From Geomicrobium halophilum (GTDB lineage: Bacteria; Bacillota; Bacilli; Bacillales; Marinococcaceae), in contig NZ_JACHHJ010000001.1 of assembly GCF_014207655.1 (NCBI RefSeq), forward strand, positions 1 through 64,000: 64,000 nucleotides of DNA. The letters are read 5' to 3'. Shown one piece after another: positions 1-64,000 of this stretch. How positions within the stretch are numbered: position 1 is the stretch's first letter; every line of letters begins with the position of its first letter. The notes below the pieces were generated by a model. It saw only the letters and a program-made list of their open reading frames with translations. It was not told where the DNA came from and did no database searches. The position numbers and the translations under genes were made by a program.

Positions 1-31
1 TATTTTATAAAGCTTGGTAACGATCGATAGG

Positions 32-57
32 CTCCCCCATCTGGAGGGGGAGTATTT
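32..57 (+). terminator. Rho-independent terminator of a gene upstream of the window
   Basis: A 7-bp stem CTCCCCC/GGGGGAG encloses a short loop and is followed by TATTTTT. It lies 250 bases before the first gene and points rightward, so it should end a transcript entering from outside the window. The 3' part (GGGGAGTATTTTTGTG) recurs in the terminator near 5240. Confidence 0.7.
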
Positions 58-67
58 TTGTGCTTTT

Positions 68-158
68 TTCGGCGAGCGGAACCATTATTTCGGCGGAAGA
101 CCGTCGGAATTCGGCGCTTCAGCACGATAATTCGGCGTTACGACCCAGGAATTCGGCG
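68..158 (+). repeat. Array of five TTCGGCG cores with an exact 21-nt period
   Basis: The heptamer TTCGGCG starts at 68, 89, 110, 131 and 152, so five copies are spaced exactly 21 nt apart. The 14 bases between cores differ from unit to unit. The array lies between a terminator and the ABC exporter genes, and a plus-strand reading in units of seven codons hits a stop, so it is unlikely to be coding. A related, less regular array is on the opposite strand at 19393-19499. Function unknown. Confidence 0.75.
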
Positions 159-307
159 AAATGAATTGATTTCTTTAGATCTTTTTAACGATTGAGGCAG
201 CAGCTTCGATTTTTTGTAAAGAAATGCTTGTATTTTTCATATAGCTGTTACACTATTTATAGGCATATAACAGTTTGGTTGGACGTGGAGAAAGGAGAAA
301 CAAACAG

Positions 308-1210
308 ATGGGACTCATTATTGATGACGTAAAAAAGAAATTCGGCCATCATACAGCGGTGAATGGGATATCGCTCTCCGTTGAAAAAGGCAGTATGTTT
401 GGCATGCTTGGGGCAAATGGTGCGGGGAAAACGACAACGTTTCGTATGATCTTGGGATTGCTGGATCCGACAGAGGGTTCTGTTACATGGGAAGGTGCAT
501 CCCTCTCCTACAAGCGTACGAATGTAATTGGCTATCTCCCCGAGGAGCGAGGGTTATATCCGAAATTAACGGTTAAAGAACAGCTGATTTATTTAATGCG
601 GCTAAAAGGTATGAAAAAGAATGAGATCGTAAAAGCCATGCGTATGTGGCTGGAAAGGTTTGAAGTCCCAGAGTACGAAAACAAAAAAGTTGAAGAATTA
701 TCCAAAGGGAACCAGCAAAAAATTCAATTTATCGCTGCCGTCATGCATCAACCTGAACTTCTCATCTTGGATGAACCTTTTAGTGGTCTTGATCCGGTAA
801 ACACGGATATGTTGAGGGGAATGGTTCGAGATCTTCAGGAAGCTGGGACTACTATTGTCTTTTCCAGTCATCAAATGAGTAATGTAGAGGAACTGTGTGA
901 AGAGCTAGTAATGTTAAAACATGGAGAAGCCGTGCTTCAAGGAAATTTAAAGGAAATCAAGCGGTCTTATGGGGTGAAAAACGTTAACATTCGCTCCGAT
1001 TATGATTTGCAGTTTTTGCAATCCGTTGAAGGTGTCTTAAATATGGAAAAAACCAATGATGGAGCGATAGTGAAGGTAGAAAGTGAGAAGGTGGCAGAGG
1101 ATCTTTTCCACACTATCGCCGAAAAGGGCTTTGTTCGTAAGTTTGAAGTTGAAGAACCATCATTACACGATATATTTGTAGACATTGCAGGGGGAGATGG
1201 GGATGAATAA
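308..1210 (+). CDS. ABC transporter ATP-binding protein (NatA/YhaQ type)
   Basis: Cytoplasmic ATPase subunit of an exporter. Walker A GANGAGKT lies near residues 35-42, the signature motif reads LSKGNQQK, and Walker B is LLILDEP. The roughly 100 residues after the ATPase core fit the C-terminal extension common in ABC-2 exporter ATPases. I chose the ATG at 308 because AAAGGAG lies 11 bases upstream; an earlier in-frame start at 275 would add 11 residues without homology. The gene overlaps the permease gene by 8 bases, indicating translational coupling. The closest relatives I can recall are B. subtilis YhaQ and NatA, of a Na+/drug export type; the substrate cannot be read from sequence. Confidence 0.9.
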   Translation: MGLIIDDVKKKFGHHTAVNGISLSVEKGSMFGMLGANGAGKTTTFRMILGLLDPTEGSVTWEGASLSYKRTNVIGYLPEERGLYPKLTVKEQLIYLMRLKGMKKNEIVKAMRMWLERFEVPEYENKKVEELSKGNQQKIQFIAAVMHQPELLILDEPFSGLDPVNTDMLRGMVRDLQEAGTTIVFSSHQMSNVEELCEELVMLKHGEAVLQGNLKEIKRSYGVKNVNIRSDYDLQFLQSVEGVLNMEKTNDGAIVKVESEKVAEDLFHTIAEKGFVRKFEVEEPSLHDIFVDIAGGDGDE

Positions 1211-2450
1211 CTTTTGGATTACCATTGGACATACTGTCAGCAAACGATTAAAATCAAAGTCTTTTCTATGGTCTACCGTTATTATGATGGTTCTCATTTT
1301 CGGTCTCATGAATGTGGGCACGATGATTTCGGCGTTTTCAAGTGAGGAAGAGGCCGAAGAAAGCCGTATTGCCATTGTGGATGATACGGCAAGCTCGATT
1401 GGTGAAATGCTAGAAGAGGATCAAGAAGGTACATTTAATTATGTGAACTATACAGAAGGCAGTGAAGATGAAGCGTTGGAAGCCGCTCAAAATGAAGAGT
1501 TTGATTACGTTCTTGCCCTAAGTGGAGATGCGGCTAATCTCGAAGCTGATTTTTTTGGAAGTGACAGTGATTTCACGGTCGGTCAGGAAGTTAATCAGGA
1601 CGTGCAACGTGTCAAAGAAACAGTCGTGACAAGTGAGCTTAATTTAGATGAAGAAGAGCTTGAAATGATTTATAGCCCTGTTTCTTTTCATGAACAATCC
1701 TTGACAGAGGGCGGGGACGTTCAGACAGAAGAAACGCACATGCAAGCTTATTGGATGGTCTATGCGCTTGTCTTTGCTATTTATCTCATTGTGATTACGT
1801 TTGGAAGCATGATTGCTACAGAGGTTGCCACAGAGAAGTCGTCCCGAGTGATGGAACTTATAGTCTCCAGTGTGAATCCAATCACGCAAATGTTTGGGAA
1901 ACTCGCGGGAATTGGGATCGTTGGCGCGATTAATCTATCGGTATTAGTCATTGCTGCCATTCTTGGGTATATGGTGAGTGGGAATGATATGGTGCAGGCC
2001 ATATTTACTGAAGGTGCTGATGTTTCGCTGCTCCTTTATGCAATTATCTTGATTATCCTTGGCTATTTTGTTTACGGAGGGATAGCAGCGATGTTGGGGG
2101 CCCTCGTAAGTCGAGCTGAGGAGGTTAACCAGGCGATTCAACCGTTAATTTATTTGGCAATGATTGCATTTTTTATCGCCATATTTGGGTTAACGACACC
2201 GGATGCGGCCTTCATTCATGTTCTATCGTATATCCCTTTTTTCACTTCTCAGCTTTTATTCCTTCGAATTGGGATGGGGACGGTACCCATGTGGGAGATC
2301 ATTTTGATTATGGGGATCTTAATCGTAAGCGCTATACTGATTAATGTCCTTGCAGCACGTATTTACAAAGGCGGCGTTCTTATGTACGGGAAATTTTCAT
2401 TTAAGGGCGGCATCAAACAGGCATTTACGATGGCGAAAAAAGAGCAATGA
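1203..2450 (+). CDS. ABC-2 type exporter permease (NatB/YhaP type)
   Basis: Membrane partner of the preceding ATPase. An N-terminal hydrophobic segment near residues 20-42 is followed by a long, very acidic extracellular domain to about residue 180, then roughly five hydrophobic segments, the ABC-2 permease layout with a large first loop. At 415 residues it matches the YhaP/NatB length. ATG 1203 is chosen over 1185 because GGGGGAG lies just upstream and the protein then begins with a normal cytoplasmic N-terminus. The acidic outer domain suits a salty habitat, which is inference. The pair forms its own two-gene operon. Confidence 0.87.
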   Translation: MNNFWITIGHTVSKRLKSKSFLWSTVIMMVLIFGLMNVGTMISAFSSEEEAEESRIAIVDDTASSIGEMLEEDQEGTFNYVNYTEGSEDEALEAAQNEEFDYVLALSGDAANLEADFFGSDSDFTVGQEVNQDVQRVKETVVTSELNLDEEELEMIYSPVSFHEQSLTEGGDVQTEETHMQAYWMVYALVFAIYLIVITFGSMIATEVATEKSSRVMELIVSSVNPITQMFGKLAGIGIVGAINLSVLVIAAILGYMVSGNDMVQAIFTEGADVSLLLYAIILIILGYFVYGGIAAMLGALVSRAEEVNQAIQPLIYLAMIAFFIAIFGLTTPDAAFIHVLSYIPFFTSQLLFLRIGMGTVPMWEIILIMGILIVSAILINVLAARIYKGGVLMYGKFSFKGGIKQAFTMAKKEQ

Positions 2451-2655
2451 TGGATGGAGGCAGCGCCTTGTCAGTTGGAGGATAGTCAAAATGAAACATT
2501 CTATCCTGTGAATGGCTATGAGGTTTCTGTTTAGTACCTAATAGGTTTCTTATCGAAGATCCTTCAATGGTGTATACTACTTCCAACGAATGTACTCGTG
2601 GAGTACAATGGAGGGGGATATAAAAAGATCAGTAGGAAGCGAAGGAGGAAGTTTT

Positions 2656-3822
2656 GTGAATTTCGATGAAATTATTGAACGCAGGAATACCAATTCCATG
2701 AAATGGGACCAACTGGAAAATAAATATCAGCACACTGACCTCTGGCCGATGTGGGTGGCAGATATGGATTTTCAGGCACCACAGCCTGTGTTGGAAGCCC
2801 TTGATAACGTCACCAGGCACGGGATCTTTGGATACCACCACCCCCCTCATTCACTCAGAACTGCAATCCAGGACTGGACAAACCGTCGTTTTGGGTGGGA
2901 TGTTCATCCAGAAAATATAGCGTTCACACCGGGTGTTGTTCCAGCGATTCACCACTTAATTAACGCCTTTACGGATGAAGGGGATGGCATTATCATTCAA
3001 ACGCCAGTCTATTATCCTTTCTTTGCGTTATTAAGAAGCAATCGCCGGACTCTTCTTGAAAACAGGCTGCTTGAGAGTGGGGATGGCAAATATGAAATCG
3101 ACTTTACGGACCTTGAAGAACAGATGAAAAATGGGGCAAAGATGATCATTCTTTGCAGCCCTCATAATCCTGTCGGTCGTGTCTGGTCCGAAGCTGAACT
3201 GAAAAAAGTCGCTGAACTTTGTACCCGCTATGGAGTGATGGTCGTTTCTGATGAAATTCATGCAGACATCATTTTACAAGGGAAACATACGCCGTTTGCT
3301 ACTCTTGAGGAAGCAAAAGACTTGCAAGTGGCCACGTGTATGGCCCCGAGTAAAACGTTCAACTTGGCGGCTTTGGAATTGTCGTATGTCATTTTTAACG
3401 AAAAGGAAACGCAAAAGAAGTTCGAACGTCAATTGCAACGGAATTTCACAAGCATCGGAAATCCCTATTCCTCAGCAGCAGCTGAAGCAGCTTATCGACA
3501 TGGAGAAGCGTGGCTTGAGACCCTTCTTACCTATATACAAGCCAACGTAGATTACGTTAAGGAACGTATCGAAGAGGAAATGCCGATGATTCATGTAGCA
3601 AAACCGGAAGCAACATATTTGATCTGGCTTGATTTTCGTGAACTGAATATGTCTCAAGATGATTTGCAAAACTGGTTGAGAAAAGAAGGCAGAATTGCAC
3701 TCAATGATGGGCATACATTTGGTAAAACGGGGAGCGGTTTTGCAAGAATGAACGTAGCTACTCCGCGTGAACATGTTGTCGAAGGTCTTAACCGTCTAAA
3801 GACAGCATATGATAAGTTATAA
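2656..3822 (+). CDS. patB: MalY/PatB family PLP-dependent C-S beta-lyase
   Basis: Fold-type I pyridoxal-phosphate enzyme of the MalY/PatB family, which cleaves cystathionine or cysteine S-conjugates to a thiol, pyruvate and ammonia. Visible motifs are PMWVADMDF near the N-terminus, CSPHNPVGRVWS, VSDEIHAD, and the PLP lysine in APSKTFNLAAL. At 388 residues it is full family length. GTG 2656 is chosen because GAAGGAGG precedes it and the protein then starts with NFDEIIERR, as in relatives; 22 upstream in-frame codons look non-coding. It stands alone, with about 200 bases before it. PatB-like function is likely; cystathionine lyase versus other C-S substrates cannot be separated here. Confidence 0.9.
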   Translation: MNFDEIIERRNTNSMKWDQLENKYQHTDLWPMWVADMDFQAPQPVLEALDNVTRHGIFGYHHPPHSLRTAIQDWTNRRFGWDVHPENIAFTPGVVPAIHHLINAFTDEGDGIIIQTPVYYPFFALLRSNRRTLLENRLLESGDGKYEIDFTDLEEQMKNGAKMIILCSPHNPVGRVWSEAELKKVAELCTRYGVMVVSDEIHADIILQGKHTPFATLEEAKDLQVATCMAPSKTFNLAALELSYVIFNEKETQKKFERQLQRNFTSIGNPYSSAAAEAAYRHGEAWLETLLTYIQANVDYVKERIEEEMPMIHVAKPEATYLIWLDFRELNMSQDDLQNWLRKEGRIALNDGHTFGKTGSGFARMNVATPREHVVEGLNRLKTAYDKL

Positions 3823-3980
3823 TGAAGGTGGCGACCTAGATATTTTTTAATCAAATTCCCATATTTTTTTATAAAAAAAGAGGAATCTATGCATTTTTCG
3901 AGAAGAGTGTAGTATGCATAATAATAGATAGAGCGGACGCATCTCAATGAAGGTAATCTCCATGTAAAGGGGAGTCCTTG

Positions 3981-4121
3981 ATGATGGAAGAGAACAAGAA
4001 GAGGTTAGTTGAGGAGTTTGAAGTGGAATTAAACCGTTCATTAACGGTGGAGGAAATGAATTTCTTGGCTTGGGTAGATGAGAGGAATAAGCAACAACAG
4101 GTCACCCAACCTACATTTTAA
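3981..4121 (+). CDS. Small hypothetical protein, 46 residues
   Basis: A short ORF begins with ATGATG nine bases or so after GGGGAG and ends in TAA. The product, rich in Glu, Lys and Gln, starts MMEENKKRLVEEFEVELN and is likely a soluble helical peptide with no signal or membrane segment. It ends 33 bases before the YwpF-type gene in the same direction, so the two may be co-transcribed. I do not recognise the family. Codon pattern and ribosome binding site support a real gene, but it is short enough that chance cannot be excluded. Confidence 0.55.
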   Translation: MMEENKKRLVEEFEVELNRSLTVEEMNFLAWVDERNKQQQVTQPTF

Positions 4122-4154
4122 TGGTGAATGAATATAATAGATACGGAGGCGCGT

Positions 4155-4658
4155 ATGAAAACATTTCGTTTACGCGGATTGCGCCTATTGCTGGAGGAAA
4201 ATGAAGAACTTGAGCAAGAGCAGGTGGAGCTGCAGGAAGGCCTTGTTATTAATCGGGAGGAAGAGGGCTGGTGGCTAATCGAAGTTGTTGTAGATGAACC
4301 CGCGAGTCGTACGTTTCACCAATTATTAGCGGATCAAACAGAGGTTATGATGGAGGTTCTCATCTCACATGAACGAAATGATCCAGCAACAATGATTGGA
4401 CGTGTACGTTTCGTCCGTGAACTCTCGGACCGTTATTCCATATTAATCGATGGGAAAATGGCGATGCGGAAGGAAGATGTTTTCAATTATATCATTGAAA
4501 CATTGATTGCAGATGGATATTCTGGAGAAGAACTCCTTGAAGAGTTCAAAAATCGCAAAGAAGATCGGGCTAGCTGGTCGTCTCTCATGGCTCGGTCGTT
4601 ATACAATAAGTATCGTCAAGAAGGCGTATCTCCGCTGAATGATGCAAGAAGTAATTAA
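4155..4658 (+). CDS. ywpF: YwpF-like family protein
   Basis: The 167-residue product begins MKTFRLRGLRLLLEE and contains the stretch GLVINREEEGWWLIEVVV and HERNDPATMIGRVR, which match what I remember of YwpF of B. subtilis. The family's molecular function is unknown; a link of YwpF to surface or biofilm phenotypes has been suggested in related species, from memory only. ATG 4155 follows ACGGAGG at 4143; an earlier ATG at 4128 lacks a binding site. The C-terminus runs about 30 residues past the B. subtilis protein. No membrane segment or signal peptide is visible. Confidence 0.7.
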   Translation: MKTFRLRGLRLLLEENEELEQEQVELQEGLVINREEEGWWLIEVVVDEPASRTFHQLLADQTEVMMEVLISHERNDPATMIGRVRFVRELSDRYSILIDGKMAMRKEDVFNYIIETLIADGYSGEELLEEFKNRKEDRASWSSLMARSLYNKYRQEGVSPLNDARSN

Positions 4659-4702
4659 TCGTATATTTTTGCTGTTGAAAGATGAAAGCAGAGGCTAAAA
4701 TC

Positions 4703-5179
4703 ATGATACACACATTCGTAGATTATTATGGAAATGAGGTAGGCCTCTCTTTTCGTCGTGAGCCTTTTTCAGACCAACCTTGGCATGTATTGGTCATCTG
4801 CAGGTATGAAGATCAATGGCTGCTTACCAAACACCCACGTCGTGGATTAGAATTTCCAGGAGGAAAGGTGGAAAAAGGGGAAGTCCCGGAAGCCGCAGCG
4901 ATTCGGGAAGTGTGGGAAGAAACCGGTGCTAGGCTGGATCACCTTTATTACTTAGGGCAATATGAGGTGCGTGGACGCTCTGATGTTGTTGTCAAAAATA
5001 TATACTTTGCAGAAGTGGCTTACTTACAATCTAAAAAAGGATACATGGAAACGAAGGGACCTATCTTGTTAGATGAAATCGCAGAGAGATTAGATCAAAA
5101 TCAAGACTATAGCTTTATTATGAAGGATAAAGTTTGGATTTTAGCAAGAGAATACTTAGAGCATTATTTTGAAAAGTAA
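4703..5179 (+). CDS. ytkD: NUDIX hydrolase YtkD (nucleoside triphosphatase / RNA 5'-pyrophosphohydrolase type)
   Basis: A 158-residue NUDIX enzyme with the complete NUDIX box running from GGKVEKGEVPEAAAIREV into WEETGA, so the catalytic glutamates are present. The flanks YYGNEVGLSFRREPFSD and VKNIYFAEV match YtkD of Bacillus, which hydrolyses oxidised and normal nucleoside triphosphates and is implicated in mutation avoidance and RNA decapping. ATG 4703 has AGAGG upstream and gives the family N-terminus; ATG 4682 would add seven residues. In B. subtilis ytkD also neighbours the ytl transporter genes, which here lie convergently downstream. Confidence 0.92.
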   Translation: MIHTFVDYYGNEVGLSFRREPFSDQPWHVLVICRYEDQWLLTKHPRRGLEFPGGKVEKGEVPEAAAIREVWEETGARLDHLYYLGQYEVRGRSDVVVKNIYFAEVAYLQSKKGYMETKGPILLDEIAERLDQNQDYSFIMKDKVWILAREYLEHYFEK

Positions 5180-5187
5180 AAAGTGAT

Positions 5188-5250
5188 ATGCTCCCCAAAA
5201 GATAGACAGATGAAATCAAAAATCTGTTTAACCTTGAGGGGAGTATTTTT
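5188..5250 (+). terminator. Terminator of ytkD
   Basis: ATGCTCCCC (5188-5196) pairs with GGGGAGTAT (5238-5246), enclosing an inner stem ACAGAT/ATCTGT, and TTTTT follows. It starts nine bases after the ytkD stop codon. Confidence 0.7.
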
Positions 5251-5395
5251 GTGGCGAAAAGTAGGTGAAGTGAAAAAGAACAGACCTTCGGTGCAGGGGC
5301 CAATATTTTAGCGCAATACACCGTTACTTAATTGGAAGCAGCGGGCAATTCAGCGCTTTTCATGATATTTATCTTTCCATGAAGTTGCAAAAATA

Positions 5396-5430
5396 GAGAA
5401 AAAATCACCCATCGTATGGTTGGATGATTT
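5396..5430 (-). terminator. Terminator of the ytl transporter operon
   Basis: On the minus strand the arms lie at 5422-5430 and 5402-5410 (AAATCATCC with GGGTGATTT). They are followed by a T-run with TTTTTT, directly after the ytlD stop codon. Confidence 0.75.
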
Positions 5431-6234
5431 TTATCTCCGTTTTCTCATAAGGAATTTTTCTAAGATCGCAACAACTTGGTACATGAGTGTCGCGAGTATC
5501 ACAACGAGGACGAGACTAAGCATCACCATGTTAAAATTGAAGACTTGGAATCCATAAATGATCATATAACCAAGGCCTTCATTAGATACGAGATATTCCC
5601 CGACGATCACCCCGACCCACGCGAGTCCGACGTTGACTTTTAACGCTGACACCATCGAGGGGTACGAAGCAGGAAGGATCACATAGTAAAATTTTTGCAG
5701 TGTGGAAGCCCCGAACGTATCGACGACTTTGATCAGATTTTTGTCTGTTTCGTTGAATGCTCCATAGATAACAAGAGTGGTGACAATAATTGAGATAAGA
5801 ACCCCCATCGCGATCACTGAGGTCATATTAGCGCCGAATATAACAATGAGCATCGGTCCGAGAGCAACTTTTGGTGTTGCGTTTAATGCGACAATATAAG
5901 GATCGAGTACGCGCGATAGAAAGGGGAACCACCAGAGAAAGGCTGCCATTAATATACCGCCAATCGTCCCGATCAAAAATCCGAGTATGGTTTCTAGTAA
6001 GGTGACACCCATGTGGGTATACAACGTACCATTTACGGTCATCTCAATGAACAGACCCCAAACGTTTGAAGGCGAACTGAAAATTAACGGGTCAATCCAG
6101 TTGAACCGACTCGCGATCTCCCAAAGGAAAAAGAACGTAATCAGTAAAATCAACTGACTGATGACAACATACCACTTTTCCCGCTTTTGCTGCAGGCGGA
6201 ACTTCGCATGTTGTTCATGTAGTTTCGGGTTCAA
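5431..6234 (-). CDS. ytlD: ABC transporter permease, SsuC/TauC/ThiX type (YtlD)
   Basis: Membrane permease of an importer, 267 residues with about six hydrophobic segments. The cytoplasmic coupling loop reads [36 protein letters not shown], the EAA-type motif of binding-protein-dependent permeases. It starts with TTG inside the last codons of the ATPase gene, with GGAG ten bases upstream, so it is translationally coupled to it. The three-gene set next to ytkD corresponds to B. subtilis ytlACD. Relatives carry sulfonates, thiamine pyrimidines or taurine; no TPP riboswitch or sulfur-control element is visible, so the substrate is open. Confidence 0.9.
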
Positions 6235-6991
6235 GGTTTTCCAACTCCTTCCAGATCAATTGAAACCAATCTTGGAACGTTGGATGTTGACGTGCGTCAA
6301 GGGGGGAGCGTTCCCTAAGTTCCTCCGGTATCTTAAAATGTTTTTTAATCTCGGCTGGACGATGGGTAAGCAGTAAAATTCGATCAGACATTGCTATCGC
6401 TTCACTGATGTCATGGGTGACGAGTAAAGCTGTTTTTTCTTTTTCTTTTAACGTTCGGTGAATCAAGTCCTCTAGTTTCAGCTTTGTTTGAAAATCTAAG
6501 GCTGAGAAAGGTTCATCTAACAGTAATAAAGAGGGTTTAGCCGCGAGTGTTCGCACAAGTGCTACACGTTGTTTCATACCCCCAGAAAGCTCAGAAGGCA
6601 TATCATGTTCACGATCGGAAAGATTCATTTGCGCAAGCAATTCACGAGTATATGCTTGATTTTTCTTATTTTTTCTTTTAATAATATTTAGAGCCATATC
6701 GATGTTTTGCCCAATTGTCAGCCAGGGGAAGAGGTAATCCTGTTGCAACATATAGCCGATATTTGTATTCGTTTTTGTAATCGGAGTATCTTGAAGTAAA
6801 ATTTCACCCTCTGAATGTTCAATTAATCCAGCCGCTAGTGACAGGATGGTGGTCTTACCACATCCACTCGGGCCGATAATCGAAACGAATTCACCTGTAT
6901 CCACTGTAAAGTTCACATTTCGTATGGCTTCTACGACATCATTTTGAGAAAAAAAGTGTTTTTTTACATCTCTCAAGGTCAAAAGAGCCAT
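6215..6991 (-). CDS. ytlC: ABC transporter ATP-binding protein, SsuB/TauB type (YtlC)
   Basis: Cytoplasmic ATPase of the same importer, 258 residues. Walker A is GPSGCGKTT near residues 40-48, the signature is LSGGMKQR, Walker B is [12 protein letters not shown] and the switch histidine is in [10 protein letters not shown]. These are hallmarks of the nitrate/sulfonate/taurine importer ATPase group. It lies between the binding-protein gene upstream (26-base gap) and the permease gene downstream (20-base overlap). Confidence 0.92.
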
Positions 6992-7017
6992 GGGTCATTT
7001 CTCCTTCTTTCATGGGA

Positions 7018-8007
7018 CTATTCCAGCGCTTGCTCTGTAATCGTTGTATCAACGAGGTCCTCGTAATCAATGCGTTGAGGTAGTTCACCGGATTCTTCCA
7101 TAATATCCTGAAGGTGGTACCATCCCTCTTCATTGATATAAGGATTTTGCGCATAAGAGCCTTGTGAACGGTAGCGTTCAACAACAGTAGCAATTAAGTC
7201 TTCAGGTGTTTCGTCGAAATAAGGCGTGATTGATGCTGCTACGGCTTCTGGAGATTCATTTTCCACGAATTGTTGAGCCTTATAAATGGCCCGGTTAAAA
7301 CGAACAAGTGCGTCTTCATTCTCCTCCATCATGCTTTCCTTCGTGATAAATGATGTATATGGCAGTGTTCCCGACTCTTCACCGAACGAAGCTACAATAT
7401 GACCGATCCCTTCTTCTTCAAATTCGGTAGCGTTTGGTTCAAATAATTGAACAAAGTCTCCAGACCCTGAAGCAAATGCACTAGCAATATTGGCAAAATC
7501 AACACTTTGATCGAGCTCCACGTCTGTGTAAGGATCGATCCCATTTTGCCGGAGTACATATTCACCTGCCATTTGCGGCATTCCACCTGCCCTTTGCCCT
7601 AGGTACGAAGAACCTTCAAGGTCTTCCCAGGTAAAGTCAGGCATCGGTTCTCTGGACACGAGGAATGTACCATCGGTTTCAGTCAATGCACCAAAATTAA
7701 TAACGGAATCACTAGGGTCTTGCGCGTGTACATATATAGATGTTTCCGAACCTACAAGGGCAACATCGGCACTATCAGATAGGAGGGCCGTCATCGTCGT
7801 ATCCCCACCCCAAGTAGTGGTGAGATCAATATCTATATTTTCATCGGCAAAATAACCTTCTTCTATGGCTATATAAAGCGGGGCATAGAAAATCGACCGG
7901 GTGACTTCAGCCACTTCAATCGTCTCTTCTCCTTCCTCATTTGAACATGCACTAAAAATCAAGGGGAGAACAATGAGTGGAGCCAACCCTCGAAGCCATT
8001 TCTTCAT
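7018..8007 (-). CDS. ytlA: ABC transporter substrate-binding lipoprotein, NMT1/ThiY-like (YtlA)
   Basis: The extracytoplasmic receptor of the importer. The N-terminus has a hydrophobic signal and the lipobox LIFSAC with Cys21 as the lipid anchor, followed by a Glu-rich linker. The mature part (EVTRSIFYAPLYIAIEEGYF...) is the NMT1/SsuA-like fold known to bind small organic ligands such as sulfonates or pyrimidines. AAGGAGACG precedes ATG 8007. It is the first gene of the operon and faces the pckA terminator across 240 bases that hold no gene. Ligand unknown. Confidence 0.9.
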   Translation of the reverse strand: MKKWLRGLAPLIVLPLIFSACSNEEGEETIEVAEVTRSIFYAPLYIAIEEGYFADENIDIDLTTTWGGDTTMTALLSDSADVALVGSETSIYVHAQDPSDSVINFGALTETDGTFLVSREPMPDFTWEDLEGSSYLGQRAGGMPQMAGEYVLRQNGIDPYTDVELDQSVDFANIASAFASGSGDFVQLFEPNATEFEEEGIGHIVASFGEESGTLPYTSFITKESMMEENEDALVRFNRAIYKAQQFVENESPEAVAASITPYFDETPEDLIATVVERYRSQGSYAQNPYINEEGWYHLQDIMEESGELPQRIDYEDLVDTTITEQALE

Positions 8008-8250
8008 ACTTATCGTCTCCTTACAGCGTCGTTACGGTATCCTATGCTATTTTGGGCTATTGGTGATAAGGATATGAGAGGAATTAAAATAAGGGGGCAA
8101 ATCTGAAGCAGGTGAGCCGTGAATCTGACAGGATCGAAAATAAAAAGGATCGAGTGAAGATAAAAGGAAGCAGTAGAAGCTGAAGAGATGTTACAAGATT
8201 ATCAAACGTTGATGAGGGAACGTAGTTATGTAGATTGTAACAATGAATAC

Positions 8251-8286
8251 AAAAATCCGAGAGAAAGGTCCTTTCTCTCGGATTTT
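8251..8286 (-). terminator. Terminator of pckA
   Basis: On the minus strand a perfect stem of 14 bp (AATCCGAGAGAAAG with its complement, three-base loop) is followed by TTTTTG, directly after the pckA stop codon. Confidence 0.9.
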
Positions 8287-8288
8287 AC

Positions 8289-9872
8289 TTACAGCAGCGG
8301 CCCGGCTTCGCGAATATGCTTAGGTACATGACTGAAACGCTCAAAATTTTGCCGAAATTTAGAAGCGAGCTCCCTTGCTTTCTGGTCATAAGCCTCCAGG
8401 TCATTCCATGCTTCGCGCTGTTGCAGTACGTGATCGGGAACACCGGGGCAGCGTGTTGGGACGTGTAACCCGAAGACGGGGTCCTCCAGTGTTTCCACCT
8501 GGTTTAGTTCACCTTCAAGGGCAGCTTGCACCATGGCTCTCGTGTGTGCTAAATCAATACGTTCACTCACGCCGTAACCGCCTCCAGCCCAGCCGGTGTT
8601 AACGAGAAAGACGTTAGATTCGTGAGTATCGATTTTTTCACCGAGCATTTCTGCATATACGGAAGCATGCCGCGGTAAGAAAGGGGCCCCAAAACAACTG
8701 GAGAACGTTGCTTCTGGTTCTGTAATTCCTCGTTCGGTGCCGGCAAGTTTGCTCGTATAGCCGCTTAGAAAATGGTACATCGCTTGTTCTTTCGTTAATT
8801 TACTAATGGGGGGTAACACCCCAAAAGCATCGGCTGTCAAAAAGATAATCGAGCTAGGGTGACCTCCCTTGCCTTGCGGAAGCATATTGTCAATATGATC
8901 AAGGGGATAGGCAGCTCTTGTATTTTCTGTAAGAAATGAATCATCATAATCCGGCAATCGCGATTTCTCATCAACGACGACGTTTTCAAGAACCGCGCCG
9001 AAACGGATGGCATCATAGATATCTGGTTCTTTTTCCTTGGAGAGATTGATGCATTTTGCATAGCAACCGCCTTCAATGTTAAATATACCGTTTTCTGACC
9101 ATCCGTGCTCGTCGTCCCCGATGAGATAACGTTTAGGATCTGCTGAGAGAGTCGTTTTTCCAGTGCCCGATAATCCGAAAAATAAGGCTACATCGCCTTC
9201 GACACCGGTATTGGCTGAACAATGCATCGGTAAAACTTCTTGAGCAGGCAACAGATGGTTCATGACAGAAAAAATTGATTTTTTCATTTCGCCTGCATAT
9301 TCAGTGCCGCCGATTAAAACGACTTTTTCTTCAAAAGAGATATGAACAAATACTTCTGAACGTGTGCCATCCACTTCCGGATCAGCTTTGAAACCAGGAG
9401 CAGAAATGATCGTGAATCCGTCTTCGTCCTCCGGATTTTCACCGTCTTCTGGACGAATAAACAGTTGGCGGGCAAATAAATTGTGCCAAGCATATTCATT
9501 GACGATTTTAAGCGGAAGTCGATAATGTCTATCTTTTCCCGCGTACCCATGGGTAACAAATAGGTTATTCTGTTGTCCTAAATAATGAATCACTTTACGG
9601 TAAAGGGTAGAGAATATGTCTTTCTCGACGGGTGTATTTACAGTGCCCCAGTCAATGTCATCTCGAATTGCAGGTTCATCGACGATAAATTTATCTTTTG
9701 GAGAACGACCGGTATATGCGCCCGTCGTCGCTGCAAATGCGCCTGATTTTGTTAAAATACCTTCATTACGGGCCAGTGCTCTCTCTACTAATCTGGGCTC
9801 AGGGAGGTCAATTTCGGCCTGTCCTTGCTGAATAAGGTGATCCAAGGCTGATTCTAAAGAAACGGTACTCAT
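8289..9872 (-). CDS. pckA: Phosphoenolpyruvate carboxykinase (ATP)
   Basis: Converts oxaloacetate and ATP to phosphoenolpyruvate, CO2 and ADP, the first step of gluconeogenesis. Motifs include [17 protein letters not shown], the phosphate-binding loop [11 protein letters not shown], the metal/ATP region IGDDEHGW and the C-terminal [12 protein letters not shown]. At 527 residues from ATG 9872 it has the normal length; 23 extra in-frame codons upstream cross the promoter region and are excluded. AGAAAGGA lies before the start. As in B. subtilis the gene is divergent from metK. Glucose repression through CcpN is likely from the box at 9930. Confidence 0.97.
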
Positions 9873-9929
9873 AATCGGCAAAATCCTTTCTCTGCTAAGG
9901 TCAGGTCGAAAAAAAATGTGATTGCAATT

Positions 9930-9940
9930 AGTATAACACA
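9930..9940 (-). promoter_or_regulatory. CcpN-like operator overlapping the pckA -10 region
   Basis: On the minus strand TGTGTTATACT fits the CcpN consensus TRTGHYATAYW, which I recall from B. subtilis gapB and pckA. Its TATACT also makes a good -10 element. It lies about 60 bases before the pckA start. CcpN represses gluconeogenic genes during glycolytic growth; binding here is inferred. Confidence 0.6.
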
Positions 9941-10101
9941 TTTTTATATATAGTCTATACTATTTTTGTGCAAAAAAAATGTTCCTCCCTGTCGAGTGGA
10001 GTTTTCTAACATGTTGAAATCTTTTTTTCTGCTGTTGATTGTGTTAAAATCATGAGGAAGTAAACGACATGCGACTTTGATGCTTAAGGTATTAAGGTAC
10101 G

Positions 10102-10272
10102 CTCTTATCGAGAGTAGGTGGAGGGACAGGCCCTTTGAAGCCCAGCAACCACCCTCGGAAACCCGAGGAAAGGTGCCAACCTGGCAAAGTGTAAGGCACT
10201 TTGCAAGATAAGAGGCGAAAAAGGTGAAACAATCAACCCCCCTTTTCCCTCGACAGGAGAAAAGGGGTTTTT
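10102..10272 (+). promoter_or_regulatory. S-box (SAM-I) riboswitch of metK
   Basis: The P1 stem CTCTTATC (10102-10109) pairs with GATAAGAG (10207-10214). Between them are the S-box hallmarks GGTGGAGGGA, GCCCAGCAACC and AAGGTGCCAACC. An expression platform follows, ending in the terminator at 10237-10272. With S-adenosylmethionine bound, the aptamer should let the terminator form and shut metK. Orientation and the 48-base distance to the metK start are typical. Confidence 0.95.
10237..10272 (+). terminator. Riboswitch-controlled terminator upstream of metK
   Basis: CCCCTTTTC (10239-10247) pairs with GAAAAGGGG (10259-10267) and is followed by TTTTT. It is the off-state hairpin of the S-box. 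Confidence 0.9.
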
Positions 10273-10320
10273 AGCACGTCCCTTATCCTGTGAACATATA
10301 GCATCTATAGGAGGAACACG

Positions 10321-11538
10321 ATGGAAGTAAATGGACGTAGATTGTTCACATCTGAATCAGTGACTGAAGGGCATCCAGATAAAATATGTGACCAGATTTC
10401 AGATGCGATTTTAGATGAAATTTTAAAAAAGGATCCAAACGCGCGTGTGGCATGTGAAACGATTGTGAATACAGGAATGATCCTCGTCACTGGTGAAATT
10501 ACGACTACAACCTATGTGGACATTTCAAAAGTGGTTCGACGAACATTAACAAACATTGGCTACACACGGGCAAAGTTTGGACTTGATGCTGATACCTGTG
10601 CGATTATGACCGCAATTGACGAACAATCACCGGATATTGCCCAAGGTGTCAATACAGCTTTGGAATCGCGTGAAGGGGAAATGTCCGAAGAAGAAATTGA
10701 GGCCATTGGCGCTGGAGACCAAGGGTTGATGTTTGGTTATGCCGATAACGAAACAAAAGAGTATATGCCGTTGCCCATCTTTTTAGCGCACCAATTAGCT
10801 CGGCGCCTTTCAGCAGTACGAAAAGATGGGACGATCCCGTTTTTGCGTCCGGATGGAAAAACGCAAGTAACGATCGAATATGATGAAAATAATCAACCGC
10901 TGCGTGTGGATACGATCGTTATTTCCTCACAACATCAACCGGAAGTGACCATTGCTGAAATCGAAAAAGAACTAAAAGCCCATGTGATCACAGACGTTGT
11001 TCCTGAGGATTTAATCGATGACGAAACGAAATTTTTTATAAATCCAACTGGACGGTTTGTGATTGGAGGCCCGCAAGGGGATGCAGGTTTAACCGGACGT
11101 AAGATTATCGTGGATACTTATGGGGGAATCTCCCGACACGGCGGAGGCGCATTTTCCGGGAAGGATCCTACAAAAGTCGATCGATCCGCTTCCTACGCGG
11201 CCCGTTATGTAGCGAAAAATATCGTGGCTGCAGGATTGGCGAAGAAATGTGAAGTGCAGCTTGCGTATGCGATTGGGGTGGCACGGCCGGTTTCTATCTC
11301 CATTGATACGTTTGGAACTGGCAAGGTGAAAGAAAATATACTCCTCCAGCTCGTAGAGAAACACTTTGACCTTCGTCCGGCTGGCATTATTCATATGCTT
11401 TCCTTGCGAAATCCAATCTATGGCCAGACGGCTGCTTATGGACATTTCGGACGCACGGATGTAGATTTACCATGGGAGCGGACGGATAAAGCAGCCGCCT
11501 TAAAAGAAGCGGCCTTTGCTACAGAAACGAAGTCATAA
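10321..11538 (+). CDS. metK: S-adenosylmethionine synthetase
   Basis: Makes S-adenosylmethionine from methionine and ATP. The N-terminus has [16 protein letters not shown], the middle has [12 protein letters not shown], and the phosphate-binding region reads [17 protein letters not shown]. At 405 residues it is the normal length. The start follows GGAGG by six bases. Expression should fall when SAM is plentiful because of the S-box leader. A strong hairpin follows the stop. Confidence 0.98.
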
Positions 11539-11540
11539 AA

Positions 11541-11577
11541 ATAACCGTTGCGATCACTTTCGCAACGGTTATTTTTG
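11541..11577 (+). terminator. Bidirectional terminator between metK and the M29 aminopeptidase
   Basis: ATAACCGTTGCG (11541-11552) pairs with CGCAACGGTTAT (11561-11572) and T-runs occur on both sides, so it can end metK and the convergent gene. Confidence 0.85.
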
Positions 11578-11589
11578 TGGGGCATTTTT

Positions 11590-12822
11590 CTAAATCGCCC
11601 AATCACCGTTTCTAAATACTGGTTCGCGTGTGCCATCTTTATGAATCCCGTCGATATCCATGTCAGCGGCCCCGATCATAAAGTCTACATGGGTGATGCT
11701 TGTATTAATTCCTTTTTGTTCCAGTTCTTCTTTTTCCATATCTTTTCCATCTTCAATATTAAAGGCATAGGCGCTGCCAAGAGCCAAATGATTAGAAGCA
11801 TTTTCATCAAAGAGGGTGTTGAAGAAAATGATATTGGTATTTGAGATGGGGGAGTGGTGCGGCACGAGTGCGACCTCACCGAGATAAGAAGACCCTTCAT
11901 CATTCTCTAACAAACGCTTCAGTGTTTCTTCTCCTTCTTTAGCTTCGAAGGCCACCACTTTTCCTTTTTCAAAGGTAAGGGTAAAGTCTGTAATGAGTGT
12001 TCCGCCATAGTTAAGAGGCTTCGTACTGGAGACGGTGCCGTTAACACCATTTTTCTTGGCAGCAGTAAAGACTTCTTCAGTAGGGATATTTGCCACGAAG
12101 TTTACGCCTGCTTTACTCACGCTGCCTCCGGATGCCCATGTATGGGTTTGGGGGAGTTCAATCGTTAAATCCGTCCCTTTTGCTGTATAGTGCAGGGCAT
12201 CAAAATGTTTGTCGTTCAGGGTGTTCATTTTTTCATCAAGCGTTTGTAAATGCTCTTTCCAAGCAGCTACAGGGTCGGATTCGTTTACGCGTGTCGCGGA
12301 GAAAATCGCTTCCCAGAGCTTTTCTACTGCCTCATCCCCTTTCGCCTCAGGGAAAACCCGTTCTGCCCATTTCACAGATGGTACAGCTACAATCGACCAG
12401 CTAACTTTATCTGATTGGATATAATTCCGAAATCCTTCCAATGCTTTTCCATTTGTCTGATTTGAAGTCGCGATTCGATCATGGTCGATGCCCTTCAACA
12501 AGTCGGGGTCGCCGCCGGTAATCGTTAAAAATGCAGCGTCGTTTTCCGCTTCTTCTTCAAGGGCTCTTGCATGCCAGTTTGGGAATTCGGAAAACGCTTC
12601 TTTGGGTGCTAGTTCAAATTTTAGGCGTGTGAGTTCTTCATCGTTCCAATCAACGCGTACATGTTTCGCTCCGGCTTTATAAGCTTTCTCTGCGACGATA
12701 CGTACAAAATCGGCCGCATATAAAGGCGAGCGAATCATGAGTGTTTGCCCTTCTTGGATGTTTACACCGACGTTTAGAGCAATGTCCGCATAGCTTTCAA
12801 TTTTTTGTTGGAATGTTGTCAT
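11590..12822 (-). CDS. Aminopeptidase, M29 family (AmpS-like)
   Basis: Metal-dependent cytosolic exopeptidase releasing N-terminal amino acids. The 410-residue length, the start MTTFQQKIESYADIALNVGVNIQEGQTLMI, and the later stretches FVANIPTEEVFTAAKK, GEVALVPHHSPIS and THVDFMIGAADMDIDG are characteristic of M29 enzymes such as AmpS. Metal-binding Glu and His residues occur in those stretches. AGAGGGAAAACG precedes ATG 12822. It stands alone, between the metK terminator and a dispersed intergenic repeat. Confidence 0.92.
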   Translation of the reverse strand: MTTFQQKIESYADIALNVGVNIQEGQTLMIRSPLYAADFVRIVAEKAYKAGAKHVRVDWNDEELTRLKFELAPKEAFSEFPNWHARALEEEAENDAAFLTITGGDPDLLKGIDHDRIATSNQTNGKALEGFRNYIQSDKVSWSIVAVPSVKWAERVFPEAKGDEAVEKLWEAIFSATRVNESDPVAAWKEHLQTLDEKMNTLNDKHFDALHYTAKGTDLTIELPQTHTWASGGSVSKAGVNFVANIPTEEVFTAAKKNGVNGTVSSTKPLNYGGTLITDFTLTFEKGKVVAFEAKEGEETLKRLLENDEGSSYLGEVALVPHHSPISNTNIIFFNTLFDENASNHLALGSAYAFNIEDGKDMEKEELEQKGINTSITHVDFMIGAADMDIDGIHKDGTREPVFRNGDWAI

Positions 12823-12856
12823 CGTTTTCCCTCTTTTCGTATGTAATCATAGTATT

Positions 12857-13201
12857 AGAGGTTGTTCAAAAAGCCCGGGAAAAACAGCCGTCGTACCTCT
12901 TCGTCGTCTTGCTTCTAAAGCTCCTCACGTATGAAAACCATATCCTCAAAAAAGTAACCCACTTTTTCTTGTGCGAGGTATCGCTTACGTAGAGACGAGC
13001 TTGCGTTCCGATACTTGGAAAAGAAAACTACGGTTCCTTCGTGAGAAGTGAAGACTTTCGTGGTGCAAGCAGGATGCTCGAAGCTACGTCTTCTCGACCT
13101 CCTCGGCTCTTTTCTATGAAAGGAATTCCGACACTAACCATTCTTTTCATCCTCAGTGGGGTGTCGCGAAGCGTCATGAGCCCTCTTTTTGAACACCCTC
13201 T
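12857..13201 (+). repeat. Dispersed intergenic repeat, copy A (full length)
   Basis: The left end AGAGGTTGTTCAAAAAG and the right end CTTTTTGAACACCCTCT form an inverted terminal repeat with an exact 10-bp core GTTCAAAAAG/CTTTTTGAAC. The interior has the family core TGGTGCAAGCAGGATGCTCG followed by AAGCTACGTCTTCTCGAC. No transposase is encoded, so it resembles a non-autonomous mobile element. Apparent short ORFs inside are not genes. Confidence 0.7.
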
Positions 13202-13244
13202 ATCAGCATCCAGCATTTTAAACATTCGCTCCCATTTGAATACC

Positions 13245-13763
13245 TTAGTGACGTTTTGCATCCGCATAGGCTTTTGCGCGTTTCACGTACTCTTGACTTA
13301 TACGATTCATTTCCTTGAGATCGTCATCATTTAAGTCACGAATGACGCGGGCTGGACTGCCAAGTGCCAGTGTTCGCGGCGGTATTTTCGTACCAGGAGT
13401 TACAAGAGCTCCGGCCCCAACGAACGCTTCTTCGCCGACTTCAGCACCATCAAGGACAGTCGCCTTCATGCCAATCAGAGCTTTTTTTCGAATCGTACAT
13501 CCATGAAGGACGGCTTGGTGACCTGCTGAAACATCCTCTTCAATGATTAAAGGGTGTCCGGGGCTTTGGTGAAGCATACATTGATCCTGAATGTTCACGC
13601 GCTTTCCAATTTCAGTAGGTTCTACATCACCTCGAATGACGGTATGAAACCAAATGCTACTATCAGCCTCAATCGATACATCCCCTGTAATCACAGCGCC
13701 ATCAGCGATATAACAACTTTGAGCAATCGTAGGATGTTTATTGTCATAAGGATATAGGATCAT
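13245..13763 (-). CDS. ytoA: Gamma-carbonic anhydrase-like hexapeptide-repeat protein (YtoA)
   Basis: A 172-residue left-handed beta-helix protein. Hexapeptide repeats are visible from GAVITGDVSIEADSSIWFHTVIRGDV to the end of the helix, and a C-terminal helix follows. His residues in LHQSPGHP and SAGHQAVLHGC match the zinc site of gamma-class carbonic anhydrases, although most YtoA/YrdA-type proteins lack proven activity. AAGGAGG lies upstream of ATG 13763. The gene is divergent from ytpA, as expected for this cluster. Cofactor-dependent acyltransferase activity is the alternative. Confidence 0.88.
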   Translation of the reverse strand: MILYPYDNKHPTIAQSCYIADGAVITGDVSIEADSSIWFHTVIRGDVEPTEIGKRVNIQDQCMLHQSPGHPLIIEEDVSAGHQAVLHGCTIRKKALIGMKATVLDGAEVGEEAFVGAGALVTPGTKIPPRTLALGSPARVIRDLNDDDLKEMNRISQEYVKRAKAYADAKRH

Positions 13764-13907
13764 GGCAGTTTCCTCCTTTTTCTAATTGTAACAGAACTTG
13801 AACATGCATTCGAAATGATTCACATACTTTTTGCGTGAAAAAGATCGCCACATATGATGTAATAAAGAGACAAGGATTGTTTTTTTCGATCTTGGGGAGG
13901 GACTTTC

Positions 13908-14693
13908 ATGCGAATCTGGAAATGCGAGGATCCCATTGGGGTATTTGTACTCGTCCATGGGGCAGGGGAGCATTATGGACGATACCAATGGCTTATCGAA
14001 CGATTGAATCGTGAACATTTTCATGTAATTGCCGGAGATCTTCCAGGATATGGACGAACACGTGGAAAACGCGGACATATTGATCATTTTAACCAATACA
14101 TAGACGTTGCTTCTCATTGGTATAAAGAAGCGGCGTCCTTTGAGCTTCCCGTTTTTCTGTTCGGGCATAGTCTTGGAGGGCTTATCGTGATTCGCACGAT
14201 GATGGAAAAACAGCTGCCCGTCCACGGAGTGGTGTTATCCTCACCATGTTTGTATTTGTATGATCCACCAAAGAAGGGGATCACAGTATTTGCGCGGGGC
14301 TTACATCGGCTGCTTCCGACGTTTAGCATGAAAAGCGGAATTCGAGGTGAGTTAATGACTCGAAATCCTGAAATGCGTACGGAATTTCTCAAAGATGAAT
14401 TGTTCGTTCATCATGTTACCGTCCGTTGGTATCAGGAATTAACAAAAGCAATGAAATCGAGTCTTGATCATGCTTATCAATTTCCGAATGTACCACTCCT
14501 TGCTTTACAGGCTGGCGAAGATTACCTAATCGATAAAGGGGCCACTCACGAGTGGTTTAATCGCTTACGCATCGAAGACCGGGCCATACGGGAGTGGCGG
14601 GGGCTCTATCATGAACTTTTTAATGAGCCAGAGCGTGCGGAAATTTTTCGTTTTATGCTTTATTTTATATGGCAAAGACTCGGTCGTTTATAA
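13908..14693 (+). CDS. ytpA: Alpha/beta hydrolase, lysophospholipase-like (YtpA)
   Basis: Serine hydrolase of the monoacylglycerol-lipase group. The oxyanion region is VHGAGEHYGRYQW, the nucleophile elbow is GHSLGG, and the likely acid and base are in LLALQAGEDYLID and GLYHELFNE. YtpA of B. subtilis has been linked to making bacilysocin, a lysophospholipid antibiotic. The start follows GGGGAGG. The stop lies 35 bases before ytpB, so the two form the ytpAB operon. Confidence 0.9.
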   Translation: MRIWKCEDPIGVFVLVHGAGEHYGRYQWLIERLNREHFHVIAGDLPGYGRTRGKRGHIDHFNQYIDVASHWYKEAASFELPVFLFGHSLGGLIVIRTMMEKQLPVHGVVLSSPCLYLYDPPKKGITVFARGLHRLLPTFSMKSGIRGELMTRNPEMRTEFLKDELFVHHVTVRWYQELTKAMKSSLDHAYQFPNVPLLALQAGEDYLIDKGATHEWFNRLRIEDRAIREWRGLYHELFNEPERAEIFRFMLYFIWQRLGRL

Positions 14694-14728
14694 AAAGAAA
14701 GAGACGCTTCACAGGGGGAGGACCTACG

Positions 14729-15799
14729 TTGAACTTCAAAGTACCAAAGACACCTTGGATGATTGTATACTATATATATAAAGAAACCGTACCAGAAGTA
14801 CATCGACAGTTGGATTATTGGAAGAAAAAAGCCGGTGAAATACCTGATGAACATTTAAGTAAACAAGCATCTTGGACGATTGATGACAAAACTTTCCACT
14901 GCGAAGGGGGAAGTATTCTAGCTATGTTAGCAGGGGGGAATAAAGAAGCATTTATACGATTCCTTGTCGCCTATCAAACGATCTGTGATTTTCTTGATAC
15001 GCTTTGTGATAAAAGTGAATCGCAAGACCCTGATGATTTCCGTGCCCTGCACCAAGCATTGCTGGACGGGTTAACCCCTGGGGAAAATCTTAAAGATTAT
15101 TATCGCGTTCGTGGAGGCTATGACGATGGGGGCTACCTACATGAGCTTGTGAAAACATGCCAGGAAACGGTGCAAGCGTTGCCAGGCTTTCCGGCAATGC
15201 AGCCTGTGATGAAAGAGCTTTCTGGCTATTACGTTGATTTTCAAGTGTATAAACACGTTCCCGCAGATGAGCGTGAGGACTTACTCATTGCCTTCCATGA
15301 GCGTAACCAGCCGTTTTTACCAGAGATGCGCTGGTATGAATTTTCCTGCTGTGTGGCTTCGACTCTCGGTTTGTACTGTTTGGCGGCCTATGCGGCAACA
15401 CAGCCGCGCACGGAAGAGGAAGCAACGACCATTAAAAACGCCTATTTTCCATGGCTGCAAGGCGTTCATATTATGCTTGATTACTTCATTGACCAAGAAG
15501 AAGATCTAGCTGAAGGGGAAATGAATTTCGCTGCTTACTATGAGAGTGAAGATGAAATGGTCTCCCGCTTTCGTTACATGGATAAACGTGCGGAAGAAAG
15601 TCTTGATGGACTTCCGGATGAAAAATTTCATCGCTTAATTAAACGAGGATTATTCGCGATCTATCTAGCGGACGGCAAGGTTCAGGAGAACCCCGAAATG
15701 AAACGAACCGCCAAACGTTTAATTAAGCTCGGGGGTTTGCCTACAGCCTTTTTCTATTTAAACCGCTGGATCTTTCGCAGGAAAAAAGTAGGGGAGTAA
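14729..15799 (+). CDS. ytpB: Tetraprenyl-beta-curcumene synthase (YtpB, DUF2600)
   Basis: Cyclises all-trans-heptaprenyl diphosphate (and related C25-C35 substrates) to beta-curcumene-type sesquarterpenes, the known YtpB reaction. Diagnostic stretches are KTFHCEGGSILAMLAGG, the Asp-rich YQTICDFLDTLCDKSESQDPDDFRALH and YRVRGGYDDGGYLHELVKTCQ. I chose TTG 14729, eight bases after GGGGGAG, giving 356 residues; an in-frame ATG at 14669 would overlap ytpA and add a basic, non-conserved stretch. The product is probably membrane-associated and may alter membrane properties in spores. Confidence 0.9.
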   Translation: MNFKVPKTPWMIVYYIYKETVPEVHRQLDYWKKKAGEIPDEHLSKQASWTIDDKTFHCEGGSILAMLAGGNKEAFIRFLVAYQTICDFLDTLCDKSESQDPDDFRALHQALLDGLTPGENLKDYYRVRGGYDDGGYLHELVKTCQETVQALPGFPAMQPVMKELSGYYVDFQVYKHVPADEREDLLIAFHERNQPFLPEMRWYEFSCCVASTLGLYCLAAYAATQPRTEEEATTIKNAYFPWLQGVHIMLDYFIDQEEDLAEGEMNFAAYYESEDEMVSRFRYMDKRAEESLDGLPDEKFHRLIKRGLFAIYLADGKVQENPEMKRTAKRLIKLGGLPTAFFYLNRWIFRRKKVGE

Positions 15800-15864
15800 A
15801 GATTCTCTCACCCGAGCTTGGCTTCTGCGGAATCTACCTGTTAGGGACGAAGTATATAGAAATA

Positions 15865-15898
15865 GGGATGGGGAATGATATTTTCGCATTCCCATCCC
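15865..15898. terminator. Hairpin between convergent ytpB and the betaine carrier gene
   Basis: GGGATGGGGAATG pairs with CATTCCCATCCC around a short loop. There is no long T-run on either side, so it may terminate weakly in either direction. Confidence 0.5.
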
Positions 15899-15912
15899 TG
15901 TATGCAAGGCTT

Positions 15913-17406
15913 TTAAGCTTGATTTTTTTTCTTTTTACCTTCCTTGATCGATACAAGGACGAGCCCAATCATCATCAGAAGCATGATTACTGAGAATGGG
16001 AGGGCCGCAATAATCAGTGTGTTCTGCAGCGCTTGCAGTCCCCCCGAATACAACAAAGTCAAAGCTGTTAAGGATAATAAAACACCCCAAATGATTTTGA
16101 TTCGGTTCGAAGGATTATTAGACCCTTTGGTTGTCAGCATACCGAGGACAAAAGTAGCAGAATCTGCAGATGTAACCAAGAATACACCAAGGGCAAAGAG
16201 CGTTAAAATGGACATTAAAAAGCCCAATCCATAATTGGAGAACGTGGCAAACAGTACCTGTTCAGTCACATAATCTGAGATTACCGCAACCCCTTCATGT
16301 TCCAGGGAAATTGCAGCCCCGCCAAAAACTGAAAACCATATAAATACGATCAATGTTGGAACAAGCAAAACAGCGGTTACAAATTCCCGTATCGTACGTC
16401 CCCGTGAAACGCGAGCGATAAAAATTCCCACAAACGGCGCCCAGGAAATCCACCATGCCCAATAGAAAAGTGTCCAATCGTTAATCCACTCCCGCATTCC
16501 CTCATCATATGGGGCGATGCGAAAACTTAACTGTGGCAGGTTTTGAATATAAACACCGATTGTATGCGTGAATACATTTAACAAATACATGGTCGGACCA
16601 ACTGCAAGCATCATGAAAAAAATTACAGCAATTACTGCCATATTTGCGCTGCTTAACGTCTGAATACCTTTATCGAGACCAGACCATGCAGAAATCAGAA
16701 ATAATACGGTGACAACGAATACAATCATCACCTGCGTCCAAAAGTTCATATTTATATCAAAAACATAAGCTAACCCACCATTAACTTGTGTTGCTCCAAG
16801 ACCTATCGTTGTCGCAACCCCGGTCATGGTCGCTAATACCGCGATGATATCCGCCGTTTTACCAATCCCCCCTTCGACTTTATCACCAAATAATGGCCTG
16901 AGGGTTGAGCTTATTAAGCCTGGATGATCATGCCTGAAATTGAAATAGGCTAAAGCAAGTGCAAGAATACAATAGACAGCCCAGCCATGAAGCCCCCAAT
17001 GGAAGACTGTAAACATTAAGGCGTCACTGATCGCTTCCTCTGTACCAGTTTCACCGGTTGGGGATTGGATTGCATAGTGGCTGATCGGCTCCGCAGCTCC
17101 AAAGAAAACAAGACCGACCCCCATCCCAGCACTAAATAACATTGCCAGCCAAGAAAGCCGATTAAACTCCGGTTGCTCATCTTGTTTCCCTAACTTTACT
17201 TTTCCCATTGGTCCGAACATTAGATATAAAGTAACAATGAGAAAGGTTGTTACAAGAATGAGATAATACCAGCCAAACGTATTACTTATAAAATCTTGCA
17301 GCAATGCTGCTCCTTCTTCAAGCTGATCCGGGATCACTACTCCCAATGTGACGAGTATCAGTATAATGATTCCAGATACGATAAATACACTGTCTAGTCT
17401 TTTCAT
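15913..17406 (-). CDS. opuD: BCCT-family glycine betaine transporter (OpuD-like)
   Basis: Secondary carrier, about 12 hydrophobic segments, that takes up glycine betaine or related osmoprotectants with Na+. The BCCT signature region WAWWISWAPFVGIFIARVSRGRTIREF is intact, as are LLFSAGMGVGLVFFGAAEP-like (here WLAMLFSAGMGVGLVFFG) and GLHGWAVY. I chose ATG 17406 (MKRLDSVF), which gives 497 residues like OpuD; about 109 in-frame codons upstream include no homology and no binding site. AGAGGAAG lies 12 bases before the start, a rather long spacing. Expected to be induced by osmotic stress, though no control element was identified. Confidence 0.92.
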   Translation of the reverse strand: MKRLDSVFIVSGIIILILVTLGVVIPDQLEEGAALLQDFISNTFGWYYLILVTTFLIVTLYLMFGPMGKVKLGKQDEQPEFNRLSWLAMLFSAGMGVGLVFFGAAEPISHYAIQSPTGETGTEEAISDALMFTVFHWGLHGWAVYCILALALAYFNFRHDHPGLISSTLRPLFGDKVEGGIGKTADIIAVLATMTGVATTIGLGATQVNGGLAYVFDINMNFWTQVMIVFVVTVLFLISAWSGLDKGIQTLSSANMAVIAVIFFMMLAVGPTMYLLNVFTHTIGVYIQNLPQLSFRIAPYDEGMREWINDWTLFYWAWWISWAPFVGIFIARVSRGRTIREFVTAVLLVPTLIVFIWFSVFGGAAISLEHEGVAVISDYVTEQVLFATFSNYGLGFLMSILTLFALGVFLVTSADSATFVLGMLTTKGSNNPSNRIKIIWGVLLSLTALTLLYSGGLQALQNTLIIAALPFSVIMLLMMIGLVLVSIKEGKKKKNQA

Positions 17407-17961
17407 AAGAATACTTGACTTCCTCTCTGATTGATCTTCTATGTACCTCTTTTTATAATGATCCAAATCCATTTGAATTATGAATGAAATCAAAGAAGAA
17501 GTACTCATGAAGGTGGAGAGAATCACGAAGTAACAGCAGCTGCTCTCATTGAGACACTTTGTTTTGAGCAATGGAATCCAGATGGTGGATAAGGGCGTTT
17601 TCATTCTGAAGCAGATATTAGGACAATCTTTGGAATGGTAACGTGGCTCGTGGCTTTCGTGAAATGACAATATCGTTTCCACGGATACCAGGTTATGGTG
17701 GTTATATGGGAGTACTCTTGGATGTTCACACATCTTATGATTGGGATGGAATGAAAATAGCTACTCGCTAATGCTAGTGATATTAAAGAGGAATAACCCC
17801 CTCCCAACTAACGCACATTATGAATACTATTCTCTCACTTTTCGACAATATTAAAGCTATACATAAAACTTGAATTTTGCTCTCTTCGCGTCTTGCCTCT
17901 GTCACTAAGTACGACTTTTATTTTTGCTACAATCGATCATCACCAAAAGGAGGAGCCATCC
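17407..17961. other. Intergenic region with a possible decayed ORF
   Basis: No intact gene here. Between about 17560 and 17770 the plus strand can be read, with one frame change, as a protein-like stretch containing IRTIFG followed by ISFPRIPGYGGY and MGVLLDVHTSYDWDG. This looks like the remains of a coding sequence, perhaps a transposase, but I cannot name the family. The rest is AT-rich promoter space for the flanking divergent genes. Confidence 0.35.
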
Positions 17962-19047
17962 ATGAACAGGGCCATACGTATTGCTGGTCTGTTGCTTCTT
18001 CTTATTGGGGCCGGCTGCAGCCCTCAAGTGCGCCAAATCGAAGATATACAATATATACAGGCTATGGGGCATGATGATGAGAATGGGGACATTCAAACCA
18101 CGGGTGTCACTACGATATTTATGCCTGGCCAAGAAGTACTCCCTGAAAGCGAAACCTTGACGGTTTCTAATGTGAACCTTGAAGGTCTTTATGCTGGTTT
18201 ACAGTCGGAATCGTCCAGATATGTGGATACCAGTCGGGTCAGAGTAGAATTGTATAGCGAAGAGTTAGCCGCCGAAGGGATCTTTCAACAACTTGATACG
18301 ATTCAACGAAACCCTATGATTGAGCAAGACAGGAAGATCGCTATCAACCGCGGATCAGCAAAGGAGATCCTGGAGGAAGATTACCCGTTTCATTTGACCG
18401 TTAACGAATATTTGGATGAATTGATCGATCAAAACATCGAAGCGCAGATTCCTCAAGCGAATTTTCACGACTTTTTGTATCGTTATTACGCGGGGGGTGC
18501 CGATCCTTTCCTCCCTCTTTTGGAGAAACAAGAGGGTCGCGTGGAGGTTATCGGTCTTGCCTTATTTCAAGGTGACATGTATACCGAAGACATGGACCTC
18601 GAAGATACCCAAGTGTTTAGAAAACTTGCCGAGAAAACCGAAGAGGGTACCATTAATATTGATCTTAATGAGAACAAGGGCGTTACCTTTCATCATCTAT
18701 CATCCCAGCCAAATTGGAGCATTCAACAAGAGAGCGAAGCCATCCACATCCAAGCAAACGTCGACGTTGAAGGCGTTCTTCAGGAAACAAGAGGTATAGA
18801 TGTATCCCAACCGGAGAATATTCAACAACTAGAGCAAATTGCTTCTGCAGAATTCAAGAATCGAATGGAGGAGATCATCCAATTTTTACAGGAAAATGAG
18901 ATCGACCCCATCGGCATCGGGGAGCGAGTGGATCAAAACGTAAGAGGAATTGACATTAAGCAGTGGGAAGAAGAAGAGTATCCGAATGTGGACGTTGGTG
19001 TGAACGTTGAATTTACGATTGAAAATACCGGAGCTGTAGAATCGTAG
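17962..19047 (+). CDS. Spore germination lipoprotein, Ger(x)C family
   Basis: The C subunit type of GerA-like nutrient germinant receptors, anchored on the outer face of the inner spore membrane. A signal sequence ends in the lipobox IGAGC with Cys19. The mature part carries family features such as DIQYIQAMGHD near the N-terminus and the C-terminal stretch IDPIGIGERVDQNVRGIDIKQWEEEEYPNVDVGVNVEFTIENTG. At 361 residues it is typical. AAAGGAGG precedes ATG 17962. No GerA- or GerB-type gene is adjacent, which is unusual because these normally form tricistronic operons. Confidence 0.85.
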   Translation: MNRAIRIAGLLLLLIGAGCSPQVRQIEDIQYIQAMGHDDENGDIQTTGVTTIFMPGQEVLPESETLTVSNVNLEGLYAGLQSESSRYVDTSRVRVELYSEELAAEGIFQQLDTIQRNPMIEQDRKIAINRGSAKEILEEDYPFHLTVNEYLDELIDQNIEAQIPQANFHDFLYRYYAGGADPFLPLLEKQEGRVEVIGLALFQGDMYTEDMDLEDTQVFRKLAEKTEEGTINIDLNENKGVTFHHLSSQPNWSIQQESEAIHIQANVDVEGVLQETRGIDVSQPENIQQLEQIASAEFKNRMEEIIQFLQENEIDPIGIGERVDQNVRGIDIKQWEEEEYPNVDVGVNVEFTIENTGAVES

Positions 19048-19226
19048 TTAAATCCACCCTTCCTGACGTGGGTATTTTGATCTTTACTCGATTTACTCTT
19101 ATATAGAATCTAGTGCACAGCAGGACTTCCCAATCAGCTTCAAACATGTGCCTGTGAGAGCATTTTTTCTGCGGCATTATAAATAGATAGGATTTATCAA
19201 CACTTAGACTTTCATTTGAATTTATC

Positions 19227-19258
19227 TTGTCAGGTTCCTTCATGAACCAACCTGACAA
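19227..19258. other. Perfect hairpin downstream of the Ger(x)C gene
   Basis: TTGTCAGGTT (19227-19236) pairs exactly with AACCTGACAA (19249-19258). No T-run follows, so it is only a possible terminator. It sits immediately before a dispersed repeat. Confidence 0.45.
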
Positions 19259-19270
19259 TCTCGTTATAGG

Positions 19271-19575
19271 GGTTGTTCAAAAAGTCCGGGACTTAAAGGA
19301 AATCGGCTAAAATCGCCACCTCCTGTGGCAACGCCGGTACTAGCGCTCCGTGCCAGAAGTTCTTTCTCCTTGCGGCTAAATGCTGCGCACCGGCCGAAAA
19401 AGTTCCTCAAGCGCTGAATAAAATGCTCAGCGCGCCGAATCATCTCGTTCATCTGAATAAATGTGTTGCTGGGCTGAAAAAACCACTCTCCGAGCTGAAT
19501 CCCGTTCCACTCGCTCCATCAGATCATTCGCCTAAGAACGTTTTAATGGACGGGAAAGAACTTTTGAGCATTCTC
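19271..19575 (+). repeat. Dispersed intergenic repeat, copy B (diverged, carries the second 21-nt array)
   Basis: The left end GGTTGTTCAAAAAGTCCGGG is perfect for the family. The right end near TTTTGAGCATTCTC is badly diverged and abuts the desR stop codon. The interior differs from copy A and is largely made of the 21-nt-period units listed separately. Confidence 0.55.
19393..19499 (-). repeat. Second array with about 21-nt period (core TTCRGC on the minus strand)
   Basis: On the plus strand GCYGAA hexamers (one variant TCTGAA) start at 19393, 19413, 19434, 19452, 19473 and 19494, spacings 20, 21, 18, 21 and 21. The reverse complement TTCRGC is the core of the array at 68-158. Less regular matches may continue leftward to about 19333. 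The minus-strand reading yields heptad-like peptides but is interrupted, so I do not call a gene. Confidence 0.6.
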
Positions 19576-20173
19576 ACTTAAACCACCCCTTCTCTTTAAA
19601 ACGAGAGATCGCTTCGATGCGATTACCGACATCCAATTTTTCCAAAATCACGGAGACATAATTACGGACAGTGCCATTTTTTATATGAAGCTGATTGGCA
19701 ATTTCTCCTGTATTCTTACCGTCGGCGATCAGTCGAAGCACCTCCTCTTCCCGCTCCGTTAAGGGATTATGATCGTCGTAAACCATATCGACAAGTTCCG
19801 GTGCATATACTTTTCTGCCACTCGTTATCGTACGGATGGAATTAGCCAAATCCTCACTTGGACTATCTTTTAATAAATATCCATTTACCCCCGCTTTGCG
19901 GGCGCGTTCAAAATATCCCGCACGGGCAAAGGTGGTTAGCACAATCACTTTACATGAATGATCCTTTAGTTCCTCAGCAGCCTCGAGTCCGCTCTTTAAC
20001 GGCATTTCTATGTCCATGATACAGATATCAGGCTGGTATTTGTTAACGATATTCAAGGCCTCTTCTCCATCTTTTGCTTTTCCGACAACTGCCATATCTT
20101 CTTCAAAATCTAGTAATGAGCCAAGGGCCCCAAGCAGCATCTGTTGATCTTCTGCAATAACAATTCGAATCAC
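19574..20173 (-). CDS. desR: Response regulator DesR (NarL/LuxR family)
   Basis: Two-component regulator of membrane fluidity. The receiver domain has acidic residues in IAEDQ and the phospho-acceptor Asp54 in CIMDIEMP, the same position as in B. subtilis DesR. The C-terminal LuxR-type helix-turn-helix reads LTEREEEVLRLIADGKNTGEIANQLHIKNGTVRNYVSVILEKL. At 199 residues it is exactly family length. The start overlaps the desK stop by 4 bases, so the two are translationally coupled. The phosphorylated protein should activate des. Confidence 0.95.
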   Translation of the reverse strand: MIRIVIAEDQQMLLGALGSLLDFEEDMAVVGKAKDGEEALNIVNKYQPDICIMDIEMPLKSGLEAAEELKDHSCKVIVLTTFARAGYFERARKAGVNGYLLKDSPSEDLANSIRTITSGRKVYAPELVDMVYDDHNPLTEREEEVLRLIADGKNTGEIANQLHIKNGTVRNYVSVILEKLDVGNRIEAISRFKEKGWFK

Positions 20174-21309
20174 ACCGATCCCTCCTCATCGCCCATTTGT
20201 TTAATCACATGCGGTACTCGTATAGTGAGCATGGTACCATTGGAGGATTCAATACGTAAGCTGCCATTCACAAATTCCAGCCGTTCTTTCATCCCTTGAA
20301 GACCGCTTTCTTTAAACGTTTTCTTGTTTGAAAGGATACCGGTACCGTTATCTTGCACTTTCATTACCAATTCGGCAGTGGAGTCCATGATGAAGAGATG
20401 GCAGAATGTAGCTTGGCTATGCTTAACCACATTGGTTATCCCTTCCTTTAAACACATACTCACCACATTTTCCACCAATAAAGGTGTATTCGGGAGATCA
20501 GTGGGTCCCTTGATGTGAAACTCAATTTGAGAAGCTTTGAGAATTTCTTGGACACGTTTGACCTCATCTTTTAGTTTTGCTCCTTTCATATCGGAAACGA
20601 TGTCACGTACTTCATTTAAAGCTGTTCTTGCCGTATGATGGATATCATTAATTTCTGATTTGGCAGAATCAAGGTTGGTGTCCATGAGTTTTTCGGCCAA
20701 ATCACTTTTGAATCCGATGAGGGAAAGCTTTTGACCCAATGTGTCATGTAAATCACGAGCAATCCGTTGCCGTTCCTCGATGACCATGAGTTGGGAGATT
20801 TTTTCATTGGCATCTTCCAATTGATTTTCCAACATTTCCCGTTTGTTTCGGTTGTAAATCGTGATCGGCAAAAGGATGACGCCAATAATGCTAATAATAA
20901 TAAAAGGCAATTGCATAAGAAAGGTTTGGCTTTGGATGAAAAAACCAACGCTAATGGCCGAAATAGTCGTAATAACGTGAATAACATATAAGGTTATAAA
21001 TCCAGATTTATTTTGGATATTCCCAATAAAAAAGGCTAGAAAAAGTGCGAAGTAAACATAACCAAAATACATCGTCATTCCGATGCTAATTGCCATTTCT
21101 ACACCTAAGGAGAGGTAGACCGTCCAGCCTTTCTTAATAAAGGATAGCCGATATGCAGTAAAAAACAAGATTATCATTAAAATTCCGATACTGGTTTCCA
21201 ATAATGACGAGGAGCTAATAATAAAATAAAAAGGGAGAAGACAAAAGATGATCCAGGCATATAAACTAAGTCCAGTGTTTTTCGGAAAAATATGAAACCA
21301 ATTTTGCAT
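20170..21309 (-). CDS. desK: Membrane thermosensor histidine kinase DesK
   Basis: Senses membrane order and phosphorylates or dephosphorylates DesR. Residues 15-150 hold about five hydrophobic segments. The phospho-acceptor His188 lies in ERQRIARDLHDTLGQKLS, exactly as in B. subtilis DesK. The ATP-binding domain shows LKEGITNVVKHSQA (N box), VQDNGTG (G1) and GLQGMKERL. Length is 379 residues. AGGAGGAGTCGAGG precedes the start at 21309. It follows des on the same strand after about 130 bases containing a weak hairpin, giving the order des-desK-desR. Confidence 0.94.
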   Translation of the reverse strand: MQNWFHIFPKNTGLSLYAWIIFCLLPFYFIISSSSLLETSIGILMIILFFTAYRLSFIKKGWTVYLSLGVEMAISIGMTMYFGYVYFALFLAFFIGNIQNKSGFITLYVIHVITTISAISVGFFIQSQTFLMQLPFIIISIIGVILLPITIYNRNKREMLENQLEDANEKISQLMVIEERQRIARDLHDTLGQKLSLIGFKSDLAEKLMDTNLDSAKSEINDIHHTARTALNEVRDIVSDMKGAKLKDEVKRVQEILKASQIEFHIKGPTDLPNTPLLVENVVSMCLKEGITNVVKHSQATFCHLFIMDSTAELVMKVQDNGTGILSNKKTFKESGLQGMKERLEFVNGSLRIESSNGTMLTIRVPHVIKQMGDEEGSV

Positions 21310-21438
21310 CCTCGACTCCTCCTTTTAGTATTAGTGTAACAAAAGAACAGAAGAAAAGCCCTTCAATCTGAAATTGAAAGACGTTCCCGTTCTCTTTTAT
21401 TCATTGCTGGGAGTTAGGGGTATGATGATTTCTATGGT

Positions 21439-22440
21439 CTATTTTGGTGAACGATCCTTAATCTCTTTAAAGCTGACAAATGTCTGGTTGGCTTCATCGA
21501 ATAGCCGGAAACGAAGCGACTTCAAACTGGTAGCAAGTGTAATCGTTGTGGCTTGTTGGAGAGGGGTTATATTTTCATGCGTTTTCTCCAGATGGTAATT
21601 GGGGACTTTTGGACTTAGATGGTGTACATGATGGAAACCAATGTTGCCTGTGATCCATTGTATTACTTTTGGAAGTTTGTAATAGGAACTTCCATCGATT
21701 GCAGCTTTTACAAAACTCCACTCCTCTTCATTTTCAAAGTAGGAATCTTCAAACTGATGCTGTACATAAAACAACCAAATACCTAACATCCCGGATATAA
21801 ATAAAATAGGGCCCTGTACGAAGAGGAAAGCTTGCCAACCGATCGCCCATATTACAAGCGTATAAATCATTGCGATGGAAGTGTTAATCAAATACGTGTT
21901 CATTTTTTCTTTTTGTTTTGCATCTTTTTTATTAAAGCGATTCTCGATGAGAAAAAGGAAACACGGACCTAATCCAAACATCACGATTGGATTTCGATAT
22001 AGACGATACGATAACCGGGTCCAAAAGGGGGCATGAATATATTCATTGACGGTCATCATCCATATATCTCCAGTCCCACGTTTATCTAAATTCCCGCTGG
22101 TTGCATGATGCATCGCATGGCTGCGTTTCCATTTTGAAAAGGCAAAATGGGTAATAATTCCGGTTATCGTACCGACAAGCCGATTCGCTTTACTACTCTT
22201 GAAAAAAGACCCGTGGGTGCAGTCATGGAAGATAATAAAGATTCGTACGACAAAACCGGCTGCAATAACAGCGAATACAAATGTTAGCCACACGGAAATC
22301 GATAAACTATGGTAGGCGAGGAACCAAAACAGGAAAAACGGAAGAATGGAATTGATCAGCTGCAGGATACCTGCCCTTGTATCTGAAATTGCAAAAGGTG
22401 CGGTGCTCTTCTTTAACTGCTTCTGTTTTTGCTTACTCAT
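21439..22440 (-). CDS. des: Delta5 acyl-lipid fatty acid desaturase
   Basis: Integral membrane enzyme that puts a double bond into acyl chains of existing phospholipids after a temperature drop. Three histidine boxes bind the di-iron centre: HDCTH (72-76), HAMHH (108-112) and HHVHH near residue 275. Several hydrophobic segments lie between them. Whole-length similarity to B. subtilis Des is evident, for example NLDKRGTGDIWMMTVNEY and FYVQHQFEDSYFE. The start at 22440 follows GGGGGAAGTT. Two palindromes at 22507-22544 are candidate DesR sites. Confidence 0.95.
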   Translation of the reverse strand: MSKQKQKQLKKSTAPFAISDTRAGILQLINSILPFFLFWFLAYHSLSISVWLTFVFAVIAAGFVVRIFIIFHDCTHGSFFKSSKANRLVGTITGIITHFAFSKWKRSHAMHHATSGNLDKRGTGDIWMMTVNEYIHAPFWTRLSYRLYRNPIVMFGLGPCFLFLIENRFNKKDAKQKEKMNTYLINTSIAMIYTLVIWAIGWQAFLFVQGPILFISGMLGIWLFYVQHQFEDSYFENEEEWSFVKAAIDGSSYYKLPKVIQWITGNIGFHHVHHLSPKVPNYHLEKTHENITPLQQATTITLATSLKSLRFRLFDEANQTFVSFKEIKDRSPK

Positions 22441-22506
22441 AACTTCCCCCTATGATGGGATATTCTATCTACATCTTATATTAGGGAATACGCATAAGCA
22501 TTTTAA

Positions 22507-22544
22507 GACATAAATGTCAGTGCTGAAGTATGACAAGTGTCATA
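22507..22544 (-). promoter_or_regulatory. Tandem palindromes upstream of des, candidate DesR operators
   Basis: Two perfect palindromes, GACATAAATGTC (22507-22518) and TATGACAAGTGTCATA (22529-22544), have centres 24 bases apart, about 70-100 bases before the des start. A weak-looking promoter (TAATAT) lies between them and the gene, as expected for an activated promoter. B. subtilis DesR binds two adjacent sites upstream of des; the equivalence here is inferred. Confidence 0.55.
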
Positions 22545-22560
22545 TAAAAACTCATAACCA

Positions 22561-23676
22561 CTATGAGCTTGAGGGTGGAACCGGGTATTTCGATGTGTCT
22601 ATATCTACTGGCTCGCCAATGGCCATGTTCGCGAGGATGGAGCCTAAATATGGTCCCATCGTTAAGCCGGTGGCGCCCAGGCCATTGGCAAATATTAAGC
22701 CTTTTAAGCCGGGGATATTTCCAAACACGGGCAGTAAATTCGGGGTGAAGGGACGGAAGCCTACGCGTGTTTCCACCCACTCTGTGTTGGCGAGTTCAGG
22801 TGCGATTTGTATGGTTTCCGTTAAAATTTCATGAATGGGGCCAGCAGTTATACGATTGTCGAACCCTGTATGGTCTTCATGTGTGGTACCTACCACGAGA
22901 CGTCCTTGCTCAAATGGTAATAAATATTTTTTGCCGGGGGGCAGCACAACTGGCCAATTTCCTGTCTCTTTAAAAGGGAGTTCAAGATGAATGATTTGTG
23001 CTTTTTGTTCGCTTACATGTACATCAATGTTCAACGGATCTAACAGGGATTGGGCCCAAGCACCCGCAGTGACGATGACTTGATCAGCATACCATTCCTC
23101 TGCTTCAGTCTGGGCCCCTACTACACGACTTCCTTCCGTTAAAAGGGCTGCGTTGCCATGTACAAAGCGGGCGCCAGATTTTACTGCAGTTCTCAGTAAA
23201 GCGTCTCGCAAAAGACCACCATCCACGCGTGCCGCTCCGCTCACATACAGACTGCTGTATGTACCTTCAAGAATCGGGAGGTGCTCTTTCGTTTCTTGGG
23301 GGGAGAGGAGGTGGAGTTCGCCAATCTCCGGTGCATTTTGCCGCTTGATTTCCGCGCGCTCCTTCGTTTCGGCTAACTTCTTTTCATCGGTATGTAAGCG
23401 CAGGGCGCCGACTCGCTTATACCCAGGGTTTGTTTCGCCGGCCTGTTCTAATTCGGCGATTAGTTTCGGATAATAGGCGGCTCCATTTTTGACGAGAGTG
23501 TACCAGGCTTGATTGCGTCTTTGAGAAATCCATGGACAGATCATGCCTGCTGCTGCGGCGGTCGCTTGTCCCTTGTCTTCACGATCAATGATCGTCACTT
23601 CATATCCTTTTTTCGTTAAATGATAAGCGGTTGAAGCTCCGAGGATCCCGGCTCCAACAATGATGATGTTCTTCAT
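22561..23676 (-). CDS. FAD-dependent oxidoreductase, D-amino acid/glycine oxidase (DAO) family
   Basis: Flavoprotein of the DAO superfamily, 371 residues, with the FAD-binding Rossmann motif GAGILGASTAYHL at residues 8-20 and a glutamate/aspartate end (IIDRED). The C-terminal GFRPFTPNLLPVFGNIPGLKGLIFANGLGATGLTMGPYLGSILA is the second FAD-contact region. Family members oxidise glycine, sarcosine, D-amino acids or proline-type amines; the residues deciding this are not clear to me. It begins 15 bases after the mnmM stop, so the two form an operon. Confidence 0.88.
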   Translation of the reverse strand: MKNIIIVGAGILGASTAYHLTKKGYEVTIIDREDKGQATAAAAGMICPWISQRRNQAWYTLVKNGAAYYPKLIAELEQAGETNPGYKRVGALRLHTDEKKLAETKERAEIKRQNAPEIGELHLLSPQETKEHLPILEGTYSSLYVSGAARVDGGLLRDALLRTAVKSGARFVHGNAALLTEGSRVVGAQTEAEEWYADQVIVTAGAWAQSLLDPLNIDVHVSEQKAQIIHLELPFKETGNWPVVLPPGKKYLLPFEQGRLVVGTTHEDHTGFDNRITAGPIHEILTETIQIAPELANTEWVETRVGFRPFTPNLLPVFGNIPGLKGLIFANGLGATGLTMGPYLGSILANMAIGEPVDIDTSKYPVPPSSS

Positions 23677-23691
23677 GTTTGACTCCGTTTC

Positions 23692-24264
23692 CTATTGTTT
23701 TTCGATGGCAAGTAAGAATGGGGGATGATTTTTTCGATTGCTGAATTCATAACGTGCGACAAGTACCTGTTGCTGATCGAGGGTTGAGGTAAAAGAAAGA
23801 AGGTCATCCCGCTCCTTTTTTCCTTCCTTATGGCCGTGATAAATAATTAACACAATTAACCCCTTCTTGGGCAGTAACTTCAGCAGCTGGTTGATGGCGG
23901 TGATTGTAGACTTACTGTTTGTTACAATAGTTTTGTCACTTCCCGGCAAGTAGCCCAGGTTAAAAATGGCTGCAGTTGGCGGAGGGTTGTCGTTTTTCCT
24001 AAATACATCCCCCACAGAGGCATGGCTATCTTTTATTAAAATGACCTGCTCATGAAGTTGTTCTTTTTCGAGACGTTCACTGGTATTTCGAATGGCTTCT
24101 TGTTGAATGTCGAAACCAATGACTTGTCCGTCTGAGCCAACTGTCTCAGCTAGAAAAAGGGTATCATGGCCGTTGCCAACAGTAGCATCAACCACCGTAT
24201 CTCCAGGTGTGATTGCTCGTGCTAATAAATGGTGGGCAAAAGGAATAACGTCATATAAACTCAT
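23692..24264 (-). CDS. mnmM: tRNA methyltransferase MnmM (YtqB), class I SAM-dependent
   Basis: Class I methyltransferase of the YtqB family. The SAM-binding motif is DATVGNGHDTLFLA near residue 25, and the conserved FNLGYLPGSDK follows later. YtqB has been identified as MnmM, which methylates the nm5 group of nm5s2U34 in certain tRNAs, the last step of mnm5s2U formation in bacteria without the MnmC domain. The 190-residue length and neighbourhood (ytp genes, yttB) agree. No strong binding site is visible before the start at 24264. Confidence 0.9.
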   Translation of the reverse strand: MSLYDVIPFAHHLLARAITPGDTVVDATVGNGHDTLFLAETVGSDGQVIGFDIQQEAIRNTSERLEKEQLHEQVILIKDSHASVGDVFRKNDNPPPTAAIFNLGYLPGSDKTIVTNSKSTITAINQLLKLLPKKGLIVLIIYHGHKEGKKERDDLLSFTSTLDQQQVLVARYEFSNRKNHPPFLLAIEKQ

Positions 24265-24319
24265 GTCAAACGCACCGTTTCTGCTAAATATTTATTTTTC
24301 ATCGGTTTTTTCCCCGCAC

Positions 24320-24382
24320 GGTTTCGGAAGTCAATGTGAGTGCGGCTTTCATACAGTGTAGCATGCTGTATTTTCCGAAACC
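24320..24382. other. Long imperfect hairpin in the mnmM-yttB intergenic region
   Basis: GGTTTCGGAA (24320-24329) pairs exactly with TTCCGAAACC (24373-24382), and inside lies ATACAG/CTGTAT. The two genes diverge from here. It may be an operator or a structured leader; no known family recognised. Confidence 0.4.
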
Positions 24383-24465
24383 AAACCGATCCTTTACTCA
24401 AAATCATTGTAATATTTTATCAATTCTTATACGATAGTCTGCGGTAAAAGAAATGAGGTGAAGGA

Positions 24466-25644
24466 TTGCCAAAGATTATCTGGCTTTTGATTATCGGAAT
24501 GTCCACAAATGTCATTGCTGCCTCGTTCCTTTGGCCGTTGAATACCATTTATATCCATCGGCAATTGGGGGAGCCTCTCGCTGCCGCTGGTCTCGTGCTA
24601 ATGATGAATGCTGGGGCGGCAATCGTTGGAAATCTGATTGGCGGAAGATGTTTTGACCGCATTGGCGGATATAAAACATTAATGCTGGGTCTATCGGTTT
24701 CCACGATCTCTGCCATTTTTCTTGCATTTTTTCATGACTATTATCAATACATGGCTTTTCTTACGGGGATTGGTTTTGGACACGGAATGGTTGTCCCTTG
24801 TTTCTATTCGCTTGCCGGATCAATTTGGCCACAAGGGGGGAGGCGTCCTTTCAATGCCATGTATGTAGCGCAAAATGTTGGGGTTTCAGCGGGGACTGCG
24901 TTGGCAGGGCTTGTGGCATCTATAAATATTGAATTTATTTTTATTGCGAATAGCTTTACATATCTTTTGCTATTCACATTCGCCGCGATCGCTTTTCGGA
25001 GGGTGCAAGAGAGGTCTACACAAGCGAAAGAGGCGGCTGCGATGAGAGAAGCAGCTCTTCGTCAAGGGAATCTGGTGCCGCTGATCGTCGTGGCGGTTGG
25101 TTTCTTTATCTGTTGGCTTGGCTACGTTCAGTGGCTCTCGAACATTTCGGTACACATGCAGGATCTTGGTGTTGGGTTGCAAAATTACAGTTTGTTATGG
25201 ACGATCAATGGTTTTCTTATCGTTGCCCTGCAGCCGGTCATGGCACTCATCGTTAAGTATTGGATCAAACGTCTAAAAGCACAGTTAATGGTTGGCGTCG
25301 TTGTTTTTGCCATAGCCTATTTTATGTTATTACAGGCAGAAGTCTTTGCTGGATTCCTCATTGCCATGTTGATTCTTACCATTGGGGAATTATTCGTTTG
25401 GCCAGCTGTTCCAACCATTGCTTTCAGACTCGCACCAAAAGGGAAAGAAGGGTCTTACCAAGGGTTTGTGAACAGTGTTGCCTCAGCTGGGAGAATGATT
25501 GGACCATTCCTTGGCGGACTACTTGCAGATATGTTCAATATGCATGTTCTTTTCACGGTACTGTTATTTTTGTATGCCATTGCTTTTGCCAGCTTCAGTC
25601 TATACGAGCGTTTCTTGAATGCGGAAGAACGAAAACAGTTGTAA
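24466..25644 (+). CDS. yttB: Major facilitator superfamily transporter (YttB-like)
   Basis: A 392-residue carrier with about 12 hydrophobic segments. The first loop contains GGRCFDRIGGYKTL, the usual MFS loop 2-3 motif region. Its start PKIIWLLIIGMSTNVIAASFLWPLNTIYIHRQLG and the later AMLILTIGELFVWPAVPTIAFRLAPKGKEGSYQGFVNS resemble YttB of B. subtilis. It starts with TTG close after GAGGTGA. Probably an efflux carrier, substrate unknown. Confidence 0.87.
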   Translation: MPKIIWLLIIGMSTNVIAASFLWPLNTIYIHRQLGEPLAAAGLVLMMNAGAAIVGNLIGGRCFDRIGGYKTLMLGLSVSTISAIFLAFFHDYYQYMAFLTGIGFGHGMVVPCFYSLAGSIWPQGGRRPFNAMYVAQNVGVSAGTALAGLVASINIEFIFIANSFTYLLLFTFAAIAFRRVQERSTQAKEAAAMREAALRQGNLVPLIVVAVGFFICWLGYVQWLSNISVHMQDLGVGLQNYSLLWTINGFLIVALQPVMALIVKYWIKRLKAQLMVGVVVFAIAYFMLLQAEVFAGFLIAMLILTIGELFVWPAVPTIAFRLAPKGKEGSYQGFVNSVASAGRMIGPFLGGLLADMFNMHVLFTVLLFLYAIAFASFSLYERFLNAEERKQL

Positions 25645-25750
25645 TCACTCGAAGGTTGCCGGTATTTGCCGTAAGGCCATTATTATGCATGGGCGCTTCG
25701 TTTTAGCATAGCTATGTAGAAACTGGGTTTCGAAAAAGAGGTGTTTTCGT

Positions 25751-26128
25751 GTGAGTAAAATGTACGACTCTAATTACACCAAGCAAGAATATGAAAGGTC
25801 CATGAAATATCAACCTTCCATGAAGGTGCACCCTGTGGATCAACCAGCTTTTGTCAATCAAAACCAGGTTCTTTATTCGCCGATCTTTCCTGTTCCAGCT
25901 GTACCGCAGCCTACATTCTATGTGACTTCGCTTGACCCCGTGTTTGTGGATCATTTAAGCAGACATACGGATATGGAAATTATGGTAGAAACGACCTCTG
26001 GAAAAGTAGTGGAAGGGCTGTTAACAGCCGTGGCTGTGGACCATATTCAAATCAATATCAATGAAGATCGGGCGATCCATTTGCGGATAAGTGAGATTGT
26101 GTTTTTTGAAGGATTTCCAATTGGATAG
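25751..26128 (+). CDS. DUF2642 domain protein, possible spore coat component
   Basis: A 125-residue protein. The N-terminal half is rich in Pro, Gln, Tyr and Val (QPSMKVHPVDQPAFVNQNQ), and the C-terminal half (DPVFVDHLSRHTDMEIMVETTSGKVVEGLLTAVAVDHIQIN) is a small beta-barrel of the YuzF/DUF2642 kind, related in style to the GerQ/CotD group of spore proteins. It starts with GTG after AAAGAGGTG and has its own strong terminator. A coat or outer-spore role is inferred from the composition; no sporulation promoter was confirmed. Confidence 0.7.
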   Translation: MSKMYDSNYTKQEYERSMKYQPSMKVHPVDQPAFVNQNQVLYSPIFPVPAVPQPTFYVTSLDPVFVDHLSRHTDMEIMVETTSGKVVEGLLTAVAVDHIQININEDRAIHLRISEIVFFEGFPIG

Positions 26129-26181
26129 ACAGGGCAGATACGAAGGCCCGGACTTATTTGAACATCTAAAAACAAAGAATG

Positions 26182-26224
26182 AGCATGGAAGTATGATGGT
26201 GTACATACTTTCATGCTTTTTTTG
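26182..26224 (+). terminator. Terminator of the DUF2642 gene
   Basis: AGCATGGAAGTATG (26182-26195) pairs with CATACTTTCATGCT (26204-26217) and is followed by a T-run of seven. Confidence 0.92.
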
Positions 26225-26306
26225 CTTGGGTTTATACTGCTTTGTAATAGAGAAAAACTGACAATATCAATATTCAACAATAACCGGTGGGCAATAGCTC
26301 TCAACC

Positions 26307-26335
26307 TTGACATTACCGGGTTTCCTGCCTACAAT
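26307..26335 (+). promoter_or_regulatory. SigA-type promoter of the leuS leader
   Basis: TTGACA (26307-26312), a 17-base spacer and TACAAT (26330-26335) make a near-consensus housekeeping promoter. Transcription should begin around 26342. It lies after the terminator of the previous gene and about 320 bases before leuS. Confidence 0.8.
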
Positions 26336-26341
26336 GACAGT

Positions 26342-26465
26342 ATCAAGAAGCACGGGAACATAAGAAGCTTACCCTCTGTGACAGTATGGCGTCATCCATT
26401 CGACGTTATCTTTCGGCGCGATACATATAGATCCCGTCCCTGAGGAGGGGCGGTTTTTATTTTTT
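26342..26465 (+). promoter_or_regulatory. leuS leader ending in a strong terminator, candidate attenuator
   Basis: From the predicted start at about 26342 a leader of roughly 120 bases runs into an intrinsic terminator (CCGTCCC 26434-26440 with GGGGCGG 26447-26453, then TTTTTATTTTTT), still 190 bases short of leuS. ACGGGA at 26352-26357 can pair with TCCCGT at 26432-26437, which overlaps the terminator's left arm and so could antiterminate. The T-box consensus AGGGTGGNACCGCG, standard for leuS leaders, is absent. A 14-codon ORF (26386-26430, one Leu codon, no binding site) lies inside. Confidence 0.5.
26434..26465 (+). terminator. Intrinsic terminator inside the leuS leader
   Basis: A seven-pair GC-rich stem (one G-U pair) with six-base loop, followed by TTTTTATTTTTT. 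It should stop most transcripts before leuS unless it is disrupted. Confidence 0.85.
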
Positions 26466-26651
26466 AAGAAAAAGATCATGTTTAAACTCGTCGGTAGGAT
26501 AAGGGAATCTTTGACTCATTTCGCTACGTATTGGGCAGATGTCAAAGATACTAATTCCGATGAAAGCTCGTCGACATGTGAGAAAAGGGGCGGCTATCAT
26601 CACTTCCTGAGCATGCACGAGTTAAAATCAGAGTATAAGGAGGCGTTCATA

Positions 26652-29075
26652 ATGGCCTTTCCACATGAGAAAATCGAGAAAAAGTGGCAGGATTTTTGGG
26701 CGAAGGAGAAAACGTTTCAAACGGATGCAGATGATACATCCAAGCCTAAATTTTACGTATTAGATATGTTCCCTTATCCATCAGGAGCAGGACTTCACGT
26801 TGGTCACCCAGAAGGGTATACGGCCACCGACATTCTTGCACGTATGAAACGGATGCAAGGATATAACGTGCTTCATCCAATGGGTTGGGATGCTTTTGGA
26901 TTGCCAGCGGAGCAGTATGCGCTGGATACGAATCAACACCCTGATACCTTTACACAATCAAATATTGATAACTTTCGTCGGCAAATTAAGGCGTTAGGTT
27001 TTTCACTGGATTGGGATCGGGAAATCGATACGACGGATCCGAAGTATTACAAATGGACACAATGGATTTTCTTGCAACTATATAAACATGGGTTAGCCTA
27101 TATCGATGAGGTGCCTGTGAATTGGTGCCCAGCGCTTGGGACGGTTCTTGCGAATGAAGAAGTCGTTGATGGAGTGAGTGAACGCGGGGGCCACCCGGTG
27201 GAACGGCGGCCAATGAAACAATGGATGCTAAAAATTACAGCCTATGCCGACCGTCTGTTGGAAGATCTGGATGAGATTGACTGGCCAGAAAGTATCAAAG
27301 ATATGCAGCGCAATTGGATTGGAAGGTCTGAAGGTGCAGAGGTTATATTTGATATCGCCCGTCACGATGAATCGGTAGACGTGTTTACGACCCGTCCTGA
27401 TACGTTGTTCGGTGCAACGTACATGGTACTCGCGCCGGAACATGAACTTGTGGACAAGATTACTAGCGACCATGAACGTCAACAAGTGGAAGAATATAAA
27501 AAGAAAGTTTCCTTGAAGAGTGATTTGGAACGAACGGAATTGCAAAAAGAAAAATCCGGGGTTTTCACAGGGGCGTATGCGATGAACCCGGTCAATGGAG
27601 AAGAGATTCCCATTTGGATTGCTGATTACGTGCTTGCCTCGTATGGCACAGGTGCTGTGATGGCGGTTCCCGCTCATGACGAACGTGATTATGAATTTGC
27701 AAACGCGTTTGATCTGCCGATTCGAGAAGTCGTCACCGGAGGAAATATTGAGGAAGAACCTCACACCGGAGACGGTGAACATGTCAACTCTGATTTTCTG
27801 AACGGTTTGAATAAAGAAGATGCGATTGAAAAAGTAATTGCGTGGCTTGAAGAGCAAAATGCAGGCCGAAAAAAGACGACGTATCGTCTTCGTGACTGGT
27901 TATTTAGCCGTCAGCGTTATTGGGGAGAACCGATACCGATCATTCATTGGGAAGACGGTTCCATGTCAGCCGTTGATGAAAGTGAATTACCGCTAGTGCT
28001 TCCTGATCTTGATGAATTTAAGCCATCGGGCAATGGCGAGTCACCGCTTGCGAATGCTTCAGAGTGGTTAGAAGTAACCGATCCTGAGACGGGCATGAAA
28101 GGCCGGCGTGAGACGAATACGATGCCGCAATGGGCGGGTAGCTGCTGGTATTATTTGCGCTTCATTGACCCACAAAATGAAGAAGCTTTGGCCGATCCGG
28201 ATAAGATGGACTACTGGCTGCCGGTGGACATGTACCTTGGCGGTGCAGAGCATGCGGTGTTGCATTTGCTGTACGCCCGCTTTTGGCATAAGTTCTTGTA
28301 CGACATTGGAGTCGTCCCTACGAAAGAACCATTCCAGAAATTGTACAACCAAGGAATGATTTTAGGCGAAAATCATGAGAAAATGAGTAAATCGAAAGGA
28401 AATGTCGTCAATCCGGACGATATTATGAAAAGTCATGGTGCCGACACTTTACGTTTATATGAAATGTTTATGGGTCCGCTTGACGCTTCGGTTGCCTGGT
28501 CACATAATGGCCTAGATGGGTCCCGGCGTTTTCTTGACCGTGTATGGCGGTTGCTGGTGGATGAAGAGGGCCAGTTGACATCAGCCGTTTCAGATCGCAC
28601 CGAAGATGATCATAAGCTCTGGTCGACCTACCATCAAACGGTGAAAAAAGTCAGTGATGATTTTGAGCATATGCGTTTTAACACCGGTATTAGCCAATTA
28701 ATGGTGTTTATCAATGCTTGTTATAAAGAAGAGACGATTCCGCGTGCGGCTGTGGAAGGATTTGTTAAAATGTTATCTCCGCTTTCCCCGCATGTAGGAG
28801 AAGAATTGTGGTCCATTCTCGGTCATACATCGTCCATAACGTATGAAGCGTGGCCGACCTATGATGAGTCTTATCTCGTTGAGGATGAGGTAGAGGTTGT
28901 GATCCAAGTAAACGGGAAAGTTCGCTCGAAGCTGCAAATATCTAAAGAAGCAACGAAAGAAGAGATGGAAAAAGTCGCACTTGCTGATGAAAAAGTGACC
29001 ACGGTTATTGAAGGAAAGACGATACGTAAAGTCATCGCCGTTCCAGGAAAACTCGTGAATATCGTGGCGAATTAA
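26652..29075 (+). CDS. leuS: Leucyl-tRNA synthetase
   Basis: Charges tRNA-Leu with leucine. Class I signatures are HVGH (residues 49-52, in [20 protein letters not shown]) and KMSKS in the C-terminal half. The editing domain contains [19 protein letters not shown] and [15 protein letters not shown]. At 807 residues it is the normal bacterial length. I chose ATG 26652 after AAGGAGG; the frame stays open 58 codons upstream, but that stretch has no homology to the family and is leader. A hairpin terminator follows. Confidence 0.97.
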
Positions 29076-29082
29076 GCAACAG

Positions 29083-29125
29083 AATCGAGTGAGAGGACAC
29101 CAGCCTTTCACTCGATTTTGTTTTT
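29083..29125 (+). terminator. Terminator of leuS
   Basis: AATCGAGTGAGAGG (29083-29096) pairs with CCTTTCACTCGATT (29104-29117), followed by TTGTTTTT. Confidence 0.88.
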
Positions 29126-29144
29126 ATAGGGGGAACACCACAAG

Positions 29145-30479
29145 ATGTATCTGTATTACCTCTTCGTACTCATCATCTATCTTATGGCTGTGATTACTGC
29201 ATCGGAGGCTCTCACCCAAGCTTCTGGCTGGCTGGCGTTATCGATGTTTTTTCTATCCTTTTACCGTGCTGGTCGATTGTTTCAAATATTAGGCGGTATA
29301 TTCGTAGCGCTTGGAGTCATTTTGTATGGATTCAGTGCAGTTACATTTATGGATATTCCGCATTTACTTAGCGATAATCTGACCCTTGTTGCGTTTGTGA
29401 GCGCACTTCCATTTATACAAACAGCGGTACGGGCAGGACGATACGACAAGCAATTGCAACATTGGTTATTTCACCGGGTCGAAAGCAGCGGTTACTTGAA
29501 TCAGCGCAGTTTGTTGACAAGTTACGGGCTCGTTCCTTTCATGAATCTATCCGTGCTTCCACTGATCCAGTCTACGCTTGCCCGCCACTTGCAATCATGG
29601 AAAAAAGGCAAGCGTGACGCGTTCATCAGCCGTGTCACATTACGCGGGTTTGCACTCGTCCTCGTCTGGATGCCTATGGAGATTATGCTTGTACTTGCTT
29701 TAGATCTGACAGGTGCTGGTTACATCGCTGTTTTTCCTTGGTTTCTACTCATTTCCGTAACGATGCTTTTGATTGAAATTATTCGTGGATATCTGTGGAA
29801 AAATGAACAAGTGATGCTCTCGCATCATGAGGAAATTCGGACACGATCGTCTGGAAAGGTATGGACGTTATTATTGGCGATTATTTCTTTTCTTGTGATT
29901 GTCGTCGGTCTTGGAGAACTCCTTGATTTTTCATTTATCTTGATGGTAACGCTCGTTATTCCGCCTTTTGCCTGGGTGTGGGCAAGCATATGCCGAAGAC
30001 GCTGGCGTTTTCAAGTGCTTGCACGAGATGCTTTTCGAAAGCAGCTTGAGGAAAACATTCACCCATTTGTCGTTCTTTTCGTGTCGTTAGGGTGGTTTAC
30101 TGGAACATTGAGTGAAACGCCGGTCATTGAATGGGTGCAGGCGCCCTTTGAAACAGGGGGAGTTTCGCCAGCAGCTATACTGGCAGGAATCCCTTTGGCC
30201 TTTATTGCAATGGCGATGGTTGGTATCCACCCCATTGCTACGATGACCCTTCTGCACGAAGTGGTCGGGACAATCTTGATGCCAATCAGCCCAGAGAGTT
30301 TAACCATTGTGTATGTGGTTGCTGCACTGGCAACCTTTACAGTGAGCACGTATGGAATTACCGTTACGCTTACCGCTCGCCATACCGAGCAAAATCCCTA
30401 TCGTATCACACTTCGGAATATGCCCTTTGCCCTTGTATTTAGTGCGGTTGGCGTCCTGGCGGCCATTCTACTCCTCTAG
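29145..30479 (+). CDS. Multi-pass membrane protein, ion-transporter-superfamily-like
   Basis: A 444-residue protein of about ten to twelve hydrophobic segments with short basic loops. The C-terminal part has FVVLFVSLGWFTGTLSETPVIEW and AMAMVGIHPIATMTLLHEVVGT, a pattern reminiscent of the re-entrant regions of anion/Na+ symporters and dicarboxylate carriers. I do not recognise the exact family, so a transport role is an inference. It is preceded by AGGGGG nine bases before ATG 29145 and follows the leuS terminator. Its end overlaps the convergent ytfP end by 12 bases. Confidence 0.7.
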   Translation: MYLYYLFVLIIYLMAVITASEALTQASGWLALSMFFLSFYRAGRLFQILGGIFVALGVILYGFSAVTFMDIPHLLSDNLTLVAFVSALPFIQTAVRAGRYDKQLQHWLFHRVESSGYLNQRSLLTSYGLVPFMNLSVLPLIQSTLARHLQSWKKGKRDAFISRVTLRGFALVLVWMPMEIMLVLALDLTGAGYIAVFPWFLLISVTMLLIEIIRGYLWKNEQVMLSHHEEIRTRSSGKVWTLLLAIISFLVIVVGLGELLDFSFILMVTLVIPPFAWVWASICRRRWRFQVLARDAFRKQLEENIHPFVVLFVSLGWFTGTLSETPVIEWVQAPFETGGVSPAAILAGIPLAFIAMAMVGIHPIATMTLLHEVVGTILMPISPESLTIVYVVAALATFTVSTYGITVTLTARHTEQNPYRITLRNMPFALVFSAVGVLAAILLL

Positions 30480-31730
30480 CGATTCAGCCGCACTTTTTCC
30501 CGCCGTATACCCAGTGGAGAATGCGCAGGTGATATTAAAACCGCCGGTATAGGCATGGATGTCCAAAACTTCACCGCAAAAATACAGCCCTTGCTTGATC
30601 TTAGATTGCATCGTTTTCGGCTCAATTTCCTTGATCGAGACGCCTCCACCAGTAACAAAGGCTTTTTTCAGGGAAAGGGTGCCGTCTGAAGAAAAGGTGA
30701 AGCGTTTGGCTTCTTTTGCCAGTGCTTGCAAGGTTTCAGCGTGCACATTTTTGAGAGCCTGAGCTGGATCGATATTTGTGCGCTCGAATAAAAGAAGCAG
30801 AAAACGTTCGGGTGCGAGCGTGTTGAGCACGTTTTTGCAGGATTTTTCACCCGCTGTTTTTTTCCATTTGTGCAACGTTTGTTCAAGTCCTCCGAGGCTT
30901 TCATCGGGATAAAGGTCGATGCTTAAGGAGACAGGCTTGCCATCGTTTTTCTTCCGTTCTTTCACGATATATTGGCTGCAACGCAAGGCGATAGGGCCAG
31001 AAATACCGAAATGGGTAAAAAGCATATCCCCTCCGTGTTTCACGATCGCCTTCTTTTTTTGATTCCAGACCGTGAGTTCTACATCGCGGAGAGATAGCCC
31101 TTGCAATGTGCGTTCTTGAATAAAATGGTCGCTTGATGTGATCGGAACTTCTGTTGGATAGAGCTCCGTGACAGTGTGCCCGGCTTTTCGTGCCCACGGA
31201 TAAGCATCTCCTGTAGAACCGGTGTGAGGGACGGAAGTCCCGCCCGTCGCCACAATGACACGATTGCAAGAAACGAAGTGATCATCTTCTAACGTCACAC
31301 CAGTGACTTGGTCTTCCTCGAAAACGAGTCCGGTTACGCGCTGATCGGTGATCATATTGACGCCGAGCACCTGTAATTGATCGAGCAGCGTCTGTACTAC
31401 AGTGGCTGCTTTATTGTTCACGGGGAACATTCTTCCCATATCTTCTTCCTTTAGAGCAATTCCCAGATCCTCGAAATAAGCAATTATATCTTCATTATTA
31501 AAAACAGAGAACGGACTGTACATAAACTTCCCATTTCCGGGGATGTAACGGATGAGTTCGCGCTCTTCCATACGGTTAGTGACATTGCAGCGGCCCCCGC
31601 CGGAGATCGCGAGTTTACGACCCAGCTTGTCGCCTTTATCCATTAATGTAACAGCTGCCCCGTGGCGTGCAGCAGCAACGGCTGCCATGAGTCCGGAAGG
31701 ACCGCCGCCAATGACGATGACTTTTTCCAT
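30468..31730 (-). CDS. ytfP: FAD-dependent oxidoreductase, HI0933 family (YtfP)
   Basis: Flavoprotein of the HI0933/BaiN-like family. The FAD motif GGGPSGLMAAVAAARHG is at residues 8-24, followed by the diagnostic GRKLAISGGGRCNVTN and, near the end, FVTGGGVSIKEIEPKTMQSKIKQGLYFCGEVLDIHAYTGGFNI. BaiN-like members have been studied as flavin reductases; the substrate of YtfP is not established. Start ATG 31730 has AAAGGAG eight bases upstream, giving 420 residues. In B. subtilis ytfP lies close to ytgP; here 17 kb and a tRNA gene intervene. Confidence 0.9.
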   Translation of the reverse strand: MEKVIVIGGGPSGLMAAVAAARHGAAVTLMDKGDKLGRKLAISGGGRCNVTNRMEERELIRYIPGNGKFMYSPFSVFNNEDIIAYFEDLGIALKEEDMGRMFPVNNKAATVVQTLLDQLQVLGVNMITDQRVTGLVFEEDQVTGVTLEDDHFVSCNRVIVATGGTSVPHTGSTGDAYPWARKAGHTVTELYPTEVPITSSDHFIQERTLQGLSLRDVELTVWNQKKKAIVKHGGDMLFTHFGISGPIALRCSQYIVKERKKNDGKPVSLSIDLYPDESLGGLEQTLHKWKKTAGEKSCKNVLNTLAPERFLLLLFERTNIDPAQALKNVHAETLQALAKEAKRFTFSSDGTLSLKKAFVTGGGVSIKEIEPKTMQSKIKQGLYFCGEVLDIHAYTGGFNITCAFSTGYTAGKSAAESLEE

Positions 31731-31747
31731 AAGATGGGCTCCTTTAA

Positions 31748-31843
31748 AGAGGTTGTTCAAAACATCCGAAAAAAGCTTTCGTAGTGCAAGCAGGATGCTC
31801 GAAGCTACGCCTCCTCGACATACTCGGCTCTTTTTGTCTTAAA
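31748..31843 (+). repeat. Dispersed intergenic repeat, copy C (short)
   Basis: The left end AGAGGTTGTTCAAAA and the family core TAGTGCAAGCAGGATGCTCG followed by AAGCTACGCC are present. The copy stops at CTCGGCTCTTTTTGTC and lacks the right terminal repeat. It lies directly upstream of ytfP. Confidence 0.6.
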
Positions 31844-31915
31844 ACATAATCAAACGTTATCTTATCATGTTCGAAGAAGCGGGGTGAAATGAATAGAAAA
31901 AATTTTTGGATCCCC

Positions 31916-31944
31916 TTGAAAATAGACGATTTTTTCGTTAGGAT
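31916..31944 (+). promoter_or_regulatory. Promoter of tRNA-Ser
   Basis: TTGAAA (31916-31921), 17-base spacer and TAGGAT (31939-31944). The predicted start is about 20 bases before the mature tRNA end. Confidence 0.65.
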
Positions 31945-31972
31945 AAGAATCTGTGCGTGGTTATAAAACATT

Positions 31973-32065
31973 GGAGGAGTACCCAAGTTCGGCTGAAGGG
32001 GGTAGTCTCGAAAACTACTAGGGGCCTCACGGCCCGCGGGGGTTCGAATCCCTCCTCCTCCGCCA
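31973..32065 (+). tRNA. tRNA-Ser (anticodon CGA)
   Basis: Acceptor arms GGAGGAG (31973-31979) and CTCCTCC (32055-32061) pair; discriminator G and an encoded CCA follow. The anticodon loop CTCGAAA (32007-32013) gives CGA, reading UCG. A long variable arm (GGGGCCTCACGGCCC) is the class II mark of serine tRNAs. The T arm has TTCGAAT. Length is 93 bases. Confidence 0.96.
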
Positions 32066-32084
32066 TTTAAAAACGATGATTCAA

Positions 32085-32114
32085 CCCTCTCTAGGACAGC
32101 TGGAGAGGGTTTTT
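32085..32114 (+). terminator. Terminator of tRNA-Ser
   Basis: CCCTCTC (32085-32091) pairs with GAGAGGG (32103-32109), followed by TTTTT. Confidence 0.88.
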
Positions 32115-32143
32115 ATGTGTAGCGTTGGAGTTTCGAGCAGTGC

Positions 32144-32208
32144 AGGGGAGAGGAAAAGTGTGTTCCTGCAAATGTTGAGGAAGGTAGCAATCGGTGCCGC
32201 TCTCCCCT
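32144..32208. other. Structured intergenic element after tRNA-Ser
   Basis: AGGGGAGAG (32144-32152) pairs perfectly with CTCTCCCCT (32200-32208), enclosing a second hairpin TTCCT/AGGAA and a GAGGAAGGTAGCAA segment. No T-run follows on either strand, so it is not an ordinary terminator. It may be a small RNA or the processed end of a neighbouring transcript. No known family recognised; the GGAAGG resemblance to SRP RNA is too weak to call. Confidence 0.35.
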
Positions 32209-32256
32209 ATAAAATAAAAGTTTCGGGACGTCCTTTACATACCAAAACCCATTCGA

Positions 32257-33087
32257 TTATACACCTGAATAAGCCATGAATCCGCCGTCAACCGGAACTG
32301 TAATTCCGGTAACAAAACGTGATCTTTCCTCATCCGCTAACCAGAGAAGTGGCCCTAGAAGATCTTCCGGTTCCCCGAATCGCCCCATCGGTGTGTGCGT
32401 GATAATCTTGTTCGCTCGCGCGGTTAACTCCCCGTTTTCTGTAGTTAATAATGAACGATTTTGATCGGTCAAAAAGAAGCCGGGCGATATGGCGTTGACG
32501 CGTATGCCTGCGTCGGCAAAATGCACGGCAAGCCACTGGGTGAAGTTTTCAATCGCTGCTTTGGCTCCGCTATAGGCAGGTACTTTCGTCATTGGGGAGG
32601 GCGCACTCATAGATGAGATGTTAATGATCGATGCTCCCTCCTGATCAAGCATATCTTTTGCGAAAACCTGTGTTGGCAGTACTGTGCCTAGCAAATTTAG
32701 CCTAAAGACGTGATCAAAGCCGGTGAACGTCATGTCGAAAAAGCTCCTGATAGATTCATCTTCGATATCACCTGAACAAAAGGTTTCCTTTGACGTAGTT
32801 GCATCAGAATGATTTCCCCCGGCGCCGTTAACCAATAAATGGCAAGGTCCAAGCTTGGCATTAACTTGATCACGAGCCTGCCGTATACTTTCCTCATTCA
32901 AAACATCGCAAGAAACGGACAAAGCGGTTCCGCTTTGTTCTTTAATAGAGGCAGCAACTTCCTCCCCCTTTTCAGCAGTGCGATTGATAATGGCTACTTT
33001 CATTCCTTGACGGGCTAATTCCTGTGCCATCGTGCTACAGAGAACACCACTTCCTCCGGTGACAACGGCCACTTTATTTTTCAGCAT
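32257..33087 (-). CDS. D-mannonate oxidoreductase, SDR family (UxuB/YjmF type)
   Basis: Short-chain dehydrogenase that should interconvert D-fructuronate and D-mannonate with NAD(P)H. The nucleotide-binding motif is [15 protein letters not shown] near residue 10, and the active site has NISSM with YSGAK as the Tyr-Lys pair. Insert sequences such as [13 protein letters not shown] and [19 protein letters not shown] are typical of the D-mannonate subgroup. It overlaps the uxuA end by 14 bases and is the last gene of the seven-gene operon. Confidence 0.88.
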
Positions 33088-34162
33088 CTATCTCATCTCC
33101 CTTTTCAGCTCGATCATAGGCATCCCAAAGCCCCCAAAGATGCATGATTCCGAGGGCACGATCGTACAAACCATATCCTGGACGACACCTTTCGTCCCAG
33201 ATATGTCTTCCGTGGTCTGGACGGACATAGCCCGTGTAATTATTTTCGTGGTAAGCTTTCACAATATCGGCAATGTCGACGGATCCGTCCTTACTACGGT
33301 GGGACGTCTCAATGAAATCACCGTTATCATGAACATTAACGTTACGAATGTGCGCGAACGGAATGCGGTCTTGAAATCTGCGAATAATGCCGGCGATATT
33401 ATTTTCCGGATTTGCACCTAGGGAGCCGCTGCACAGTGTGATCCCGTGAGCGGGTCGATCGGATAAAGCTAAAAAGCGTTCCACGTTCGCTTCGTTCGTA
33501 ATAATTCGCGGTAGCCCGAATACAGACCAAGGCGGATCATCAGGGTGAATCGCCATTTGAATATCATGCTGATCAGCGATAGGCAAAATTTGCTCAAGAA
33601 AGTATTGTAAGTTGTTCCAGAGGTCTTCTTCCGTCATTCCTCTGTAGGCATCAAACAGTCGTTCAAGATCTTGAAGCCTTTCCGGTTCCCACCCGGGCAT
33701 TGTAAATCTTGCGTTACTTGTTGTCTGGTTTACGAGTTCTTTGGGATCCATACCTTTAACTTTCGCATTTTCATAAAAAAGAGCGGTGGAACCATCTTCC
33801 ATTTCTTTATATAAATCCGTCCGAGTCCAATCAAATACAGGCATAAAGTTGTAGCAAATGACTTTAGCACCGGCGGCAGCGACATTTTTAATACTCTGCT
33901 TGTAGTTTTCAATATAGTGGTCACGGGAAGGAAGTCCGAGCTTGATGTCTTCATGGACGTTAATGCTCTCTACGACATCGATATGAAAGCCGTACGCTTC
34001 CGCTTGCCTTTTTACTTCCATCACTTCGACAAGGGGCCAAACTTCTCCGGCTTCACGATCATGTAAGGCCCACACAAGGCCCTCGACCCCGGGGATTTGC
34101 TTGATTTGTTCCAATGTTACTGAATCGTTGTTTTTTCCGAACCAGCGAAATACCATGCGCAT
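33074..34162 (-). CDS. uxuA: Mannonate dehydratase
   Basis: Dehydrates D-mannonate to 2-keto-3-deoxy-D-gluconate. The 362-residue protein starts [35 protein letters not shown], the classic UxuA N-terminus, and contains [46 protein letters not shown] and HIRNVNV, which include the metal-binding His and Cys residues. AAAGGATG precedes the start. Its product would need KDG kinase and aldolase, which are not in this window. Confidence 0.95.
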
Positions 34163-34184
34163 GTTCGGGTCACATCCTTTCTGC

Positions 34185-35201
34185 TTAAAATGTTAGAACG
34201 ACTTTACGAGCCTCTTGATGTGGATTTTCTAGTAATTGAATTGCTTCTTTGACTTGTTTAAAGTTAAAAGTGTGGGAGATCATTGCTGCCGGGTCGAGTT
34301 TCCCAATGTTCACTTGTTTGATTACTGTGCCAAATTGATTCGCTTGCAAACGGGATCCTGTAACGGTTAACTCTTTTTTTGTCAATAAAAGGGACGGAAT
34401 AGATGACGGTTGTTCATTAAACCCGAGTGTAACGACTTTTCCCGCTATAGAAGCGAGGGTAACCGCTTGTTCAAACGTCCTTGCTGTACCAACGGCATCA
34501 ATGACAACATTGGCAAGTTCTTCATCTGTTTTTTCAATAATCACCTTTTCAAGATCTTCTTCTCCCGGGTTAAGCAGGTGATCGGCCCCAATACTCTTCG
34601 CATAATCAAGCCGATATTGATTAAAATCAGAGATCAATACGGTGGCACCAAGTTGTTTAGCCATGAGCAAACAACTTAGTCCCGTTGGTCCGGCCCCCAT
34701 GATCAGGACCGTGTCTCCTTCCTGAACGTTGCCCCGCATGGTAGCTTGGGCACCAATCGTCATCGGTTCAGTCAACGATGCTGCTTCAAAAGAAATATTT
34801 TCATTAACTTTATGCCAATTGTCGGCAGGTGCGACCATGAATTCTCTCATCCCGCCATCTCTGTGTACGCCGTACACCTCCAGGTTCACACATACATTCT
34901 GTCGCCCTTGACGGCAAGCGTAGCACTCCCCGCAGTAGGAAATCGGTTCTAACGCGACCCGATCTCCCGGTTTGAGTGTGCTTACCTGATTCCCGATCGC
35001 TGCCACTTCACCGGAGACTTCATGTCCGATCACCCTTGGATATACGGTGAAAGGGTTGCTGCCGTGGTAAATGTGCATATCTGAGCCGCAAACCCCTACG
35101 GCTTTAACCCTTACAAGCACGTCATCCGGACGTGACACTTTGGGCATATCCTTCATTATTATATCGAGTTTTCCTGGTTTAGACACTTCAATCGCTTGCA
35201 T
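34185..35201 (-). CDS. Zinc-dependent alcohol dehydrogenase, sugar-acid type (YjmD/RspB-like)
   Basis: Medium-chain dehydrogenase, 338 residues. The catalytic zinc site shows CGSDMHIYHG and GHEVSGEV; the structural zinc site CGECYACRQGRQNVC has four cysteines. The nucleotide fold has IMGAGPTGLSCL. Between uxuA and a sugar-acid transporter it resembles B. subtilis YjmD and the L-gulonate/L-galactonate 5-dehydrogenases (RspB/LgoD). The likely role is oxidation of an aldonate such as L-gulonate to D-fructuronate; this is inference from neighbours. Confidence 0.85.
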   Translation of the reverse strand: MQAIEVSKPGKLDIIMKDMPKVSRPDDVLVRVKAVGVCGSDMHIYHGSNPFTVYPRVIGHEVSGEVAAIGNQVSTLKPGDRVALEPISYCGECYACRQGRQNVCVNLEVYGVHRDGGMREFMVAPADNWHKVNENISFEAASLTEPMTIGAQATMRGNVQEGDTVLIMGAGPTGLSCLLMAKQLGATVLISDFNQYRLDYAKSIGADHLLNPGEEDLEKVIIEKTDEELANVVIDAVGTARTFEQAVTLASIAGKVVTLGFNEQPSSIPSLLLTKKELTVTGSRLQANQFGTVIKQVNIGKLDPAAMISHTFNFKQVKEAIQLLENPHQEARKVVLTF

Positions 35202-35216
35202 CGAATCATCCCTTCA

Positions 35217-36491
35217 TTATTCAAATAAACCTGGCAAATACAATGATATTGATGGCACGTAGCTTACAATCAATAGGACAATTAATGCCACGGCAAAATA
35301 GGGTATAAGCTCTTTCATAGTTCTTCCAATCGGCACTTTAGCAATGCCTGAGGCAACAAACAAGCATACTCCCACGGGTGGGGTAGACAACCCAATCATG
35401 AGTGTAAGTACCATAACGACCCCAAAATGAATCGGGTCCATGCCGATGCCTTCCGCAACAGGCAACAATACAGGAAATAAAATAACAAGAGCTGCTATTG
35501 TTTCTATAAACATGCCGACGATAAGCAGAAGACCCAACATTAATAGAATGATTAAAAATGAGTTCTCTGTAATAGATAAAATCCCATTTGCTAGCATAAC
35601 GGGGATATCTTCATTAACGAGAATCCAGCCAAATAAGTTTGCTAATCCTACGAGCAATATGATTGATGCTGTTAACGTTAGTGTGTTCCCGATAATAGTT
35701 GGAATATCTTTTGGCTTCAGTTCCCGGTACACAAGCCCGCCAATAATAAAGGCATACACAACTGCGATCACTGCCGCTTCTGTTGGCGTAAAGTAGCCGC
35801 CTAAAATCCCCCATAAAATAATGACGACCATTAACAGTGCCCAAAATGCTCCGAGAAAAGATTTACCTACAAAAGGTAAAGGCTGACGCTCTTCTTTTGG
35901 ATATTTTCGTTTTACAGATATCACATAGGTGACGATCAGGAACCCGGCCGCGAGTAGAAGCCCAGGGATGGCACCTGCAATAAACAAGTCGCCGATTGAT
36001 ATGCCAGCAAGAGTTCCTATAATAATCATCGGAAGCGAAGGCGGTAACATCGGCCCGACCGTTGAGGAAATCGACGTAACAGCTGCAGAAAATCCGGGTC
36101 CGTAACCTTCTTTTTTCATGGCCGGGATCAATACTGAACCAAGGCTTGCCGTGTCTGAGAGAGCGGTCCCAGAGATTCCTGCGAAACCTAGGGAGGAAGC
36201 AACATTTGTCATTCCCAGCCCCCCGCGAATATGTCCAACACAAGCTTTTGCAAAAGTAATAATCCGGTCTGTGATACCTCCAGCATTCATCAGATTTCCG
36301 GCAAGAATAAAGGCAGGAATGGCAAGCAAGACGAACGAATCCATCCCTGAAAACATTGCTTGCGGGATAATAGTGAGTGGTGTATCGGAAAATAGCAGAT
36401 ACAGTAGAGATGAAATGCCAAGGCTAAAAGCAATGGGTACACCAAGCATAATAAGGACAAGAAATCCAATAACTAATACCAAAGCCATCAT
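35217..36491 (-). CDS. TRAP transporter large permease (DctM type)
   Basis: The 12-14-segment membrane subunit of a tripartite ATP-independent periplasmic transporter, 424 residues. Conserved stretches include GVPIAFSLGISSLLYLL, PAFILAGNLMNAGGITDRII, GGLGMTNVASSLGFAGISGTALSDTASLGSVLIPAMKKEGY and PPSLPMIIIGTLAGISIGDLF. It overlaps the small-subunit gene by four bases. It couples sodium entry to uptake of a carboxylate, here probably the sugar acid degraded by the adjoining enzymes. Confidence 0.94.
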   Translation of the reverse strand: MMALVLVIGFLVLIMLGVPIAFSLGISSLLYLLFSDTPLTIIPQAMFSGMDSFVLLAIPAFILAGNLMNAGGITDRIITFAKACVGHIRGGLGMTNVASSLGFAGISGTALSDTASLGSVLIPAMKKEGYGPGFSAAVTSISSTVGPMLPPSLPMIIIGTLAGISIGDLFIAGAIPGLLLAAGFLIVTYVISVKRKYPKEERQPLPFVGKSFLGAFWALLMVVIILWGILGGYFTPTEAAVIAVVYAFIIGGLVYRELKPKDIPTIIGNTLTLTASIILLVGLANLFGWILVNEDIPVMLANGILSITENSFLIILLMLGLLLIVGMFIETIAALVILFPVLLPVAEGIGMDPIHFGVVMVLTLMIGLSTPPVGVCLFVASGIAKVPIGRTMKELIPYFAVALIVLLIVSYVPSISLYLPGLFE

Positions 36492-36967
36492 GATGGATCA
36501 CCTTCAGACGTACGGTTTGTAAACTGGTCAACAATGAAAATGAGAGAATAAATGAACACGAAAAAAGCTAGCAGTGGAACAGAAGCGTAAAAATAGTTCA
36601 TCGGAATATCAAGCGCCGGCGCCACAAATTCTTCTCCCAATCGATAAAAACGGATCCCCTCTACGAATAATACAACGGAAAATATGGCAACTAATACATA
36701 AATAGCGCTTTCATAGAATCGTCGCCATCTTTCCGTAAGAGCCATAATTAATAGGTCGACCTTTATAAATTCGTTTTTACGGATGGCAATGGGGGCAGCG
36801 AATGTAATGGTATAGACAAATAAATAACGCGATAATTCTTCAGTCCAGACTGCACTATAAGGAAGGTAGCGATCCATAATCTGTATGAGGACCACCACGA
36901 GTAAGCTCACAAATAATATGATCGACATATATTTTAAAACTTGATCGAATACAGCTGTAGCCTTCAC
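36488..36967 (-). CDS. TRAP transporter small permease (DctQ type)
   Basis: A 159-residue subunit with four hydrophobic segments and the DctQ-typical stretch AVWTEELSRYLFVYTITFAAPIAIRKNEFIKVDLL. It starts with GTG within the dctP stop region and ends inside the dctM start, so all three TRAP genes are translationally coupled. Confidence 0.92.
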   Translation of the reverse strand: MKATAVFDQVLKYMSIILFVSLLVVVLIQIMDRYLPYSAVWTEELSRYLFVYTITFAAPIAIRKNEFIKVDLLIMALTERWRRFYESAIYVLVAIFSVVLFVEGIRFYRLGEEFVAPALDIPMNYFYASVPLLAFFVFIYSLIFIVDQFTNRTSEGDPS

Positions 36968-37974
36968 TTGTTTTCCTCCTCTCTGCTTTCTTCTTCGATG
37001 ATTTGTAAATAGAGCTCGTATGGTTCTTCCTCTAAATTATCCTGGATGGCTGGAAGCATCGCTTCCCGGAAGGCGTTCTGATCAACCTCGTTGAAGGTAA
37101 CGCCTGCTTCTTTCAAACGTTCATCCACTTCTTCAGCCTGTTCTTCCATTAAATCTTGAGCATAATTTTCAGCTTCTTCGGCGGCTTCAAGTACTTGTTC
37201 CCTTTGATCTTTCGGCAACGCCTCTAACTGCTCATTACCCACAACAACATAGATCCAAGAGGGAACATGTTCGGTAAGGTTCACGTACTCCTGCACTTCA
37301 TAAAAACCGTTACTCTCAGTCAAATCATTTGGATTTTCCTGGCCATCGATCATTCCCTGCTGCAGACCGGTAAAGGTTTCATCCAAACCAATCACTTGAG
37401 GGTTGGCACCGGCTTCTTCCCACGCGTCTAAAAATAGCGGTACATTTGGAACACGAATGTTAAACCCATTTAAATCATCAGGGTGTGAGATAGGAATGTT
37501 TGACGTTAAATTTCGTGGTGAGCGATCCATATAAAATAAAGGCGTTAAGCCGACATCATCGATAATGTCTTGTTCAATCTCTTGTCCGATCTCCCCTTCA
37601 ATGATTTTCTGTTTATGTTCCTGATCCTCGAATGCGTATGGAGTTGCCATCAAAATGGCGTTAGGAGTCCATACTTCTAGCGTCTCTCCGGTAATTGTTA
37701 CATCGGTGGCACCATATTTAATACTGTTAATGCTATCAACTTCATCACCTAGCTGACTGTTAGGATAAATATCTATAACCACTTCTCCATCGGTTTTTTC
37801 TTCAACAAGTTCAGCAAACACTTCTGATGTTTCGTGCCAGGGGTGGCTTTCATCAGAGATATGGGTCATAGTCCAACGGGTAACATCATCGGTTTTTTCC
37901 TGCCCGTTTGACGCACAACCTGACAATACGAATGCACAGGTTAATGCAACATAGCTTGTTTTTTTCAACAACAA
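36964..37974 (-). CDS. TRAP transporter substrate-binding lipoprotein (DctP type)
   Basis: The extracytoplasmic receptor. A signal sequence ends in the lipobox VLSGC with Cys20, so it is tethered to the membrane. The mature domain carries WTMTHISDESHPWHETSEVFAELVEEKTDGEVVIDIYPNSQLGD and the carboxylate-binding region FNIRVPNVPLFLDAW, with Arg in RVPN expected to bind the ligand's carboxylate. It starts with TTG 37974 six bases after AAGGAGGG. Related receptors bind uronates, aldonates or diketogulonate. Confidence 0.92.
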   Translation of the reverse strand: MLLKKTSYVALTCAFVLSGCASNGQEKTDDVTRWTMTHISDESHPWHETSEVFAELVEEKTDGEVVIDIYPNSQLGDEVDSINSIKYGATDVTITGETLEVWTPNAILMATPYAFEDQEHKQKIIEGEIGQEIEQDIIDDVGLTPLFYMDRSPRNLTSNIPISHPDDLNGFNIRVPNVPLFLDAWEEAGANPQVIGLDETFTGLQQGMIDGQENPNDLTESNGFYEVQEYVNLTEHVPSWIYVVVGNEQLEALPKDQREQVLEAAEEAENYAQDLMEEQAEEVDERLKEAGVTFNEVDQNAFREAMLPAIQDNLEEEPYELYLQIIEEESREEENK

Positions 37975-37998
37975 GGTTTTCCCTCCTTGATATAGTCT

Positions 37999-38670
37999 CT
38001 ATTTGAAGTAAGCGGGAAAAGATTCTTTTAATGCTACCTGATCGACGGAAACAAGGGAGAGATGTTTACGCATGATATTTGCGGCGGTATCAGCGTCTCC
38101 TTGTTTAACCGCTTTCAAGATTTCCGTATGATGTTGCAAAAGAGTTTTCCAGTTATATTCAGCTGTAAGGCTGAGCATTCTTACCCGATCCAAGTGGATA
38201 TTGACTTGAGAAATGACATCCCAGACTCGGGCTTTACCACATCCTTCAGAAATCAAGGCGTGAAACTCTTCATCAAGATGAAATAGCTTATCGAATTTTT
38301 TTTCCTGCATAAACAGTTCCTGCATTCGTAGATTCATTGTAAGACGATCGAGCACCTCGGGATCAAAATGCGAACATGCAAGTCGTACGGAGGCAACTTC
38401 AAGATGTTCACGAATAAATCGAGCGTCTTCTACATGTGAGGAATCAATTAAGGTGACGATGGATCCTCTTTGTGGAAGAATCTCAAGCAAGTAATCTTGC
38501 TCCAGTTTTTGAAATGCCTCCCTAACCGGCGTGCGGCTTACTTCCATCCATTCAGAAATTTCTTTTTCTGAAATTGAAGAACCTGGTTTAAATTTAAGTG
38601 TAATAATGTTTTCCCTTAACGTTTCATATACACGATCTCGTGTGGAGAGAGGCTTGGATAATGAGCTCAA
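37999..38670 (-). CDS. GntR-family transcriptional regulator (FadR/UxuR-like)
   Basis: Likely repressor of the sugar-acid operon. The N-terminal winged helix reads RVYETLRENIITLKFKPGSSISEKEISEWMEVSRTPVREAFQKLEQDYLL, and the C-terminal all-helical FCD ligand domain has metal-binding candidates in FHLDEEFHALI and LLQHHTEIL. I chose TTG 38670, ten bases after AAGGAGG, giving 223 residues; 44 upstream in-frame codons cross the operator region. It is the first gene of the operon and is divergent from the Ldh2-type gene. Confidence 0.87.
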   Translation of the reverse strand: MSSLSKPLSTRDRVYETLRENIITLKFKPGSSISEKEISEWMEVSRTPVREAFQKLEQDYLLEILPQRGSIVTLIDSSHVEDARFIREHLEVASVRLACSHFDPEVLDRLTMNLRMQELFMQEKKFDKLFHLDEEFHALISEGCGKARVWDVISQVNIHLDRVRMLSLTAEYNWKTLLQHHTEILKAVKQGDADTAANIMRKHLSLVSVDQVALKESFPAYFK

Positions 38671-38704
38671 ATGATGCAATCCTCCTTGTAATTTTAAAAT
38701 TAAC

Positions 38705-38730
38705 ATACTACCATACAAGTATAGTAGTAT
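38705..38730. promoter_or_regulatory. Palindrome between divergent genes, candidate GntR operator
   Basis: ATACTAC (38705-38711) and GTAGTAT (38724-38730) form a perfect inverted repeat across 12 bases in the 108-base gap between the GntR gene and the Ldh2-type gene. Position suggests autoregulation and control of both directions. Confidence 0.6.
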
Positions 38731-38744
38731 ATTTTTAATAAAAA

Positions 38745-38758
38745 TGAAAGCGCTATCT
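38745..38758 (+). promoter_or_regulatory. cre site for CcpA
   Basis: TGAAAGCGCTATCT matches the catabolite-responsive element consensus TGWAARCGNTWNCW at all 14 positions. It lies about 20 bases before the Ldh2-type gene and upstream of the divergent GntR-led operon, so glucose should repress sugar-acid use. Confidence 0.75.
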
Positions 38759-38778
38759 ACAATAATGAGGTGGAAAAA

Positions 38779-39786
38779 ATGAATACAGCTGCGACACACC
38801 ATAAACTGAAGGAAAAAGTGGTTGAAAAATTTCTAACAAATGGAGTCAGAGAGGAAGAAGCGAAAATTATAGCAGATGTCCTTGTCCACGCGAACTTACG
38901 GGGCGTTGACTCCCATGGGGTACTCAGGGTTGAGCATTATATCAAGCGTATTCAAGCGGGTGGTTTAAATATAGAGGCCTACCCGACTTTAGAAGAAACG
39001 AGTGATCACACATGCATATATGACGGAGACAACGGGTTCGGTCATGTCATTTCAAAAAGGGCAATGGATAAAGCAATAGCGATGGCAAAAGATTCAGGAA
39101 TTGGGAGTGTAGGGGTAAAAAATAGCAGTCATTGCGGTGCCCTTTCTTACTTTGTCAATCAAGCTGTTGAAGAAAAACTAATTGGAATTGCTATGTCACA
39201 CACGGATAAAGTGGTTGTGCCTTTTGGAGGTGCGGAACCTTTTTTTGGGACCAACCCAATTGCTTTCGGTTTCCCTACAAAAGAGGAAAAATCTGTGGTT
39301 CTTGATTTAGCCACAAGCAATGTAGCTTTAGGTAAAATCTTGGACGCCCAGGAAAAAGGGGAAAAGATTCCTCATGGTTGGGGTGTCGATGAAAACGGTG
39401 CTAGCACAAACGACCCCGATCAAGTATCCTTTCTATCCCCGTTTGGAGGAGCGAAAGGATATGGGCTTGCCTTTGTTGTCGAGGTTTTTTCTGCATTATT
39501 AACGGGTTCAGCTTTCGGCCCCCATGTATCTAAAATGTACGGGGATTATGCTCAGTATCGTGGTCTAGGACATTTCTTTATGGTAATTAATCCAGAAAAA
39601 TTTGAGGTTATGAATTCATTTTTAGGGAACATGGATCAAATGATTAGAGAAATCCATTCCGTTAAACCTGCAGAATCAGTCGAACGTGTTATGGTTCCTG
39701 GTGAGCCTGAAACTTTGGAAGAAGAGAGAAGAAAGGAAAATGGGATCCCTTTGCCAAAACATATTTGGGATTATTTAAACGAATAG
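38779..39786 (+). CDS. Ldh2-family NAD(P)-dependent dehydrogenase (YjmC/YiaK/AllD-like)
   Basis: Malate/L-lactate-type dehydrogenase, 335 residues. Family marks are ANLRGVDSHGVLRVEHYIKRI, VKNSSHCGALSYFV with the catalytic His, PFGGAEPFFGTNPIAFGFP and GGAKGYGLAFVVEVFSALLTGSAFG. Relatives include YjmC in the hexuronate cluster of B. subtilis, 2,3-diketo-L-gulonate reductase YiaK and ureidoglycolate dehydrogenase AllD. With a TRAP transporter and UxuA nearby, reduction or oxidation of a keto-sugar acid is the best guess. ATG 38779 follows GAGGTGG; GTG 38770 is also in frame. Confidence 0.87.
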   Translation: MNTAATHHKLKEKVVEKFLTNGVREEEAKIIADVLVHANLRGVDSHGVLRVEHYIKRIQAGGLNIEAYPTLEETSDHTCIYDGDNGFGHVISKRAMDKAIAMAKDSGIGSVGVKNSSHCGALSYFVNQAVEEKLIGIAMSHTDKVVVPFGGAEPFFGTNPIAFGFPTKEEKSVVLDLATSNVALGKILDAQEKGEKIPHGWGVDENGASTNDPDQVSFLSPFGGAKGYGLAFVVEVFSALLTGSAFGPHVSKMYGDYAQYRGLGHFFMVINPEKFEVMNSFLGNMDQMIREIHSVKPAESVERVMVPGEPETLEEERRKENGIPLPKHIWDYLNE

Positions 39787-39806
39787 GGTGAATTTCTTTT
39801 ACCTAG

Positions 39807-40200
39807 GTGGGCCGTTGGGATCCGGAGCAAGATACCGATCCCGGGCAAGTGATCCGACAAGTCATTGCGGTCAACGCCAAGCATGGGCCGTGCCTAAGAG
39901 CACTTCCCATGGCCGTCAACAATGGCCGAGAGGGCCAAGAGGTGCGCCGCAGTCACGGTCCAAAGCCTTTGCGGCAGGTGCGGACCAGCCGCATCGTTGA
40001 AGAAGCGCTCGATCAAGGTGGCATCGTGACGTAGGAAGACCTCGCCGACCTTCTGGCCGTTGATGTCCGCTCGGTTGAGCGAGATGTTCAAGTCCTTACC
40101 CAGCCAGGCGTGCGCGTCCAAACGAGAGACGCTTATCATGATATTGGCCCTACGCTTACGCATAAGGTTTGGCGTTTTGGTCCGCTGATGAAGTGCGTGT
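39807..40200 (+). pseudogene. Remnant of a DUF1670-type gene
   Basis: The frame starting at 39807 reads GQVIRQVIAVNAKHGPCLRAL, then GQEVRRSHGPKPLRQVRTSRIVEEALDQGGIVT, a TAG stop at 40032-40034, then EDLADLLAVDVRSVERDVQVLTQPGVRVQTRDAYHDIGPTLTHK. That matches what I recall of DUF1670 proteins, including the helix-turn-helix. The 5' part and the end are missing and one nonsense codon interrupts it. The segment is clearly more GC-rich than its neighbours, so it probably came by transfer and decayed. Confidence 0.6.
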
Positions 40201-40215
40201 TAGCCTGTCATAAAG

Positions 40216-40236
40216 GAGCCCTCCGGGGCTCTTTTT
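40216..40236 (+). terminator. Terminator after the DUF1670 remnant
   Basis: GAGCCC (40216-40221) and GGGCTC (40226-40231) enclose a short loop and TTTTT follows. From here to 40470 no gene is visible. Confidence 0.8.
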
Positions 40237-40484
40237 GTGCTATCATCCTACAAACTCTAAAATGCCGCTCATTTTTGTTGGAAAGTCTTTGGATGAGAAT
40301 AAAAACCGTAGTTTTTGGGTGTTAACCGATTAATGGTCCGGATTAATGGTCCTGAAAATTGATGATGCCTTTAAACATTTGAAATGAAAAGAACAAAGAT
40401 CTTATAGTTGTATTTCTGATCGCTATTTTGCTAAAGTCATTGAAAACGGGCATAGACATAAAACGACCTTAAGGAGTGATTTTC

Positions 40485-40886
40485 ATGAAGACATTTCAAT
40501 ACAACACCTCAAGCCGGGATGACATGATTGATATCACCCAAGATATTCAAGACTGGGTGACGCAAGAGGGGTACCTCGATGGTGTGGTCACGCTTTTCAA
40601 TATGCATACAACAGCAGGCTTAACGGTCAATGAAAATGCTGATCCAGATGTAAAAAGAGATTTTATACGCCGTTTGGATGAAGTATATCCCTGGTCTCAC
40701 CCTGAAGATCGTCATGGGGAGGGCAATACTGCGGCCCATCTAAAAGCGAGTACAGTAGGAACGAGTGAAACATTGCTAGTAAAAGATGGAAGGCTTGTCT
40801 TAGGAACATGGCAAGGGATCTATTATTGTGAATTCGATGGCCCGCGCAGAGGGCGGAAGGTACATGCACGATTTAACGGAGAATAA
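40485..40886 (+). CDS. YjbQ family protein (UPF0047)
   Basis: A 133-residue protein with the family signature [24 protein letters not shown] and the metal-site stretch [13 protein letters not shown] followed by [20 protein letters not shown]. Members form trimers; some have weak thiamine-phosphate synthase activity, and the true role is debated. ATG 40485 follows AAGGAGTG. It stands alone between decayed genes. Confidence 0.9.
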
Positions 40887-41056
40887 ATATAGTTGTTAAA
40901 TAATGTTTTAAATTCTTATGCCTGTCGCAAAGAATATTCATTATTGTTGTAATGGGTACACACTGGTGGTATGGCATTCTATGGACATGAACATCGGAGA
41001 AGTCAAGACATATGGAAGAGTGTTTAATTACAAAGCGGGAGGAGGTATTGCTATCG

Positions 41057-41632
41057 ATGCAAGACAATTCAACATTTAAAAGTGATCAAGCTCTTCAGAA
41101 GGTTACGTTAGGAGAATGTAAACCTCACAATGCGCCCATCACTCTCCTGGAGTATGATTCACGCTGGCCTAAGTTATTCGACAAAGAGGCAAACCGGATT
41201 CGTTCTGTACTCAGCAACAAGGCATTGCAAGTGAAGCATGTGGGATCGACCTCAGTTCCAGGAATGTGTGCCAAGCCTATCATTGATATTTTATTGGTTG
41301 TCATGGACTCTGCGGACGAGACGAACTATGTCCAGGACTTGGAGCAAGCCGGCTACATCAATCTGCACGTATTCAGCAAAGGGGCATCTGAGGTCGACCG
41401 AATGTTACGCTTCCGGGATTGGCTGCGAGCCAACAAATATGATCGTGACAACTATGCACGCGTCAAGCGTGACTTGGCTCAGCGTAATTGGCGGCGCGTA
41501 CAACACTACGCGGATGCAAAAAAACTCGATCGTACAGGAAATCATGGCAAAAGCAAACGCAGTGGAGTAGATGACCTACTTAAAGGAAGAGCTGAAAGGG
41601 ATAAGCAAATGATTTTAAAACGTTCAAGTTGA
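41057..41632 (+). pseudogene. GrpB/UPF0157 nucleotidyltransferase-like gene, frameshifted and internally deleted
   Basis: The reading frame has the GrpB core VKHVGSTSVPGMCAKPIIDILLVV and INLHVFSKGASEVDRMLRFRDWL. Compared with the family, about 20 residues between EQAGY and INLHVF are missing. After YADAK the C-terminus is wrong in this frame, whereas the frame one base over gives NSIVQEIMAKANA, the family's normal end, stopping at 41570. A run of seven A at 41518-41524 marks the frameshift. Sequencing error could explain the shift but not the deletion. GGAGG lies 12 bases before ATG 41057. Confidence 0.7.
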
Positions 41633-41651
41633 TGGAGTATCTCGGAGGACT

Positions 41652-41843
41652 CTATCCGAACCGTTGGAATTCAAGTTCATACACTGTCTGTATATGTCTT
41701 ACAGTCCCTTCAGGATCAACCATTAAGAAACCTAATAAGACAGCAACCAATCCACAAAAGATCATTTTGAACCAATGTCGCCGCCATAAGAAATAAATCA
41801 CAAAACCACCGAAGAGAATGAATAAAACCATAGATGCATCCAT
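41652..41843 (-). CDS. Small hypothetical membrane protein
   Basis: A 63-residue ORF whose product begins MDASMVLFILFGGFVIYFLWRRHW and continues into a second hydrophobic stretch MIFCGLVAVLLGFLMV, so two membrane segments with a basic loop are likely. The C-terminal tail is VRHIQTVYELEFQRFG. The only upstream purine stretch is GGGG, a weak binding site, so the start is uncertain. No family recognised. Confidence 0.45.
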   Translation of the reverse strand: MDASMVLFILFGGFVIYFLWRRHWFKMIFCGLVAVLLGFLMVDPEGTVRHIQTVYELEFQRFG

Positions 41844-42018
41844 CTGAAAAACCCCAATATCAAAAAGAGATATTCGAAATTAAAAAGCTGTTTGTATACG
41901 TGATGCAAAGAGACGTTCAAACCCTTAGTCCTTTAAAGGAATCGTTGCCACATCCCAGTAAAGTACATAAGCTGAGGAGGGTCCCGGTGGATTAAAAACT
42001 GGTACGTGCAAGTGTGAA

Positions 42019-42042
42019 AGAAAAGACACCCGGAGGTGCCTT
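42019..42042 (-). terminator. Terminator of the small lipoprotein gene
   Basis: On the minus strand GGCACC pairs with GGTGTC across TCCG, followed by TTTTCTTTC. It lies about 20 bases after the stop codon. Confidence 0.75.
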
Positions 42043-42061
42043 TCTTTCCATTGCGTTTCTA

Positions 42062-42232
42062 TTATAGATCCAGCCCGCCCTCTTCATCTTCGGCTCCAGA
42101 GTCTTCTTCCATACCGCTTTCATCTTCAGAACCAGCAGGGGCATCTTGGTCTTCTTCCATATCTCCGCATGCAGCTAGCATACCAACGGAAAAGATCGCT
42201 GAAAGGGCTCCATAAAGAAGTTTTTTATTCAT
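42062..42232 (-). CDS. Small acidic lipoprotein
   Basis: A 56-residue precursor. The signal MNKKLLYGALSAIFSVGML ends in the lipobox LAAC with Cys22, and the mature part is almost entirely Asp, Glu, Gly and Ser (EEDQDAPAGSEDESGMEEDSG...), with no folded domain likely. ATG 42232 follows GGAGG; ATG 42247 is in frame but lacks a site. It has its own terminator. Probably a surface-anchored acidic tail; function unknown. Confidence 0.75.
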   Translation of the reverse strand: MNKKLLYGALSAIFSVGMLAACGDMEEDQDAPAGSEDESGMEEDSGAEDEEGGLDL

Positions 42233-42247
42233 GATAACTACCTCCAT

Positions 42248-42787
42248 ATTGCATTATTCATAGGCTAAATGATGAAATGATCATTAGCTGCGATCATCAT
42301 ATCAATGCATGGTAGATCCGTATAGGGGTTGCGTCCTTTTTTGATTTTCTATTTACACTTTTCCATATTATTGAAATGTATCTGATATCTCACTGTAAAG
42401 AATAAGGAGGGGCGTACAACATTTGACATCTATCGTTTAATGAGGAGAGAGAATGACCTCAACCCTCGAATGGGCATGAATTCCATGTTCGCAAGCAATT
42501 TGGGTCATAGGCTACTAAATGTAAGTAAACACAGCAAATTCCTAAAAAGGCTTTCTGTATATGTGAATAAAGACAAGATAATAGCCAATACAGGAAATAT
42601 GGTAAGAGGAGTACTTTTCAATGAAACAACAGGCCATGACCATATTGAACGTGTAACGACGACGGCAAGAATGAGGAAGGGGAGATAAATTTGTCTTTAC
42701 CACTGGTAGCTCTTTTACATGATTGAGCAGATAATAAAGTGGGAAAAATCAACACCGGGGAACTTCTCTGAATCAATTTAAATAATG
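42248..42787. other. Intergenic region without a supported gene
   Basis: A basic 82-codon ORF from 42440 has no binding site for its start; the good site nearby (GAGGAGAG) serves a different frame that stops after eight codons. AAGAGGAG before ATGAAACAACAGG at about 42621 also leads to an early stop. These may be remnants of small genes. Nothing else was recognised. Confidence 0.4.
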
Positions 42788-42822
42788 CAAAAGGACGCTT
42801 CCCACGAATAAGGAATGCGCCC
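42788..42822 (-). terminator. Terminator of the penicillin-binding protein gene
   Basis: On the minus strand GGGCGCATTCC pairs with GGAAGCGTCC (one bulge, one G-U pair), followed by TTTTGC. It lies about 60 bases after the stop codon. Confidence 0.7.
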
Positions 42823-42882
42823 ATCTTATAGATGAAAGGAAGAAAGATGAATGAGAAAGTGGAACATGAACTCATTCGAAAC

Positions 42883-44850
42883 CTAATCAAACAAATTCTT
42901 TACTTTCTCCACAGTATACCCACTGCCGCCACGGTCCTCTACATCTTCAATCATCATTGAAATCAGCATATCTTCATCTTGATAATCGTAAGCCACGAAC
43001 CAGCCATTTTCCACGTCATCATCTTCTTCATGCGATGTCTTTAACTCCGCTGTTCCTGTTTTTCCTGCAATCGTGAGGTCTTCCATCACCGGCTCATACG
43101 CAGAGCCTCGTTCATTTTCAACAACGCCGCGTATCCCTTCGGTAATCGTTTCCGTTTCATCAGCCGGCGTGACCTCTTCGTTCCAGGTCTGACGAGGTTC
43201 CTCCTGGTACTCTAGAGTTGGAGTTAACATATCGCCGTCGTTCAAAAATGGCGTAAATGTCGCGGCCAAGTGCACAGGGGACATCAACATTTCTCCTTGT
43301 CCGTAACCGGTGTCGGCAAGCAGAATATCCTCATCCAATCCATCTTCTGCTATCTCGGATTCAATGACCGGAAATTCATATGGCACATCTTCTTCAAAAC
43401 CAAAGCTGTGTAAGCCATCTATAAAGTCGTCGCTTCCTGTATCAAGCGCGGCCTGGGCAAAATAAATGTTGTCGGAGGTTAGCAACGCATCCTTAAGATT
43501 GACTTCTGTTAAACGATCGGATACGCGTGTGACTTCATATCCGCCCCAGCTGTCATCTGGCTGCCAGCTTTTGCCTTCAATATTTTTCTTTTCATCGGCT
43601 TCCAGACTGTCATCCTTTAGCGCAATCGAAGCAGTGATCGGTTTTATGGTGGACCCAGGAGCATAACGATTATTAAATTTTGCGGAAAAAGGGGAGTCCG
43701 GATCTTCATTTGCTTCCTCAAACTCTCCCTCCGGCCACCCAAATATAAAATGATTTGGATCATACGCGGGGGTGCTCACAAGTCCAATGGTTTCTCCCGT
43801 GGTTGGCTGAAGTGCTACACCAGCTCCGGAATCACCATCCATTTCCGCAAACATTCTTTCTTGAAAATCAACGTCAATCGTCGTGATCACATCCTCACCG
43901 TCTTCTACTTCTGTTTCAGCAATGACTTCCTCACTCTCTGGAATCAAAATCCGCCAGCCTTTCGAACCGCGCAGCTTCTCTTCATAGAGACTTTCAAGGC
44001 CCGTGCTTCCTACTACCGAGCCAGTGCTGTATTGATCCGATGGTAATTCCTCTAGATCCTCAGCATTTACTTCTCGGATATAACCAGTGAGATGGGCGGC
44101 TTTTTCAGCGAGCGGGTAGTAACGGGAAGTGGAGTCTTGAATCATAACGCCTGCACTTTCTACCAAATCTTCCGTCACGTCATCCTCACCTGGTTCAAGC
44201 TTGGTAACGGGAACAAAAGCATCATCCATAGCCCAGTCGGCATCAAGTGCTGTTTCGATTTCGTCTTCTGGTACATCCGTTAACTCGGAAACTTCAGCCA
44301 CTGTATCCTCATCCATTTTGCCTGGAACAATGCCCACTTCGTCAACGGTAGCATTCATTGCCAGCTGCTTATGATTCCGGTCCAGAATATCCCCGCGCAC
44401 CGGTTCTTCGGGTATCACTTGTACAGTTTCACCAACCCCAAGTTCAGGAAAAATAAACGAAGAACCCCAGTTCACCTTCCATGTATTACCATCCTCTGTT
44501 TCTTCTTCAACTAATTGAGCTTCACCATCAAAAGCAACATCGCCGGCAAGGGTTTCCATCGAGACTTCATATGGAAAAGGGTCCCCTTCCTCCTCATCCT
44601 CTTCGGCCATGTTTCCGGCCTCTACGACTAGCTCCTCGACTTCAACTTCTTCATAAATCGTTTCATAACGATCCACGAATGCGTTTTTATCTATTTTATC
44701 CTGCACTTCTCCCGAAAGATATGTATACATTTCTGAAAAGTTCTGATCATTCCAAACAGCAACAAACTCGTCCATCACTTCCTCCTGTGTCGGTCCGTTC
44801 GAGCAAGCGCCCAGGCCCAAAAGAAGAGCTAATGACAGATATTTTTTCAT
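42883..44850 (-). CDS. Class B penicillin-binding protein, PBP3-like, MecA-type N-terminus (PbpC-like)
   Basis: Lipid-anchored D,D-transpeptidase cross-linking peptidoglycan. A signal with lipobox LGAC (Cys16) is followed by an NTF2/MecA-N-like domain (about residues 25-150), the dimerisation domain (EEPVRGDILDRNHKQLA) and the transpeptidase domain. Active-site motifs are STIK (in APGSTIKPITA), SDN (in LLTSDNIYFAQ) and KTGT (in IAGKTGTAELK). It has 655 residues. The protein is extremely acidic, suggesting adaptation to salt. It resembles PbpC of B. subtilis and the PBP2a layout; intrinsic low beta-lactam affinity is possible but unproven. Confidence 0.88.
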   Translation of the reverse strand: MKKYLSLALLLGLGACSNGPTQEEVMDEFVAVWNDQNFSEMYTYLSGEVQDKIDKNAFVDRYETIYEEVEVEELVVEAGNMAEEDEEEGDPFPYEVSMETLAGDVAFDGEAQLVEEETEDGNTWKVNWGSSFIFPELGVGETVQVIPEEPVRGDILDRNHKQLAMNATVDEVGIVPGKMDEDTVAEVSELTDVPEDEIETALDADWAMDDAFVPVTKLEPGEDDVTEDLVESAGVMIQDSTSRYYPLAEKAAHLTGYIREVNAEDLEELPSDQYSTGSVVGSTGLESLYEEKLRGSKGWRILIPESEEVIAETEVEDGEDVITTIDVDFQERMFAEMDGDSGAGVALQPTTGETIGLVSTPAYDPNHFIFGWPEGEFEEANEDPDSPFSAKFNNRYAPGSTIKPITASIALKDDSLEADEKKNIEGKSWQPDDSWGGYEVTRVSDRLTEVNLKDALLTSDNIYFAQAALDTGSDDFIDGLHSFGFEEDVPYEFPVIESEIAEDGLDEDILLADTGYGQGEMLMSPVHLAATFTPFLNDGDMLTPTLEYQEEPRQTWNEEVTPADETETITEGIRGVVENERGSAYEPVMEDLTIAGKTGTAELKTSHEEDDDVENGWFVAYDYQDEDMLISMMIEDVEDRGGSGYTVEKVKNLFD

Positions 44851-45000
44851 CTAAACCCTCCGTTCATCCAAATCGAACATGGTTTCATTGTAATAAAATT
44901 TTGTCGAAAACGCACCAGTGAGAGTACTGTAAATAGACAAATGATTTCAAGAGTTTTTGGCATAGGGTTTGTTTCCCGGCTTGCCTTTACATCGTATCAG

Positions 45001-45111
45001 ATGTTGTTCAAAAAGCTGTTAAGAATAGCTCTCGCGGTGCAGGCAGAATACTCGAAACTACGTCTCCCCGCCCTAACGGCTCTTTTTGTCCTCCCTTTTT
45101 GAACACGTTCT
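45001..45111 (+). repeat. Dispersed intergenic repeat, copy D (short form)
   Basis: Begins with TGTTGTTCAAAAAG and ends with CTTTTTGAACACG, with the family core GGTGCAGGCAGAATACTCGA followed by AACTACGTCTCCCCG and GGCTCTTTTTGTCCTCC. Only 111 bases, so most of the interior of copy A is missing. The rest of the gap 44851-45278 shows no gene. Confidence 0.65.
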
Positions 45112-45278
45112 ATTATAATATTCATCCAACAAAGCTTGTATTCCACCTCAGTATCCCTTTAAAAGAAGCAGGAAAATGACTAAAGGTCGAGGGTAACTGA
45201 TTTCATAGTTGCTTACGCGCACTCATATCATAGTTCTGTAAAGAAAAAAGGAATACTTCTTTCAGGAGGGGTGATCAT

Positions 45279-45635
45279 TTGGGTAAAAATAGAGGATCGA
45301 ATAAAAGTAATAACCAAGAAAAGGATGAGGAAGAGCTTATCCGGATGTCCGAAGACTTCGTTTACTACGGTGCTGTGCTCAATACTCTTGCATCGGTATT
45401 GACACTAATCGGTTTAGATATTGCCCGGGAAGTAGATCGACGTGAGGATTCAGCAGAAGCTGAAGAAGTAGCAACAGGATTCGCAGCTGATTTCGAAGGT
45501 TCTGACGGTAACGTAGATCTCCCCAATCATCTTTATACCAACATCAAACAAATGAGAAATGAATTGGATCGGGTTAATTGGAAAGTAAAAATCCTGCAAG
45601 AACAATTGGATAAGTGGAATCAACCCCCATATTAA
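45279..45635 (+). CDS. Hypothetical protein with one likely membrane helix
   Basis: A 118-residue product starting with TTG after GGAGGGGTG. The N-terminus is polar and charged (GKNRGSNKSNNQEKDEEEL), a hydrophobic stretch YYGAVLNTLASVLTLIGL lies near residues 28-46, and the C-terminal half has a coiled-coil-like run NIKQMRNELDRVNWKVKILQEQLDKW. No family recognised. No partner gene in tight spacing. Confidence 0.6.
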   Translation: MGKNRGSNKSNNQEKDEEELIRMSEDFVYYGAVLNTLASVLTLIGLDIAREVDRREDSAEAEEVATGFAADFEGSDGNVDLPNHLYTNIKQMRNELDRVNWKVKILQEQLDKWNQPPY

Positions 45636-45869
45636 TGAAAGGAAAGGCCAATGCATACTCCTGCTTCCTAAAAAGTATGGAGCATAAAAGTCCAAGCCCT
45701 GAGTAACACCAGGTTTACACGGCAATTGAATCGTTGAATGAAGTAAGACTGTAGGAGTTAAAAGGGGAGAGGGGGTTACGTTCGTTTAACCTCTCCATCC
45801 AGTGGATCGTATACCCCTATGCTTTCTTTCTCTGCTAAAATAAGTGGAGAAAGAAGTAGGTGAATATAG

Positions 45870-46325
45870 ATGAAATCTTTAGCGATCATTCCTTGTGGAA
45901 ATAAAAAAATTTGGGATAAGAAAGAAGGAGTTGGCCCAGTGCCCGCCCAGGATGCTTATATTGGAACATTCCATAAATTATGCCGTGCCTATGCGGAGAA
46001 ATTCCATACTCATTGGGTCATTCTTTCTGCAAAACACGGCTATTTACAGGCAGAAGATACTGTCTCAAGCCCGTATAATTTATCATTCAGCCACAAGAGT
46101 GATGAGATTATTTCGATCAGAAGGTTATCTGAACAAATAAAGGATAAAGAATTGGACCAATTCCAGCTTCTCGTTGTACTTACAGGCAGAAAGTACAAAC
46201 CGATCGTAGAAAAGAGCTTTGGCACAGGTTATGAGATCCAGATGCCGCTTTTGGGCAGCCGTGGTATTGGAGAGATGCAACAAAAGCTGAAGCGGGCGCT
46301 AGAGGAAGGGCGACCGATATCCTGA
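45870..46325 (+). CDS. DUF6884 family protein
   Basis: A 151-residue soluble protein. The start MKSLAIIPCGNKKIWDKKEG, the middle FHTHWVILSAKHGYLQAEDTVSSPYNLSF and LLVVLTGRKYKPIVEK match a DUF6884 pattern with conserved Cys (IPCG) and the SAKHG motif. The fold may be related to nucleotide-binding enzymes, but the activity is unknown to me. AGAAGTAGGTGA precedes ATG 45870. It stands alone in the accessory region. Confidence 0.7.
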   Translation: MKSLAIIPCGNKKIWDKKEGVGPVPAQDAYIGTFHKLCRAYAEKFHTHWVILSAKHGYLQAEDTVSSPYNLSFSHKSDEIISIRRLSEQIKDKELDQFQLLVVLTGRKYKPIVEKSFGTGYEIQMPLLGSRGIGEMQQKLKRALEEGRPIS

Positions 46326-46361
46326 GTTTATTCTTGGCGGCTGATAGTGATATACTGGATA

Positions 46362-46375
46362 AGTAAGCGTTTACC
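46362..46375 (+). promoter_or_regulatory. cre-like site before the acyl-CoA ligase gene
   Basis: AGTAAGCGTTTACC matches the CcpA cre consensus at 12 of 14 positions, with the central GTAAGCGTTTAC intact. It lies just downstream of a TATACT -10-like element (46351-46356), a position where CcpA would block transcription. Confidence 0.55.
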
Positions 46376-46395
46376 TTAATGGAAGGGGAGGTTTG

Positions 46396-47943
46396 ATGAG
46401 TATTACGCTAGGGAAATTATTCGAATTATCTGTCGAGAAGTTCTCGACGAAGGAAGCTTTATATGATGCCCGGTTGGATCAACGATGGACATTTAAAGAG
46501 TGGGATGACGAAATCAATCGATTGGCTGAAACATTAAGGATTCATGGTATTGAAAAGGGAGATCGTGTCTCGACCATTTTATTCAATACAAGCGAATTTG
46601 CCCATGCCTATTTTGCCTGTGCAAAATTAGGAGCTGTTTTTAATCCGATTAATTTTCGGTTATCGGAAAAAGAAATCGAATATATTATACGTGATGCCGC
46701 TCCAAAAATTGTGCTGTTTGAACAGGCGGTGGAAAAGGGAATACAGCCAGTTGTAGAACGACACCCAAACATCAAGTTTTGGTCCATTGATCATCAACCC
46801 GTTTACGCAGATTATTATTATGATCAAGTGAAAAATACAAAAGTGGTTCGACCTAAGTTAGAAGAAATACATGAAGATGATGTGTATGCTGTGATGTATA
46901 CAAGCGGCACAACGGGGAAGCCAAAAGGGGTTATACACACGCATCGAGATATGGTTGATCAAAGCTTAATTCTTATGGCGTCCCAGCGGTTATCATCAAA
47001 TGATCGGGGTCTTTCGGTTGCCCCTATGTTTCATTGCGCAGAACTCCATTGTGCGTTTTTACCCCGCGTCCATGTAGGAGCATCGAATGTTATCCTGCAT
47101 CATTTTGAGCCGCATGCTACTTTAGAGATCCTTAAGAAGGAGAGGATTACGGCATTTTTTGCTGCCCCGACGATGTGGAATATGATGTTGCAAGAAGATC
47201 GATCTTCCTTTACGCTCCCTTCTTTAAGGCTAGGTTTGTACGGAGGAGCGCCCATGGCTCCAGCTTTAGTTCAAAAGGTAAAACAACAATTCAACGTAGA
47301 TTTAATTCAGGCTTATGGAATGACAGAGATGGGTCCTGCGATTACCGTTCTTTTTGAAGGTGAGCAAATGTCTAAAGCAGGATCTGCGGGAAAGCCGCTT
47401 TTAAATCATGAGGTGCGGATTGCCCGCATGCAAGAGGAGGGGAGAACAGATCCGGGCCATCTCGCAGACGCCGGGGAGTTGGGAGAAATTATTGTGAGTG
47501 GTCCGAGTATGATGAAAGAATATTTTAACAATCCTGAAGCTACGAGGGAAGTATTACGGAATGGGTGGTACTTTTCAGGAGATATAGGTTATATGGATGA
47601 AGAAGGATTTCTATACGTGAATGATCGCATTAAAGACATGATTATTAGCGGTGGAGAAAATATTTATTCCCGTGAGGTAGAAGATGCTTTATTTGAACAT
47701 CCGGAAGTGTTGGATGCGGCTGTTATTGGTATCCCTGATGAGAAATGGGGGGAGAAGGTGACTGCTTTTATCGTGAAAAAATCAGAAGGGATCACCGCGG
47801 GAGAATTAGAGGAATTCTGTTTAGAAAGCGACCGTCTTGCAAATTATAAACGCCCGCGGCAATTTAAATTTGTCAATGATCTTCCCCGTAATGCATCAGG
47901 CAAGTTGCAAAAATATTTATTGCGAGATCAGGTAAAAGGATAA
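46396..47943 (+). CDS. Acyl-CoA synthetase, AMP-binding (fatty acid-CoA ligase type)
   Basis: Activates a carboxylic acid to its CoA ester via an acyl-adenylate. The AMP-binding signature YTSGTTGKPKG is intact, as are AYGMTEMGPAITVL, the hinge region YFSGDIGYMDEEGFLYVNDRIKDMIISGGENIYSREVED and the C-terminal catalytic lysine in LPRNASGKLQKYLLR. At 515 residues it fits medium/long-chain fatty acyl-CoA ligases. ATG 46396 lies four bases after GAAGGGGAGG. The cre-like site suggests glucose repression, consistent with beta-oxidation. Chain length cannot be deduced. Confidence 0.9.
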   Translation: MSITLGKLFELSVEKFSTKEALYDARLDQRWTFKEWDDEINRLAETLRIHGIEKGDRVSTILFNTSEFAHAYFACAKLGAVFNPINFRLSEKEIEYIIRDAAPKIVLFEQAVEKGIQPVVERHPNIKFWSIDHQPVYADYYYDQVKNTKVVRPKLEEIHEDDVYAVMYTSGTTGKPKGVIHTHRDMVDQSLILMASQRLSSNDRGLSVAPMFHCAELHCAFLPRVHVGASNVILHHFEPHATLEILKKERITAFFAAPTMWNMMLQEDRSSFTLPSLRLGLYGGAPMAPALVQKVKQQFNVDLIQAYGMTEMGPAITVLFEGEQMSKAGSAGKPLLNHEVRIARMQEEGRTDPGHLADAGELGEIIVSGPSMMKEYFNNPEATREVLRNGWYFSGDIGYMDEEGFLYVNDRIKDMIISGGENIYSREVEDALFEHPEVLDAAVIGIPDEKWGEKVTAFIVKKSEGITAGELEEFCLESDRLANYKRPRQFKFVNDLPRNASGKLQKYLLRDQVKG

Positions 47944-48065
47944 TAGGTGTCTATCATCTGTCCAATAACTACTATCGGCAAAATATTCAATAATTTTAGC
48001 TTCAGTACCATTTAACGTATGAACAGTATACAAGGAAGAGAAGTAGTTGCTCCATGGATAAACAA

Positions 48066-48097
48066 ACAAGCCCTCTATTTCCGAGTGGAGGGCTTGT
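48066..48097. terminator. Bidirectional terminator between convergent genes
   Basis: ACAAGCCCTC (48066-48075) pairs perfectly with GAGGGCTTGT (48088-48097). Short T-rich stretches lie on both sides, so it can serve both the acyl-CoA ligase and the aldo/keto reductase genes. Confidence 0.8.
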
Positions 48098-48107
48098 TTA
48101 GCGGTGC

Positions 48108-49049
48108 TTACTGTAAAATGTTTTCAATCCTATCTAGTGTTGAAGTAGATAATTTTATCCCACTGGCTTTTACATTTTCTTCCACTTGTTCTGGCCGGCT
48201 GGCACCGATAAGTGCACTGGAGATATTATTTTGACGTAAAATCCAGGCGATGGCCAGTTGTGACAAGGAGAGCTCTTCATCATCGGCTACTTGTTGTAAT
48301 TCTGCCACGCGATCAAGTGATTCGTCATTGAGAAAGCGGGAGATAATATTATAATTTTCAGCTGCTCGGCTGTCTGATGGAATGTCCGCTCCTTTTTTGT
48401 ATTTTCCGCTTAAAACACCTTGAGCTAGCGGGGAGAAGACGACTTGGCCGATACCGTGTTGCTTCCCTTGCGGGATAATCTCTTTTTCAATGTAACGATT
48501 CAGCATGTTATAGACCGGTTGGTTAACGACCAGGCGATCGAGTAAGCGTTTATCAGCGATGTGTAACGCTTCAGCGATTTGCGCCGGTGACCATTCGCTT
48601 ACCCCGATGTATAGTACCTTTCCTTGTCGTACAAGGTCATCCAACGCACGTAGCGTCTCTCCCAAAGGTGTATCGGGGTCAAAACGGTGACAGTAGTATA
48701 AGTCTACATAGTCGAGCCCTAACCGTTTTAAACTTGCATTGCACTGTTCCATAATATGTTTACGTGAAAGCCCGCGGTCATTTGGTCCCTCTCCCATGGG
48801 ATTAAACACTTTCGTTGCAAGTACGTAAGATTCACGAGGGTATTGACGCAACGCTTCACCGACTACTTTTTCTGCTTCCCCGCGCCGATATACGTTGGCA
48901 GTATCGAAAAAATTTATGCCGAGATCATATGCTTTGTGAATGGACTGCATGGCCGCGTCTTTAGCGACATATCCGCCATAGGTGAGCCAGCTTCCAAGAC
49001 TGATTTCACTAACTTTAACGCCGGTATTTCCTAAAAAGCGATATTCCAA
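48108..49049 (-). CDS. Aldo/keto reductase (K+ channel beta-subunit/YghZ-like group)
   Basis: NADPH-dependent oxidoreductase with a TIM-barrel fold. The start EYRFLGNTGVKVSEISLGSWLTYGG, NFFDTANVYRRGEAEKVVGEAL, VLATKVFNPMGEGPNDRGLSRKHI and YVDLYYCHRFDPDTPLGETLRALDDLV include the Asp-Tyr-Lys-His catalytic set and mark the group related to KvBeta. TTG 49049 lies seven bases after AAGGAGG, giving 313 residues. Substrate is probably a small aldehyde or glyceraldehyde-type compound; unproven. Confidence 0.9.
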   Translation of the reverse strand: MEYRFLGNTGVKVSEISLGSWLTYGGYVAKDAAMQSIHKAYDLGINFFDTANVYRRGEAEKVVGEALRQYPRESYVLATKVFNPMGEGPNDRGLSRKHIMEQCNASLKRLGLDYVDLYYCHRFDPDTPLGETLRALDDLVRQGKVLYIGVSEWSPAQIAEALHIADKRLLDRLVVNQPVYNMLNRYIEKEIIPQGKQHGIGQVVFSPLAQGVLSGKYKKGADIPSDSRAAENYNIISRFLNDESLDRVAELQQVADDEELSLSQLAIAWILRQNNISSALIGASRPEQVEENVKASGIKLSTSTLDRIENILQ

Positions 49050-49224
49050 TGCCAATCCTCCTTCTCTCATAATTTTTCTGTATTAAGTTATATGTTCCCT
49101 TTGGTCCCGATGTCTAAACACTTGAAGAAATTTCGAAAGGATTTTCAATTCGTTATTATAGACCCAATTATGGTAAAATGTGAAAGTGATCTTGTACGGT
49201 GCGAGAAGGGTGCGTTGAATTTAA

Positions 49225-50847
49225 ATGGCAGATGCGAAACTCGTTCGAGGGACCATGTTGCTCACAGGCGCAACGATGACGTCCAGAATCCTCGGACTCC
49301 TTTACATATTTCCGTTTACATTACTTGTCGGGCAGCAAGGGAATGCTCTCTATCAATATGGGTATCTTCCTTATACGATTCTATTAAGTTTGGCCACGCT
49401 TGGAGTGCCCATGGCTGTATCTAAATTTGTCTCGAAGTATAATGCATTAGGTGATTATAGAACTGGGCAACGTTTGCTTCGCTCTGGCGTCGTTTTTATG
49501 ACCATTACCGGTTTCATTACGTTTCTTCTTCTTTTTCTATTGGCTCCGGTCATTGCGGGATGGGTGCTTCCGAGTGATGGAGATCCTTCAGGCAATAGCC
49601 ACGGTGATGTCGTTTTTACGATTCGAATGGTAAGCTTTGCATTGTTGATTATTCCGGGAATGGCTGTGTTTAGGGGCTATTTTCAAGGGTTTCAATCCAT
49701 GGGGCCGACGGCGGTTTCACAGGTCATCGAACAAATCGTACGCATCTTGTTTATCCTTGCTACATCGTTTTTAATCATTCAAGTGCTCGATGGTTCTTTA
49801 GGGTTGGCCGTCGGCTTGGCAACATTCGGTGCTTTCGCTGGCGGTTTAAGCTCATTACTGGTTCTTCTTTACTTTTGGAAGAAAAGAAAAGCAGGAATTC
49901 AAGAGAAGATAAGCGAAAGTAATAAAGACCACCAATTATCGCTTATGACCATGTACAAAGAGTTGATCATTTATGCGTTGCCGCTATCATTTGTCGGACT
50001 TGCCATTCCTCTTTTTCAGGCGATTGATCTATTTACGTTTAATGATGCCATGAGCTCGTATGGTGTAAACGCTGGTGAAGCGGAAACTGCATATGGGGTG
50101 TTTTCCCGCACGACGCACGCGTTAATCATGATCCCGGTAGCCATTGCAACCGCGATGGCTGTGAATTTGATTCCGGCGATTACACAGGCGAATACAAACA
50201 ACGATGTGGAAAAAATGCATAGTTACATGACGAAGACTTTTCAGCTTATTCTTTTTTTCACGATACCTGCAGCCGTTGGTTTGACAGTATTGTCAACACC
50301 AGCTTTCGCTTCCTTATACGGACTTGAGGATGTAGGGGTTGGGAGCATGGTTTTAGGTTATTACGCCCCAGCTGCTATTTTATTCTCAATCTTTACCGTC
50401 ACCGCCGCGATGCTGCAAGGGATGAATCGTCAAAAGCATGCAATCATTGGACTTTGTATCGGCCTTTTCTGTAAGCTCGTTCTTAATTTCGGGCTGATTA
50501 GTAGTTTCGGGGTTCTTGGCGGGGTCCTGGCTACAATTCTCGGATATATCGCTGCGGTCGGCTTTAACATTTGGGCAGTTGGTACATTTGCCTCCTATCA
50601 ATATACGCATATTGGGAAGTTTGCCGCCAAAATTACAGGGTTCACAGCGATTATGGGGATGGCCGTCTGGATTGTTCGCGAAGGAGGAAGCGTCGTTTTT
50701 AATACCTCCGCACAGAGCGGATTTGTGGCGATTCTAGTATTTGGCGTGCTTACCGGCCTATTGATTTATTTGATCCTGGCCATTCGAACTGGGGTAGCCG
50801 AGCAGGTACTTGGCAACCGCTTTAGCTTTTTGAAAACAAGAAAATAA
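49225..50847 (+). CDS. ytgP: Lipid II flippase of the MOP superfamily (YtgP/MurJ-like)
   Basis: A 540-residue membrane protein with about 14 hydrophobic segments, belonging to the MviN/MATE-like polysaccharide exporters. It begins MADAKLVRGTMLLTGATMTSRILGLLYIFPFTLLVGQQGNALYQYGY, as YtgP proteins do. YtgP of B. subtilis is the MurJ-type lipid II flippase, partly redundant with Amj. ATG 49225 has only a weak upstream site (GAAGGGTG). The next gene encodes an FtsW/RodA protein, so lipid II export and polymerisation functions are side by side. Confidence 0.9.
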   Translation: MADAKLVRGTMLLTGATMTSRILGLLYIFPFTLLVGQQGNALYQYGYLPYTILLSLATLGVPMAVSKFVSKYNALGDYRTGQRLLRSGVVFMTITGFITFLLLFLLAPVIAGWVLPSDGDPSGNSHGDVVFTIRMVSFALLIIPGMAVFRGYFQGFQSMGPTAVSQVIEQIVRILFILATSFLIIQVLDGSLGLAVGLATFGAFAGGLSSLLVLLYFWKKRKAGIQEKISESNKDHQLSLMTMYKELIIYALPLSFVGLAIPLFQAIDLFTFNDAMSSYGVNAGEAETAYGVFSRTTHALIMIPVAIATAMAVNLIPAITQANTNNDVEKMHSYMTKTFQLILFFTIPAAVGLTVLSTPAFASLYGLEDVGVGSMVLGYYAPAAILFSIFTVTAAMLQGMNRQKHAIIGLCIGLFCKLVLNFGLISSFGVLGGVLATILGYIAAVGFNIWAVGTFASYQYTHIGKFAAKITGFTAIMGMAVWIVREGGSVVFNTSAQSGFVAILVFGVLTGLLIYLILAIRTGVAEQVLGNRFSFLKTRK

Positions 50848-50932
50848 TACAGGCTTTTCGTATGTTTTACTAGATGCTAGACCATGGTAAAATAAGAAAG
50901 TCTCTACCAGAAAAAGAAAGTGGGTGCATAAC

Positions 50933-52117
50933 GTGATAGAAAGGTTTAAAGCCTTTGATTGGATTTTAATTTCAGCCGTATTTGCGTTAGCGTTGTTTGG
51001 CTTAATCATGGTATACAGCGCGAGCTACCCACTTGCGATTGATAATGATGGTATTGATTCACCGGCTTACTACATTGCACGTCAAGTGATGTATTTTGGG
51101 CTAGGGATCATCATCTTTGCAGTGCTGATGAATTTTCGTTATCAGTTTTACAAGAAGATCAGCCCTTATATTATTGGCGTATCAGTCATTCTTCTTGTTC
51201 TCGTCTTACTTTTCGGCACCGAGGTTAATGAGGCCACCCGTTGGTTAAATATAGGGGGCATAAGCATTCAACCCTCAGAACTCGTGAAACTCGGTGTGAT
51301 TGTGTACCTTGCACAAGTCTATTCGCAAAAACAAAAATATATCGATCGTTTCGCTAAGGGTGTGGTCCCGCCATTGATTGTCGTTGTATTTTTGTTTGCT
51401 CTTATATTGCTGCAGCCAGACTTAGGAACAGCAACGATGATGCTGCTCGTCACCGGGATCATTATTTTCTTATCAGGGGCGCGTTTTAGGCACCTGGCTG
51501 TTCTTGGAGCGCTGTCTGCTTCTGTCGTATTGGTCCTCGTCTTTCAGGCTGAATATCGTTTGAATCGTTTACTTGCTTTCCAAGATCCCTTTGCCTACGA
51601 AGATAGTTTTGGGTTACAACTGATTCAGTCGTACATATCGATTGCAAACGGAGGCCTGACAGGCACAGGTTTTGGGCAAAGCATTCAAAAGCTTGGATAT
51701 TTGCCAGAACCTCATAACGACTTTATTTTAGCGGTGATTGCTGAAGAAACAGGTTGGATTGGGATTGGCTTTGTTATTTTCTGCTTTCTCATCATCGGCT
51801 TTAGAGGCGTGTTAATTGGAGCCCGATGTAAAAACTTATTCGGTTCCCTGCTCGCCTATGGCATTGTTTTTCAGCTGTTATTTCAGTTCATATTTAATGC
51901 TGGAGCCGTAAGCGGAATGCTGCCAATAACAGGAATCCCCCTTCCTTTTATCAGCTACGGGGGAACTTCGTTAATCGTCTCTCTCGCCGGGGCGGCGATT
52001 CTGGCTAATATATCAAGGCAAAATTATAAAGAAAAAGAAAGATCACAAGCCAATGAATCGGTAGGGAAAGACAACGTAACAAATGTTGTTCCCGCCCGAA
52101 AGTTAGGTCATTCTTAA
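50933..52117 (+). CDS. FtsW/RodA/SpoVE family peptidoglycan glycosyltransferase
   Basis: SEDS-family polymerase with ten hydrophobic segments, 394 residues. Conserved stretches are MVYSAS near the N-terminus, NEATRWLNIGGISIQPSELVKLGVIVYLA, LLQPDLGTATMMLLVTGIIIFLSGA, GTGFGQSIQKLGYLPEPHNDFILAVIAEETGWIG with the catalytic-region Asp and Glu, and GIPLPFISYGGTSLIVSL. I chose GTG 50933 after AAAGTGGG; GTG 50924 is also possible. Which member (FtsW, RodA or SpoVE) cannot be settled here. Neighbouring ytgP supplies its substrate lipid II. Confidence 0.9.
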   Translation: MIERFKAFDWILISAVFALALFGLIMVYSASYPLAIDNDGIDSPAYYIARQVMYFGLGIIIFAVLMNFRYQFYKKISPYIIGVSVILLVLVLLFGTEVNEATRWLNIGGISIQPSELVKLGVIVYLAQVYSQKQKYIDRFAKGVVPPLIVVVFLFALILLQPDLGTATMMLLVTGIIIFLSGARFRHLAVLGALSASVVLVLVFQAEYRLNRLLAFQDPFAYEDSFGLQLIQSYISIANGGLTGTGFGQSIQKLGYLPEPHNDFILAVIAEETGWIGIGFVIFCFLIIGFRGVLIGARCKNLFGSLLAYGIVFQLLFQFIFNAGAVSGMLPITGIPLPFISYGGTSLIVSLAGAAILANISRQNYKEKERSQANESVGKDNVTNVVPARKLGHS

Positions 52118-52120
52118 AGG

Positions 52121-52150
52121 GACGCCCGTGCTACCATTAGCGCGGGCGTC
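52121..52150 (+). terminator. Hairpin after the FtsW/RodA gene
   Basis: GACGCCCG pairs with CGGGCGTC and the stem extends through a G-U pair to GCT/AGC, twelve pairs in all, starting four bases after the stop. No T-run follows, so termination may be weak. Confidence 0.55.
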
Positions 52151-52183
52151 AATCATTCGAATATAAAGAAGGAGATATTCGAG

Positions 52184-52738
52184 ATGGGAAGCGATGAGAT
52201 CCCTTTTAATATGAGTGTACACTTTGATGCTCGTTTAAAAGAGGTTCCCGACGATGAAGAGCAAATGAAAAAGGGTATTTCTTTTTTAAAAGAGAAGGTT
52301 GTAGACGAGAACCATCCCAAATTAGCAGGATTGCTCGGTGTGTATTCCCGAATCTTAGGGAATTTACAGGAAGCTGAATGGTATCTTAATGAATCTATTG
52401 AAATGTACAGGGATAACCATAATAAAAGGGGGCTGGTGGCGAATAAACTAAGACTTGCTCATGTCTTTCAATGGAAGGAAAATTATTATCAAGCGGATAC
52501 ATTATTCAAAGAGGTAATGATTGAAATAAAACAGGATTCGGCTCTGAAAGATGTTTATCTTGATTTCGCCTACCAACATTATGGAAAAAGTAAATTTGAT
52601 CAGGAAGATTATCATGAGGCGTTAGAGCTGTTCCAACAAGCACTTACGATCAGGCGTAAGAAAGGGGATTATGGTTTAATACAGTCAACACAACAGGCGA
52701 TCTTACAAACGAAAGAGTGCCTGCAATCCGGTCAATAG
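52184..52738 (+). CDS. Tetratricopeptide-repeat protein
   Basis: A 184-residue soluble protein. TPR-like helices can be seen in GLLGVYSRILGNLQEAEWYLNESIEMY, NKLRLAHVFQWKENYYQADTLFKEVM and FAYQHYGKSKFDQEDYHEALELFQQALTIRR, so three to four repeats are present. Role unknown; TPR proteins act as adaptors. AGAAGGAGATATTCGAG precedes ATG 52184 and the next gene begins 12 bases after its stop, indicating an operon with the Rossmann and pseudouridine synthase genes. Confidence 0.8.
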   Translation: MGSDEIPFNMSVHFDARLKEVPDDEEQMKKGISFLKEKVVDENHPKLAGLLGVYSRILGNLQEAEWYLNESIEMYRDNHNKRGLVANKLRLAHVFQWKENYYQADTLFKEVMIEIKQDSALKDVYLDFAYQHYGKSKFDQEDYHEALELFQQALTIRRKKGDYGLIQSTQQAILQTKECLQSGQ

Positions 52739-52750
52739 GGAGGGAACGTC

Positions 52751-53416
52751 ATGCTGATTATCGGGTATGGAAAACTTGGCCGTGCCATGATTAGCCGGAT
52801 AGCAACAAAGAATACAACCGTTGATGTTTTTAACCGTACAAAGGCAGCGGTGGATGGAGATCCTCTTTGCAACTATGTTCCTCCGGAGGATTTTCACCGC
52901 TATTCTAAGGTGTTGATTGCCTTACCGGCACAAGCCTATGATGATTTTTTTATACGTTGGAATGGATACTTTTCCGAGGGTACATGCTTCTTTTATTGTG
53001 CGACCAACGTGATGAAGGAAGATATGGATACGTATATGAAGGATCGATATACCGCTGCTCCTTGTAAATTAGCGGGACATGCTACGATGCTACAAACGAT
53101 GGGGGAAGGAGCTTTTGTTTTTGAAAATGACCAACGTCGTACCCAGTTTCAACAGTGGTGCGGTGATGCACTTAAAACGATGGTTGCTGATGAAAGGGAT
53201 GTCCAGAAGGCAAATCGAATAGCGACTGAAGAAAGTTTACGGGCGCTTTTGCATATGGAAGAGCGGTTACAACAGGAACATGTGTCTGCTGATTTAATGG
53301 GAACAGTGAGCGCAAGTATCCCGGGTGGTATTGCCTACGCCCACAAATATCAACAGCACGGTCATTTTGCACGCGATCTTTTACAGAAATGGAAAGGAGG
53401 AAGCGTTGATGAGTGA
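52751..53416 (+). CDS. NAD(P)-binding Rossmann-fold protein, pyrroline-5-carboxylate reductase-like
   Basis: A 221-residue product whose N-terminus LIIGYGKLGRAMISRI is a dinucleotide-binding motif, followed by VFNRTKAAV and VLIALPAQAYDDFFIRW, as in the NADP oxidoreductase group near ProC and F420-dependent enzymes. The C-terminal half is helical, with ANRIATEESLRALLHMEERL. No substrate is evident. AGGGAGGG precedes ATG 52751. The end overlaps the next gene by 8 bases, so the two are coupled. Confidence 0.72.
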   Translation: MLIIGYGKLGRAMISRIATKNTTVDVFNRTKAAVDGDPLCNYVPPEDFHRYSKVLIALPAQAYDDFFIRWNGYFSEGTCFFYCATNVMKEDMDTYMKDRYTAAPCKLAGHATMLQTMGEGAFVFENDQRRTQFQQWCGDALKTMVADERDVQKANRIATEESLRALLHMEERLQQEHVSADLMGTVSASIPGGIAYAHKYQQHGHFARDLLQKWKGGSVDE

Positions 53417-54173
53417 ACAATGGCGCATCGATAAATGGCTTGCAGCCGCTGGTGTGGGATCCCGGAAAGATGTAAAAAAAATATTGAAGAAAAAAGCCGT
53501 GCAAGTGAACGGCACAACGATTACGGATGCTGCAGTAAAAATAAACGTAGATGAAGACAAAATCACAGTGAATGGAAGTGATATTCATTACCATCCCGGC
53601 CCCGTTTATTACATGATGAATAAAAGAAAGGGAAGGATAAGCGCAACTTCGGATGATCAGCATACGACGGTGCTTGATGATATTGACTCGGGAGATAAAA
53701 ATGAGGGGCTTTTTCCAGTTGGCCGGTTGGATAAGGATACGAGCGGTTTACTATTGTTGACAACAGATGGCACTTGGGCTCACCAGTTGACGACCCCTAA
53801 CTTAGGGATAGAGAAACAGTATGAAGCTTGGTTAGATGAAAAACCGAGCACAGAGGATCTTCATAAGGTGGGTGAAGGCTTGCAGTTAAAAGACGGGACG
53901 CAAACAAAACCTGCAGAAATTGGCGAGGGGAAACAAGAGGAGGAAGGGTACAGCCTGATGATTACCGTTACCGAGGGCAAGTACCATCAAGTGAAGCGGA
54001 TGTTCGGTGCCATTGGCCGCCACGTAAGAGGGCTCAAACGTGTACGCATGAGTGATGTGGCACTGGATCCAGCCCTTGCAGAAGGAGAGTACCGGGCACT
54101 CACGGCGGAGGAACTCGAGGCCATTGACCTTGATCTGAACAGTAAGAAAAACACTTTATCCACAAATAAATAG
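53409..54173 (+). CDS. rRNA pseudouridine synthase (RluB/RsuA family, YtzG-like)
   Basis: Makes pseudouridine in ribosomal RNA. The N-terminal S4 RNA-binding domain is RIDKWLAAAGVGSRKDVKKILKKKAVQVNGTTI; the catalytic domain has GRLDKDTSGLLLLTTDG with the essential Asp and VTEGKYHQVKRMFGAIGRHVRGLKRVRMSDV. At 254 residues it fits RsuA-type enzymes. ATG 53409 follows AAAGGAGG; the 28 upstream in-frame codons belong to the preceding gene region. The nearby ytzE supports the B. subtilis ytzG assignment. Confidence 0.92.
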   Translation: MSEQWRIDKWLAAAGVGSRKDVKKILKKKAVQVNGTTITDAAVKINVDEDKITVNGSDIHYHPGPVYYMMNKRKGRISATSDDQHTTVLDDIDSGDKNEGLFPVGRLDKDTSGLLLLTTDGTWAHQLTTPNLGIEKQYEAWLDEKPSTEDLHKVGEGLQLKDGTQTKPAEIGEGKQEEEGYSLMITVTEGKYHQVKRMFGAIGRHVRGLKRVRMSDVALDPALAEGEYRALTAEELEAIDLDLNSKKNTLSTNK

Positions 54174-54250
54174 CGATAGGCCGCAAGAAAAAGCTTTGCA
54201 GTATAATGGGTAGGGCAAATAACTTCTGTGACCCGATCAGCAGCTTTGTC

Positions 54251-54280
54251 AAAAAAAATACCAGCCGCATGGCTGGTTTA
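54251..54280 (-). terminator. Terminator of ytzE
   Basis: On the minus strand AAACCAGCC, a four-base loop and GGCTGG are followed by TATTTTTTTT. It lies 12 bases after the ytzE stop. Confidence 0.85.
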
Positions 54281-54291
54281 TCTTTCGTTAT

Positions 54292-54513
54292 TTAAGAGGC
54301 TCTTGTTTTTTTTCGTTTTGCTGCCCATTTTCCACGGCTAGGGCTATGGACAAGATTGTTGTACTCCAGTACATTTAAGTCACGTTGGATCGTGCGTTGA
54401 GTAATACCAAATTCATCAACCAATTCTTGCGTTGTCACCGTTCTTCCTTCTTTACTCATGTACAAGTAAATCGACTTAATACGGGTGAGCATACGGTCGG
54501 TTGAAGATTGCAA
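54292..54513 (-). CDS. ytzE: Small DeoR-type helix-turn-helix protein (YtzE)
   Basis: A 73-residue protein that is only the N-terminal DNA-binding part of a DeoR regulator: IYLYMSKEGRTVTTQELVDEFGITQRTIQRDLNVLEYNNLV. It lacks the sugar-phosphate sensor domain, as does B. subtilis YtzE, which it resembles over its whole length. Target unknown. It is convergent with the pseudouridine synthase gene. Confidence 0.88.
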   Translation of the reverse strand: MQSSTDRMLTRIKSIYLYMSKEGRTVTTQELVDEFGITQRTIQRDLNVLEYNNLVHSPSRGKWAAKRKKTRAS

Positions 54514-54632
54514 GGAACCACTCCCTCAATATTGTTGGAATCGGGAAGACTTGTTCTCTCTTTATTATATTTAGTCTCTGCACTGCATATGACTGACCCA
54601 TACTATACTGGTGCACGTGATTTTTATATAAG

Positions 54633-54873
54633 CGGTTGTTCAAAAAGTCCGGAAAACTTCCTTGAAAAAGAAAACCACTTTTTCTTCGTGCGAAGGAACG
54701 CTTACGAAGCCGCCAGCTGGCGTGAGAAGTGAATGCTTTCTTGGTGCAAGCAGGGTGATCGAGACGGGCTGCCTTGCACTCCAGAGCATAAGATAGGCTA
54801 GACTCGCCACCTTGGCGACAAGCTAACTTTTTCTAAAACTTCTCGGCTCTTTTTGTCCTCCTTTTTGAACACG
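54633..54873 (+). repeat. Dispersed intergenic repeat, copy E
   Basis: Left end GGTTGTTCAAAAAGTCCGG and right end CTTTTTGAACACG match the family, with the core TGGTGCAAGCAGGGTGATCG and the right part CTCGGCTCTTTTTGTCCTCC. Its interior shares ACTTTTTCTTCGTGCG with copy A but also holds a distinct segment with TCGCCACCTTGGCGA. Confidence 0.7.
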
Positions 54874-54929
54874 CATTATAAGGGTCTGGTACACATACCA
54901 GTGTCCCTGATTCTCTTTCATTGTACTAC

Positions 54930-54983
54930 AACAAAAAAAGCATGGCAAAATTGTTATGCCAACTTTTCAACAATTTGCCATGT
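54930..54983 (-). terminator. Terminator of cysK
   Basis: On the minus strand a long stem formed by 54982-54969 and 54955-54941 (CATGGCAAATTGTT with AACAATTTTGCCATG, one bulge) is followed by TTTTTTT. Confidence 0.85.
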
Positions 54984-55009
54984 GTGAAGGGTCTCCCCTT
55001 CATTGGCGT

Positions 55010-55945
55010 TCATTGAAATAAATCTGTCGATAAATAACGTTCGCCGGTGTCACAAGCGATCGCTATGACGATGTCGCCGGGATTAAACTGTTTAGCCGCC
55101 TGAAGAGCGGAGAAGCAGGCAGCACCGGAAGAGGGGCCCACGAGAATGCCTTCTTTCTTTGCAAGATCGTGAACTGTATGGTAAGCATCTTCGTCAGAGA
55201 TGTTATCAATATGGTTGTAGACGTCTTCGTTTAAAATTGGCGGTACAAATCCCGGTGAAGTACCGACGAGTTTGTGGGGGCCAGGCTTACCTCCAGAAAG
55301 AACAGGGGATCCTTTGGGTTCGACGACGCGGATGGTTACATCCGGATAATAGGAGCGAAGCGTTTCACCTGTTCCTGTAATCGTTCCGCCTGTACCAGAA
55401 GCGGCAACGAATGCTTTTAAGGGGCGATCTATTTCTTCGACAGCCGTTTTAATCTCTAAAGCTGTAGATTTGCGGTGAGCATCTGGGTTGGCCTCATTTT
55501 CGAATTGCATCGGGATGAAGCTATTCGGAATTTCAGCTGCCAACTCGTGCGCACGTTCAATGGCTCCTGGCATTTTTTTATCACCGGGGGTTAAGACAAC
55601 TTTAGCACCATAAGCTTTCAGGATGTTAATCCGTTCCTGAGACATCGTATCTGGCATCGTCAGAATACAAGCGTAGCCTTTAGCCGCTGCATTCATCGCT
55701 AATCCAATCCCCGTATTTCCTGATGTTGGTTCAATGATGGTTGCCCCATCTGCGAGCTCGCCGCTATCTTCCGCCTGCGTAATCATCTCGCGTGCGGCTC
55801 GATCTTTAACACTTCCACTTGGGTTTTGAAATTCCAGTTTAAAATAGACATCAGCACCTTGGGAGTCTGGCAAGTGGTTTAATTTGACTAAAGGTGTATG
55901 TCCAACGAGTTCGGCCATATTTTTATAAACGGACAATATATTCAT
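55010..55945 (-). CDS. cysK: Cysteine synthase (O-acetylserine sulfhydrylase; YtkP position)
   Basis: PLP enzyme joining O-acetylserine and sulfide into cysteine. The PLP lysine is in FQNPSGSVKDRAA, the substrate loop is PTSGNTGIGLAM and the phosphate cradle is GTGGTITGTGE; the C-terminal serine region is LVGPSSGAACFSAL. Length is 311 residues from ATG 55945, which aligns with CysK starts; the ribosome binding site is poorly placed and GTG 55966 is an alternative. By position it corresponds to B. subtilis YtkP next to thpR, so a side role rather than the main CysK is possible. Confidence 0.87.
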   Translation of the reverse strand: MNILSVYKNMAELVGHTPLVKLNHLPDSQGADVYFKLEFQNPSGSVKDRAAREMITQAEDSGELADGATIIEPTSGNTGIGLAMNAAAKGYACILTMPDTMSQERINILKAYGAKVVLTPGDKKMPGAIERAHELAAEIPNSFIPMQFENEANPDAHRKSTALEIKTAVEEIDRPLKAFVAASGTGGTITGTGETLRSYYPDVTIRVVEPKGSPVLSGGKPGPHKLVGTSPGFVPPILNEDVYNHIDNISDEDAYHTVHDLAKKEGILVGPSSGAACFSALQAAKQFNPGDIVIAIACDTGERYLSTDLFQ

Positions 55946-56084
55946 CTCCCATTCAATTACTCTCACCTGATTGTATCATACCCATGAAATGACCATGAAT
56001 GTAAGAACGAAGAAAAGACTATTCCATAATGTTCAAAATTGAGATACGATATGTACTATACGCTCTGGAAAAGGAGGACGAAAG

Positions 56085-56654
56085 GTGAGTAACGACAACC
56101 CTCATTATTTTTTAGCGCTTCCCGTACCAGCATCTGTGCAAAAACAGCTTAATGAACTTACAGCATTTACTGAAATACAAAAGTTTCAATCGATTACCCA
56201 TGTTAACGATTATCATCTTACACTCTTTTTTCTCGGGGGAGTTGATCATAGCTCATTGTCACGTTTACAAGAGAAGATATCAGCGACTGTGTCCCGATTT
56301 TCTTCATTTGATGTGCAATTGAACTCAGCGTCTGTCTTTGGCGATCAGAAACGGCCAAGGGTTCTTTTCGCTGACGTAAAGAAGAACCATCCGCTTAATC
56401 AGCTTCACGCTGCGATTATGGAAGAGTGCGTAGATGTAGGTTTTAAACGAGAAAAGCTACCATTTCGGCCACATATTACCATTGCGAAACGCTGGAAAAG
56501 TGAAGAAGATTTTCCCTTTATGAACATTGCCAGGGAAACGGACGATTGGCAGGATATTTGTTGGCGGGTTGAAGAAGTCGGTCTGTATGCAGTGCGTTTA
56601 GGGCAGTTGCCTCGCTATCAGTGCATCGATCATTTTCTGCTAAGGGGTGCCTAA
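56085..56654 (+). CDS. thpR: RNA 2',3'-cyclic phosphodiesterase (ThpR/LigT, YtlP)
   Basis: Two-histidine phosphoesterase that opens 2',3'-cyclic phosphates of RNA ends. The HxT motifs are HLT (44-46, in YHLTLFFLG) and HIT (130-132, in RPHITIAK). At 189 residues it is full length. It starts with GTG seven bases after AAGGAGG. It is divergent from cysK and immediately precedes the lrg-like pair. Confidence 0.92.
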   Translation: MSNDNPHYFLALPVPASVQKQLNELTAFTEIQKFQSITHVNDYHLTLFFLGGVDHSSLSRLQEKISATVSRFSSFDVQLNSASVFGDQKRPRVLFADVKKNHPLNQLHAAIMEECVDVGFKREKLPFRPHITIAKRWKSEEDFPFMNIARETDDWQDICWRVEEVGLYAVRLGQLPRYQCIDHFLLRGA

Positions 56655-56658
56655 CAAC

Positions 56659-57042
56659 ATGAAACAGAGAATGGTGGACATCATGACGATCTTGGGTCAA
56701 CTCGTGGCTTTATATTTAATATTCCAGATGGGAACGTGGTTTGGGAACTGGAGTCAGCTTCCGATTCCAGGTAGTGTCATTGGGATGGGGATATTGTTGA
56801 TCCTTTTAATGACAGGAATAATCAAACTGGAATGGATTTCAAAAGGAGCAAGCCTCCTGCTTAAATACATGCCTCTCTTTTTTCTGCCGGTGATAGCAGG
56901 GGTGATGCAATTTTATGATTTATTCACAGGGAATGGTATATGGCTCATTTTGATTGCGGTTGTAAGCACTTGGCTCGTGTTAATGATTTCAGCGCTTGTC
57001 AGTCAAAAACTAATGAAGGATAAAGAGAGTTATCTTTCATGA
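56659..57042 (+). CDS. CidA/LrgA family holin-like membrane protein
   Basis: A 127-residue protein with four hydrophobic segments and the family stretch SQLPIPGSVIGMGILLILLMTGIIKLEW...LLKYMPLFFLPVIAGVMQFYDLF. LrgA/CidA proteins modulate cell lysis and have been linked to pyruvate or acetate export in Bacillus. ATG 56659 uses AAGGGGTG at the end of thpR. The stop overlaps the next start (ATGA). Confidence 0.88.
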   Translation: MKQRMVDIMTILGQLVALYLIFQMGTWFGNWSQLPIPGSVIGMGILLILLMTGIIKLEWISKGASLLLKYMPLFFLPVIAGVMQFYDLFTGNGIWLILIAVVSTWLVLMISALVSQKLMKDKESYLS

Positions 57043-57722
57043 TGCTTGTTATAGCTTTATTCTTTATTCTGCTTACGGTCGCCTTCTATATTTGTGCCCA
57101 GTTGATCCACCGACGCTTTACGTATGTTCTAACAATACCTGTGATTCCTGCCATGATCATGCTCGTGTTCACGTTAACACTGTCAGATATTAGTTATGAA
57201 AGCTATATGATTGGAGGGAAGTGGATTGAGTTTTGGCTGGGCCCTGCGGTAGTAGCTTTAGCCGTTCCCCTTTACCGTCAATGGGGGATGCTTAAAAAGT
57301 ATCTGCTTCCACTTCTTTTAGCTGTACTAACGGGGACCATCATCGGCGTTGCCAGCGGTTATGTATTCATGCGCATGGCGGGTTTTAGGGCCGATTTACT
57401 GTATGCCATGCTGCCGAAGTCCGTGACGACCCCGGTAGCTGTTGATGTAGCGAACGTTCTTGACGGGAATCCCTCCCTTGCGGCTTTATTCGTCATGATC
57501 GCCGGAATCAGCGGTGTGTTATTGACGCAACTTACATGGAAATTATTCCGTATCCATCACCCGTTATCCAAGGGAATTGGGTTGGGGTGTGCGGCACATG
57601 CACTTGGAACAGCTAAAGCAATAACAGATGGAGAGTTGGAAGGGGCTGCAAGTTCAGTTGCGATGACGTTGTGCGCAGTGATCCTCTCATTATTAACCCC
57701 TTTGATTCTGCTTTTATTGTAA
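57039..57722 (+). CDS. LrgB family membrane protein
   Basis: The partner of the LrgA-type protein, 227 residues with about six hydrophobic segments. The signature region is LLYAMLPKSVTTPVAVDVANVLDGNPSLAALFVMIAGISG and LGCAAHALGTAKAITDGELEGAASSVAMTLCAVIL. LrgAB-type pairs (for example PftAB of B. subtilis) take up pyruvate; whether this pair does so or acts in lysis control is open. No LytTR-type two-component system is adjacent. Confidence 0.9.
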   Translation: MMLVIALFFILLTVAFYICAQLIHRRFTYVLTIPVIPAMIMLVFTLTLSDISYESYMIGGKWIEFWLGPAVVALAVPLYRQWGMLKKYLLPLLLAVLTGTIIGVASGYVFMRMAGFRADLLYAMLPKSVTTPVAVDVANVLDGNPSLAALFVMIAGISGVLLTQLTWKLFRIHHPLSKGIGLGCAAHALGTAKAITDGELEGAASSVAMTLCAVILSLLTPLILLLL

Positions 57723-57858
57723 GAGGGGGGCAAAAGTCTGGGAGGCTTCCTTGGTACTTTCTTGTGCGAGGGGGTGCTTATGAATAAATGAGCTTGGTGG
57801 TCTAGACTTAGTTTTCCCGAATGACTCTACTCTTTTTGTCCTCTTAATTGAGCACGTA
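57723..57858 (+). repeat. Dispersed intergenic repeat, copy F (decayed)
   Basis: Left end AGAGGGGGGCAAAAGTC and right end TCTTTTTGTCCTCTTAATTG plus AGCACG keep the outline of the family. Internal GGCTTCCTTGGTACTTTCTTG and GTGCGAGGGGGTGCTTA resemble copies A and E, but the terminal repeats are mutated. Confidence 0.5.
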
Positions 57859-57887
57859 CTGTAATGAACTGGAGAGGAAGAAGCTCT

Positions 57888-58826
57888 ATGGCCCATCTCG
57901 TGAAATTAGAAGACTACATCTCTCGCTATGAGGTTGATATTCAGCGGTACCCGAGTCAACTTACCCGTTTGAAACGACGGCGCTGGACCAGGTTGCAAAA
58001 ATCATGGATTGAAGTGAATCAAAGCGTTGACCATGATTTTCATGAGGAAGAAGACTGGTTTGCGGATGCAAATAAAAGTCTTTTTAGACGTGCGTTTGAG
58101 AGAGTGTATAAACGCAAGACCTCTTCTGTTCAGGTTGTGAACCTACGAGATCAGCATTTGATTGGGAAAAGTCGCGAATCTTTACGTGCCTTTTTTTACT
58201 ATGAATGGCTTCAGACCCAGCTAAAATGGGCCTCTTCTTCACTGTCCGAAGAGTCTGCTCTTGATAGCAAATATCGCTATGACAGTCGTTTGCGTGAAAT
58301 TTTACAGGTGTTTCCGGATAATTATATGGTTTTTTATTACCCGATTTTTAAAATTCAGAAGGCAGATATACAATTGGATGTTCTTTTGTTATCCCCGTCT
58401 GATATTTATTGTGTCACTTTCATAGAAACGCCGCTACATACGCTGCTTGAAGTTGGCTCTAAACGATTTTGGGGTGAATGTAGAGGGGAAAGTGAACGTA
58501 AACGTTTGAATCCTTTATTATCTGTGAATAGAATGGAAGATGTTGTTCGATCTGTTCTTAAGAGCAATGATCTATCGTTTTCGACGAAACGTGTAATTCT
58601 TGCACCTGATGCCATCATTGATGACATTCATTACGCTCATAATGTTACAATGGTAGATCAGCGTAATTATAAGCAGTGGATCGATCAAGTAAGGAGGCAT
58701 TCATCACCGATGAAGAAACGTCAATTCCAGGTAGCGGACGTATTGCTGCGGCAGGGAAAAACGAAGGCCTATAAAAGAATAAGGGAAGTGGACAATCGTC
58801 TGATTGATAAGGAATATATTGACTAG
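57888..58826 (+). CDS. Nuclease-related-domain (NERD) protein
   Basis: A 312-residue protein beginning MAHLVKLEDYISRYEVDIQRYPSQLTRLKRRRW, a start I associate with the NERD-domain proteins of Bacillaceae. The centre YPIFKIQKADIQLDVLLLSPSDIYCVTFIE has the beta-strand pattern of the NERD/restriction-like fold with an Asp on the expected strand, then LNPLLSVNRMEDVVRSVL. Nuclease activity is not demonstrated. GGAGAGGAAGAAG precedes ATG 57888. Confidence 0.7.
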   Translation: MAHLVKLEDYISRYEVDIQRYPSQLTRLKRRRWTRLQKSWIEVNQSVDHDFHEEEDWFADANKSLFRRAFERVYKRKTSSVQVVNLRDQHLIGKSRESLRAFFYYEWLQTQLKWASSSLSEESALDSKYRYDSRLREILQVFPDNYMVFYYPIFKIQKADIQLDVLLLSPSDIYCVTFIETPLHTLLEVGSKRFWGECRGESERKRLNPLLSVNRMEDVVRSVLKSNDLSFSTKRVILAPDAIIDDIHYAHNVTMVDQRNYKQWIDQVRRHSSPMKKRQFQVADVLLRQGKTKAYKRIREVDNRLIDKEYID

Positions 58827-59429
58827 TGTGTCATTCCTTGGCCCTTTGGGTTTGCATTGACTGTACTTTCATCCATCTGCTATGATAGTTCAAGATTATA
58901 AGAGACGGAGATAAACACCGCTGGATGTTTCTATTCACGGAGCGGGTTACAGAATTGATGAACTTCATTACAAGGTGCACATGTTGTTGGAATAGGTGCA
59001 CCTATTTTAATTAAAACACCTTTAGGAGCAATCATTTATATCTAGCGGAACGGCGCGTATTCTACAAATGCATGTTCAAATAGAAGGACTAAAAAGGTTG
59101 GCTAGAATCGGACATCCTGTTACTACGTCGACCCTGGAACGTCTTTTCGTCGAGTGCAAAGAGGTGGAGCTTAGACCGTAGGATATCCCTTGTACGAAGA
59201 AAAGCGTTCTGTTTTTTCGAGCACAGAACATGAGGGCATTTAGGGGCTTTTTGAACATCCTCTTTTACTTCGAATGTTCTGCTCATATGACCCAAGCATT
59301 TTTATTTTCATCTACAATCGCAGCTAGAGTAATATCTCAACTGATATTGTTACGAGCGTTAGAATCGACCAGTGATTGAATGGATGAGCTTCGTAACGTA
59401 TGGCTCAAATTTTTAAAAGGATACCGCCC
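58827..59429. other. Intergenic region containing copy G of the dispersed repeat
   Basis: About 600 bases without a supported gene. The only structured part besides copy G is an inverted GGTGCAC motif repeated near 58974 and 58997 (GGTGCACC). The last 30 bases contain an in-frame upstream ATG of ytmP (59400) that I did not choose. Confidence 0.45.
59071..59262 (-). repeat. Dispersed intergenic repeat, copy G (minus orientation, decayed)
   Basis: On the minus strand it starts with GGATGTTCAAAAAGCCCC and ends with ATTTGAACATG. These are the two family ends, reversed relative to the other copies. The interior has diverged strongly. Confidence 0.5.
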
Positions 59430-60272
59430 ATGAAACATTTGGATATTCACAAAAAGGTAAAACGGAAAAAGTGGCTGGAAATGCTTTTGGGGAGTGATTG
59501 GGATTTAAAACCGGCCGGAGGTGCAACCGGTGAGGCCTTTTCGGCTCGAGATGGTGACCGCAAATTGTTTCTAAAATGCAATTCGTCTCCGTTTTTAGCC
59601 GTCCTATCAGCCGAGGGGATCGTACCCAAACTTCTCTGGACGAAACGACTGACAAATGGTGATGTCATTACTGCCCAACAATGGGTAAATGGACGCAGAC
59701 TGCGATATACGGAAATGAATCAACCGAAAGTAGCCTCTCTCCTAAGTCAAATTCACCGATCCGCAGAGCTGTTAGAAATGTTGAAGCGCATTGAAAACGA
59801 AATTCTAACTCCAGAACGATTGTTGCAACAACTACGGCATAAGGCCATGTTTTTTGAAGAGCACTATCCGTTGATCTACAAAGCATTTACGTTTTTAGAA
59901 TCATGGAAGGCAGCCGTTTACCATGACGAATTTGTCGTATGTCACTGTGATCTAAATCATAACAACTGGATTATTGACGAGAATGAACGATTATATCTTG
60001 TTGATTGGGATGGCGCTTCGGTTGCTGATCCAGCGTTGGATATAAGTATTCTTCTTCATTGGTATGTTCCGAAGGAAGATTGGAAGGCATGGTTGGAGGA
60101 GTATCATCTAACCCTTGATAACTCCTTATTGAGAAGAATGCATTGGTATATTGTTATGCACACACTGGACTGGATTTTAAATGAAAGCAATCATGAACAT
60201 GGAGAGCAACTAGAAGGATGGTTAAGTTATTTGGAGACATTAATTACAGAAGACCGTTCTTCCTATTGTTAG
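59430..60272 (+). CDS. ytmP: Phosphotransferase family protein (YtmP)
   Basis: Aminoglycoside phosphotransferase/choline kinase-like protein, 280 residues. The catalytic loop is VVCHCDLNHNNWIID, with Asp and Asn as in kinase-like folds, and the metal Asp is in LYLVDWDGASVADPALD. YtmP of Bacillus is of unknown substrate. ATG 59430 has AAAAGGAT upstream and gives the family N-terminus; ATG 59400 adds ten residues. It is followed by trmB, as in B. subtilis. Confidence 0.87.
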   Translation: MKHLDIHKKVKRKKWLEMLLGSDWDLKPAGGATGEAFSARDGDRKLFLKCNSSPFLAVLSAEGIVPKLLWTKRLTNGDVITAQQWVNGRRLRYTEMNQPKVASLLSQIHRSAELLEMLKRIENEILTPERLLQQLRHKAMFFEEHYPLIYKAFTFLESWKAAVYHDEFVVCHCDLNHNNWIIDENERLYLVDWDGASVADPALDISILLHWYVPKEDWKAWLEEYHLTLDNSLLRRMHWYIVMHTLDWILNESNHEHGEQLEGWLSYLETLITEDRSSYC

Positions 60273-60343
60273 CCGTGAATGAATGGGGGCAGACGCTTTC
60301 TGGTCTGCTCTTTTTTTGGATAAAAGCACTTGGAGGAAAAGAA

Positions 60344-60976
60344 ATGAGATTAAGAAAGCGCTCTGATGCATTAGATGTGCTGCGGGCTCAACCTGAGTTG
60401 GTACCGCAACAACCGGAAACAACTTGTGGACAATGGAGTAAAGGATCGCCGCTGCACGTGGAGTTAGGCACAGGGAAAGGTCAGTTTTTGAATCAATTAG
60501 CTGAAAAATATCCATCGATACAGTTTGTGGGGATGGAAAAATATGAAAGTGTCCTTGCAACCGCAGTTGAACGAAATGATGGCCACGAGCAAAATCTTCG
60601 TTTCATTCATGGAGATGTCGCGCATGTTGAGGATTACTTCTCAGAAGGTGAAATCGATCGTATTTATTTAAATTTTACCGACCCCTGGCCGAAAAAAAAG
60701 CATGCAAAACGTCGCCTTACATTTCCAACATTTTTATACCTGTACAAAAGGGTTTTATCTCCCACGGGTGATATTCATCTGAAAACGGATAATGAGGATT
60801 TCTTTACCTATTCTTTGATGAGTTTCTCACAACATGGGTACCATCTAAGAAACCTCACATTCAATCTCCACGAAAATGAGCCTGAGGATAATGTTCGGAC
60901 GGAATATGAACAAAAATTCGCGGCTCGCGGACAACGAATTTTTCGGGTAGAGGCTTATCCAGCAAATGAATGCTAG
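60344..60976 (+). CDS. trmB: tRNA (guanine-N7-)-methyltransferase TrmB
   Basis: Methylates G46 of tRNA using SAM. The SAM motif is HVELGTGKGQFL near residue 40, and the catalytic region reads LNFTDPWPKKKHAKRRLTFPTFLYLYKRVL. At 210 residues from ATG 60344, which follows TTGGAGGAAAAGAA, it is normal. The in-frame stretch from 60218 belongs to the end of ytmP. A strong terminator follows. Confidence 0.95.
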   Translation: MRLRKRSDALDVLRAQPELVPQQPETTCGQWSKGSPLHVELGTGKGQFLNQLAEKYPSIQFVGMEKYESVLATAVERNDGHEQNLRFIHGDVAHVEDYFSEGEIDRIYLNFTDPWPKKKHAKRRLTFPTFLYLYKRVLSPTGDIHLKTDNEDFFTYSLMSFSQHGYHLRNLTFNLHENEPEDNVRTEYEQKFAARGQRIFRVEAYPANEC

Positions 60977-60983
60977 CGAAAAA

Positions 60984-61017
60984 ACGGATCCATGCAGCGA
61001 TGGATCCGTTTTTTTTA
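60984..61017. terminator. Terminator after trmB, also usable by ytzB
   Basis: ACGGATCCAT (60984-60993) pairs perfectly with ATGGATCCGT (61000-61009), followed by eight T. AAAA lies on the other side. Confidence 0.9.
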
Positions 61018-61323
61018 TTGCTTATCCAATTCTAGAATCGTGCCGGTTTTTGCGTCTACGACGAAGTCCAATTGTTTGGTTTGTCCTTCTTCAGTGCTGG
61101 AAAGTCCTCCGCGATACACATCATATTGGAGGTGGTTTTTCTCGAGGTGTTCAGGGTTCATATGAATCCAGGATCCGCTGACAGGAATCTGGTTTTGCAC
61201 ATTTGACTTGACATGTTTCAGTGCTTTCTCTGGGGAGACGGTTTTGACTGCGCATGCTTCCTTGACCGCATAGCCTGCTGCAAAACCGACAGCAGCACCG
61301 ATGATTAAGTCTCTAATTTTCAT
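61015..61323 (-). CDS. ytzB: Small PepSY-like protein (YtzB)
   Basis: A 102-residue protein with an N-terminal hydrophobic segment (LIIGAAVGFAAGYAV), probably a membrane anchor or signal, and a PepSY-type domain VSPEKALKHVKSNV followed by LDFVVDAKTGTILEL. PepSY domains are thought to inhibit peptidases near the cell surface. ATG 61323 has GGAGGG six bases away. Between trmB and ytoP, as in B. subtilis. Confidence 0.85.
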   Translation of the reverse strand: MKIRDLIIGAAVGFAAGYAVKEACAVKTVSPEKALKHVKSNVQNQIPVSGSWIHMNPEHLEKNHLQYDVYRGGLSSTEEGQTKQLDFVVDAKTGTILELDKQ

Positions 61324-61474
61324 CGTCATCCCTCCGTCCTCTTCATAAAATATACCTCTAGTATAGCGGATATTACTAATTTGTCCAATCGTTCTTTCGG
61401 TGATTCAATGTAGAAATTGATGATGGGATCCGCTACAATTGAGGGATGAGGATGAGAGGAGAAAGGGGAATCTT

Positions 61475-62548
61475 ATGGACAAGCAAACAGAGAACATGTT
61501 TCGTACATTGACGGAGATGCCAGGACCTCCAGGTCATGAACATCAGGTGCGTGCGTTTATGAAGGGGGAGCTTGAACAATATGCCGATGAAATCCTTCAG
61601 GATAAACTAGGCAGCGTATTCGGGGTGAAAAAGGGAAAAGCTAAGGATCCCAAAGTGATGGTGGCCGGCCATATGGATGAAGTCGGTTTCATGGTGAAGT
61701 CTATCAATAAAAAAGGTTTGCTTAAGTTTCAAACCCTCGGGGGCTGGTGGAGTCAAGTATTGCTCGCTCAGCAAGTAACAGTCCTCACTGACAATGGACC
61801 GATCCCCGGAGTTGTTGGTTCAACGCCTCCCCATTTGCTAGATGAAAATACGCGAAAAAAACCGATGGCGATTGAAAAAATGTACATTGATATCGGCGCT
61901 GATGATGAAAAAGATGCTAAACGGATGGGGGTTCACCCCGGTACGCCTATTGTTCCGGTATGTTCGTTCACACCTATGGGTAACGAGAAGAAAATCATGG
62001 CAAAATCTTGGGACAACCGTTACGGGGTAGGTTTATCAATGGAACTATTAAAAGAAGTGAAAGACGAGACGTTACCCAATACATTGTATTCAGGAGCAAC
62101 GGTACAGGAAGAGGTTGGCCTTCGAGGGGCTCAGACGGCTGCAAATATGATCCAGCCGGATATTTTCTTTGCTCTGGATGCCAGTCCGGCAAGTGATACA
62201 ATTAAGAGTCAGGCTGAATTTGGGCAGCTTGGCAGCGGAGCTCTCTTACGTATATTTGATGGTACCATGATTACTCATCGCGGTATGCGTGAATTTGTGT
62301 TAGATACAGCGGAGAGCGGGGATATTCCCTATCAGTATTTTGTCTCACCAGGGGGGACGGATGCAGGTAAAGTTCATATCTCAGGAGATGGCGTTCCCTC
62401 GGCCGTTGTAGGCGTATGTGCACGTTACATTCATACAGGCGCTTCCATTCTGCATGTCGATGATTATGAAGCGGCGAAGGAACTGATCACCACATTGGTT
62501 CGCAAAGCTGATCGTCAAACCGTCGAGGCGATCCACAACCAAAGTTAA
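61475..62548 (+). CDS. ytoP: M42 family aminopeptidase (YtoP)
   Basis: Di-metal cytosolic aminopeptidase of the glutamyl/deblocking type, 357 residues. Metal and catalytic residues lie in [14 protein letters not shown] (His, Asp), [11 protein letters not shown] (Asp), [15 protein letters not shown] (Glu-Glu) and [10 protein letters not shown] (Asp), with the final His in [17 protein letters not shown]42 enzymes form large tetrahedral particles that trim peptides. ATG 61475 follows GAAAGGGG. Monocistronic, with a terminator behind. Confidence 0.92.
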
Positions 62549-62553
62549 TAAAA

Positions 62554-62605
62554 AACCGATCAGTGGATGAGGGGTGCCTCTCTCTGATCGGTTCAGATTT
62601 ATTTT
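62554..62605. terminator. Terminator between convergent ytoP and ytoQ
   Basis: AACCGATCAG (62554-62563) pairs with CTGATCGGTT (62584-62593). A T-run follows on the plus side and an A-run before gives T on the minus side, so it can serve both genes. Confidence 0.82.
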
Positions 62606-63045
62606 TTTTGGAAGATATAAGCAATCGCTTCCATGGCTTGATCCAGATTTTCAACGACGACTTGCGCTTGATTGGCCATTTCTTTTGCTGGATGATGTAA
62701 TGATTCAGGTCGAACTAAAATTAGCGGCTTATTGAGCGCTGTTGCTGCACCTACATCCATGGCTGCGTTCCACTGTTTGTATTGATCGCCGAATAAGGCA
62801 ATAACAATATCCGACTTATGCATCAATACATTCGTGCGTAAGTTGTTTAAGGCGGAAGCAGCTTCGTCTTTAAAAATCGCATTCGGTTGTTCTCCGAGAA
62901 TTTCTTCGCCAATATGATCGGATCGATCATGATTAGTCATTGGCTCGAAAAACTGAATGGGGAGCTCCTTTTCCATTGCTTTCTTCTTGGCTGTTTCTCT
63001 CCAGTCATCATGAATTTGTCCGGCTAAATACACGGTAAGTTCCAT
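62599..63045 (-). CDS. ytoQ: YtoQ family protein (nucleoside-deoxyribosyltransferase-like fold)
   Basis: A 148-residue protein starting MELTVYLAGQIHDDWRETAKKKAMEKELPIQFFEPMTNHDRSDHIGEEILGEQPN, characteristic of YtoQ. The order of strands and the motif VIALFGDQYKQWNAAMDVGAA suggest a nucleoside 2-deoxyribosyltransferase-like fold. Biochemical role unknown. It is convergent with ytoP. Confidence 0.9.
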   Translation of the reverse strand: MELTVYLAGQIHDDWRETAKKKAMEKELPIQFFEPMTNHDRSDHIGEEILGEQPNAIFKDEAASALNNLRTNVLMHKSDIVIALFGDQYKQWNAAMDVGAATALNKPLILVRPESLHHPAKEMANQAQVVVENLDQAMEAIAYIFQKK

Positions 63046-63138
63046 CTGATCACCTCATGTTTGATTGTCCTTTATGTTATATCCCCTAGCACGTTGAAAT
63101 TTAAACGGATTTTTGAAAATAGAGAGGTTGGTGATGGG

Positions 63139-64000
63139 ATGCGGACTTTTCTTGCAAAAAAAGGGATTGAGTTATCTTGGCGTACATATGTGCTGACGGC
63201 TTTAAGTTATATGGCTCTGGGGTTGTTTTCTTCACTGATCGTTGGACTCATTATCGAAACGATAGGAGACCAGGTGGGTGTTCTTTTTCTTGAAGAGATG
63301 GGAGCACTTGCCATGAGTCTCCTTGGCCCTGCCATTGGTGTGGCTGTTGCGTATGCCTTGGGGGCACCACCGTTAGTGATGTTTTCAGCGGTGGTTAGCG
63401 GCGCCGCCGGTGAAAGTATGGGCGGTCCAGCTGGGGCGTTTATTGCTGTCTTAGTTTCTGTAGAATTTGGAAAACTGGTCTCAAAGGAAACGAAATTTGA
63501 CATTCTCTTAACGCCTTTTGTTACGATCGTTATAGGATATATAATGGCAACGTCTGTCGGACCGGTTATTGCTAATGGATTACAGGCATTTGGTACGCTC
63601 ATTAACTGGGCAACCGAACAAGAGCCTTTAACGATGAGCATTCTCGTGTCTGCCCTGATGGGGATCGCACTTACGACTCCTTTTTCTAGCGCGGCGATCG
63701 CGATCATGCTTGATCTCGATGGCTTGGCTGCCGGTGCTGCAACTATCGGGTGCAGCGCACAGATGGTCGGCTTTGCCATCAGTAGTTTTCGTGATAACCG
63801 CTTTAGTGGCCTTGTATCTCTTGGAATTGGAACGTCCATGTTACAAGTTCCAAACATTATTCGTAACCCATGGATATTGATTCCTCCTACCGTCGCGGGA
63901 ATGATATTAGCCCCTATAGGTACAATCTTTTTTCAGATGTCCAGCAATGCAGAAGGGGCTGGGATGGGAACAAGTGGATTTGTCGGGCAGATCATGACGT
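63139..64000 (+). CDS. PTS EIIC-like membrane permease (PTS_EIIC_2 type), truncated by the window edge
   Basis: From ATG 63139 the frame stays open to the end of the window (287 residues visible). The start RTFLAKKGIELSWRTYVLTALSYMALGLFSSLIVGLIIETIGDQ, the glycine-rich VSGAAGESMGGPAGAFIAVLVSVE and TTPFSSAAIAIMLDLDGLAAGAATIGCSAQMVGFAISSFRDN are typical of the putative EIIC family whose members often lack separate EIIA/EIIB domains. Several hydrophobic segments are visible. The upstream site GAGGTTGGTG is weak. An opposite-strand ORF (63207-63857) is a shadow. Confidence 0.85.
   Translation, partial: MRTFLAKKGIELSWRTYVLTALSYMALGLFSSLIVGLIIETIGDQVGVLFLEEMGALAMSLLGPAIGVAVAYALGAPPLVMFSAVVSGAAGESMGGPAGAFIAVLVSVEFGKLVSKETKFDILLTPFVTIVIGYIMATSVGPVIANGLQAFGTLINWATEQEPLTMSILVSALMGIALTTPFSSAAIAIMLDLDGLAAGAATIGCSAQMVGFAISSFRDNRFSGLVSLGIGTSMLQVPNIIRNPWILIPPTVAGMILAPIGTIFFQMSSNAEGAGMGTSGFVGQIMT

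What the first reader, a model, noticed from the sequence alone, without database searches (positions are those of the whole stretch)
68..158. Five TTCGGCG cores spaced exactly 21 nt apart
Starts at 68, 89, 110, 131 and 152 give an exact 21-nt period with conserved heptamer and variable 14-nt spacers. Twenty-one bases is two helical turns, so all cores face one side of the DNA, as in a protein-binding array. It sits in the intergenic space before an ABC exporter operon. No known repeat class fits that I recall.
Basis: seen in the sequence. Interest (0 to 1): 0.6.

Follow-up and report, generated by a model that had tools for sequence, protein, structure and literature searches.

The report
Nuclease-linked 21-base repeat arrays
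The five evenly spaced motifs are one scattered copy of a repeat array found all over this bacterium's genome; matching arrays also flank the gene of a predicted DNA-cutting enzyme (NERD plus zinc ribbon) here and in most of the relatives examined, which looks like an undescribed nuclease-and-repeat system.

Summary
In detail: five TTCGGCG at 68, 89, 110, 131 and 152. It is not chance and not coding. The genome holds 159 overlapping three-core matches against 0 for the reversed control, at roughly 30 intergenic loci. Units are 20/21 nt, cores are near-invariant and spacers drift. In Bacillales a chromosomal gene encoding a predicted PD-(D/E)xK nuclease (NERD, PF08378) with a zinc ribbon is embedded in such arrays: 59/64 loci, and 20/23 in genomes not chosen for arrays, against 16/685 matched control genes. 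Each locus has its own motif; close orthologs share it, and sampled dispersed arrays repeat a home motif. In this genome the intact copy (C2:216915-217880) lies between TTCGGCG arrays, and the window array is homologous to one of them beyond its cores. A second subfamily has 52/53-nt arrays, so both periods are whole helical turns; there is no RNA-fold signal. Arrays are absent from the terminus quarter of the chromosome. I read this as a REP/RAYT-like pairing of nuclease and cognate dispersed array, built from unrelated parts. Binding, cutting and spreading are inferred.

The parts
68..158 (+). Array of five 7-nt cores TTCGGCG (68-74, 89-95, 110-116, 131-137, 152-158) with 14-nt spacers; dispersed member of the genome's TTCGGCG family
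   Evidence: Sequence; genome-wide count; homologous to an array at the NERD-ZR home locus, local score 41 against a null with cores kept and spacers shuffled of 19.4 +/- 3.1, max 30 of 200
32..59 (+). Intrinsic-terminator-like stem CTCCCCC..GGGGGAG followed by a T run; probably the end of an rRNA operon (inference)
   Evidence: Sequence; contigs C1 and C5 begin with the same stretch and no 16S gene is in the assembly, so both contig ends probably abut collapsed rRNA operons
19392..19439 (-). Second array in the window: three cores, part of the dispersed type I element
19300..19550 (-). Approximate extent of the type I MITE-like element around that array, with degenerate ~29-nt inverted ends (CTAGTGC...AGTTCTTTC)
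   Evidence: Alignment of 15 dispersed copies; boundaries approximate
308..1210 (+). ABC transporter ATP-binding protein (neighbour, not part of the system)
   Evidence: PF00005, PF13732
1203..2450 (+). ABC-2 type permease (neighbour, not part of the system)
   Evidence: PF12698

Best explanation
The array is a dispersed cognate target of a chromosomal nuclease, called NERD-ZR here: a PD-(D/E)xK-type NERD domain, a zinc ribbon and a small C-terminal domain. In this genome its intact gene lies at C2:216915-217880 between arrays of the same motif. Proposed mechanism: NERD-ZR molecules bind head to tail, one per unit, two helical turns apart (five turns in the 52/53-nt subfamily), each reading a short core, with spacers largely free. 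Cutting or nicking of array DNA, followed by recombinational repair, adds or removes whole units and now and then seeds or converts arrays elsewhere. The gene stays put and is kept by selection while arrays scatter, as in REP/RAYT. Shown here: gene-array linkage, one motif per locus shared by close orthologs, sampled dispersed arrays carrying home motifs, homology of this array to the home array, conserved nuclease residues, purifying selection, whole-unit gains and losses. Inferred: binding, cutting, spreading and any benefit to the cell.
For: Linkage: 59/64 NERD-ZR loci have 20/21- or 52/53-nt periodic flanks. In genomes not chosen for arrays it is 20/23. Matched genes >=250 aa: 16/685, Fisher p ~4e-26. 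NERD genes without the zinc ribbon do not show the 20/21 pattern. Orientation: in 15/16 loci with arrays on both sides the two arrays are direct repeats of each other. Cognate motifs: TTCGGCG at home and dispersed in G000; ACTCGTGA at home and 264 pairs against 0 control in G208; GCCGGATTA at home and dispersed in G151. G000's second NERD gene is N-truncated with an unalignable C-terminus and has no 20/21-nt array within 700 bp. Protein: E46, D79, E92-x-K94 and four cysteines invariant or nearly so over 20 members; dN/dS 0.09-0.22 (10 of 11 pairs); same neighbours in most congeneric orthologs compared. Present in 306/397 Bacillales genomes. Homology of the window array to the home array. Whole-unit indels between copies. 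No RNA-fold signal.
Against: No biochemical or expression data. The TTCGGCG motif recurs in distant NERD-ZR branches, so the motif is not a simple clade marker. Five of 64 loci lack a clear array. G000 type I copies look spread by a transposon with inverted ends rather than by NERD-ZR. A single-sequence structure model failed (pLDDT 33), so the DNA-binding fold of the C-terminus is a guess. I could not test whether genomes lacking NERD-ZR lack arrays.
Confidence: 0.68

Rival explanations
1. Host chromosome-organising sites: arrays are landing platforms for NERD-ZR or another protein in nucleoid organisation, repair or division control, and are kept out of the terminus domain.
For: No array in C1:0.70-1.576 Mb around the skew switch at 1.10-1.12 Mb, against about 31 loci elsewhere (P ~1e-4). 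In the closed genome G208, none listed between 2.303 and 3.592 Mb with the switch at 2.5-2.75 Mb. Arrays lean away from divergent promoters. Purifying selection on the gene.
Against: Distribution only; the gap in G208 is asymmetric and each test is modest. Canonical Noc sites still exist in G000, so the arrays are not Noc sites. Orientation is unbiased in G000, unlike FtsK/SpoIIIE guiding motifs.
Confidence: 0.25
2. Defence with self-decoys: NERD-ZR is a restriction-like nuclease and dispersed arrays titrate or guide it.
For: NERD domains occur in defence systems (PMC12458937); weak similarity to PglW and MADS proteins; several paralogs with different motifs in one genome.
Against: No curated defence model is met; none found on plasmids (one query) or viral contigs; conserved location and vertical inheritance; neighbours of arrays are housekeeping genes, not defence islands.
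Confidence: 0.15
3. Passive minisatellites: slippage-prone 21-mers and MITE hitch-hiking, with no protein partner.
For: 41/42-nt dimer expansions, whole-unit indels, MITE-like dispersal of type I.
Against: Core conserved while spacers diverge (0.88 against 0.40 in G031); the same two periods in many families; strong linkage to one gene family.
Confidence: 0.1
4. RNA-level element: the arrays act as transcribed 3' or 5' regions.
For: Intergenic position, often after terminators.
Against: Mean folding z +0.24 and +0.66 on the two strands in G000; orientation neutral to neighbouring genes; no Rfam family on the arrays themselves.
Confidence: 0.04

Closest known systems
REP/BIME elements with RAYT (TnpA-REP) transposase, 'REPtrons'
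   Same: Short intergenic repeats dispersed by the dozens, often in arrays; a chromosomal, vertically inherited nuclease gene lying among its own repeats; not on plasmids (PMC8049555, PMC8266576)
   Different: The nuclease is PD-(D/E)xK NERD plus zinc ribbon, not HUH/Y1; repeats are direct, helically phased and unstructured, not palindromes with GTAG; several paralogs with different motifs per genome
NERD-domain proteins (PF08378), e.g. SmdA, PglW and pXO1 proteins
   Same: Share the NERD nuclease-related domain
   Different: SmdA is a membrane-anchored morphology factor lacking several conserved NERD residues (PMC9040797); no array association was mentioned in the passages read; non-zinc-ribbon NERD genes here lack 20/21-nt arrays
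Iterons of plasmid origins
   Same: Direct repeats of about 20-22 bp, phased on the helix (general knowledge)
   Different: Dispersed over the chromosome, no replication initiator, only a short core conserved
Noc and SlmA binding sites
   Same: Depleted at the replication terminus (general knowledge)
   Different: Palindromic single sites; canonical Noc sites coexist in this genome
bcr1 and other Bacillus interspersed repeats
   Same: Dispersed intergenic repeats in Bacillaceae (general knowledge)
   Different: No 20/21-nt unit structure and no linked nuclease gene known to me

Membership tests
REP/RAYT (REPtron) | HUH/Y1 tyrosine nuclease encoded at the home locus | tested here: not met
   Only NERD (PF08378) is found; conserved residues are E/D/ExK
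REP/RAYT (REPtron) | Palindromic repeat able to fold, preceded by GTAG | tested here: not met
   Arrays are unstructured direct repeats; the conserved words of the home arrays are direct, non-palindromic motifs without a shared GTAG
REP/RAYT (REPtron) | Nuclease gene lies among its own repeats, which are also dispersed in intergenic DNA | tested here: met
REP/RAYT (REPtron) | Vertical inheritance, not on plasmids | tested here: met
   Synteny and dN/dS; no plasmid match with one query
REP/RAYT (REPtron) | Nuclease binds and cleaves its cognate repeat | not testable with these tools
   Needs biochemistry
NERD nucleases (PF08378) | NERD domain above the curated cut-off with PD-(D/E)xK residues | tested here: met
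Noc binding sites | ATTTCCCGGGAAAT palindrome | tested here: not met
   Arrays lack it; 2 canonical sites elsewhere in 434 kb of non-terminus DNA
Coding heptad repeats | Open reading frame through the array with multiple-of-three units | tested here: not met
   20-nt units and stops; some TTCGGCG arrays elsewhere (G045) look like coding repeats
CRISPR arrays | Repeats of ~23-50 nt with unique spacers and cas genes | tested here: not met
   7-nt core, recurring spacers, no cas genes among the neighbours scanned
Known Rfam RNA families | Match to a covariance model | tested here: not met
   No hit on the arrays themselves; a Bacillaceae-1 hit overlaps the end of one type I element

The most novel reading that the evidence does not exclude
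A large, undescribed class of bacterial 'nuclease plus cognate dispersed array' systems in Bacillales: paralogous NERD-zinc-ribbon nucleases, each with its own motif repeated every two (or five) DNA turns around its gene and across the chromosome outside the terminus, a second invention of the REP/RAYT lifestyle with an unrelated nuclease.
Probability: 0.6. Interest if true: 0.92.

Novelty: categorically new. Interest (0 to 1): 0.85.

Why it matters
If right, 306 of 397 sampled Bacillales genomes carry a repeat-and-nuclease system that, as far as the open literature searched here shows, is undescribed. It would give a second, independent case of a domesticated nuclease living with its own dispersed repeats. 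It offers dozens of natural protein-motif pairs for working out how a zinc-ribbon nuclease reads DNA, and assigns a likely target to a NERD family whose function in bacteria is largely unknown. It also makes testable the old question of why short repeats persist in compact genomes, and whether terminus-excluded sites organise the chromosome.

Tried and rejected
RNA structure: folding z-scores near or above zero on both strands in G000. Coding origin: 20-nt units and stops. Noc sites: canonical sites coexist. Regulation of the ABC operon: dispersed arrays neighbour unrelated genes. Replication-strand polarity: C1 arrays in 0-0.7 Mb are 5 plus, 6 minus. Phage or plasmid origin: TTCGGCG pattern hits in viral contigs were not followed individually; no NERD-ZR relative in IMG/VR or PLSDB (one query). 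Other phyla were not examined one by one; some hits (G045) look like coding heptads. Literature: nine of ten open-access searches on the sequences, repeat classes and NERD found nothing describing this; one gave RAYT papers. PDB: only weak ribosomal zinc-ribbon matches.

Full report
OBSERVATION. The window has TTCGGCG at 68, 89, 110, 131 and 152. The genome is 3.51 Mb in 11 contigs and the window is contig C1:1-64000. A three-core search with 13-15-nt spacers gives 70 + 89 matches against 0 for the reversed pattern. These fall at roughly 30 loci, nearly all in long intergenic gaps. Unit lengths are 21 (153), 20 (29), 19 (4) and 22 (2) nt. Copies differ by loss or gain of whole units, including the window array (5 units) against its near-twin at the start of contig C5 (6 units).

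SUBTYPES. Type I copies (15 aligned) are a dispersed element of about 200-290 bp with degenerate inverted ends, MITE-like. Type II and the window array form a second related group. Type III are long 41/42-nt dimer expansions. The window array follows a terminator-like stem shared with the C5 contig end. Since no 16S gene is present in the assembly, these ends probably abut collapsed rRNA operons (inference).

NOT RNA, NOT CODING. Mean folding z is +0.24 and +0.66 on the two strands over 32 arrays in this genome. Rfam finds nothing on the arrays themselves. Stops and 20-nt units exclude a reading frame as the cause. Arrays lean away from divergent promoters (12 convergent, 4 divergent; background 61 and 84; Fisher p = 0.016). 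Neighbours include LutB, UvrB, SpoIIE, LeuS, ClpP and others with no common theme.

OTHER GENOMES. The same core and period, with different spacers, occur in several Bacillales families (G151, G390 = Bacillus sp. 165, G198 = Lentibacillus sediminis, G031, G046; the two names follow from matching contig lengths in the locus list). In G031, spacers within an array are almost unrelated (0.40 identity) while cores stay 0.88 identical. In G208 a different core, ACTCGTGA, has the same 21-nt period: 264 pairs against 0 control.

THE PARTNER GENE. Two arrays lay beside NERD-domain genes, so I mapped PF08378. In G000, G198, G390, G208 and G297 a NERD gene lies between two arrays; in G151 and G031 an array adjoins it. 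Other NERD paralogs have arrays with other motifs, and one subfamily has 52/53-nt arrays. A count of repeated 6-mers in 700-bp flanks shows sharp peaks at lags 20/21, 40-42 and 60-63, or 52/53, essentially only for genes whose protein carries a zinc ribbon (one non-zinc-ribbon gene has a weak 52/53 signal). In 23 loci from genomes not chosen for arrays, 20 pass. Over all loci, 59 of 64 pass (counted). Among 685 control genes 16 pass; Fisher p ~4e-26 for 20/23 and ~2e-66 for 59/64. In 15 of 16 two-sided loci both arrays have the same orientation.

COGNATE MOTIFS. Each locus has its own conserved stretch of about 6-10 nt per unit, often a GC-rich part followed by A/T on the gene's sense strand. 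Close orthologs share it (four congeneric genomes with ACTCGTGA), while distant or paralogous proteins differ. Dispersed noncoding 20/21-nt arrays in the stretches read carry a home motif: TTCGGCG in G000 (one weak exception), ACTCGTGA in G208, GCCGGATTA in G151. G000 has one intact NERD-ZR (C2:216915-217880; L362:1381-2346). Its second copy starts inside NERD, has an unalignable C-terminus, and has no periodic array within 700 bp. The window array aligns over 81 nt with the array upstream of the intact gene: score 41 against 19.4 +/- 3.1 when cores are kept and spacers shuffled. So the window array is a dispersed relative of the home array.

THE PROTEIN. About 320 aa: a short N-terminus, NERD with invariant or nearly invariant E46, D79, E92-x-K94, a C2-C2 zinc ribbon, and a ~60-aa C-terminus that I guess to be a winged helix (no Pfam support). 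dN/dS is 0.09-0.22 in ten of eleven close pairs (one pair saturated), with conserved neighbours in most congeneric sets compared. A family profile matches 306 of 397 Bacillales genomes, often several copies. No match on plasmids with one query, nor in viral contigs.

CHROMOSOME POSITION. GC skew in C1 switches sign at 1.10-1.12 Mb. No array of three or more cores lies in C1:0.70-1.576 Mb, against about 31 loci elsewhere (P ~1e-4 for a fixed quarter). In G208, which starts at dnaA with a skew switch at 2.5-2.75 Mb, no ACTCGTGA array was listed between 2.303 and 3.592 Mb (P ~0.007 with the 18 loci known). This is suggestive. Canonical Noc sites exist in G000 beside the arrays, so the arrays do not replace them.

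MECHANISM. Periods of two and five turns, core conservation with free spacers, and a linked zinc-ribbon nuclease point to head-to-tail binding of DNA. Nuclease action plus repair would explain whole-unit gains and losses and seeding elsewhere. Part of the dispersal in G000 seems to have ridden on a MITE-like element. Binding, cleavage and spreading were not tested.

COMPARISON. The organisation is that of a REPtron: a domesticated nuclease gene among its own dispersed repeats, vertically inherited, not on plasmids (PMC8049555, PMC8266576). It fails membership: different nuclease fold, no palindrome, no GTAG. NERD is a known PD-(D/E)xK subtype (PMC12458937), and SmdA shows another use of NERD in staphylococci (PMC9040797). 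I found no description of the pairing in the open literature searched.

Noticed in passing
G000 C1:697132-1576036 and G208 C1:2303130-3591606: No arrays in the quarter of the chromosome around the replication terminus, in two genomes with different motifs.
   Followed up: partly
L363, L365, L369, L409 (downstream of the NERD gene): A NERD-zinc-ribbon subfamily has 52/53-nt arrays, five helical turns, instead of 20/21 nt.
   Followed up: partly
L288:13843-14369 (G151): A 52-nt tandem array of about 10 copies that may be a dispersed counterpart of the 52/53-nt class.
   Followed up: no
window 19292-19356 (+): Rfam Bacillaceae-1 RNA hit (41.8 bits) overlapping the end of a type I element; may be a cross-match, or may mean Bacillaceae-1 overlaps such elements.
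   Followed up: no
window 10102-10214 (+): SAM riboswitch, 68.9 bits.
   Followed up: no
G000 type I copies, e.g. L148, L151, L154, L169: MITE-like element with ~29-nt degenerate inverted ends (CTAGTGC...AGTTCTTTC) carrying the array; no autonomous transposon was sought.
   Followed up: partly
L352 (G000 C2:308299-311646): Second NERD-zinc-ribbon copy appears to be a pseudogene; a TTCGGCG array lies about 1.1 kb away.
   Followed up: partly
L045, L259, L260, L339: ACTCGTGA 21-nt arrays in Bacillus sp. BA3 and in G208 and G297 (another genus of the same order), up to more than 40 units at one locus.
   Followed up: yes
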